Positions 1 to 34,478 of a stretch of 34,478 nt of DNA are shown here, piece after piece; position 1 is the stretch's first letter, and each line of letters starts with the position of its first letter. The stretch is from the NCBI RefSeq assembly GCF_030604225.1, contig NZ_JAUVWH010000016.1:1-34478 (forward strand). Reading direction: 5' to 3'. Origin of the DNA: Geoalkalibacter sp. (GTDB taxonomy: Bacteria > Desulfobacterota > Desulfuromonadia > Desulfuromonadales > Geoalkalibacteraceae). Below the pieces are notes generated by a model, which saw nothing but the letters and a program-made list of their open reading frames with translations, was not told where the DNA came from and searched no databases. The translations under genes and the position numbers were made by a program.

Positions 1-2
1 TC

Positions 3-2162
3 AAGGCCTGCTCCCAAAAGGCCAAGGTGATCGCCGACTGCATCGAGGGCACCCAGCGCTTCCTGCGCGGCGGCGCTGACGTCATCGCCGTGCTGGGCTG
101 CTCCTACGCGGCCTTTTTCAACGACCTACGCCCGGGGCAACTGGTGGCGGGACTCAAGAAGCTTGGGTTCGCCGAGGTTCACGAAGGCTCGGCCGGTGTC
201 GAACTGATCGCTCAAAGCTACCGCGGCCTGATCGAGGGCGACCAGAGCGCGCCGCTCATCTCCAGCCATTGCCCGACCATCGTCGATCTCATCGAGCGCC
301 ACTACCCCCAACTGCTGCGCAACCTGATGCCGGTGGTCTCGCCCATGGTCGCCATCGGCCGTTTCCTCAAGTCCCGTCGCGGAGCCCAAACCCGCGTCAT
401 TTACATCAGTTCCTGCATTGCCGGCAAATTCGAGATGGCCTCCGAGGAAGTCGCCGGCGCCATCGACATGGTGCTGACCTATCGCGAACTCAGCCAGATG
501 TTTCGCGAGGCGGGCCACGACCTGACCCGCCTCGCCGACGCAGCCTTTGATGGCCGCAAGCCCAACCACGGCAGGCTGTTCCCCATATCCGGCGGCCCCT
601 TCCAGGCCTTCGGGGTGCGCAACGATTTCCTCAATCCCGATTACATCTCCACCGCCGGCTCGGAAAGCTCGATGGAACTCATCCGCGACCTGGCCGCGCG
701 TCGCATCACGCCGCGCTGGGTGGACATCCGTTTCTGCGAAGGCGGCTGCATCGGCGGTCCCGGCAAGAACAATCGCCTGACCACCTTTGCCAAGCGCAAC
801 CTGGTGATCGCTTCCCACCAGCGGCAGGACTTGCCCTACGATACCCGGTCGAGCTATGACGATCCCTCGCCCCTGCCCGACCTCCGGCGGCGGTTCACCA
901 ACAAGCACAAGCGGCTCGAACCGCCCAACGGCGAGAGCATCCGCCAGATCCTGCAGGCCACCAACAAATTCGTCGAACAGGACGAATTCGACTGCGGGGC
1001 CTGCGGCTACCCCACCTGCCGCGAGCATGCGGTGGCGGTCTACCAGGGGCTGGCCGACACGGAAATGTGCCTGCCCTTCTCCATCCAGCGCCTGGAGGAG
1101 GATCGGGTCAGCCTGACCCAGAAATACGAACTGGCGCAGCGCGCCCTCGCCCAGGAGTACGGCGATCCCTCCATCATCGGCAAGGATCCGCACACCCTCG
1201 AGGTGCTCAAGCTCATCCGCCAGGTCGGCCCCACCCCCACCACCGTCTTGATCCGCGGCGAGAGCGGCACGGGCAAGGAACTTACCGCCCGCGCCATTCA
1301 CGAGCACAGCAACCGCGCCGACAAGCCCCTGGTCACGGTCAACTGCACGACCCTCACGGACAGCCTGCTCGAAAGCGAGCTCTTCGGCCACAAGAAGGGC
1401 TCGTTCACCGGCGCCATCGCCGACAAGAAGGGCCTGTTCGAAGCAGCCAACGGCGGCACCATCTTTCTCGACGAGATCGGCGACATCACTCCCAAATTGC
1501 AGGCCGAACTGCTGCGCGTGCTCGACAGCGGCGAACTCAAGCCCGTCGGCGGCACCCTGCCCATCAAGGTGGATGTACGCCTGATCGCCGCCACCAACCG
1601 CAATCTGGAAGAAGGCGTGCGCGAAGGCTGGTTTCGCGAGGATCTGTTCTACCGCCTCAACGTCTTTACCATCACCATGCCGCCCCTGCGCAGCCGCCTC
1701 GATTCATTGCCGCAGTTGGTGCACCATTTTCTCGCCGCCGCCAGCAAACGGCTGAACAAGCCGATCCGCGGCATCGAGGACCGGGCCATCGCCGCGATGA
1801 TGCGCTACCCTTGGCCGGGCAATATCCGCGAGCTGCAGAACATCATCGAACGCGGTTCGGTTCTGACCCAGGACAATGTCATCCGCCTGGAAAACCTGCC
1901 GGTGATTTTCGCGGAACTGGTTCTCGATCAGGACGGCAGCGGCGTGCCCACCTCCAAGGACGGCACCTTTCGCGGACAGCGGGAAAAGCATGTGCAACAG
2001 GTCGAAAAAAACCTCATGCGTAAATACCTCGAGGAAGCCCGAGGCAACGTCTCCCTCGCGGCGAAAAAGGCCAACATACCCCGTCGCACCTTCTACCGTC
2101 TGTTGACCCGCTACGGTCTCAAGGGCGCCGAGTTCAAAAAAGACGGCCATCCCGCCAAATAA
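3..2162 (+). CDS. [FeFe]-hydrogenase H-cluster domain / 4Fe-4S / sigma-54 activator fusion (5' truncated)
   Basis: The frame is open to the window edge, so the N-terminus is missing. The residues just before the GTG at 27 (ACSQKAK) look like the end of a ferredoxin-type 4Fe-4S motif. Numbering from that GTG, an H-cluster-like domain carries SSHCPT (C82), SSCIAGKFE (C130) and FCEGGCIGGPG (C237, C241), matching the three hydrogenase signatures. All four cluster-ligand cysteines are present, but the proton-relay cysteine of TSCCP is His81. A CxxCxxxxC...C Fe-S motif follows (C323, C326, C331, C348). Then comes a sigma-54 AAA+ domain with Walker A GESGTGKE (411-418), GSFTGA in place of GAFTGA (458-463) and FLDEIGD, and a Fis-type helix-turn-helix at about 674-700. 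Inference: a cytoplasmic H2- or redox-responsive activator of sigma-54 promoters, not a catalytic hydrogenase. The nearest likely target is the promoter at 2350. Confidence 0.88.
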   Translation, partial: KACSQKAKVIADCIEGTQRFLRGGADVIAVLGCSYAAFFNDLRPGQLVAGLKKLGFAEVHEGSAGVELIAQSYRGLIEGDQSAPLISSHCPTIVDLIERHYPQLLRNLMPVVSPMVAIGRFLKSRRGAQTRVIYISSCIAGKFEMASEEVAGAIDMVLTYRELSQMFREAGHDLTRLADAAFDGRKPNHGRLFPISGGPFQAFGVRNDFLNPDYISTAGSESSMELIRDLAARRITPRWVDIRFCEGGCIGGPGKNNRLTTFAKRNLVIASHQRQDLPYDTRSSYDDPSPLPDLRRRFTNKHKRLEPPNGESIRQILQATNKFVEQDEFDCGACGYPTCREHAVAVYQGLADTEMCLPFSIQRLEEDRVSLTQKYELAQRALAQEYGDPSIIGKDPHTLEVLKLIRQVGPTPTTVLIRGESGTGKELTARAIHEHSNRADKPLVTVNCTTLTDSLLESELFGHKKGSFTGAIADKKGLFEAANGGTIFLDEIGDITPKLQAELLRVLDSGELKPVGGTLPIKVDVRLIAATNRNLEEGVREGWFREDLFYRLNVFTITMPPLRSRLDSLPQLVHHFLAAASKRLNKPIRGIEDRAIAAMMRYPWPGNIRELQNIIERGSVLTQDNVIRLENLPVIFAELVLDQDGSGVPTSKDGTFRGQREKHVQQVEKNLMRKYLEEARGNVSLAAKKANIPRRTFYRLLTRYGLKGAEFKKDGHPAK

Positions 2163-2349
2163 CCGATCACGGCCAAACCTTGCGCCAATCGCGGCACACC
2201 CCAAGCGCGCTCCCTGGGCCGCAAACTGAAAAAGTCAGCCCCTCACGCTCCTTTTTCGTGCCAGATTCGACACACAAGAAAGGTTTTGAGATCACGCGCA
2301 CCGGGCCGCAAGCCCGCAAAAAGCCTCACATCCGAAAAAAACAACACCC

Positions 2350-2365
2350 TGGCACGACCCTTGCT
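2350..2365 (+). promoter_or_regulatory. Sigma-54 (-24/-12) promoter, perfect consensus
   Basis: TGGCACGACCCTTGCT matches TGGCACG-N4-TTGCW at every defined position, with GG at 2351-2352 and GC at 2363-2364. The start of transcription should fall near 2375. It lies about 190 bp downstream of the sigma-54 activator stop codon. The rest of the 380-bp gap (2163-2349) shows no convincing gene, only short inverted repeats such as CGGGC/GCCCG at about 2303-2317. Confidence 0.85.
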
Positions 2366-2374
2366 TGCCAGAGG

Positions 2375-2467
2375 AGTACATGTTGGGGCCCGAAACTTTT
2401 CAAAACGAAACGCAGACCCGCCCCTTTACGCCGCACCGGGACCTCTCTCCCCCGGGCGGCGTTTTTT
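2375..2467 (+). ncRNA. Candidate sigma-54-dependent small RNA
   Basis: A transcript from the sigma-54 promoter would start near 2375 and meet a strong intrinsic terminator at 2428-2467, giving an RNA of about 90 nt. A 5' domain can close through GGGGC (from 2384) with GCCCC (near 2425). A 42-codon frame from ATG 2380 has its GAGGAG motif at the predicted transcription start and runs through the terminator stem, so a coding role looks less likely. Alternative: this is an attenuated leader for ptsP, whose start lies 76 bp past the terminator. Confidence 0.55.
2428..2467 (+). terminator. Intrinsic terminator upstream of ptsP
   Basis: ACGCCGC-A-CCGGG pairs with CCCGG-GCGGCGT, a 12-bp GC-rich stem with one bulged A, followed directly by seven Ts at 2462-2468. 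Confidence 0.85.
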
Positions 2468-2542
2468 TATCGCCATCGGCGGCGCGCTCCGTTAATATAG
2501 GGCATTGATTTTCCACTTCTCCCACGTGGTCTTCCAGGCACT

Positions 2543-4915
2543 ATGAGCCCAACCTCCAGACAAAATCCCGGCAAGGATCAGTTCGGCATCACCACGCTGG
2601 AGGACATCAGCGCCCTCATTCTTCAGTCGCACGACCTCGACGACACCCTCAACAACATCGTCGCCCTGGTTTCACGCCGCATGCGCACCGAGGTGTGTTC
2701 CATCTACCTGCTCGAGGAGGACGGCCACACCCTGCGCCTGCGCGCGACCAAGGGCTTGTCACGCCGCGCGGTGGGCAAGGTGGTGATGAGAATCAGCGAG
2801 GGCTTGACCGGCCTTGCGGTGGAGCAGGGCCGCGTGGTTTCGATTCTCGAGCCGCAGCATCACCCGCGCTACCGCTATTTCCGCGAAACCCGCGAAGAGC
2901 GCTTCCACTCTTTTCTCGGCATTCCGCTGTTCGACCGGAGAAACCCCATCGGCGTCATCACCATCCAGACCGCCGAACCGCGCCAGTTCAGCAGCGAGGA
3001 AATCAGCGCCCTCTCGACGATTGCCTTTCAGGTGGCGTCCATCGTCATCAACGCGCGCCTGCTTGATTCCATCCGCCAGAAGGAAGAGCAGGCCAATCGC
3101 GTGGTGCAGGAACTCGAACAGACCCGCCAGACCCTGCGCTCTCCCAAGGTCGATGTCGACAACGGCAACCGCAACGGCTATCACGCCCTGCGAGGCGCCA
3201 TCGCCTACTCCGGCGTCGCCATCGGCCCGGCCAATCTGCTCGACGAGCGCCTGGGGCTCACCGATATCGTCGACGAGGCGGATATCGACCCCGAGGACGA
3301 GCGCCGCAAGCTCGAGGATGCCCTGGAAAAAACCCGCATCCAGACCCTGTACCTCGAAAAGCAGATGGCCGAACGGCTATCCGCCGATGACGCCGCGATT
3401 TTTCATACCCATCTGATGATCCTGGAAGATCGCGGGTTCATCCAAAAGTTGCTCGCCGAGATCGAACAACGCCATCACTGCGCCGCCTACGCGCTGAAAA
3501 CCGTGGTCAGCGCCTACGTCGAGGCCTTCGGCCGCATGGAGGACGCCTACCTGCGCGAGCGCGCCGCCGACATGGAAGACATCGGCCGGCGCATTCTCGG
3601 GCATCTGATGGGCAATCAGGCCCAACCCCTGCAGCTGAAGAATCCCGGAATTCTGGTCGCCCGGGAACTGCTCCCCTCGGACATGGCCAGCCTGGAGCCG
3701 GAAAAAATCCTGGGGATCGTCACCGAGGTCGGCGAGAAGAATTCCCACGCCGTCATCATGGCTAAGTCCATGGGCATCCCCGCCCTGGTGGGCGTCAAGG
3801 GGCTGCTCAAAATGGTGGCACCCGATGAAAGCCTGATTCTCGACGCCAATTCAGGCACCCTTTACATCAATCCGCCCCCCCAGGTCAGCGAGGAGTTCCA
3901 GAGGCATGACGCCGACCGCCGCCGCGAAGGCCAGCGCTTCGAGGAGTACCGCGAACTTCCGGCCTTTACCGCCGAGGGCGAGGAAATCAAGCTGCGCGCC
4001 AATATCGGCCTGATTGGCGATGTTGCCATCGCCCTGCGCAACGGCGCCGAGGGCGTGGGCCTTTACCGCACGGAATTTCCCTACATGGCGCGCGGCGATT
4101 TCCCCGACCGCGAGGAGCAATACCAGCTTTATCGCCGCATCGTCGAAGAGTTCGGTGGCCGGCCCGTGACCATCCGCACCCTGGATATCGGCGGCGACAA
4201 GGCCCTGCCCTACTTCGCCCCGCCGCGCGAGGACAACCCGTTCATGGGTTGGCGCTCGGTGCGGGTGTGCCTCGACCATCGCGACATCTTTCGCACCCAG
4301 ATCGAGGCGATCCTCATGGCCGGCGCCCATGGGCCGGTCAAACTGCTCTTTCCGATGATTTCCAGCATGGATGAGATTCGCGCCTGCAAGAGCCTGGTCA
4401 CCGAGGCGTACAAACGCCTGCGCGCCGAAGGCATCGCGACCGCGGAACGGATCCCCCTGGGCGTGATGATCGAGGTTCCGGCCGCGGCCTACCTGGCGGA
4501 GCGCCTGGCGGGGGAGGTCGAATTCTTCGCGCTGGGCACCAACGACCTGATCCAATACCTGCTGGCCGCCGATCGCAACAATCCCCTGGTCGCCAAGTAT
4601 TTCGATCCGCTGCACCCGGCGGTGATCGGCATTCTCGGGCAGCTCGCGCGCATCGCCCGCAAACATCGCATCGGGCTGTGCCTGTGCGGCGAAATGGCCA
4701 CCGATCCGGTGCACATGGCCCTGCTGCTGGGCCTGGGCATCCGCGAGTTTTCCATGGCGGCGCCCTTTATTCCCCGCATCAAAGCCTTTGTTCGCCACAT
4801 CACCCTGGCGCAGGCGGAAAAAATCGCCCGCGACGCCCTCAGCCTCACGGAAGGCCGTCTCATCCGCGAGCACGTTCGCCAGGCCCTCTGCGCCCTCAAC
4901 ATCACCGAAATCTGA
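2543..4915 (+). CDS. ptsP: PTS-Ntr enzyme I (GAF domain + PEP phosphotransferase)
   Basis: The 790-residue protein has the enzyme I(Ntr) layout. An N-terminal GAF domain spans about 20-175, a short coiled linker follows, and the PEP-utilising enzyme I core runs to the end. The phosphorylatable histidine is H402 in GEKNSHAVIMAKSMGIPALVG, and the catalytic cysteine is C715 in CGEMATDP. The TIM-barrel motifs GVGLYRTEF (about 504-512) and GTNDLIQY (about 665-672) are intact. In this family PEP is used to phosphorylate NPr and then EIIA(Ntr), linking carbon, nitrogen and potassium status. No ptsO or ptsN lies in the window. The ribosome-binding site before the ATG is poor. The gene sits 76 bp past an intrinsic terminator, so it either has its own promoter or is reached by read-through. 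A bidirectional terminator ends it. Confidence 0.95.
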   Translation: MSPTSRQNPGKDQFGITTLEDISALILQSHDLDDTLNNIVALVSRRMRTEVCSIYLLEEDGHTLRLRATKGLSRRAVGKVVMRISEGLTGLAVEQGRVVSILEPQHHPRYRYFRETREERFHSFLGIPLFDRRNPIGVITIQTAEPRQFSSEEISALSTIAFQVASIVINARLLDSIRQKEEQANRVVQELEQTRQTLRSPKVDVDNGNRNGYHALRGAIAYSGVAIGPANLLDERLGLTDIVDEADIDPEDERRKLEDALEKTRIQTLYLEKQMAERLSADDAAIFHTHLMILEDRGFIQKLLAEIEQRHHCAAYALKTVVSAYVEAFGRMEDAYLRERAADMEDIGRRILGHLMGNQAQPLQLKNPGILVARELLPSDMASLEPEKILGIVTEVGEKNSHAVIMAKSMGIPALVGVKGLLKMVAPDESLILDANSGTLYINPPPQVSEEFQRHDADRRREGQRFEEYRELPAFTAEGEEIKLRANIGLIGDVAIALRNGAEGVGLYRTEFPYMARGDFPDREEQYQLYRRIVEEFGGRPVTIRTLDIGGDKALPYFAPPREDNPFMGWRSVRVCLDHRDIFRTQIEAILMAGAHGPVKLLFPMISSMDEIRACKSLVTEAYKRLRAEGIATAERIPLGVMIEVPAAAYLAERLAGEVEFFALGTNDLIQYLLAADRNNPLVAKYFDPLHPAVIGILGQLARIARKHRIGLCLCGEMATDPVHMALLLGLGIREFSMAAPFIPRIKAFVRHITLAQAEKIARDALSLTEGRLIREHVRQALCALNITEI

Positions 4916-4929
4916 TCACCGGCCCCCAC

Positions 4930-4963
4930 AAAAAAAACCGGAGCAGCGGCTCCGGTTTTTTTT
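4930..4963. terminator. Bidirectional terminator between ptsP and fbp
   Basis: CCGGAGC (4938-4944) pairs with GCTCCGG (4949-4955) around an AGCG loop. An A-run precedes it and eight Ts follow, so it can end both convergent genes. Confidence 0.9.
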
Positions 4964-5001
4964 GTGTGTGAATGCGGCAAGGTCGCACCAAACGAGCCCC
5001 T

Positions 5002-5946
5002 TCAGCCGAACTGGGCGATAAACTCCTCGGCCTTTTCCACGTCCTCCCGGCAGCCGATAAAGATCGGCGCGCAATCGTCGATGCCCTGGGGCTGGAGGTC
5101 GAGAATGCGCTGACGGCCGGTGGACGCCTTGCCGCCGGCCTGCTCGACGAGATAGGCCATGGGATTGAGCTCGAAGAGCAAACGCAGCTTGCCGTTGGGT
5201 TTGTTGCGCAGATGCGGATAGAAAAAAATCCCCGTCCCCTTGAGCAAGACCTGGTTGATATCGGGCACGAAGCCGCCGCTGTAGCGCAGCTTGCAGCCCT
5301 TTTCCTCGAGAAAGCGCACGTATTTTTCCGTGCCCTCGGTATAGAGGTTGCGCTGCCCGCCGGGAGAATAGATGGAACCGCTGGGCTTCATTTTGACGTT
5401 CTCGCGATCCAGGGTGAACTCCATCAGCTGGTTCATGCTGAATTCATGCACGCCCTTGCCGGTGGAATAGACCAGCGAGGTGCGCGGTCCATAAAGAATG
5501 TACATGGCCGCCACCTGGTTGCGGCCGGGCTGAAAAATATTGGTGCTCTCGTAGATGGAAACAATGGTGCCGACCGCTAGGTTGACATCCACCAGGGAAG
5601 AGCCGTCCAGAGGGTCGTAAGCGACGGAATACTTGCCGTCGGGGGCAACCTTGATGATCTCGGTGGTCTCCTCGGAGAGAATGTTGGCCACCACGCCCGA
5701 ATGGATCAGGCGCTTGCGCAGGATGCGGTCGGAGAGCACATCGAGGGCGAGTTGGTCCTCGCCGTAGAGGTTGGAGGTGCCGGCCAGCCCGAGGTCGCCG
5801 GTGCGGATGGAATTGATGATGTACTTCGAGGCATCCGCAATCTCGCAGATCAACCGCGTCAGGTCGCGGTCCTCCTCGGTTTCCCTGAGATGACGGCGCA
5901 GATCGACCTGAAATTTGGTGGAGCCGGGCTTGGCAACGGCTGTCAT
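5002..5946 (-). CDS. fbp: Fructose-1,6-bisphosphatase, class I
   Basis: The 314-residue protein hydrolyses fructose 1,6-bisphosphate to fructose 6-phosphate, the committed gluconeogenic step in the cytoplasm. Metal-binding motifs of the FBPase/IMPase superfamily are clear: SEE at 91-93 and DPLDGSS at 111-117. Class I features follow, including YSGGFVPDINQVLLKGTGIF and the C-terminal FELNPMAYLVEQAGG segment. The start at 5946 is chosen because AAGGAGG lies 11 bp upstream and the length fits the family; the longer frame to 6165 has no family similarity in its extension. An organism growing on acetate or similar acids would need this enzyme. It is divergent from the small gene at 6123 and convergent with ptsP. 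Confidence 0.95.
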   Translation of the reverse strand: MTAVAKPGSTKFQVDLRRHLRETEEDRDLTRLICEIADASKYIINSIRTGDLGLAGTSNLYGEDQLALDVLSDRILRKRLIHSGVVANILSEETTEIIKVAPDGKYSVAYDPLDGSSLVDVNLAVGTIVSIYESTNIFQPGRNQVAAMYILYGPRTSLVYSTGKGVHEFSMNQLMEFTLDRENVKMKPSGSIYSPGGQRNLYTEGTEKYVRFLEEKGCKLRYSGGFVPDINQVLLKGTGIFFYPHLRNKPNGKLRLLFELNPMAYLVEQAGGKASTGRQRILDLQPQGIDDCAPIFIGCREDVEKAEEFIAQFG

Positions 5947-6059
5947 GATGAACGGCCCTCCTTGCGGGAATAAAGAAACGCTTGAAAATACTCGGCTTAG
6001 TTTAGACCAAGAATACCTCGCGGGCAAGGGGCCAGACAGGGCAGGCGCGCGCCCGTTTC

Positions 6060-6087
6060 TTGACGCTGAAGACAAAACTGCTAGAAT
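6060..6087 (+). promoter_or_regulatory. Sigma-70-type promoter for the gene at 6123
   Basis: TTGACG (6060-6065), a 16-bp spacer and TAGAAT (6082-6087). The predicted start near 6094 gives a leader of about 30 nt before the ATG at 6123. Confidence 0.6.
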
Positions 6088-6122
6088 GATTGAAAATTTT
6101 CGCCATTTCCGGGGAGGAAACC

Positions 6123-6560
6123 ATGACGGAGGAACCCAAGAAGCCTGAAACCACCGAGGAACCAACGGCCGACCAGCAACCCAAGGACGAGCAGCAACCC
6201 GAAACCGAAGCCCGCCATGAGGAGGGCCTCAAGGATATGACCGAGAAAATCTGGGACGCCACCCGCAAGACATTTACCACGGCAACCTTCAAGGCCGGGC
6301 AGTATCGGCGCATCGTGCAGAAAAAAATCGACCTTGCGTCCCTGCACAAAAAAATCGATGCCGCCCACGGCGATCTGGGTCAGCTCGTCTCCGCGGCCCA
6401 TGAGGCGGGCGAAGCCGCCATTCTCGAAAAGGAGGACGTGCGTCAGCTATTGGAAAAACTCGATGGCCTCAAGCAAAGCGCCGCGGTCATCGAGCACGAA
6501 ATCGAAATGATCAAGGCCGAGGAGCCCGAGGAAAAACCGGACGAGTCGCAAACACCTTAA
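6123..6560 (+). CDS. Conserved-type small acidic/charged hypothetical protein
   Basis: The protein has 145 residues and no domain I recognise. The first 35 residues are rich in E, P, Q and T and look disordered. The middle is amphipathic with many Lys/Ala/Glu residues (KIDLASLHKKIDAAHGDLGQLVSAAHEAGEAAIL) and probably helical or coiled. The tail is acidic (EEPEEKPDESQTP). There is no signal peptide or membrane segment. The start is set by the strong GGGGAGGAAACC site just upstream, and a sigma-70-like promoter lies at 6060. It has its own promoter and is flanked by a long hairpin, so it is probably monocistronic. Function unknown. Confidence 0.75.
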   Translation: MTEEPKKPETTEEPTADQQPKDEQQPETEARHEEGLKDMTEKIWDATRKTFTTATFKAGQYRRIVQKKIDLASLHKKIDAAHGDLGQLVSAAHEAGEAAILEKEDVRQLLEKLDGLKQSAAVIEHEIEMIKAEEPEEKPDESQTP

Positions 6561-6589
6561 ACGACAAATCCTGGGCGTTTTTCTCCATC

Positions 6590-6629
6590 AACGACAAGGG
6601 CCCCTCGCGAAGGAGGGGCCCTTGTCGTT
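6590..6629. terminator. Perfect 17-bp hairpin between convergent genes
   Basis: The 17-base arms 6590-6606 and 6613-6629 are exact reverse complements around GCGAAG. There is no T-run on either side, so it would be a T-less terminator or an RNA 3'-end stabiliser for the convergent genes at 6123 and 6651. Confidence 0.6.
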
Positions 6630-6650
6630 GGCCATGCTTATGCGATCATC

Positions 6651-6869
6651 CTAGAGAACATGCTTGCGCGGGCGGGGAACGCTGTGAAAGTGGCTGTCCT
6701 TGTGCTCGCGATCAACCTTTTTCATGTAATTGTTCAACCCCTCCTCCGTCTGCTCCAACGCATCTGCGTGGCGCTCCATGATGTCGAGTCCTTTTTCAAC
6801 CTTTTCCAAACGCTCCTCAAGATTCGGGGTCAGATCGCCCATTTCAACCCGATTGTCGTTGTCGGCCAT
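6651..6869 (-). CDS. Small coiled-coil hypothetical protein
   Basis: A 72-residue protein whose centre, LEERLEKVEKGLDIMERHADALEQTEEGLNNYMKKVD, shows a clear heptad-like pattern and is probably a short coiled coil. The C-terminus is basic and histidine-rich (HKDSHFHSVPRPRKH). The AAGGAGG site just upstream of the ATG is excellent, which supports a real gene despite its size. There is no signal peptide. It is downstream of, or independent from, the IMPase gene; an extended -10 promoter lies in the gap. Function unknown. Confidence 0.7.
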   Translation of the reverse strand: MADNDNRVEMGDLTPNLEERLEKVEKGLDIMERHADALEQTEEGLNNYMKKVDREHKDSHFHSVPRPRKHVL

Positions 6870-6949
6870 ATCGCCTCCTTGCCTTGCTGAGCCCGCCCTT
6901 TCCCCGACCCCACGCCGGCGACCGGACGGGTAAATCCCTTATGGCTTAA

Positions 6950-6958
6950 AGTATAGCA
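6950..6958 (-). promoter_or_regulatory. Extended -10 promoter for the small gene at 6651-6869
   Basis: On the minus strand TGCTATACT carries the TGn extension and a -10 one base from consensus, about 85 bp upstream of the start at 6869. No clear -35 is visible. Confidence 0.4.
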
Positions 6959-6966
6959 GAAAAGGG

Positions 6967-7743
6967 TTAGCCGGGGCGTCGGCCGTGACGCAGCAGATCC
7001 ATCATCGGCTCATGAATCAGCCCGTTGGACGCCAGGATTTCCGCTCCGAAAATGTCACAGGGGCGGCCGTCGAAATCACTGACAAGCCCCCCGGCCTCCT
7101 CGACCAGCAGTTTGCCCGCCGCCACGTCCCAGGGCTTGAGTTTCATCTCCCAGTAACCATCGAAACGGCCGGCTGCGGTGCAGGCCAGATCCAGCGAGGC
7201 GACCCCGGCCCGCCGGCAGGCCTGGGCGGCCTGCTGAAAATTGAGAAAATGATCGTAGTTGTTGACCTCGCTGTGCTTGCGGTCATAGGGAAATCCGGTG
7301 GCAAGCAGGCTGTCCTCGATCCCGGCAAGGGTCGAGACGCGGATCTGCACATCGTTGAGATAGGCGCCGCGCCCTTTTTCCGCCACATACATTTCCTGAT
7401 TGGCCGGATTGTAAACGACGCCGAGAACCACCGCGCCATCGACCTCAAGCGCAATGGAAACCGCGAACCAGGGAAAAGCATGGGCAAAATTGGTGGTGCC
7501 GTCGAGGGGGTCGATGATCCAGCGATACGCGGCGTTGCCTTCGCCGTAGTCGGCTTCCTCGGCCAGGATGGAATGGCGGGGAAAGGTTTGGCGGATGACC
7601 CCGACGATGGCCTGCTCGGCTTCACGGTCGGCCTCGGTCACCAGATCCACGGCGCCCTTGTGTTCGATGCGCAAGGCGGTGCCGAATTTCTGCATCAGAA
7701 TGCGCCCCCCTTCGCGGGCGGCGCGCAAGGCAATTTCCTTCAT
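6967..7743 (-). CDS. Inositol monophosphatase family protein (SuhB-like)
   Basis: The 258-residue protein has the complete Mg2+-dependent, lithium-sensitive phosphatase signature: AEEADYG at about 61-67, DPLDGTTNFAH at 78-88 and KPWDVAAG near residue 208. The family hydrolyses inositol 1-phosphate and similar sugar phosphates. SuhB also acts on ribosome biogenesis in enterobacteria, but nothing in the sequence shows that here. The ATG at 7743 is preferred to 7764 because GGAGAGGA sits correctly upstream. A terminator separates it from the porin gene upstream, so it is probably not part of the amtB operon. It is the second member of the FBPase/IMPase superfamily within 3 kb. Confidence 0.92.
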   Translation of the reverse strand: MKEIALRAAREGGRILMQKFGTALRIEHKGAVDLVTEADREAEQAIVGVIRQTFPRHSILAEEADYGEGNAAYRWIIDPLDGTTNFAHAFPWFAVSIALEVDGAVVLGVVYNPANQEMYVAEKGRGAYLNDVQIRVSTLAGIEDSLLATGFPYDRKHSEVNNYDHFLNFQQAAQACRRAGVASLDLACTAAGRFDGYWEMKLKPWDVAAGKLLVEEAGGLVSDFDGRPCDIFGAEILASNGLIHEPMMDLLRHGRRPG

Positions 7744-7778
7744 GACGGTCCTCTCCAAAGACATGAAGCGGCCGCCGG

Positions 7779-7823
7779 AAAAAAATCGGGGCCGCCACCC
7801 CAGTGTAGGGAATGGCGGCCCCG
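7779..7823 (-). terminator. Terminator of the glnB-amtB-porin operon
   Basis: On the minus strand CGGGGCCGCCA pairs with TGGCGGCCCCG (7787-7797 with 7813-7823), an 11-bp stem, followed by A and seven Ts. Confidence 0.9.
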
Positions 7824-7855
7824 CTGTCGACCAGAATTCGGCAAACGCTGTTTGC

Positions 7856-8608
7856 CTAGAAATTATAGCTCAGATTGATCCCGGCCAGCCAATCCGAATC
7901 AATGGCCATTTTCGCGCCGCCGCTGATCCCCGAGCTGTAGAGCACGGAGGGGCTGAGAACCAGATTTTCCATCAGGGCGTAGTCGGCGCTGATGCCAAGT
8001 TCGTAGTTGTGGAAGTCACGATAGGATTTGGGATCGCCGTTGGCATCCTCGTAAAACACCGCGTAATCGCTCGCCTGATTGTAGCTGACCAGGGCGCCGA
8101 GGTTGATGCCGAGGTTGTCCATGACCTCGAAGGTATGGCCCACGGACAGAGTAAAGAAGAGGCCATCGGACTCGGCTTCGTCATAATCCCAATAGGCGGT
8201 CAGGGTCGGGGCGAGCAGGGTGTCGAGGCCGACGCTCAGGTAGAGTTCGTTGGTATCCTTGAAGCCACCGAAGTCCAACTGGTAGAAGATATTGCCGACG
8301 CTCACCGAGACCAGTTCATGAGGCGAAAAGGTGTAGTCGATGGTGATGTCGGTTTCGGTGGCCTCGCCGTCATTCTGCTGAATGTTGCTCCAGTAGCTGA
8401 AGGTGAAGTTGCCGAGGCTCACATCCACGCCGGGCTGGAAGACCGGCTTGCTTTCGCTGAGGTTAAATCCGCGCCACAGGTACTTGTCGAAGTAGCCGAG
8501 GTAAACGCTGCCCGAGGCTTCCACCGCGGCTGCGACGGGCGAACCCAACGCGCCGACGCTAAAGACCGCTCCTGCCACCACCATGGTCATCCACTTGGTC
8601 AATTTCAT
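7856..8608 (-). CDS. TorF-like (CHP02001/gcw_chp) putative outer-membrane porin
   Basis: The 250-residue protein starts with a Sec signal peptide (MKLTKWMTMVVAGAVFSVG...VAAA). The mature part consists of alternating beta strands with aromatic girdles, opening SGSVYLGYFDKYLWRGFNLSESKPVFQPGVDVSLG, and it ends in LAGINLSYNF, a terminal-Phe beta signal typical of outer-membrane barrels. This matches the conserved putative porin family that recurs next to ammonium transporters. The second ATG (8608) is chosen because AAGGAG lies 9 bp upstream, while the first ATG is only 3 bp from it. It is the third gene after glnB and amtB. Inference: an outer-membrane channel for ammonium or small nitrogen compounds, co-induced under nitrogen limitation. 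Confidence 0.85.
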   Translation of the reverse strand: MKLTKWMTMVVAGAVFSVGALGSPVAAAVEASGSVYLGYFDKYLWRGFNLSESKPVFQPGVDVSLGNFTFSYWSNIQQNDGEATETDITIDYTFSPHELVSVSVGNIFYQLDFGGFKDTNELYLSVGLDTLLAPTLTAYWDYDEAESDGLFFTLSVGHTFEVMDNLGINLGALVSYNQASDYAVFYEDANGDPKSYRDFHNYELGISADYALMENLVLSPSVLYSSGISGGAKMAIDSDWLAGINLSYNF

Positions 8609-8639
8609 CCGCATTTTCTCCTTTTCATGTGAGGGATTG

Positions 8640-8665
8640 CCCCAGGCGGCACCGGCCGCCCGGGG
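8640..8665 (-). other. Intercistronic hairpin between amtB and porin gene
   Basis: CCCC-A-GGCGGC pairs with GCCGCC-C-GGGG around ACCG, a 10-bp stem with one mismatch. No T-run follows in the direction of transcription, so it more likely sets relative mRNA stability than terminates. Confidence 0.55.
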
Positions 8666-8685
8666 AGTTGATGATAAATCAGGGA

Positions 8686-10008
8686 TCAGCGCAACTTCTG
8701 CGAGCCCTGGCCGAATTCAGGATAAGCCTCCAGGCCGAGTTCGGCGGTGTCCGAACCACTATGCTCTTCCTCGGGCGACACGCGGATGCCGATGGTGTAT
8801 TTCATGGCCAGCCAGACCCCGGCGCTCAAGACCGAGACGAAGGCGCCCACGGAAATCACGCCGATCAGCTGGGTGAGAAAGCTGGCCTCGCCGTCGGTGA
8901 AAGGAACCGCCAGCGTTCCCCAGATGCCGCACACCAGATGGACCGACAGGGCGCCGACCACGTCATCGATTCTGAGCTTGTCGAAGAGGGGGACGGCCAG
9001 CACCACCAGTACGCCGCCAACCGCCCCGATGAGCACCGCCGCGCCGGGCGAGGGGGTGGCGGGTCCGGCGGTGATGGACACCAGACCGGCCAGGGCACCG
9101 TTGAGGGCCATGGAGAGGTCGACTTTCTTGTAGATGATCTGCAGGGCGATCATGGCCGCGACGATGCCGCCGGCCGCCGCCAGATTGGTGTTAAGGTAGA
9201 CCACGGACATCTCGACGACCGCCTCGACGGAACCCAGGGCCAGCACCGAGCCGCCGTTGAAACCGAACCAGCCCAGCCAGAGCACGAAGGTGCCGAGGGT
9301 CGCCAGGGGCATGCTCGAACCAGGGATGGGATTAACGCGCCCTCCCGCTCCGTACTTGCCCTTGCGCGCGCCGAGAATGATGGCACCGGTCAGGGCCGCC
9401 CAGCCGCCCACCGAGTGCACGATGGTCGATCCGGCGTAGTCGGAAAAGCCCATTTCGTCCAGCCAGCCGCCGCCCCAGCTCCAGGCGCCCTGAATGGGAT
9501 AGATGATGCCGGTGAGAACCACGCAGAACAGCAGAAAGGGCCACAATTTGATGCGCTCGGCCACGGTTCCCGAAACCACCGAGGCCGCCGTGGCGACGAA
9601 CACCATCTGGAAGAACCAGTCGGAGCCGCTGGCATAGCCCGCCGAGTAATCACCGGCCAGAGCCGCCGCGTCATCCGGCGCCCAGAGGCCGAAGCTGCCC
9701 AGGAAACCGCCGTCCACGCCGCTGTACATGAGGTTGTAGCCGATCAGGTAGTAGAGAATGCCGGCGATGGAGTACAGCGAGATGTTCTTGAGGCAGATGG
9801 TGGCGACGTTCTTGCTGCGCACCATGCCGGCTTCGAGCATGGCGAAACCGGCCGCCATCCACATGACCAGCGCGCCGCTGACGAGAAAGGAAAAGCTGTT
9901 GAGGATAAAGGCGATGTCCGTGACCGGCGCCTCCTCCTCGGCCAGGCCCAGGGTCGGAAGAGCGAGCACCAGCAGAGCCGCGGCGATGATGGACAATGTT
10001 TTTCTCAT
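8686..10008 (-). CDS. amtB: Ammonium transporter
   Basis: The 440-residue inner-membrane protein begins with a cleavable signal peptide (MRKTLSIIAAALLVLALPTLGLA), as many AmtB proteins do. About eleven membrane spans follow. Family motifs are clear: GTVAERIKLWPF, YPIQGAWSWGGGWL, DYAGSTIVHSVGGWAAL with the first pore histidine, and LSVHLVCGIWGTLAVP with the second. The cytoplasmic tail is acidic (SPEEEHSGSDTAELG). The start has GGAGG well placed. It moves ammonium under nitrogen limitation and is gated by binding of the PII protein encoded 60 bp upstream. Expression should follow the sigma-54 promoter and antitermination leader ahead of glnB. Confidence 0.96.
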   Translation of the reverse strand: MRKTLSIIAAALLVLALPTLGLAEEEAPVTDIAFILNSFSFLVSGALVMWMAAGFAMLEAGMVRSKNVATICLKNISLYSIAGILYYLIGYNLMYSGVDGGFLGSFGLWAPDDAAALAGDYSAGYASGSDWFFQMVFVATAASVVSGTVAERIKLWPFLLFCVVLTGIIYPIQGAWSWGGGWLDEMGFSDYAGSTIVHSVGGWAALTGAIILGARKGKYGAGGRVNPIPGSSMPLATLGTFVLWLGWFGFNGGSVLALGSVEAVVEMSVVYLNTNLAAAGGIVAAMIALQIIYKKVDLSMALNGALAGLVSITAGPATPSPGAAVLIGAVGGVLVVLAVPLFDKLRIDDVVGALSVHLVCGIWGTLAVPFTDGEASFLTQLIGVISVGAFVSVLSAGVWLAMKYTIGIRVSPEEEHSGSDTAELGLEAYPEFGQGSQKLR

Positions 10009-10068
10009 GACGAAACCTCCGAAGGATAGATCGGGTTGCAAGACAAACCCGGGAAAATCAGACTCTTG

Positions 10069-10602
<534 letters not shown>

Positions 10603-10620
10603 TCACCTGCCTAAGGGTTT

Positions 10621-10636
10621 AGCACAGGCTGTACCA
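10621..10636 (-). promoter_or_regulatory. Sigma-54 promoter of the glnB-amtB operon
   Basis: The minus strand reads TGGTACAGCCTGTGCT, with GG and GC correctly spaced; it differs from consensus at C4 (T), G7 (A) and the first T of TTGC. Transcription would start near 10610, giving a leader of about 200 nt before glnB. Confidence 0.65.
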
Positions 10637-10654
10637 AAAACAAAAACCTATCTA

Positions 10655-10670
10655 TTTCAATATCTTGAAA
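10655..10670. promoter_or_regulatory. Inverted repeat TTTCAA-N4-TTGAAA upstream of the sigma-54 promoter
   Basis: The 6-bp arms are exact, and the site lies 19 bp upstream of the -24 element at 10636, a position where an activator or repressor could bind. No binding family can be named from sequence alone. Confidence 0.4.
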
Positions 10671-10738
10671 ATATCCACCGTCAACACCCGCCTATTCCAA
10701 TGGCACAAATCCAGTCTCTTGATTATTTTTTCAACAGA

Positions 10739-12313
10739 CTATTCGACGGGCAGTTGAAGGCGAAAAGTCGCTCCGGCGCCCACTGCCGATTCAAGCAGCA
10801 GCTTGCCGCCGTGGTCGTTGACGATCGTGCTGCAAATATAAAGACCCAGGCCAGTGCCTTCGCCCTCTTTTCGCGTGGTGAAGAAGGGTTCGAAAATCGT
10901 TTTCTGGATATCGGGGGCAATTCCCGGACCCGTGTCGGAAATCGCCAGTTCCACCCACCCCGGCGCGGGCGTCCGTGAACGCAGGCGGATGACGCCGTCT
11001 CTTTTCATGGCCTGGATGGCGTTCATCACCAGATTGATGATGACCTGCTTGAGCTTGTTGGGATCGGCGAGCACCACGGGCAGCGCGGAGAAGTCTTCCT
11101 GAGCCGTGATGTTGTTGCGGGTCAGCTCGAATTTCACCAAGCGCAGGACATCACGGGCGATTTCGTTGAGATCGGTGAAGCGTTTGAGGGTTTCACGTCC
11201 GCGCGAGAACGACAACAACCCCCCCGTCAGCGCCTTGAGGCGATCCGTCTCGCTGTCGATGCGTTCCAGCAGTTCCTGCTGAAAGGGTGCCAGAGGGTCC
11301 TCGCGCAGCAACAGCTGCACGGCGTAGGAAATGACGCTCAGGGGATTGTTGATCTCATGGGCAATCCCCGCCGAAAGCCGACCGAGTTCGGCAAGCTTCT
11401 CAGATTGCACGATCTGGTCGAGCAGCCGACGGAATTCGGTGACGTCCTCGACGATGACCACCGCGCCGGTGGTCAGCTCGCCATCCTTGAGCGGCGCGAT
11501 GCGTCGTTTCTGAAAGCGCTCTTCGCCGCGAAAATCGCGATGGGTCAGCCGCAGTTTTTCCGGGGTTCCCGTGGCCAGCACCTGACGGATGCGCTGCGCC
11601 ACGCCCTCCTCTTCGAGTTGCGGAAACAGCCCGAGCAGATCACGCCCCAGGGTCTCGCCCTCGGTGAGCCCGCTCATGTCCTCCATGCGATGGTTCCAGG
11701 ACGTGATGCGCATGCCGGCATCCACGGTGTAGATGCCGAGATTGACGCTTTTGAGAATGCGGCTGTTGAACTGGTGCAGATCGCGGTACTGATTGGAGAC
11801 GCGGCTGAGGTTCTGGTAGAGGCGGGCGTTTTCAATGGCGGTGGCGGCCTGGCGGCCGACAATCATCAGTAATTCCAGATCCTCGCGGCTGAAAGCCGCC
11901 GGCCGCGGACTCTCGACGTTGAACACGCCGACCACCTTGTCTCGCGCCACCAGGGGCACGGCCAGCTCTGAGCGCGCGTTGCTGATGCCCGCGACGTAGT
12001 CGGTCTCCTCGCCCAGATCATTGATCAGCAAGGGACGACCGCTCGCGGCCACCTTGCCCATGACTCCCTGGCCGAGGGCGAGGGGCTGGCTGAAGGCCGG
12101 CTCCTCGTAGCCATAGGAGGCGGCGCTCACCAGGGTGCCGGTGTCCTCGTCGAGCAGGCGGATGATGGCATTTTCAAAGTGAAAGACATCGCGCGAGATA
12201 TCCAGAATCCGCCCCAGCAGGGTTTCGAGGGTCGTCGAGGAGGCCAGTTCCTGGCCGATTTCGATGAGGGCCTTGAGCAGCCTGTCACTTTTGTTGTCCC
12301 GCGTTGCGTCCAT
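10739..12313 (-). CDS. Cytoplasmic GAF-PAS sensor histidine kinase (NtrB-like HisKA)
   Basis: The 524-residue protein has no membrane segment. A GAF domain spans about 20-165, a PAS domain about 183-295, and a HisKA domain carries the phospho-acceptor H319 in AGIAHEINNPLSVISY. The ATPase domain has the N-box NLVMNAIQA (N427, N431), DTGPG (460-464) and GEGTGLGL (484-491). The transmitter resembles that of NtrB. No response regulator is adjacent, so it is an orphan here. It lies directly upstream of the glnB-amtB operon on the same strand and has its own sigma-54-like promoter. Inference: a nitrogen sensor of the GnfL or GnfK type known in Geobacter, feeding either the sigma-54 activator or the ANTAR regulator. 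That assignment needs comparison to confirm. Confidence 0.88.
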   Translation of the reverse strand: MDATRDNKSDRLLKALIEIGQELASSTTLETLLGRILDISRDVFHFENAIIRLLDEDTGTLVSAASYGYEEPAFSQPLALGQGVMGKVAASGRPLLINDLGEETDYVAGISNARSELAVPLVARDKVVGVFNVESPRPAAFSREDLELLMIVGRQAATAIENARLYQNLSRVSNQYRDLHQFNSRILKSVNLGIYTVDAGMRITSWNHRMEDMSGLTEGETLGRDLLGLFPQLEEEGVAQRIRQVLATGTPEKLRLTHRDFRGEERFQKRRIAPLKDGELTTGAVVIVEDVTEFRRLLDQIVQSEKLAELGRLSAGIAHEINNPLSVISYAVQLLLREDPLAPFQQELLERIDSETDRLKALTGGLLSFSRGRETLKRFTDLNEIARDVLRLVKFELTRNNITAQEDFSALPVVLADPNKLKQVIINLVMNAIQAMKRDGVIRLRSRTPAPGWVELAISDTGPGIAPDIQKTIFEPFFTTRKEGEGTGLGLYICSTIVNDHGGKLLLESAVGAGATFRLQLPVE

Positions 12314-12348
12314 TCAACACCTTTCCCCTCTCATCTGGGTGCTCCTGT

Positions 12349-12364
12349 CGCACAAGCCATGCCA
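12349..12364 (-). promoter_or_regulatory. Possible sigma-54 promoter of the histidine kinase gene
   Basis: The minus strand reads TGGCATGGCTTGTGCG, with correct GG/GC spacing and deviations from consensus in both the -24 and -12 blocks. Transcription would start near 12337, 24 nt before the ATG. Confidence 0.4.
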
Positions 12365-12533
12365 CCCCAGACAACAATAAAAAAGGCATCAAATAAATAA
12401 CTTAGCCTCCCGCTTGCGACGAGAGGCCATCCGGCTGCTGAACTTTTGGCACACGAAGCTGAAAATTTAGGCAAACCTTGGACCGTTGGTCGATTTGTCG
12501 CCACAGCACTCCCCCAACAGGGCAATTTGTCTC

Positions 12534-12562
12534 TTGCCAGGGCGCGAACGATCTCCTATACT
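12534..12562 (+). promoter_or_regulatory. Strong sigma-70-type promoter of the structured RNA
   Basis: TTGCCA (12534-12539), a 17-bp spacer and TATACT (12557-12562); each hexamer is one base from consensus. Transcription should start near 12569. Confidence 0.7.
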
Positions 12563-12569
12563 CAACCGT

Positions 12570-12762
12570 AAACAAGCCACTCTCTGCCCTACAGGTGAGG
12601 TCAAGAACGCCCACGCGGAATAATTTTTTCTCGGGATCTCCTCTCGTGATGCTGTGAGCCAGCCCGCCCCGTAGCGGGACGCCTGATGTGTCGCCCGGAG
12701 AACCCACCTTTTTGGTTCTCGTTGTGAGGCCAATGTCCCACGGTAGGCGTGGAGAGGGCACA
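12570..12762 (+). ncRNA. ssrS: Structured RNA of about 190 nt, 6S-like
   Basis: A strong promoter and a terminator bracket a 190-nt stretch with no credible gene. The ends pair: CTCTC (12580-12584) with GAGAG (12752-12756), GCC with GGC outside it, and GCC/TAC (12586-12592) with GTAGGC (12743-12748). An inner stem joins TTCTCGGG with CCC-G-GAGAA, enclosing a CCCGC/GCGGG hairpin. On the 3' side GAGAACC and GGTTCTC form a hairpin resembling in position the CCUUGAACC hairpin of E. coli 6S RNA. Size, paired ends, an internal bubble and that hairpin fit 6S RNA, the RNA-polymerase-binding regulator. SRP RNA, tmRNA and RNase P signatures are absent. The symbol is tentative. Confidence 0.5.
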
Positions 12763-12763
12763 T

Positions 12764-12795
12764 AAAAAAGGCGCCGCGATCGCGAGCGCCTTTTT
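12764..12795. terminator. Bidirectional terminator after the structured RNA
   Basis: AAAAAAGGCGC (12764-12774) pairs with GCGCCTTTTT (12786-12795) around a self-complementary CGCGATCGCG core. It serves the plus-strand RNA and the convergent gene at 12833. Confidence 0.85.
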
Positions 12796-12832
12796 GTCGT
12801 CCCGGCTGGGGACAGAGGACCGGCCGGGCGAT

Positions 12833-13045
12833 TTACCGATAAGGAAACTCTCCCTTGTCGCGACTGATCTCATCACATTCGCGAAAATCCCAGCAACGCT
12901 TGTCTCCGTCACTGGTTTCCACCACCAGATGATCGATGGAACAACTCAACACCCGGCCGTCTTCCTCGCGCAGGGGATTGAACACAAAGGCATCGTTTCC
13001 GGCCTGTGCTTCCTGACAAAGATAATCGAACCGATCTTTTTTCAT
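12833..13045 (-). CDS. Small hypothetical protein, 70 residues
   Basis: Sequence MKKDRFDYLCQEAQAGNDAF... has a good GGGAGG site before its ATG. It is soluble and acidic, with three cysteines (C10, C35 and C46) that do not form a known metal motif. SCSIDHLVVETSDGDKRCWDF suggests a small beta-sheet fold. It is monocistronic, divergent from the TraB-family gene and convergent with the structured RNA. I do not recognise the family; the good ribosome-binding site and coding-like composition support a real gene. Confidence 0.7.
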   Translation of the reverse strand: MKKDRFDYLCQEAQAGNDAFVFNPLREEDGRVLSCSIDHLVVETSDGDKRCWDFRECDEISRDKGEFPYR

Positions 13046-13305
13046 GACGTCCTCCCGCTATTCCTAAGCGTTTCGAATGATCCCTGACTTTAAACCTTTC
13101 GTCGACCGATCCCGACTCTCGAACCAGGGTTCGGGAAATTTTTGGCCATTGTTCCTGCACCGCCAATACATGACTCATTATATCACAATTCCTCACGCCT
13201 TCCGCCGGCGACGCGCCAATCCGGCCAAGGAATCCTTTTCGCTTTCCCCGCCCACCTGTGGTACCATGCCGCGCTGAAAACGTTTTCGAAGGGACCGGCT
13301 TTTCC

Positions 13306-14472
13306 ATGGAACAATCCGACATTCATCGCATTGCCATCGCCGACAAGGACATCATCCTCATCGGCACGGCGCATATTTCCCGGGAATCCGTGGAAACCGT
13401 CTCGCGGGTTATCCGCGAGGAGCAGCCCGAGACCGTCTGCGTCGAACTGGACGCTCAACGCCTGCAGGCTCTCAAAAACAGCAACCAGTGGGAATCCCTC
13501 AACCTGCGCGAGGTCATCAAGCGCGGCCAGGTGCCCTACCTCATGACCAATCTGGCCCTGGCCGCTTTTCAGAAACGGATGGGCTTACAGACCGGCATCC
13601 GTCCCGGCGCGGAATTGGCGGCCGCGGCCGAGGCCGCCGAAGGGCTGGGCGCGCGGGTGGAACTGGTGGACCGCAACATTCGCACCACCCTGCTGCGGGT
13701 GTGGCGCAAAACCAGCCTGTGGAAGAAGGCGCAACTCATGGGGTCGCTGGTGGCCAGCCTCTTCGAATCACACAAGGTCAGCGAGGAGGAGTTGGCACGC
13801 CTGCGCCAGACCGACACTCTCTCGGCCATGCTCGAGGAAATGAGCCGCATGCTGCCCTCGGTAAAAACCATTCTGGTGGATGAGCGCGACACCTACATGG
13901 CCTACCACATCCGCAACGCGCCGGGCCAAAAAATCGTGGCGGTGGTCGGCGCCGCCCATGTTCCCGGCATTTTGCAACTGCTCGAGCGCGACATCAGCGA
14001 GGAAACCATCCGCGAGATTTCCCGGGTGCCGCCCAAGCCGGTCATCTCCAAAATCCTTCCCTGGATCATTCCGGCGGTGGTGGTATCCCTTTTCGTGCTG
14101 GGTTTTTTTCTCGGTAATCGCGACCAGATGGCCGGTGCCGCAACCGCCTGGGTACTGGCCAACGGGGGGCTCTCGGCCCTGGGGGCGCTGATCGCCCTGG
14201 GCCATCCCCTGACCATTATTAGCGCCTTTTGCGCCGCGCCGGTCACTTCCCTCAACCCAACCATCGGCGCGGGATTCGTCACCGGTCTGGTGCAGGTCAT
14301 GGTCGCGCCGCCGACGGTGCGCGACATGGAGCGCGTCGGCGACGACCTGGTTTCCTGGCGCGGCTGGTGGAGCAATCGCCTGGCGCGGGTGCTGCTGGTG
14401 TTCTTCCTCTCCTCCCTGGGGTCCACCGCCGGCACCTTTGTCGCCTTTCGCTGGCTTAAGGATTTGATTTAA
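13306..14472 (+). CDS. TraB/PrgY-family membrane protein
   Basis: The 388-residue protein opens with the TraB core: IILIGTAHISRESVETV with the conserved GTAH motif, then PETVCVELDAQR, and later VVGAAHVPGI with the second conserved histidine region. From about residue 245 there are several membrane spans (ILPWIIPAVVVSLFVLGFFLG, GGLSALGALIALGHPLTIISAF, VLLVFFLSSLGSTAGTFVAF). The family includes PrgY of enterococci, which lowers peptide pheromone activity, and eukaryotic TRABD proteins. The conserved fold suggests a metal-dependent protease-like active site on a membrane anchor. The ATG at 13306 is preferred because the family begins close to the GTAH motif. No partner genes sit nearby. Confidence 0.88.
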   Translation: MEQSDIHRIAIADKDIILIGTAHISRESVETVSRVIREEQPETVCVELDAQRLQALKNSNQWESLNLREVIKRGQVPYLMTNLALAAFQKRMGLQTGIRPGAELAAAAEAAEGLGARVELVDRNIRTTLLRVWRKTSLWKKAQLMGSLVASLFESHKVSEEELARLRQTDTLSAMLEEMSRMLPSVKTILVDERDTYMAYHIRNAPGQKIVAVVGAAHVPGILQLLERDISEETIREISRVPPKPVISKILPWIIPAVVVSLFVLGFFLGNRDQMAGAATAWVLANGGLSALGALIALGHPLTIISAFCAAPVTSLNPTIGAGFVTGLVQVMVAPPTVRDMERVGDDLVSWRGWWSNRLARVLLVFFLSSLGSTAGTFVAFRWLKDLI

Positions 14473-14619
14473 ATCGTCAACCAGGACTCATCAAAGTTTA
14501 ACCCCCGGACAACAATCCCATAATCCTTCCTTCCTATTTTCCCTTTAGCCCATCGCTCCTGCTGTCGTCAACCCTCGTCATTCAACGGCAAAAACCTGTG
14601 GAAAAAGGGAGGAAAACCA

Positions 14620-16203
14620 ATGATCTGCAAGATTCGCGGTAAAAGAAAAGCCATCAACCTCGCCTTGCTGGCGCTGCTCATCCCTGGGCTGTGCTTCGCA
14701 AACAACGGCAATCGAGGCATGGCGACGCCACCGCACAAGGCCGCGCAAGTCAAAAACATCATCCTGTTCATCGGCGACGGCATGCAACTTGAGCATGAAG
14801 TCGCCTACAGCCGCTACCTGACCGGGGAAGACTTCGGTCTGGTGTGGAACCAACTCGACTATGAAGTACCGGTGGCCACCTGGGACGTCACGACCTACAA
14901 CGGCTATGCCCGTCAACTCGGTGCCGCGCCCTTCGCCTACGACAACTTCGATCCGGCCGTCGGCTATGACGCCAATCGCGGCGGTTTCGAGCGCTATCCC
15001 CTGGACAAAACCGGCGAGGACAATTATTTCCTGCGCCCGCGCTTTGCCACCGACTCGGCCTCCGCGGGCACGGCCATAGCCGCCGGCGTTAAAACCGACG
15101 ACGGCAACATCGCCTGGCGTTCCAAGGATCCCTCCGACGGCGCGGTGAAAACCATCGCCGAGCTGGTGCGCGAGCAACGCGGAATGTCCATCGGCGTGGT
15201 CAGCACCGTGCCCTTCAGCCATGCGACCCCGGCGGCCTTCGTTTCCCACAATGTCAGCCGCAACAACTACTTCACCGGCCGCGGCGGCTACCAGGGGCTG
15301 GGCATCGCCGACGAAATCATTCAGGTGACCCAACCCGAGGTGGTCATCGGCGGCGGCCATATCGATTACAACTCCGGCTTCATGTCGCGGGCGCTCTACG
15401 ATGAGTTGCAGGCCGGCAGCGAATATGTCTTCGTCGACCGTCAGCCGGGTGTCGATGCCAACCAGGCGCTGCTAGCCGGCGCCAAAGAGGCCAAGAAAAA
15501 CGGCCAGAAGCTTTTCGGTCTGTTTGGCGGCGCCGGCGGCAATTTCGAGCCACCCCTGGTTTTCCACAATCCCGGCCAGCCGACCGTTGAAGCTGCCACC
15601 ATCGAAAACCCGACTCTCGCCACCGCCACCACGGCTGCCCTGGAAGTGCTTAGTACCAACGAAAACGGCCTGTTCCTGATGGTTGAGCAGGGCGATATCG
15701 ACTGGGCGAATCATGCCAACGACTATTTTTGGATGATGGGCACGGTGCACGACCTGCACGAGGCCGTCAAGGCCGCAATCACCTTCATCAACCAGCCCGG
15801 TGACCAACTGGATTGGAGCAACACCCTGCTCCTCGTGACCAGTGACCACGGCAACAGCTACATGCGCCTGAACCCCGCCCTGCCCCTGGGCAAGGGGGAA
15901 CTGCCGGCCGCCAATGAAATTCTCGCTTGGAATCAATCCGCCGCGCCCGGTGTCGAGCCCAAGGTCACCTACGGCACCGGCAGCCACACCAACGAACTGG
16001 TGAGCCTCTACGTCCAAGGAGCGGCCGCCGAGCTTTTCAGCCTCTATGAAGGGGCCTGGTATCCCGGCACCACCATCGTCGACAACACCCACATTTTCGA
16101 AGCCATGAAGGACTTTGCTCTCGATTGGCAATACGAAGGCTGGCTGCCCGGAATGCCCCGCAATTCCTTTGTTTCGGGGAAAAGTGTCGGAGGCGCCCGC
16201 TAG
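14620..16203 (+). CDS. Alkaline phosphatase, exported
   Basis: The 527-residue protein has a Sec signal peptide (INLALLALLIPGLCFA, about 12-27). The alkaline phosphatase fold is complete: IGDGM with metal-binding D53, the nucleophile S146 in DSASAGTAIAAGVKT, EQGDIDWANHAND with the zinc ligands, TSDHG, and GTGSHTNELV with the last histidine ligand. It releases phosphate from monoesters in the periplasm. It shares the basic fold of PhoA but is longer, with inserts around 85-135 and 225-330. The ribosome-binding site GGGAGGA is strong. No Pho box was identified upstream, and no pho genes are adjacent. A strong terminator follows. Confidence 0.9.
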   Translation: MICKIRGKRKAINLALLALLIPGLCFANNGNRGMATPPHKAAQVKNIILFIGDGMQLEHEVAYSRYLTGEDFGLVWNQLDYEVPVATWDVTTYNGYARQLGAAPFAYDNFDPAVGYDANRGGFERYPLDKTGEDNYFLRPRFATDSASAGTAIAAGVKTDDGNIAWRSKDPSDGAVKTIAELVREQRGMSIGVVSTVPFSHATPAAFVSHNVSRNNYFTGRGGYQGLGIADEIIQVTQPEVVIGGGHIDYNSGFMSRALYDELQAGSEYVFVDRQPGVDANQALLAGAKEAKKNGQKLFGLFGGAGGNFEPPLVFHNPGQPTVEAATIENPTLATATTAALEVLSTNENGLFLMVEQGDIDWANHANDYFWMMGTVHDLHEAVKAAITFINQPGDQLDWSNTLLLVTSDHGNSYMRLNPALPLGKGELPAANEILAWNQSAAPGVEPKVTYGTGSHTNELVSLYVQGAAAELFSLYEGAWYPGTTIVDNTHIFEAMKDFALDWQYEGWLPGMPRNSFVSGKSVGGAR

Positions 16204-16233
16204 AGAATCACTTGCGGATTGATGGGCTCAAGG

Positions 16234-16266
16234 CGCCGTCGCGAGGCATCGCGACGGCGTTTTGCT
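16234..16266 (+). terminator. Terminator of the alkaline phosphatase gene
   Basis: CGCCGTCGCGA pairs exactly with TCGCGACGGCG around GGCA, followed by TTTTGCTTTT. Confidence 0.85.
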
Positions 16267-16291
16267 TTTGGAATATGCAGGGACTGGTTTT

Positions 16292-18016
16292 TTAGTTGCC
16301 GAGAGTCGGACCTTCAGGGGAAAGCCGCGCGAGGCGCGAGGCATCCTGATGCTTGCGCAGGGCCAGATCGAGGACGGCGTCGCGCTCATAGAGGTCGCGG
16401 CGAAACTGCACGATCCCTTCGGCATCGACCCAGGCGGTGAAGTAGAGCAGATGCACGGGCATCGGCCGCCGGAGCATGACCCGCTGGGGTTCGGAGGCAT
16501 TGAGAGCCAGGTGCAGACGCTCGCAATCCCACTGGGGGTCGTCCTCGAGCAGGTACTGGGCCAGGTCGGCTGGGCGCTGAATGCGGATGCAGCCCGAGCT
16601 GAAGGTGCGCTGCGCCTGGCGGAACAGATGGCGGTCGGGCGTGTCGTGCAGGTAGATATCAAATTCGTTGGGGAACATGAATTTCACCTGGCCCAGGGGA
16701 TTCCAGGGGCCGGGCCGCTGCCGCAGCAGGCCGGGGAAACTGCGCGCCGTCACCCGCCGCCAGTCGATGTCATCGGGGTGAATCCGCGCGCCGGGCGGTC
16801 CTTGCCAGGGCAGGATTTCATAATGGTTGGCATCGAAATAGCCGGGATCCTTGCGCAGGCGCGGCAGCTTGTCCTTGGCGAGAATGGTCGGCGGCACACC
16901 CCAATAGGGGGCGAATTCGAGATAGGTCATGCGCCCGGAAAACACCGGCGTTTTACGCACATGGGTGCCGACCACCACGGGCATGCGCATCACCACCTGC
17001 TCTGCTTCGATCACCTGCAGGGTAAAATCGGCGATATTCACGCGGATATGCCGCCGCCCCAGGTCCTTGGGCAGCCAGCGGTAACGCTCCAGGTTGAGTT
17101 CGATCTGGCGGATGCGCTCCTCCACCGGGCGATTGAGCTCGGCGAGGGTCTTGGGGCCGACGACGCGATCGGCGCTCAAGCCGTGGCGCCGCTGAAAACG
17201 CCAAACGGCGGCCGCGGTTTCGGCGTCGTAGAGGTCACCCTGCTCCTCGGGCAGCGCCTTGAGATCGCCGCTGATCCACAAACGTTCGCGCAGCAGCGGC
17301 ACCCGCGGATCGCTCTCGCCGCGCCGCAGCGTAGGGCCGTCCGGCACCTCGGGCCAGCCCCCCTGCTCGGCGATCCGCCGATAATCGCCCAAAACCTCGC
17401 GCAGCTTGGCATACCCCGATTGAGGAGGGCTCAGGCCGCGCAGCGCTTCGCCGACCTGCCCGCTTGCCAGGGCGGCGCCAAGCACCGCAACCCCATCGGC
17501 CTTGCGCAGCTGCACCTGCCATTCACCGGGGAACAGGCGATTGGGGTCGACCTGACCGGATGTCAGTCGCGCGGCATGCAGCAAAAAGGCATGGGTGAGC
17601 AACACATCGAGTTGCGCCGCCGACAAGGAATCCGCGAGGAGGTCCTGAGGCGCCGCGCCTTGAACCTTGGCCAGCAAGACGGCGATGGCCGCCAGATGAT
17701 AATCCTGGGTATTCAACCCATGCTGGTCGGCGGCCCGCAGCTCGGACAACAGCGGTTCCGCCTGCGGAGAGAGGGCCCCTGCGTCGAACCAGGCGGGCGC
17801 GTGATCGCGCTGGGCATAAAAGGTGGGCACCTCGTCATGCGGAAGGATCCTCTCCTCGCCCACGACGAGCCCGACCTTGGGGGCGCCGATCAAAAGGTCC
17901 TGAATTGGCGCCCCCGCGCCCTGCGATATGGGCTCACCCGGCGCGGAGCGGGACACAAGGGCCAGCATCAAGGTCAAGATTGCGGAAAGAAGTAAAGGGT
18001 ACCGAAGACGGTTCAT
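16292..18016 (-). CDS. L,D-transpeptidase, YcbB/LdtD type
   Basis: The 574-residue protein has an N-terminal signal or anchor sequence (YPLLLSAILTLMLALVSRS). A scaffold region covers about 55-220, a peptidoglycan-binding domain about 228-295 (LRRGESDPRVPLLRERL...VWRFQRRHGLSADRVVGPKTLAELN), and a YkuD catalytic domain about 322-500. The active site is HDTPDRHLF with H457, and FSSGCIRIQ with catalytic C476. LdtD-type enzymes make 3-3 cross-links in periplasmic peptidoglycan and help under envelope stress. The order and size match the long YcbB class. A TATAAT promoter with a palindrome in its spacer lies 86 bp upstream. The plus-strand frame covering the gene is a high-GC shadow. Confidence 0.93.
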   Translation of the reverse strand: MNRLRYPLLLSAILTLMLALVSRSAPGEPISQGAGAPIQDLLIGAPKVGLVVGEERILPHDEVPTFYAQRDHAPAWFDAGALSPQAEPLLSELRAADQHGLNTQDYHLAAIAVLLAKVQGAAPQDLLADSLSAAQLDVLLTHAFLLHAARLTSGQVDPNRLFPGEWQVQLRKADGVAVLGAALASGQVGEALRGLSPPQSGYAKLREVLGDYRRIAEQGGWPEVPDGPTLRRGESDPRVPLLRERLWISGDLKALPEEQGDLYDAETAAAVWRFQRRHGLSADRVVGPKTLAELNRPVEERIRQIELNLERYRWLPKDLGRRHIRVNIADFTLQVIEAEQVVMRMPVVVGTHVRKTPVFSGRMTYLEFAPYWGVPPTILAKDKLPRLRKDPGYFDANHYEILPWQGPPGARIHPDDIDWRRVTARSFPGLLRQRPGPWNPLGQVKFMFPNEFDIYLHDTPDRHLFRQAQRTFSSGCIRIQRPADLAQYLLEDDPQWDCERLHLALNASEPQRVMLRRPMPVHLLYFTAWVDAEGIVQFRRDLYERDAVLDLALRKHQDASRLARLSPEGPTLGN

Positions 18017-18101
18017 AAATGCCCCACAAAATTAAAAACCTCAAACAATTCTACTTTGTTTGCCGCCCACGGCAAAGGGATTTTCTTGCGCCATGGGTTT
18101 A

Positions 18102-18129
18102 ATTATAGGGAAAAATTCCCTAATCCCAA
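18102..18129 (-). promoter_or_regulatory. Sigma-70-type promoter of the L,D-transpeptidase, with spacer palindrome
   Basis: On the minus strand TTGGGA, a 16-bp spacer and a perfect TATAAT. A 17-bp palindrome, TAGGGAA-N3-TTCCCTA (18106-18122), occupies the spacer and would be well placed as an operator. The start would fall near 18095. Confidence 0.6.
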
Positions 18130-18148
18130 GGGCAGGCCGCGGTTTTTT

Positions 18149-18961
18149 CTAGTCCAGGCGCCGATGTCCGAGCGCCGGCAGGCGGCCACGCACCTCCCAC
18201 AGGCGCTGCGCATCCAGATCCGCCAACACCACGCCGCCCTGTCCCGCCGGCGCCTCGCGCAATTCGGCGAGAACCGTGCCCCAGGGGTCGATGATCAGGG
18301 TATGCCCCCAGGTGCGCCGCCCGCCCGGATGGATTCCACCCTGGGCGGGGGCCAGCACATAGGCCTGGTTTTCGATGGCGCGGGCGCGCAGCAAGATCTC
18401 CCAGTGAGCTTGCCCGGTGGGAACGGTAAAGGCGGAGGGCACGCTGAGCAGTTGACAGCCGTCCCGGGCATACCGACGATAAAGCTCGGGAAAACGCAGG
18501 TCGTAGCAGATGCTCAGCCCCAGGAGCCACCCCTCGATATCCACCGCCCGCGGCTCGACGCCGGGTTCGATCAGCTCGGACTCACGGTGGCTCTCGTTGG
18601 GCAGATCGACATCGAAGAGATGGATCTTGTCATAAACCGCCAGGCAACTCCCGTCCGGAGCGAACACCGGGCAGGCGTTGCGCAGCTTGCCCTCCTTGCC
18701 GGCCAACAGCAGCGAGCCTCCGACCACATAGAGGGCGTGGCGACGGGCCATCTCGGCGAGAAAGGGCAGCACCACGGCAGGTCCGACCTCTTCCGCGATC
18801 CCGCGCTTAAGACTGGAATCGGGGCTCATGAAGGAGAAATTTTCCGGCAGCAGCGCCAGCCGCGCCCCCTGGCCTGCTGCCTCCGCCAGAAGTGTCGCGG
18901 CCGCATCAAGATTGACCGCAACCTCGGCCCCGGAACACATTTGCACACAGGCGACGCGCAT
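18149..18961 (-). CDS. Nitrilase-family carbon-nitrogen hydrolase (Nit1/YbeM-like)
   Basis: The 270-residue protein has the catalytic triad of the superfamily: E40 in LLPENF, K112 in DKIHLFDVD, and C152 in SICYDLRFPELYR. The last motif and the KIHLFDVDLP...ESHRES segment match the Nit1/NitFhit branch, whose members hydrolyse deaminated glutathione or omega-amides to repair side products. Its start has GGAGC-like pairing only, but the length and the opening MRVACVQMCSG are standard. It is divergent from the rhomboid gene, and 132 bp with a separate promoter lie between it and the L,D-transpeptidase. The exact substrate is not determined by the sequence. Confidence 0.9.
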   Translation of the reverse strand: MRVACVQMCSGAEVAVNLDAAATLLAEAAGQGARLALLPENFSFMSPDSSLKRGIAEEVGPAVVLPFLAEMARRHALYVVGGSLLLAGKEGKLRNACPVFAPDGSCLAVYDKIHLFDVDLPNESHRESELIEPGVEPRAVDIEGWLLGLSICYDLRFPELYRRYARDGCQLLSVPSAFTVPTGQAHWEILLRARAIENQAYVLAPAQGGIHPGGRRTWGHTLIIDPWGTVLAELREAPAGQGGVVLADLDAQRLWEVRGRLPALGHRRLD

Positions 18962-19133
18962 TCTCTGCTCCTTTCATCCAGGGAAAAACTCCCGCTACAT
19001 CAGAAACCAGTTTACTCGCCCCGCGCCACCGCGCCCAGGGCCAAAATGGCGGACAGCACCAGCTTCGCCTTGCCGATTTCCAGGCCCTGGGGTAGTCTTT
19101 GGGCATCCTCGCATGAAAAAGGAGTTCTTACTG

Positions 19134-19868
19134 GTGACCTGGCAACGCACGTTCAAACGCTATCTCTCCGGCAGTGGACGATCCGAGGATCTGTCCGTGG
19201 CCCGCACCCTGATTTTCATCAACCTGATTCTCTTCACCCTCATGGTGCTGCACGGCACGGTCATGGGCTTGCAGATGAAAGCCATCATGAGTCCGCCGAC
19301 TCAGTTGCTCGTTCACTGGGGCGCTCAGTTCTGGCCCCTGGTCCTCAATCAGAACCAGTGGTGGCGCTGCATCACTTACGCCTTCACCCACGGCGGCCTG
19401 ATTCACCTGGCCTTCAACATGGTGGTGCTCTACATGGTGGGGCCGCGCCTGGAATTTGAAATCGGCAAGGCGCCCTTCATCGTCCTCTACGTCTTTACCG
19501 CCATCACCGGCACTCTCGCCGGTCTGTTCTGGCACCCCATGACGCCGGTGGTCGGCGCTTCGGGAGCGCTGTTCGGGCTGATCGGTTTTTCCGTGGCTTA
19601 CTACCACCGCATCGGCACCTCCATCGCCATCCAAATGCGCAACTTCATGGCTCAGTGGGCGGTGTTCGCGTTTATTTTCGGCCTGCTGGTGGGCGCGGAC
19701 AACGCCGGCCACCTGGGCGGGGCCGTCGGCGGAGCGATCCTCGGCCTGCTCATGCCCGTGCGCTTTCCCGCCCAGCGCCGCATCGCTCCCCTGCTCAAGG
19801 GCCTTGCGATCTTCTGCACGGCCCTGGTGGTGCTGAGTCTGCTCGGCCTTGTCTGGTCGTGGTTTTAG
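19134..19868 (+). CDS. Rhomboid-family intramembrane serine protease
   Basis: The GTG at 19134 is chosen because AAGGAG lies 9 bp upstream; the in-frame ATG at 19113 has no ribosome-binding site. The product has 244 residues and about six membrane spans. The catalytic serine is S143 in GASGALFGL, the catalytic histidine is H193 in GHLGGAVGG, and the oxyanion-hole motif is HLAFN (H91, N95). It cleaves transmembrane substrates within the inner membrane. It is followed after 62 bp by ybaK on the same strand. Substrate unknown. Confidence 0.92.
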   Translation: MTWQRTFKRYLSGSGRSEDLSVARTLIFINLILFTLMVLHGTVMGLQMKAIMSPPTQLLVHWGAQFWPLVLNQNQWWRCITYAFTHGGLIHLAFNMVVLYMVGPRLEFEIGKAPFIVLYVFTAITGTLAGLFWHPMTPVVGASGALFGLIGFSVAYYHRIGTSIAIQMRNFMAQWAVFAFIFGLLVGADNAGHLGGAVGGAILGLLMPVRFPAQRRIAPLLKGLAIFCTALVVLSLLGLVWSWF

Positions 19869-19930
19869 GACAAAACGCCTGGATGCGCGAGGACGGGAGA
19901 ATCCGTCTTCCCTGATTTGCAGGATTTCTT

Positions 19931-20416
19931 ATGGCCAAGGACAAAACCCCCGTCACCCCTGCCGTGCGCCTGCTGCGCCAGGAAAACGTCGACTTCATCC
20001 CCCGTCTCTACACCTACGAGGAAAAGGGCGGCACCGCCGTCTCGGCGCGGGAACTGGGCGTGGATGAGCATGCGGTGATCAAGACCCTGATCATGGAAGA
20101 TGATGGGAAAAACCCTCTGATCGTCCTCATGCACGGCGATCGCCAGGTGTCGACCCGGGAGTTGGCCCGGCAGATCGGCGCACGCGGCGTCAGCGCCTGC
20201 GCCCCCGATGCGGCCCACCGCCATACGGGCTATCTGGTGGGCGGCACCTCGCCCTTTGCCGTACGCAAAGCCATGCCGGTCTATATGGAAGCAAGCATCG
20301 CCGAGTTGCCGCGCATCTACATCAACGGCGGCAAGCGCGGCTTTCTCGTCGAGATCACTCCGAACGACCTGCTGCGCGTGCTTAAACCGGTAGCCGTCAG
20401 TGTGGCGATTTCATAA
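19931..20416 (+). CDS. ybaK: Cys-tRNA(Pro)/Cys-tRNA(Cys) deacylase
   Basis: The 161-residue protein matches the YbaK/EbsC family along its length: TPAVRLLRQENVDFIPRLYTYEE, VIKTLIMED with the catalytic lysine region, VSTRELARQIGARGVSACAP, HTGYLVGGTSPFAVRK and the terminal INGGKRGFLVEITPNDLLRVL. It clears cysteine mis-attached to tRNA(Pro) in the cytoplasm. It lies between the rhomboid gene and the sirtuin and may share a transcript with them. No regulatory signal is visible in the 119-bp gap that follows. Confidence 0.93.
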   Translation: MAKDKTPVTPAVRLLRQENVDFIPRLYTYEEKGGTAVSARELGVDEHAVIKTLIMEDDGKNPLIVLMHGDRQVSTRELARQIGARGVSACAPDAAHRHTGYLVGGTSPFAVRKAMPVYMEASIAELPRIYINGGKRGFLVEITPNDLLRVLKPVAVSVAIS

Positions 20417-20535
20417 AGACTTGGGGACGCGGATTTTCAGGATCAACGCGGATCAAAGCCGAAAGCCGCCTGGAGGGGGAATTAGCCCTTCGTCTGCGTC
20501 CCGGGAATTCCACCGCCGATGAAAGGGGGAAAGCC

Positions 20536-21369
20536 ATGAATCTTGAGGACAGATTCCGTGAAGCGGCCAAGGCGATCGCCGAGGCCGAGGCCCTGGTCAT
20601 CACCGCCGGTGCCGGCATGGGCGTGGATTCCGGCTTGCCCGACTTTCGCGGCGACCACGGCTTCTGGAAGGCCTATCCCATGTACGAGCGGCTCGGCCTG
20701 AGCTTCGTCGATGCCGCCAATCCCTATCACTTCCGCAGCGATCCGGCCTTCGGCTGGGGTTTCTACGGCCATCGCACCAACCTTTACCGAAAAACCCTGC
20801 CCCACGCCGGATTTGCCCTGCTGCTGGAATGGATCGCCCGCTTCCAACTGGACCATTTCGTGGTGACCTCCAACGTCGATGGGCAGTTTCAGAAGGCCGG
20901 CTTCGACGAGGCGAAAATCCTCGAGGTGCATGGCTCCATTCACCACCTGCAGTGCCTCGAACCCTGCGGCAGTGCCATCTGGCCCAATCAGGAACAGATC
21001 GACGTCGATCTTAACACCATGCGCGCCCAAACGATTCCCCGCTGCATCCACTGCGGCGGCACGGCGCGCCCCAATATCCTCATGTTCAGCGATTTTTCCT
21101 GGCTCAGCGACCGCACGCGCCGACAGGAGCACAACTTCGACGCCTTTCTCTGCGATCACCGCGATGAGCGCCTGGCCGTGGTGGAGATGGGCGCGGGCAC
21201 GGCGATTCCCACCATCCGCTATCTCAGCGAGGAACTCGGCTATCGCTACGGCGCCAAGGTCATCCGCATCAATCCCCGCGAGGGGCAAATTGCGGCGCCC
21301 CATCTCAGCCTGAGTTGCGGAGGCCTGACCGGCCTGGAAGGCATCGCCCGCACCCTCGCCACCCTCTAG
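20536..21369 (+). CDS. SIR2-family NAD-dependent deacylase, atypical subgroup
   Basis: The 277-residue protein has the sirtuin NAD fold: GAGMGVDSGLPDFRG (about 25-39) in place of the usual GAGxSxxSGIPxFR, TSNVDGQF (111-118) in place of TQNxDxLH, the catalytic H132 in EVHGS, and a zinc site with C140, C144, C170 and C173. The GFWKAYPMYERLG segment marks a distinct bacterial subgroup. Such enzymes consume NAD+ and release nicotinamide and O-acyl-ADP-ribose. The ribosome-binding site AAAGGGGGA is strong. The next gene, 15 bp away, is pncB, so this is an NAD-linked pair. The substrate (acetyl, succinyl or other) cannot be read from the sequence. Confidence 0.9.
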   Translation: MNLEDRFREAAKAIAEAEALVITAGAGMGVDSGLPDFRGDHGFWKAYPMYERLGLSFVDAANPYHFRSDPAFGWGFYGHRTNLYRKTLPHAGFALLLEWIARFQLDHFVVTSNVDGQFQKAGFDEAKILEVHGSIHHLQCLEPCGSAIWPNQEQIDVDLNTMRAQTIPRCIHCGGTARPNILMFSDFSWLSDRTRRQEHNFDAFLCDHRDERLAVVEMGAGTAIPTIRYLSEELGYRYGAKVIRINPREGQIAAPHLSLSCGGLTGLEGIARTLATL

Positions 21370-21383
21370 CGCCTAGGAGGCGC
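21369..21383 (+). promoter_or_regulatory. Hairpin sequestering the pncB ribosome-binding site
   Basis: GCGCCT (21369-21374) and AGGCGC (21378-21383) form a 6-bp stem that buries AGGAGG (21375-21380). The stem starts at the last base of the sirtuin stop codon, so ribosomes ending there would open it: translational coupling. Confidence 0.5.
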
Positions 21384-21384
21384 C

Positions 21385-22821
21385 ATGCGCTACCCGGCCC
21401 TGATGACCGATCTCTACGAACTGACCATGCTTGCCGGCTATCTCGACGAGGGCATGCATGAGCTGCCGGCGACTTTCGATTTGTTTTTTCGCACCCTGCC
21501 CTTTCGCGGCAGCTACGCGGTGTTCGCCGGCCTGGCGCCCGCCCTGGAGTATCTGCGCGACCTGCGCTTCACCGACGCGGATCTGCGCTATCTCGCCGGA
21601 CTCGGCATTTTCAAGACCAAATTCATCGATTTTCTAAGGGATTTTCGTTTTCGCGGGAGGGTCAGCGCGCCGCCCGAGGGAAGCCTGGTGTTTCCCCACG
21701 AGCCCCTGCTCACCGTGGAGGGAACCCTGGCCGAGGCGCAGTTCGTCGAAACGGCCCTGCTCAACCTGATCAATTTTCAAACCCTGGTGGCGACCAAGGC
21801 GGCGCGTCTGACGGTCGCCGCGCAACCCGAAGGCACGGTCATCGAATTCGGCCTGCGGCGCGCCCAAGGCCCCGATGGCGGACTGAGCGTGGCTCGCGCC
21901 GCTTGCATCGGCGGAGTGCGCAGCACCAGCAACGTGCTGGGCGGGCAAACCTTCGGCCTGCCGGTCAAGGGCACCCACGCCCACAGCTGGGTGATGGCCT
22001 TTCCCGATGAACTGAGCGCCTTTCGCGCCTACGCCGAGTGCTTTCCCGACAGCTGCGTGCTGCTGGTCGACACCTTCGACACCCTCAAGAGCGGCATTCC
22101 TCATGCCATCACCGTCGCGCGGGAACTGCGCGCCAAGGGTCACGAGATGCTCGGCATCCGCCTGGATTCGGGCGATCTCGCCTATCTCAGCCGCGAGGCG
22201 CGGCGCCTGTTCGATGAGGCCGGTTTTCCCGGGGTGAAGATCGTCGCCTCCAACGAACTTGACGAGGAGGTGATTCAATCCATCCGTAACGAAGGCGGCC
22301 GCATCGACATCTACGGGGTCGGCACACGCCTGGCCACCTGCCAGGGCGAAGGGGGCGGCGCGTTGGGCGGCGTCTACAAGCTGGTGCGGCTCGATGGCAA
22401 ACCCAAGATGAAAACGACCTCGGACATCGCCAAGGCCACTCTTCCCGACCGCAAAAAAATCTGGCGCGTGGTGGAACCCGACGGCACCTTTCACCTCGAT
22501 CTGATCGGCCACGAAGGCGATTCGCCCCAGGTCGGCGAGGTGGTTTATGACCCGACAAATCCCGCCCGCAACAAACTCCTGCCCTCCGGTGTGCGTTTTG
22601 AACCGCTCCATCAGCTGGTCATGGAAGGGGGCGAAATGGTCGTCCCGCCGGAGAGCCTCGACCAGGCCGCCGACCGCTGTGCCGCGCAGTTGCGACGGTT
22701 GCCCGCCGGCTGCCTGCGCCTGACCAATCCCCATGTCTACAAGATCTCCATCACCCAAGGGTTGCACGACCTGCGCGGCCAACTCATGCAAGGCCTTGAT
22801 GGCAGCAGCGAGAAAAATTAA
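21385..22821 (+). CDS. pncB: Nicotinate phosphoribosyltransferase
   Basis: The 478-residue protein makes nicotinate mononucleotide from nicotinate and PRPP in the Preiss-Handler salvage route. The start MTDLYELTMLAGYL is typical. VKGTHAHSWVMAF (about 194-206) contains the phosphorylated histidine, and LVDTFDTLKSGIPHAI, GIRLDSGDLAYLS and the phosphate-binding YGVGTRLATCQG segment follow. Length and order fit the long bacterial NAPRT class. It lies 15 bp after the sirtuin, with its Shine-Dalgarno inside a hairpin. Together they suggest recycling of NAD broken down by the sirtuin, though the nicotinamidase needed to link them is not in the window. Confidence 0.95.
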   Translation: MRYPALMTDLYELTMLAGYLDEGMHELPATFDLFFRTLPFRGSYAVFAGLAPALEYLRDLRFTDADLRYLAGLGIFKTKFIDFLRDFRFRGRVSAPPEGSLVFPHEPLLTVEGTLAEAQFVETALLNLINFQTLVATKAARLTVAAQPEGTVIEFGLRRAQGPDGGLSVARAACIGGVRSTSNVLGGQTFGLPVKGTHAHSWVMAFPDELSAFRAYAECFPDSCVLLVDTFDTLKSGIPHAITVARELRAKGHEMLGIRLDSGDLAYLSREARRLFDEAGFPGVKIVASNELDEEVIQSIRNEGGRIDIYGVGTRLATCQGEGGGALGGVYKLVRLDGKPKMKTTSDIAKATLPDRKKIWRVVEPDGTFHLDLIGHEGDSPQVGEVVYDPTNPARNKLLPSGVRFEPLHQLVMEGGEMVVPPESLDQAADRCAAQLRRLPAGCLRLTNPHVYKISITQGLHDLRGQLMQGLDGSSEKN

Positions 22822-22906
22822 ATTTATTAAAATTTTCTTGTGCTACAACAAACAACATGATAAAAACCCCCTAATCACAAAATCTCAATGTGGAGGGAGT
22901 TTTTTC

Positions 22907-24415
22907 ATGGCGCTTTTCAAAAAAACAATCGTAGCCGCCACCGCCCTGGCTTGCGGTTTGGCCTCGGCGCCGGTCGCGGCCCAGGATTTCGTACCCGTCG
23001 GGCCACGCGCCCTCGGCATGGGCGGCGCGGGCGTCGCGGCGGTCACCGACACCACCGCTCAGTACTACAACCCGGCGGCCTTCGGCTTTTTCAACCTGCG
23101 CGACGAGCAGGGTCAGCGCTTTGATTGCGACAACAATGATTGCGGCCGCAAGTTCTGGGGCATCGATCTTGACGCCGGTCTGGGCTATCGCCTGCACAAC
23201 GAGTTCGGCAAGTATCTCGATCCCCTCGCCAATATGGATATTGACCGCCTCAGCACAGGCGTCCAAAGCCAAAGCGACCTGCAGGATCTGGTGGAGATTG
23301 TTGGTGGCTTGTCCGGTCTCGATGATCCCGGCAACGCCATCACTGCGGATCTAAACGCCGGATTGGGAGCGCGCATCGGCCGTTTTGGCATGGGTGTGCG
23401 CACCTATGTGCAAGGCACTGGGCGCGTGGTTGAAATCGACAGCGAGAATTTTGGCATCAACGGCAATCTGGGCGCCGACATCAGCGCTCTTCCCGAAATC
23501 ACCGGCAATGATGGTGCAACACTGCTCTTCACTGCTGAACAGCAGGCGCAGCTGGCAGCGGCTAATTTTGATCAAACCGCCATCCAGCGCGTGGATTTTC
23601 TGGCACGCCAGCAGGGCATACGCCCCGATCAGGCCCAGCAGAGCGTCGACCTGCTGGTAGCTGCCGCGAATGAGCCCGGTGGCGATGCAGCAACTGCCTT
23701 GAAAAACAATCGCACCACCGTCGCCCTTGATGGCTTCGGACTCATGGAAATTCCCCTCAGCTACGGCCACGCACTCAACGAGAACTGGTCTTTGGGCGCC
23801 AGCCTGAAATTCATGCTGGGCCGGGTTTACGGCACACAAATCTTTGTCTTCGATGACAACACTGACGAGGTCATCCGCCAAATGGACGACGATTACAACC
23901 AATCGGCCAATTTCGGCATCGATTTGGGTCTGCTCGGCCGCTACAAATACGTCAATTTCGGCCTGGTGGGCCGCAATCTCAACGCCCCCAAATTCGACGG
24001 ATTCACCAAAACCACGACCCTCTCCAACGGCCAAACGGTCACCACCACCGTCAGCGATACGCGCCTCGATCCCCAGGTGCGCGCGGGAGTGGCCTTCATC
24101 CCCTTCACCACCCTGACCCTGGCGGCGGATCTCGATCTCACGGAAAACGGCACGACCTTCTCTTCCTACAAGACCCGTTATGCGTCCTTCGGCCTGGAAT
24201 GGGATGCCTTCCGCGTTCTGGCTTTGCGCGCCGGCGCCTACAAGAACCTGGCGAACAGCGACATCGACTGGGTCTACACCGCGGGCCTGGGCCTGAACCT
24301 CTGGGCCCTGCGCTTGGATCTGGCCGGCGCCGTGGCCACCGAGAAGGAAGAGTTCGATGGCGATGACATCCCTCGTGAAGCACGACTCGCCGCCATGCTG
24401 AGCATCGACTTCTAA
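22907..24415 (+). CDS. TraF/PorV-like outer-membrane beta-barrel protein
   Basis: The 502-residue protein starts with a signal peptide (MALFKKTIVAATALACGLASAPVAAQ). The mature part opens with VGPRALGMGGAGVAAVTDTTAQYYNPAAFGFF, the pattern shared by the TraF-type conjugal transfer family, PorV and FadL-like channels. The C-terminal half has repeated beta strands and ends in LAAMLSIDF with a terminal Phe. A region at about 195-265 is Ala/Gln-rich and helical, probably a periplasmic insert. The start follows GGAGGGAG. No conjugation genes are present, so the TraF name is only a family label. It is probably monocistronic, with a terminator directly after. Role unknown; transport of hydrophobic compounds is possible. 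Confidence 0.8.
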   Translation: MALFKKTIVAATALACGLASAPVAAQDFVPVGPRALGMGGAGVAAVTDTTAQYYNPAAFGFFNLRDEQGQRFDCDNNDCGRKFWGIDLDAGLGYRLHNEFGKYLDPLANMDIDRLSTGVQSQSDLQDLVEIVGGLSGLDDPGNAITADLNAGLGARIGRFGMGVRTYVQGTGRVVEIDSENFGINGNLGADISALPEITGNDGATLLFTAEQQAQLAAANFDQTAIQRVDFLARQQGIRPDQAQQSVDLLVAAANEPGGDAATALKNNRTTVALDGFGLMEIPLSYGHALNENWSLGASLKFMLGRVYGTQIFVFDDNTDEVIRQMDDDYNQSANFGIDLGLLGRYKYVNFGLVGRNLNAPKFDGFTKTTTLSNGQTVTTTVSDTRLDPQVRAGVAFIPFTTLTLAADLDLTENGTTFSSYKTRYASFGLEWDAFRVLALRAGAYKNLANSDIDWVYTAGLGLNLWALRLDLAGAVATEKEEFDGDDIPREARLAAMLSIDF

Positions 24416-24432
24416 ATTTTCCCCACACCATG

Positions 24433-24460
24433 AAAAAGGGCGCCGCCGGCGCCCTTTTTT
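24433..24460 (+). terminator. Terminator of the outer-membrane protein gene
   Basis: GGGCGCC pairs with GGCGCCC around GCC, with an A-run before and six Ts after. Confidence 0.9.
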
Positions 24461-24500
24461 CTTTTCACGATTTATCATTTCAGGAATTTTTTCCCCTTTC

Positions 24501-24528
24501 TTGCTTTTTCAGAAATATTCTGTATACA
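24501..24528 (+). promoter_or_regulatory. Promoter with a palindromic spacer ahead of the gene at 24635
   Basis: TTGCTT (24501-24506), a 16-bp spacer and TATACA (24523-24528). The spacer holds CAGAA-ATA-TTCTG (24510-24522), an inverted repeat that could be an operator. The region is AT-rich. The resulting leader of about 100 nt contains short GC-rich pairing (CGTGT near 24573 with ACACG near 24613) but no riboswitch class I recognise. Confidence 0.45.
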
Positions 24529-24634
24529 TTATTTTAAATCCACATATGACATTATTTTCCATAAAGAGAATTTCGTGTCGATCCGCGGCCACGGGGGCCG
24601 AGGACGAAAACACGCAGTGCGAAGGAGGAGAAGG

Positions 24635-24994
24635 ATGAACGCGGACAAACGGGCGAGATTGGCGTATCTGGCGGGTTCGGTCATCGGCAATCAAAGCATC
24701 AGGGTTCTCTATGACCGTTCGCGGGAAAAAAGCCTCAAGGGAGAGGAGAACCTGCTCTTTCAACACGTTTTCAAGCACGGTCCGGAAAGAAACTGCAAGG
24801 TGAAACGCGACCCCCAGGGAGCCAACTTCTGCATTCTGACCGAAACCGGCCAACACCTGTGCTTCAGCGTCCACGGGCGGCTGTTTGACGGCTTCGACCA
24901 TCAGAGCGGCTGCCATTTCAGCGGCCATGTGCTGGACAACACCGTCTCCCTGTTCGATTACAGCGCCTCGGATTATTTTTGCTATCGCTTCTAG
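24635..24994 (+). CDS. Small hypothetical protein, 119 residues
   Basis: The start follows a strong GAAGGAGGAG site, and the frame extension to 24575 is rejected. The protein is soluble, with a basic N-terminal half (RVLYDRSREKSLKGEENLLFQHVFKHG) and an aromatic, cysteine-containing C-terminal half (GANFCILTETGQHLCFSVHGRLFDGFDHQSGCHFSGH...FDYSASDYFCYRF). The pattern suggests a compact beta-rich domain. No known motif or membrane segment is seen. It has its own promoter with a palindrome in the spacer, which hints at regulated expression. Function unknown. Confidence 0.7.
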   Translation: MNADKRARLAYLAGSVIGNQSIRVLYDRSREKSLKGEENLLFQHVFKHGPERNCKVKRDPQGANFCILTETGQHLCFSVHGRLFDGFDHQSGCHFSGHVLDNTVSLFDYSASDYFCYRF

Positions 24995-25017
24995 GCGCGT
25001 GCCGAGCCTATTGGGCC

Positions 25018-25064
25018 CATCCCCCAACCCCGCCCGCCAAGGACGGCTCGGGGATTGGGGGATG
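25018..25064. terminator. Large hairpin between convergent genes
   Basis: CATCCCCCAA-CCCCG (25018-25032) pairs with CGGGG-A-TTGGGGGATG (25049-25064), 15 bp with one bulge and a 16-nt loop. It lacks a T-run on either side, so termination is inferred from position only. Confidence 0.5.
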
Positions 25065-25081
25065 CCCCTGTCTTGTAGTAC

Positions 25082-26272
25082 CTAGAGAACCACCAACTCC
25101 TCGCTGGTAAAGGTCAGGTGCTTGAGGCCGTCGGCGGCCACCCAGAAGGTGTTTTCCACCCCCACCGCGCCAAGGCCCGGATAAACCACCTTGGGCTCGA
25201 AGGCGAAGGTCATGTTTTCTTCCAGCACCTGGTCCTTGAAGCCACGGGCGATGAAAGGATACTCGTCGATTTCCACGCCGATGCCGTGCCCGATGAAGGA
25301 CACCTGAGCGCCGGGCGCCCCCATGAAGTGCTCCTTGTGACCCAACTCCGCAGCGAGGGCGCAGCAGGCCTCGTAGAGTTCGCCCCAGACCGCGCCGGGC
25401 CGCGCCAGCTCTTTTAAGCGCCGCTCGATGGCGATCATGTCCTCGTAAGCCTTGGCGAGCGGCTCGGGCAATCCGCCGACACAAAAAACCCGGGTCTGAT
25501 CGACCAGATAACCGTCAAAGGCACCGGCGAAATCAACGATGATGGGCTGATTGGCTTCGATGCGCTTGTAGCTCGCCCCCTGGCCGATGCTGGGATTGAC
25601 GCCGATGCCGCCGAGGGGCGCATCGAGAAAGGCCGGCGCGGCACTGTCGGCCCCGGAGAAGATGTGCCCGTAAAACAGCTCGGAGTTGAAACCGCGCATG
25701 CGCGTGATGCCCTGGTGGCCGAGTTTGCGGGCCGTGAATTCCAGTTCGGCGGCCAGTTCGAGGTCGGTCATGCCAACACGGATGACCTCTTTCGCCCGTT
25801 GGCAGACCCGGTCGACCATCAGCGCGGCATCCTTCATGATCTCGATTTCGTAATCGGACTTAACGGCGCGCACGGTACGGATGAGGTGGCTGGCATCCTT
25901 CGCCTCGGCCGCGCCGAACACCTTGTGCAAACGCTCGAAGGTTGCCGCGGGCAGGACGTCGAGCTCATAACCGATCTTTTTCGGCAACTGCCGGTTGAAA
26001 TCGGCGAGGATGCCGGGAATGTCCTTGGGGCTGCGAAACGGCACCAGTTCCTTGAGGCCGCACTCCATGCGCGCCCGGGTGTAGTCCTTGCGCACCAGGT
26101 AGAGGGGCTCGCCGGAGGCCGGCACATAGAGCACGCCCTGCTGAATGGAGCCGGTGAAATAGAAGAGATCTGCGTTTTGCAGAATCAGAACGGCATCGAG
26201 CCCGGCAGCGTCCATCTGCTGCTGAAGGGCCTGAAAGCGACGCTCAAGTTCGGCGAGAGGCGTGATGCGCAT
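25082..26272 (-). CDS. M24-family Xaa-Pro aminopeptidase/dipeptidase
   Basis: The 396-residue protein has a creatinase-type N-terminal domain (about 5-140) and a pita-bread metallopeptidase domain. All five dinuclear metal ligands are visible: D247 and D258 in IVDFAGAFDGYLVDQTRVF, H329 in FIGHGIGVEIDEYPF, E359 in FAFEPKVV and E373 in VGVENTFWV. Family members remove residues ahead of proline or cleave Xaa-Pro dipeptides. The start at 26272 has AAGGAGG upstream; the frame extension to 26362 is not protein-like. It is divergent from the permease gene. Exact substrate not determinable. Confidence 0.92.
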   Translation of the reverse strand: MRITPLAELERRFQALQQQMDAAGLDAVLILQNADLFYFTGSIQQGVLYVPASGEPLYLVRKDYTRARMECGLKELVPFRSPKDIPGILADFNRQLPKKIGYELDVLPAATFERLHKVFGAAEAKDASHLIRTVRAVKSDYEIEIMKDAALMVDRVCQRAKEVIRVGMTDLELAAELEFTARKLGHQGITRMRGFNSELFYGHIFSGADSAAPAFLDAPLGGIGVNPSIGQGASYKRIEANQPIIVDFAGAFDGYLVDQTRVFCVGGLPEPLAKAYEDMIAIERRLKELARPGAVWGELYEACCALAAELGHKEHFMGAPGAQVSFIGHGIGVEIDEYPFIARGFKDQVLEENMTFAFEPKVVYPGLGAVGVENTFWVAADGLKHLTFTSEELVVL

Positions 26273-26480
26273 GGGAAACCTCCTTGATGAGAAATACCAG
26301 CCAACCCAATGCAAACCAGGAAAAGGATGGCACATTCTGACCTTCCAAGGGACCCATGTCAAGGCTCGGCCTTAATGCACCGCTCCGGCAACCCCCCAGA
26401 ATCTCTTTTATTCTCGGCCGTTTGTGATAAGATACCTGCTTTGCGGCAGTTCGCGATTTCACAGCGTTTCGGGTTTTTCC

Positions 26481-27536
26481 ATGAATATCATCTCCAACTG
26501 GTTCCGCCGTCACCTCTCCGACCAGCAGGTCGTGATTCTCATGGCCTTGCTGGCCGCCGGCCTGATCATCGTGCTGTTCTTCGGCCACATGCTGGTGCCT
26601 TTTTTCGCCAGCCTGGTCATCGCTTACCTGCTTGAGGCGCCGGTGCGCTTTCTGGGACGCGTGGGACTGCCGCGTCTGGCCGCGGTGATCCTGGTGTTCG
26701 CCCTGTTTCTCACCCTGCTCTTCATCGGTTTTTTCTGGCTGGTGCCGATTCTCATCAAGCAGGTCACCCAACTCATCCAGCAATTGCCCGTCATGATCAG
26801 CGAAGCCCAGACGGCGCTGATGACCCTGCCGGAGCGCTATCCGCGCCTGATCTCCGAAAACCAGCTCCACGAAATCGCCACCACCCTGCGCGCCGAAGTG
26901 GTGCGCCAGGCACAGAAACTCCTCAGCGTGTCCATGAGTTCGGTGCTGGGCCTGGTCACCCTGCTCGTCTATCTGGTGCTCATGCCGATCCTGGTGTTTT
27001 TCTTTCTCAAGGACAAGGACCGCATCCTTGAGTGGGTGCAGGGTTTCCTGCCCCAGGAGCGCACCCTGGCCATCACCGTCTGGCAAGAGGTCAACGGCCA
27101 GATCGGCAACTACATTCGCGGCAAGATTCTGGAAATTCTCATCGTCTGGGCCGTGACCGGCGTCACCTTCTGGTTGCTCGACATCAATTACGCCATGCTG
27201 CTGGGTTTTCTCGTCGGCATCTCGGTGCTGATTCCCTATGTGGGCGCGGCGGTGGTCACCCTGCCCGTCGCGCTGGTCGCCTATTTTCAGTGGGGTCTCA
27301 ACCAGCAGTTTTTCTATGTCCTGATCGCCTACGCCGTCATTCAGCTCCTTGACGGCAACCTGCTGGCGCCCCTATTGCTTTCGGAGGCGGTCAACCTTCA
27401 TCCCGTCGCCATTATTGCGGCCATTTTGGTCTTCGGCGGCATCTGGGGGTTCTGGGGCATCTTTTTCGCCATTCCCCTGGCCACCCTGATCAATGCCATC
27501 ATCAATGCCTGGCCGCGAGAATCCTTGGTTAATTAG
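26481..27536 (+). CDS. AI-2E family transporter (PerM/YtfQ-like permease)
   Basis: The 351-residue inner-membrane protein has about eight spans: two or three at the N-terminus (VVILMALLAAGLIIVLFFGHMLVPFFASLVIAYLLEAPV), a soluble middle (about 95-150), then a C-terminal block with the family signature ILIVWAVTGVTFWLLDINYAMLLGFLVGISVLIPYVGA and DGNLLAPLLLSEAVNLHPVAIIAAILVFGGIWGFWGIFFAIPLATLI. Members include AI-2 exporters and Na+/H+ antiporters, so the substrate is open. The ATG at 26481 is chosen by family start although its ribosome-binding site is weak; 26424 is an alternative. The 208-bp divergent gap upstream shows no clear operator. Confidence 0.88.
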   Translation: MNIISNWFRRHLSDQQVVILMALLAAGLIIVLFFGHMLVPFFASLVIAYLLEAPVRFLGRVGLPRLAAVILVFALFLTLLFIGFFWLVPILIKQVTQLIQQLPVMISEAQTALMTLPERYPRLISENQLHEIATTLRAEVVRQAQKLLSVSMSSVLGLVTLLVYLVLMPILVFFFLKDKDRILEWVQGFLPQERTLAITVWQEVNGQIGNYIRGKILEILIVWAVTGVTFWLLDINYAMLLGFLVGISVLIPYVGAAVVTLPVALVAYFQWGLNQQFFYVLIAYAVIQLLDGNLLAPLLLSEAVNLHPVAIIAAILVFGGIWGFWGIFFAIPLATLINAIINAWPRESLVN

Positions 27537-27656
27537 AACGCCCCCTTCTTGTTTTTTTCAGCGCCGTCCAAACAGCCGCCCAATCTTGTGTATCATTAAA
27601 ATCTCACCCCGCCCTCGGGCGGGTCGTCATCACACCTACGGCGAGGATACCAGGGC

Positions 27657-29897
27657 GTGAGGATCGGGATTCGCATCACCAGCATGGCCATTCTGCCGAT
27701 TTTGGTGACCGCGCTGGTGGCCGCGGGGGTCGCCCTCACCCAGAAGCAGGCCCTGCAAAAATTCTTCGCCCAGGAAATCGACCGGCAGGCACGCAGCGAG
27801 GCGCAAAAAATCGCCCAGGACGTCTACCTCATGTGCCGCGCCGCCCAGGAAGCCCTCCAGATCACCATCAACAGCAATCTGCGCGTCGCCGAATATGTTC
27901 TCAGCCAAAAGGGCAAGGTGAGCTTTTCCGCCGAGCCGGTGGTCTGGAACGCCATCGACCAGTACACCCAGCAAAGCCGCCGGGTGGAATTGCCGCGCTT
28001 GCTGGTGGGCGGTCAGTGGCTCGGCCAGATCGATGCACCCCAAGTCGCCGTCCCCATCATCGATGAGGTCCATAACCTGGTCGGCGGCACGGTCACCCTG
28101 TTTCAGCGCATGAACAAGGAAGGCGACATGCTGCGGGTGGCCACCAATGTTATCGACACCGATGGGCGGCGCGCCATCGGCACCTACCTGCCCGCCCGAA
28201 TGCCCGATGGGCGCGGTGATCCGGTGGTTGCCTCCCTGTTGCAGGGCAAGACCTTTCAGGGCCGCGCCTTCGTGGTCAACGCCTGGCACATCACCGCCTA
28301 TCAACCCATCTGGAATCCGCAAGGCAGCGAGGTGATCGGCGCTCTCTACGTGGGCGTCCAGCAGGAAAGCCTGGAGAGCCTGCGCAAGGGGATCATGGAC
28401 ATCATCGTCGGCAAGACGGGATACGTCTATGTCCTGGGGGGCCGGGGCAACCAGCGCGGCAGGTACATCATTTCCCAGGGCGGGCGACGCGACGGCGAGG
28501 ATCTGTGGGAGGAGGTCGATGCCGCAGGGCATCATTTCATTCAGGAAATCGTGAAAAAGGCTCTGGAAATGGAAGAGACCGGGCGGGGCGCCAAGATCCC
28601 GGTCACCTTCGTGAGCTACCCCTGGAAAAATCCCGGCGAGGACAAGCCGCGCAACAAGGTCGTGGCGATTTCTTATTTCGAGCCCTGGGATTGGGTCATC
28701 GGCGCCGGGTACTATGAAAGCGACCTCAAGGACAGCCAGCTGCGCCTGCGCGGCGCCATGAACCGCATGGGCTATTGGACGGGGCTGACCGCCCTGTTGA
28801 TGATGCTGCTGGCGGTGCCGGCGGGCTATTTCGTCGCCAGCGGCATCCGCAACCGCATCGACAGCGTGCTCACGTCGGTGGAGGAAATCCTCATCGTCAC
28901 CGATCCCCACGGACGAATCGTCTTGCTGAGCAAGCCCGCCGAGGAATTGCTGGGGTTGTCCCTGAAACGGGTGAGCGGCGAGGTGTTCGACCGGGTCATT
29001 CCCTTCCCCAACCTGCGCGAAGCCATGGTCGCCGCCCTCAACCAGGGCAAAAGCGGCCAGCGCTTCGACTTCGAACTGAGCAACGGCGCCGGGGCGCGCC
29101 GCATCATGGAGGGCCGCACCTCCCTCATCCAGACGCGTGTGGGCGGCGCCGCCGGGATGATCTTCATCATCCACGACGTGACCGACGAGCGCACCATGGA
29201 TCGCATGAAGAGCGAATTCATTTGCACCGCCGCCCACGAGCTGAGCACACCTTTGGCCTCCATCATCGGCTACTCGGAGCTGCTGCTCAATGAAAAGGAA
29301 CTGCCCGCGGAAACCGCCCAGGAGGCTCTGGCCTACATCAACAAAAAATCCTGGGCGCTATCGCGCATCGTCAACGACCTGCTCGATTTGAGCCGCATCG
29401 AACTCGGCCGGGAAATCCCCATTGAAAAAGAGCCGGTGGACATGCATGAATTGCTGCGCGATGCCGAAATTTTCGGCCACAACCTGACCCAGAAGCACCA
29501 TTTTGTCCTTGAGCTGCCCCCGGAGCCGGCGCTTTTGACCCTCGACCGCGGCAAAATCGAGCAGGCCCTGGAGAACATCATCAGCAACGCCATCAAATAC
29601 GCGCCCGGCGGCGGACTCATCCGCATCGCCGGGCGGCGGGAAAGCGACGGCTATCTCATCGAAATCAGCGATCAGGGCATCGGCATGACGCCGGAGCAGA
29701 GTACGCGCGTCTTCGATCGCTTCTACCGCGCCGACAACTCCACCACCGCCGTGGAGGGCACGGGACTGGGCATGAGCATCGTCAAGCACGTGATCGAAGG
29801 GCACGGCGGCCAGGTGTGGGTGAAAAGCCGTCTCGGCAAGGGCACGCAGGTGTTCATAAAGCTGCCCTGGCGGCCCCAGGACGACGAGCCGACCTGA
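27657..29897 (+). CDS. Cache-PAS sensor histidine kinase
   Basis: The 746-residue protein starts at GTG. A membrane span at about 8-28 and a second at about 374-394 flank a large periplasmic Cache3/Cache2-type ligand domain (VGGTVTLFQR..., then IVGKTGYVYVLGGRGNQRGRYIISQGG, and FEPWDWVIGAGYYESD). There is no recognisable HAMP domain: the second span leads almost directly to a PAS domain (about 402-510). HisKA has H527 in AAHELSTPLASIIGYSELL. The ATPase domain has ENIISNAIKYAPGG, DQGIGM and GTGLGMS. No response regulator is adjacent. Cache domains bind small organic acids or amino acids, but the ligand is unknown. A CCCGCC/GGCGGG hairpin lies upstream at 27608-27623. Confidence 0.92.
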   Translation: MRIGIRITSMAILPILVTALVAAGVALTQKQALQKFFAQEIDRQARSEAQKIAQDVYLMCRAAQEALQITINSNLRVAEYVLSQKGKVSFSAEPVVWNAIDQYTQQSRRVELPRLLVGGQWLGQIDAPQVAVPIIDEVHNLVGGTVTLFQRMNKEGDMLRVATNVIDTDGRRAIGTYLPARMPDGRGDPVVASLLQGKTFQGRAFVVNAWHITAYQPIWNPQGSEVIGALYVGVQQESLESLRKGIMDIIVGKTGYVYVLGGRGNQRGRYIISQGGRRDGEDLWEEVDAAGHHFIQEIVKKALEMEETGRGAKIPVTFVSYPWKNPGEDKPRNKVVAISYFEPWDWVIGAGYYESDLKDSQLRLRGAMNRMGYWTGLTALLMMLLAVPAGYFVASGIRNRIDSVLTSVEEILIVTDPHGRIVLLSKPAEELLGLSLKRVSGEVFDRVIPFPNLREAMVAALNQGKSGQRFDFELSNGAGARRIMEGRTSLIQTRVGGAAGMIFIIHDVTDERTMDRMKSEFICTAAHELSTPLASIIGYSELLLNEKELPAETAQEALAYINKKSWALSRIVNDLLDLSRIELGREIPIEKEPVDMHELLRDAEIFGHNLTQKHHFVLELPPEPALLTLDRGKIEQALENIISNAIKYAPGGGLIRIAGRRESDGYLIEISDQGIGMTPEQSTRVFDRFYRADNSTTAVEGTGLGMSIVKHVIEGHGGQVWVKSRLGKGTQVFIKLPWRPQDDEPT

Positions 29898-29915
29898 GAT
29901 TTTCCAGGAGCAAGT

Positions 29916-30257
29916 TCAGCGTTTTTTCTTGTCCGCCGTCACATGCAGCTCGCAGTGCAGGCAACGGCGCAGGTACAGGGGCATGAAGCCCTGCATATGG
30001 AAGAAATTGCCGCAGCGGGGACATTTGGCGAAAGCGGCAAAGATCACGGCAACGGCCACCAGCAGAATCCACACGCCGAACACCATGCCGGCCACCCGGT
30101 CCGATCCGGACAGCTCCAGGGTCAGCCACATCACCGGAATGTAGATCAGCACCAACCCGAACAAAAACCAGCGGCGCCGGCGCAAGGCCTTCATCCCGAG
30201 GGCGTACTGGGAAAAATCCTCGGGTGCTTCCGGTGCTTCCACGCTCTTGTCGTCCAT
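29916..30257 (-). CDS. Two-span membrane protein with C-terminal zinc ribbon
   Basis: The 113-residue protein has two transmembrane helices (WFLFGLVLIYIPVMWLTLEL and VAGMVFGVWILLVAVAVIFAAF). A cytoplasmic-type zinc ribbon follows: CPRCGNFFHMQGF...RRCLHCELHVTADKKKR, a CxxC...CxxC arrangement. The N-terminus is acidic and proline-rich. The start has GGGAGGTGGAG upstream. It is convergent with the histidine kinase gene and lies 32 bp after the YkgJ-type gene, so they probably share a transcript. Function unknown. Confidence 0.8.
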   Translation of the reverse strand: MDDKSVEAPEAPEDFSQYALGMKALRRRRWFLFGLVLIYIPVMWLTLELSGSDRVAGMVFGVWILLVAVAVIFAAFAKCPRCGNFFHMQGFMPLYLRRCLHCELHVTADKKKR

Positions 30258-30289
30258 GCTCCACCTCCCGGCCGAATCGTTCTTGAATC

Positions 30290-31015
30290 CTATGCTCCCA
30301 GAGACTCCATGTGAACCACGAAGGGCAGATCAAACCCGGCGCGAATCAGGGCCCGGCGGGTCACCTCAAGCCCCTGGGGGACGAGTTCGCTCACGCCGAG
30401 CTGCTGCTCCAGAGAGATGAGAAACGAGAGGTTGCCGCGCAGGGAAAACCCAAACCGCTTGATCATGGCCGCGGCGGTGCGCTCCTCGAACTCTCGCCCG
30501 AGATCCTGGGCGGCGGCGACATAGTGCGTGGGAAACGCCACCACCGAGGGGTCGAGCCCACTCATGAAGGCCTGTTTCTCCGCCGGATGCAGACAGCTGA
30601 AATCCACCGCGCACCAGTCGCTGTCGCGAGTGGAGAGCAGGGCGCGACAGGCGAAGGGCCGCACGGGATAGATTCCGCAAGCGCCGTCCGCGTCCAGCAG
30701 CGGGCAAAAGCCGAGATGCGTGCGGCAGGTGCGCAGGTACTCCTTGAAATCTTTTGCCGCCGAGGCAATTTCACTTAGCCGCGAGGCATGGGTCGCCACG
30801 GCCGCTCCTTGCTCCGGCGTCAGGCATTGGGCGATCCCCAGGGCCTCGACAAAAGTCGCGTTGACCGTCAGGGTGCAGCACTTGCGACAGCCGCGCCGAC
30901 AATAAACGGCGACGCCGCGCCGCGTCAAAGCCTCCAGCAATCGGGCGCTGTGCCGATCGAAGGCCTCCTGATCCCGGCGCACCTGCTCCTTGATTTGTCG
31001 CCAATCATCCTGCAT
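30290..31015 (-). CDS. YkgJ-family cysteine-cluster protein
   Basis: Starting at MQDDWRQIKEQVRRD (31015, GGGGG upstream), the protein has 241 residues. The cysteine cluster is CRRGCRKCC (C39, C43, C46, C47). CRTHLGFCPLLDADGACGIYPVRPFACRALLS and further cysteines (DWCAVDFSC) follow, the arrangement of the YkgJ/UPF0153 family thought to bind zinc or an Fe-S cluster. The C-terminal third is helical with no cysteines. The frame extension to 31090 is rejected for lack of a ribosome-binding site. The family's reaction is unknown. Confidence 0.88.
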   Translation of the reverse strand: MQDDWRQIKEQVRRDQEAFDRHSARLLEALTRRGVAVYCRRGCRKCCTLTVNATFVEALGIAQCLTPEQGAAVATHASRLSEIASAAKDFKEYLRTCRTHLGFCPLLDADGACGIYPVRPFACRALLSTRDSDWCAVDFSCLHPAEKQAFMSGLDPSVVAFPTHYVAAAQDLGREFEERTAAAMIKRFGFSLRGNLSFLISLEQQLGVSELVPQGLEVTRRALIRAGFDLPFVVHMESLGA

Positions 31016-31124
31016 TGGTCCCCCTGATAACATGGATTTTCTTGCACGGTCAATTTGAAACCCACAATCGCCAAGCCCCTCGCGATGCACGACGACGCTG
31101 CCCGCTTTTTAGGCAAAACGCTAA

Positions 31125-31144
31125 AACCCCGTCCGCACGGACGG
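31125..31144 (-). terminator. Weak terminator downstream of the EAL gene
   Basis: CCGTCC-GTGC-GGACGG on the minus strand is followed by GGGG and broken T-runs (TTTTAGCGTTTT). Suggestive rather than strong. Confidence 0.45.
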
Positions 31145-31162
31145 TCACCATGGCGAATCTCG

Positions 31163-31201
31163 GGCTTTTCACAACGCTATCCACAGCGGCTGTGAAAAGC
31201 C
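31163..31201. repeat. Intergenic inverted repeat, 15 bp paired
   Basis: GGCTTTTCACA (31163-31173) and TGTGAAAAGCC (31191-31201) are exact complements. CGCT/AGCG continues the stem after a small bulge, around ATCCAC. There is no T-run in either direction. It lies in the 275-bp gap between the YkgJ-type and EAL genes and may be a protein-binding site or a dispersed repeat unit. Confidence 0.6.
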
Positions 31202-31290
31202 TTGGCCAGGGCCGGGCGAACTCAAGAAATTTCAGCAAAAAAAGGCGCCGCACCGAAGCGTTGGGGTGACAGAACCGCCCCGCTTCAGGC

Positions 31291-33372
31291 TCAGGCGTTC
31301 CGGCGAAGCCGCGCGACGAAATCCGCCGCCTCCAAGGGTTCGCTGAACAGAAATCCCTGAAAGCGCGTGCACCCGGACCGGCGCAGAAATTCATACTGCT
31401 CGGGCGCATCCACCCCCTCGGCGAGGGTGAGCAGTCCCAGGCTGCGGCCCAAGGCCACAACGGCGGTAATGATCGCCGCGCTGCCGGCATCGCCGGGCAG
31501 ATCGCGCACAAAGGCGCGATCGATCTTTAGGCAATCCAAAGGAAAGTTCTTCAGATAACTCAGGGAGGAGTAGCCGGTGCCGAAATCGTCGACGGCCAGA
31601 TGCAGGCCCATTTTTTTCAGGGCGACCAGGGTGCTTCTGGCCTGCTCCAGATCATACATCAATACGCCTTCCGTAACCTCAAGGGCCAGGGAGCACGCCT
31701 CAACCCCCGTTTCCTTGAGAATCCGGGACAGCAAAAGCGGCAGGTTGACCTGGCGAAACTGCGCGGCGGCAAGATTGACCGCGATGGGCGGTACCACCAG
31801 CTGATCCTCGCGCCACTGGCGTATCTGACGGCAAACGGACCACAGAACCCATTCGCCAAGCGGCACGATGAGTCCCGAGGCCTCGGCCAAGGCGATGAAG
31901 CAATCGGGCTTTAGAACGCCCCGCGCGGGATGCCGCCAGCGCACCAGTGCCTCTGCGCCCCTGACCTCGCCAGTCAGACCATCGACCTGGGGTTGATAGA
32001 GAACAAAGAGTTCATCACGCTCAAGCGCCTTGCGCAGATCGGCTTCGAGGCGCACCCGTTCCACGGCTTGGATCCCCAGGGCCTGATTGAAAAACCGCAC
32101 CCGCTCACCCTCCCCGCCTTTGGCGGCGTGCAGGGCGATTTCCGCGTGACGCAAGACCTCCACGGGAACCAAACCATCCTGGGGCGCCAAGGCGATGCCG
32201 CCGTGGGCGTTCAGATGGACCTCGCCCTGATCCAGCAGACAGGGCCGTTGAAGTTCCGCCAAGGCACGCTGCGCGAGACTTCCGGCCTCGGAAGCTTCGT
32301 TCACGAAAGGCAGCAGCAGTGAAAAAACGCCATTGCCGAAGTAAAAAGCCCAACCAAATTCACCAACGGCGACCCGCAGGCGCTGGGCGCCGATCTGCAG
32401 CAGCTTGTCGCCCAGGGAACGCCCCAGGGCGTTGTTGATGCGCCGAAAATCCTCCAGATCCAGCAGCACGACCGCCACAAGGTCCGCTGGACCGCGGCGC
32501 TGCTTGAGAAACAAGTCGAGCTTACCAAAAAACTGGGACTGATTGGCCAGCCCGGTCAAGCTGTCGTAGTGCGCTAGATAGCGCAGATTTTCCTCGGCCC
32601 GCAACCGCCGCTGCTCCTGGCGGCGTAATTGCCGGTCCGCGACCCAAAGTCCGCCGAGGCCCAAAAACCAAAGCACTAAAGCGCCGCTTGCCATGCCCCA
32701 ACGATGCACGCGCCCGGCCGCCCACCAGGGGCGCAGATCCACCTGGGTGCTTAGACCGCCGCGAATCTCGCCGAGACGGTAACCCTGATGGGCGTGGCAA
32801 AAGAGGCATTCCGCCTGCATGAGCAGCGGGCGCATGACACGCAGGATTTCCCTGCCGTCAATCCGGGCGATGCTGCTGATCTCGGGCGCGCCGGCGGAGA
32901 GGGCCTGCAAGGCGCCCTGTTCCCAGCTGTCGGGAACATTCTTGGGGTTTAGGGGGCGCAGGGCGGTAATCCGGCCGCTCAGGCCAAACATCTGCTGTTC
33001 GAGGGGAAAAATCTCCCGCATCATGTAAGCGGGATTGACCAGGGTCAGGTGGCGCCCGGAGGGAGTTAGAATGTCGCGTTCAGGTAAGTGGGCCAGGTAG
33101 GGATTGGGTGGTGTGGTGTCGGAAACCTCCACGTAGATGCCGCCATGCTTCGCGTTCCAGTGGCGATAGACCAGCACATGGTCGGCAAAGGTGCGCGCTT
33201 GGGCGGCAGCCAGGGCCAGGGTATTGGCCCGCGACCGCTCCAGGTTCCACCAAAGTCCGCCCAGCAGCAGCAGCGTCCACCCGATGGCCAAACCCACGAG
33301 CAACCAGCGCCTGGATCTTCGCCGCGGCAAACCAGCCCCCTGAGGCTGCCAAGATTGCGCCAATGGCTGCAT
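31291..33372 (-). CDS. c-type-heme sensor (Tll0287/DUF3365-like) with degenerate GGDEF and intact EAL
   Basis: The 693-residue protein has membrane spans at about 22-43 and 225-245 enclosing a periplasmic domain with a heme-c site, CLFCH (C189, C192, H193), in the DUF3365 context MQAECLFCHAHQGYRLGEIRGGLS. A GGDEF-like domain (about 262-420) has FGNGVF where GGDEF should be, so cyclase activity is very unlikely. The EAL domain is intact: EALVRW (474-479), E565 in EVTEG, DDFGTGYSS (595-603), K616 and AEGVD. It should degrade c-di-GMP in response to redox or a heme ligand. The start has GAGGAGGGGG. It lies 66 bp after the sigma-54 regulator on the same strand. Confidence 0.92.
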   Translation of the reverse strand: MQPLAQSWQPQGAGLPRRRSRRWLLVGLAIGWTLLLLGGLWWNLERSRANTLALAAAQARTFADHVLVYRHWNAKHGGIYVEVSDTTPPNPYLAHLPERDILTPSGRHLTLVNPAYMMREIFPLEQQMFGLSGRITALRPLNPKNVPDSWEQGALQALSAGAPEISSIARIDGREILRVMRPLLMQAECLFCHAHQGYRLGEIRGGLSTQVDLRPWWAAGRVHRWGMASGALVLWFLGLGGLWVADRQLRRQEQRRLRAEENLRYLAHYDSLTGLANQSQFFGKLDLFLKQRRGPADLVAVVLLDLEDFRRINNALGRSLGDKLLQIGAQRLRVAVGEFGWAFYFGNGVFSLLLPFVNEASEAGSLAQRALAELQRPCLLDQGEVHLNAHGGIALAPQDGLVPVEVLRHAEIALHAAKGGEGERVRFFNQALGIQAVERVRLEADLRKALERDELFVLYQPQVDGLTGEVRGAEALVRWRHPARGVLKPDCFIALAEASGLIVPLGEWVLWSVCRQIRQWREDQLVVPPIAVNLAAAQFRQVNLPLLLSRILKETGVEACSLALEVTEGVLMYDLEQARSTLVALKKMGLHLAVDDFGTGYSSLSYLKNFPLDCLKIDRAFVRDLPGDAGSAAIITAVVALGRSLGLLTLAEGVDAPEQYEFLRRSGCTRFQGFLFSEPLEAADFVARLRRNA

Positions 33373-33438
33373 CGCCCCCTCCTCGGTTCCGACAGGGACT
33401 TAAAAATCATTTAAAATATAGCAGAACCTTGCTTGACT

Positions 33439-34478
33439 TTAAAGATCCTCCAATCCCAAACGATGCAATTTTTCCCATAAATTCTTCCTGGAAATGCCCA
33501 GGGCCTGCGCCGTTTCCAGGCGCCGGCCCTGATGGAACTCCAGGGCACGCCTCAGGTAATCGCGCTCAAAATGCTCCAGCGCGCCGCGCAGGGATTGCCC
33601 GGGGTGAAAGGCTGGGCCGAGGCAGAGCCCCGGGCGATCTTGGTTCAGGTCCTCGGGAAGGTCGTCGGGCAGAATGATTTCCCCCTTGCCCAGGGCCACC
33701 GCCCGCTCCATGGCGTGCTTGAGCTGGCGCACATTGCCCGGCAGGGGATGGCGCAGGAGCAGATCACGCACCTGCGGCGAGAGTCGCGGCAGGGGCCGCT
33801 CCATCTGCCGGGCGAATTGGGCGAGGAAGTATTCGGCCAGGGGCAGAATGTCCTCGCGCCGCTCGCGCAGGGGCGGGATGGCGATGCTGATGACGTTGAG
33901 GCGATAGTAAAGGTCCTCGCGAAAACGTCCGGCGCCGACTTCCTCGGCCAGCTTGCGGTTGGTGGCGGCAACAATGCGCACATCGACCCGGACCTCTTTC
34001 TGCCCGCCCACCGCTTGGACGGTTTTCTCCTGAAGAACCCGCAGCAGCTTGGCCTGGCTGGGCAAGGGCAACTCGCCGATCTCATCCAGAAACAGGGTGC
34101 CGCCGTCGGCCTGGACAAATTTGCCGGGCTGATCCGCCACCGCGCCGGTAAAAGCGCCGCGCCGGTGGCCGAACAACTCGGATTCGAGGAGAGTTTCCGG
34201 CAGAGCCGCGCAGTTGATCTTGACCAGGGGCGCGCCGCGGCGGGGACTCAGGGCATGGATCAGATCGACGAAATACTCCTTGCCGGTGCCGCTTTCCCCG
34301 GTCAGCAGCAGGGTGGAATCCAGGGGGGCCACCGCTTCGACCATCTCCAGGGCGCCCTTGACGGCTGGGCTGCGTGCGATGAAGGAATCGAGATCGCGCG
34401 GATGGGCGAGATAGCGGCGCAGCCGCTGATTTTCCTCGGAGAGGGTTTTGTTCTCGGTAATGTCGCGGCTGATCAGCA
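33439..34478 (-). CDS. PAS / sigma-54-dependent activator (N-terminus beyond window)
   Basis: The frame is open to the window end. The first visible residues, [22 protein letters not shown], are the end of a PAS domain and a coiled linker, so a start at 34344 would be false. The AAA+ domain has GESGTGKE (Walker A), a canonical GAFTGA loop, [10 protein letters not shown] (Walker B) and the arginine-rich [10 protein letters not shown] segment. A Fis-type helix-turn-helix ends the protein ([22 protein letters not shown]). It activates sigma-54 promoters in response to a PAS signal. The heme-EAL gene downstream is a likely co-transcribed partner. Confidence 0.92.

Follow-up and report, generated by a model that had tools for sequence, protein, structure and literature searches.

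A short intergenic stretch in a Geoalkalibacter contig is proposed here to encode an H2- or redox-controlled small RNA that blocks translation of citrate-cycle genes, as the RNA counterpart of HgtR, a protein of Geobacter; we give this reading a probability of roughly 0.7. An outline of the proposed process is as follows: an enhancer-binding activator (bEBP) that includes a [FeFe]-hydrogenase domain of the sensory type would bind palindromes located between its own gene and that of the RNA and, once activated, with H2 or a reduced redox state as the most likely trigger, would turn on a sigma-54 promoter. The product would be a trans-acting RNA of about 93 nt, in which a 5′ hairpin is followed by a terminator hairpin exposing the loop CUCUCUCC. 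This loop would pair with the Shine-Dalgarno sequence GGAGAGAG of gltA, mdh and other genes of the citrate cycle and of hydrogen and energy metabolism, and pairing at this sequence would block their translation, so that cells using H2 would slow acetate oxidation. In the Geobacterales, the same bEBP and the same slot appear to carry a gene for an HgtR-like repressor, the product of which would lower citrate synthase under H2.

The window, that is, the whole stretch of 34,478 nt that was analysed, includes the bEBP gene near its start (27–2162, + strand), the 5′ end of which is lost at the contig start. Its product has a [FeFe]-hydrogenase H-cluster domain (Fe_hyd_lg_C), an Fe-S domain, a sigma-54 AAA+ domain and a Fis-type HTH (Pfam PF02906, PF04060, PF00158 and PF02954). 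The full-length homologue in genome G001 has, by eye, an extra N-terminal two-[4Fe-4S] ferredoxin-like stretch ahead of the H-cluster domain. Also by eye, what we take to be the four H-cluster cysteine ligands are retained (SSHCP, SSCIAGKFE and CEGGC) and nearby catalytic residues are altered, a residue pattern that fits a sensor. No assigned target of the hydrogenase-like bEBP in Desulfuromonadales was found in the literature searched. The downstream neighbour, outside the RNA unit, encodes a ptsP-like PEP-utilising enzyme with a GAF domain (2543–4915, + strand), and the unit itself lies in the intergenic region between the two genes. Elsewhere in the window (8686–10446, − strand), a gene for an ammonium transporter was seen by eye next to one for a P-II (glnB-like) protein.

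The first-pass annotation had pointed to a consensus −24/−12 element followed by a terminator with a 12-bp stem and seven Ts, with no credible gene between them, and both parts of this description stand. The promoter TGGCACGACCCTTGCT (2350–2365, + strand) is the single match to TGGCAC-N5-TTGC in the window, where dinucleotide shuffles give an expectation of 0.08, and it is kept in orthologous loci: in the 30 loci fetched first, the element lies 87–109 nt 5′ of the loop, the variants being one GGGCA and one CGC at −12. The 5′ end of the RNA would lie about 12 nt 3′ of the −12 element, giving a predicted RNA of about 93 nt (2375–2468, + strand). Could the region encode a leader peptide instead? 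The frame opened by the ATG at 2380 runs across the terminator, and this ATG is missing in many orthologous loci, so that this candidate was rejected.

The predicted RNA folds at −34 kcal/mol with a z-score of −2.6 (RNAfold, 2375–2468) and consists of two elements. The 5′ hairpin P1 (2385–2424, + strand) is formed by GGGGC at 2385–2389 and GCCCC at 2420–2424 around a variable hairpin, and of 58 homologues 57 form its stem, with varying pair composition, in their minimum-energy folds. The terminator (2428–2468, + strand) comprises the hairpin at 2428–2462 and the T-run at 2462–2468; its parts are CGCCGC-A-CCGGG (2429–2440), the loop ACCTCTCTCC (2441–2450), CCCGGGCGGCG (2451–2461) and the seven Ts, and RNAfold draws it as a 12-bp stem, interrupted by a single bulged A and closed by a 10-nt loop. 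Across the alignment 95.9% of the cells of this stem are paired, 38 cells are doubly changed (11.6 in shuffles) and the covariation score is 0.217 (0.115 in shuffles, and lower in slid versions), a result that leans towards structure because the alignment was fitted to the model. The bulge and the long loop probably explain why a simple terminator scan of the window did not detect the hairpin at 2428–2462. All 29 aligned sequences share the loop core CUCUCUCC without change, and the stretch CTCTCTCC (2443–2450, + strand), the putative seed, is the complement of GGAGAGAG in the ribosome-binding site of gltA and of other candidate targets.

How widely is this unit conserved? Of 58 related genomes, 38 gave a match to a DNA query of 161 nt. 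A covariance model (CM) was then built from 29 sequences and searched in 277 genomes of the class, where it found the RNA in 88, with exactly one copy in each, all of them among the 136 sampled genomes of the window's own order. The window copy matches at 2375–2469 with 85.1 bits, a score to be read with the fact that this copy belonged to the training set of the model. Malonomonas rubra, Geothermobacter hydrogeniphilus and many Desulfuromonadales MAGs are among the carriers, and no report of the RNA was found in the openly licensed papers searched. The earlier suggestion that an RNA of about 90 nt is made from the sigma-54 promoter under the upstream H-cluster activator called for a promoter-terminator pair kept beside activator orthologues, and within the order this check bore it out. 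Among the contigs found by pattern search, 39 loci have enough flanking sequence to be compared; in 38 of them the bEBP gene lies directly upstream on the same strand, ending 200–700 bp before the loop, the exception being Geothermobacter. The RNA and the bEBP occur together in 80 of the 136 genomes of the order, the RNA alone in 8 and the bEBP alone in 7.

In a few genomes one partner stands alone. The RNA was found without a detectable bEBP in G012, G015, G029, G035, G040, G043, G090 and G122. In five of these (G012, G015, G029, G035 and G043) an oligopeptide-transporter ATPase-like gene stands before it and ptsP after it, in G043 with an additional ORF between the RNA and ptsP; the same transporter ATPase-like gene stands 5′ of the bEBP gene in G001, and the five loci have the appearance of a loss of the bEBP gene. 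No −24/−12 element was found at the RNA locus of G015. Family f4 accounts for six of the seven bEBP-only genomes, in which the bEBP match is weaker (E about 1e-90); in the remaining one, G036, there is a divergent RNA preceded by a −24/−12 element. In G090, the match is a terminator hairpin with the loop AACUCUCUCC that lacks a sigma-54 promoter and lies just before another gene (C47:10154-10244); it may be a 3′-UTR-derived relative.

Candidate binding sites of the bEBP accompany the promoter. Of 68 loci, a count in which some species were entered twice, 65 have a palindrome TGTGCCA-N4-TGGCACA, matched at no fewer than 11 of its 14 positions, 5′ of the promoter, compared with about 8.4 in shuffles; the other three loci belong to G035 and G043, both without a detectable bEBP. 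The 34-kb window holds three matches of at least 11/14, two of which lie between the bEBP gene and the promoter: TGCGCCAATCGCGGCACA (2181–2198, 12/14) and CGTGCCAGATTCGACACA (2257–2274, 11/14), candidate enhancer sites to which no strand is assigned. Distances from palindrome to promoter are periodic, with a spacing of close to 11 bp (R 0.61), the relatedness of loci being ignored in this estimate. The locus combines a promoter at a conserved distance, an adjacent bEBP with candidate sites and a conserved structure ending in a terminator, and a conserved RpoN-driven sRNA under this bEBP is very probably real.

What would such an RNA act on? The first target pattern, GGGAGAGAG-N2-10-ATG, yielded no recurrent real gene, because the conserved sites read AGGAGAGAG. 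The loop, and not gltA, supplied the 8-mer GGAGAGAG, and the search with a pattern based on this 8-mer preceded any inspection of gltA; the gene surfaced when it was tested as a target of HgtR and surfaced again in an unbiased scan with the 8-mer. All 20 RNA-bearing genomes compared have GGAGAGA in the gltA ribosome-binding site, and 18 of them have the whole of GGAGAGAG there. At the same site the motif is found in 0 of 14 Geobacterales, 0 of 4 RNA-lacking f4 genomes and 0 of 1 for G021. For mdh, GGAGAGA is present in 17 of 19 RNA-bearing genomes versus 1 of 8 others, and at other predicted starts, with gltA and mdh removed by hand, in 4 of 176 (about 2%).

The unbiased scan, for GGAGAGAG-N3-7-ATG in five genomes with the genes annotated by NCBIfam and Pfam, gave 8–25 sites in each. 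The genes at these sites include gltA in all five genomes, malate dehydrogenase (two), aconitase B (acnB), isocitrate dehydrogenase (icd), succinate-CoA ligase alpha (sucD), fumarase, succinate CoA-transferase and NuoL (nuoL), together with the NiFe hydrogenase large subunit (two, one of them in the window's genome) and a DASS-family symporter (two). The binomial tail for citrate-cycle enrichment is about 1e-17 for 12 hits and about 2e-9 for 7 of 35 once gltA is left out, the denominators being estimates (about 40 real genes listed, 0.6% citrate-cycle genes per genome) and the genomes being related; these target statistics ignore phylogeny, and the seeds are only 7–9 bp. In the window's genome, G000, duplex energies for the loop are −15.2 kcal/mol with gltA, −11.8 with mdh and −18.6 with the hydrogenase, the background averaging −9.3 (sd 3.4). 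As regards base-pairing with mRNAs, what can be read directly from the genomes is the conserved complementarity at gltA and mdh; the citrate cycle is a quite probable target of the loop, and repression of translation would come about by occlusion of the Shine-Dalgarno sequence. Enolase, suggested by a match in G002, was rejected as a target, since no conserved complement was seen by eye at eno starts in 20 genomes. A loop complement was also noted at the start of a phosphoglycerate mutase gene in G037.

The same sites invite another explanation, namely that the RNA is a real RpoN/bEBP-dependent sRNA with its main action elsewhere, such as protein sequestration or other mRNAs, and that GGAGAGAG at gltA and mdh merely reflects a clade-specific Shine-Dalgarno preference. 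GGAGAG is a serviceable Shine-Dalgarno sequence and, as this core is common to several Geobacterales gltA sites, it is the final one or two bases that separate the two groups. In addition, six f8 genomes (g46 and g27) keep GGAGAGAG at gltA without a detectable RNA, a more sensitive search of f8/g46 genomes having given no convincing copy, and G161, without the RNA, has the motif at mdh. However, the heptamer occurs at few other starts and the 8-mer at few sites per genome, yet citrate-cycle genes stand out among them, and the 8-mer was taken from the loop. Furthermore, the motif is missing at gltA as well as at mdh in the RNA-lacking f4 genomes G008 and G054 and in the RNA-lacking G021, and HgtR, encoded in the same slot of the sister order, also lowers gltA. 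We regard a main action elsewhere, with a mere ribosome-binding-site preference at gltA and mdh, as unlikely, though it is the explanation that fares best after the pairing of the RNA with citrate-cycle mRNAs. Two f8 loci (L262 and L271) have tandem hairpins, with a loop of the CUCUCUCU type followed by one of the CCUCCUCC type and a T-run after the second; this double hairpin is possibly another anti-Shine-Dalgarno RNA.

The comparison with Geobacterales bears on the RNA from a different side. In 18 of 19 fetched Geobacterales loci (the exception being L108), a gene for a ribbon-helix-helix protein of 57–62 aa, MGRMRENPRYNVISMRISDEER..., stands shortly after the bEBP gene and is preceded by the palindrome and a TTGGCAC-type −24/−12 element. 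An HgtR-like gene is found in 135 of the 141 genomes outside the window's order, all Geobacterales, and the CM search found the RNA in 0 of these 141; within the window's order, the HgtR-like gene gave one weak match, in G026 (5.5e-9). Apart from this weak match, the RNA and the HgtR-like gene are mutually exclusive in the genomes compared. By its position, the Geobacterales slot gene is taken to be hgtR: Leang et al. report that in Geobacter an EBP gene is located 5′ of GSU3364, for which an RpoN promoter is predicted (PMC2725144), and GSU3364 is HgtR, which is induced by H2 and lowers citrate synthase (PMC7894505). HgtR also acts on atpG and nuoA (PMC7726332). The two loci are alike in the orthologous bEBP, the position after it, the palindrome and the −24/−12 element, but unlike in their products and mode of action, a ribbon-helix-helix protein repressing transcription on one side and an RNA of about 93 nt predicted to repress translation on the other; in RNA-bearing genomes the ribbon-helix-helix gene went undetected except for the weak match in G026. 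We lean, with less assurance than for the RNA or its targets, towards a protein-RNA swap, in which the same bEBP, palindromes and position would drive HgtR in the Geobacterales and the RNA in the Desulfuromonadales, both shutting down citrate synthase and the citrate cycle, at promoters in one case and at ribosome-binding sites in the other.

The first-pass annotation had also entertained the RNA as an attenuated leader of ptsP; on this reading a sigma-54 transcript would stop at the terminator unless a signal allows read-through. The arrangement in the window invites this reading, as ptsP starts only 74 nt past the T-run on the same strand, and ptsP lies within 700 bp downstream of the RNA in 31 of the 39 loci. 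However, in the other 8 loci ptsP is absent or kilobases away, and the RNA is kept, nearly always with the bEBP; the linkage is therefore not constant, which makes a ptsP attenuator unlikely. The terminator stem is strong in all the predicted folds, which contain no competing anti-terminator, and the loop is conserved beyond what a terminator needs and matches the gltA ribosome-binding sites. Altogether the leader is very improbable, and the annotation's alternative is given up in favour of a trans-acting RNA.

Does the RNA belong to a known family? No Rfam family scores above threshold at the locus. The nearest are the atoC RNA (RF01733, 17.9 bits), ar14 (RF02344) and sX13 (RF02232), and membership in the last two was rejected, their scores being 15.7 and 13.6 bits where 58.8 and 50 are required; their C-rich loop in the terminator hairpin, in alphaproteobacteria and Xanthomonas, respectively, resembles that of the window RNA (seen for ar14 in the alignment). 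The idea that the RNA is a divergent copy of the atoC RNA can be set aside as highly improbable, for although the weak match is full-length and both RNAs end in a terminator hairpin with a pyrimidine-rich loop and neighbour the same bEBP family, in Geobacterales in the case of the atoC RNA, the score is far below the 50-bit gathering threshold, the atoC RNA lies upstream of the bEBP gene and the window RNA downstream, and the same genome has a separate above-threshold atoC RNA with a sigma-70-like start by eye. That separate copy lies at C68:3657-3749 of G000 with 53.5 bits, away from the bEBP. In several f23 and f24 Geobacterales genomes the atoC RNA is found about 280 bp upstream of the same bEBP gene, and in some f22 and g72 genomes without a detected bEBP it is directly 5′ of an hgtR-like gene; the Geobacterales atoC loci considered (L076-L087, L092, L096-L103, L393 and L394) have a sigma-70-like promoter by eye. 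The sole above-threshold Rfam match in the window is a 6S RNA (RF00013) at 12578–12759 (+ strand), with 83.8 bits.

The regulatory set-up of the proposed trans-acting RNA has parallels in other bacteria. The Qrr sRNAs of Vibrio, one of which is encoded beside luxO, are short, are driven by LuxO and RpoN and pair with mRNAs, in an Hfq-dependent quorum-sensing circuit of gammaproteobacteria; the window RNA would likewise be a short RpoN- and bEBP-driven sRNA, responding to another signal. The cbrAB and crcZ genes are also adjacent, and CrcZ is several hundred nt long and titrates Hfq/Crc through CA motifs, whereas the window RNA is short and is predicted to pair with mRNAs. CrcZ and CrcY of Pseudomonas and Azotobacter are RpoN-dependent sRNAs under the bEBP CbrB and serve carbon metabolism (PMC6292655). 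The sibling sRNAs of Neisseria act on central carbon metabolism, with gltA among the genes discussed (PMC5362039); they belong to another organism and setting, and the window RNA would be controlled by a hydrogenase-like bEBP.

If the proposed H2-responsive block of citrate-cycle translation is true, the Desulfuromonadales, which are common in anoxic sediments, would gain a switch, open to testing, that sets whether H2 or acetate serves as electron donor, and a hydrogenase-like regulator would gain a predicted regulon. The slot behind the bEBP gene would then be a candidate natural case in which a regulatory RNA and a regulatory protein occupy one and the same place and do the same job.
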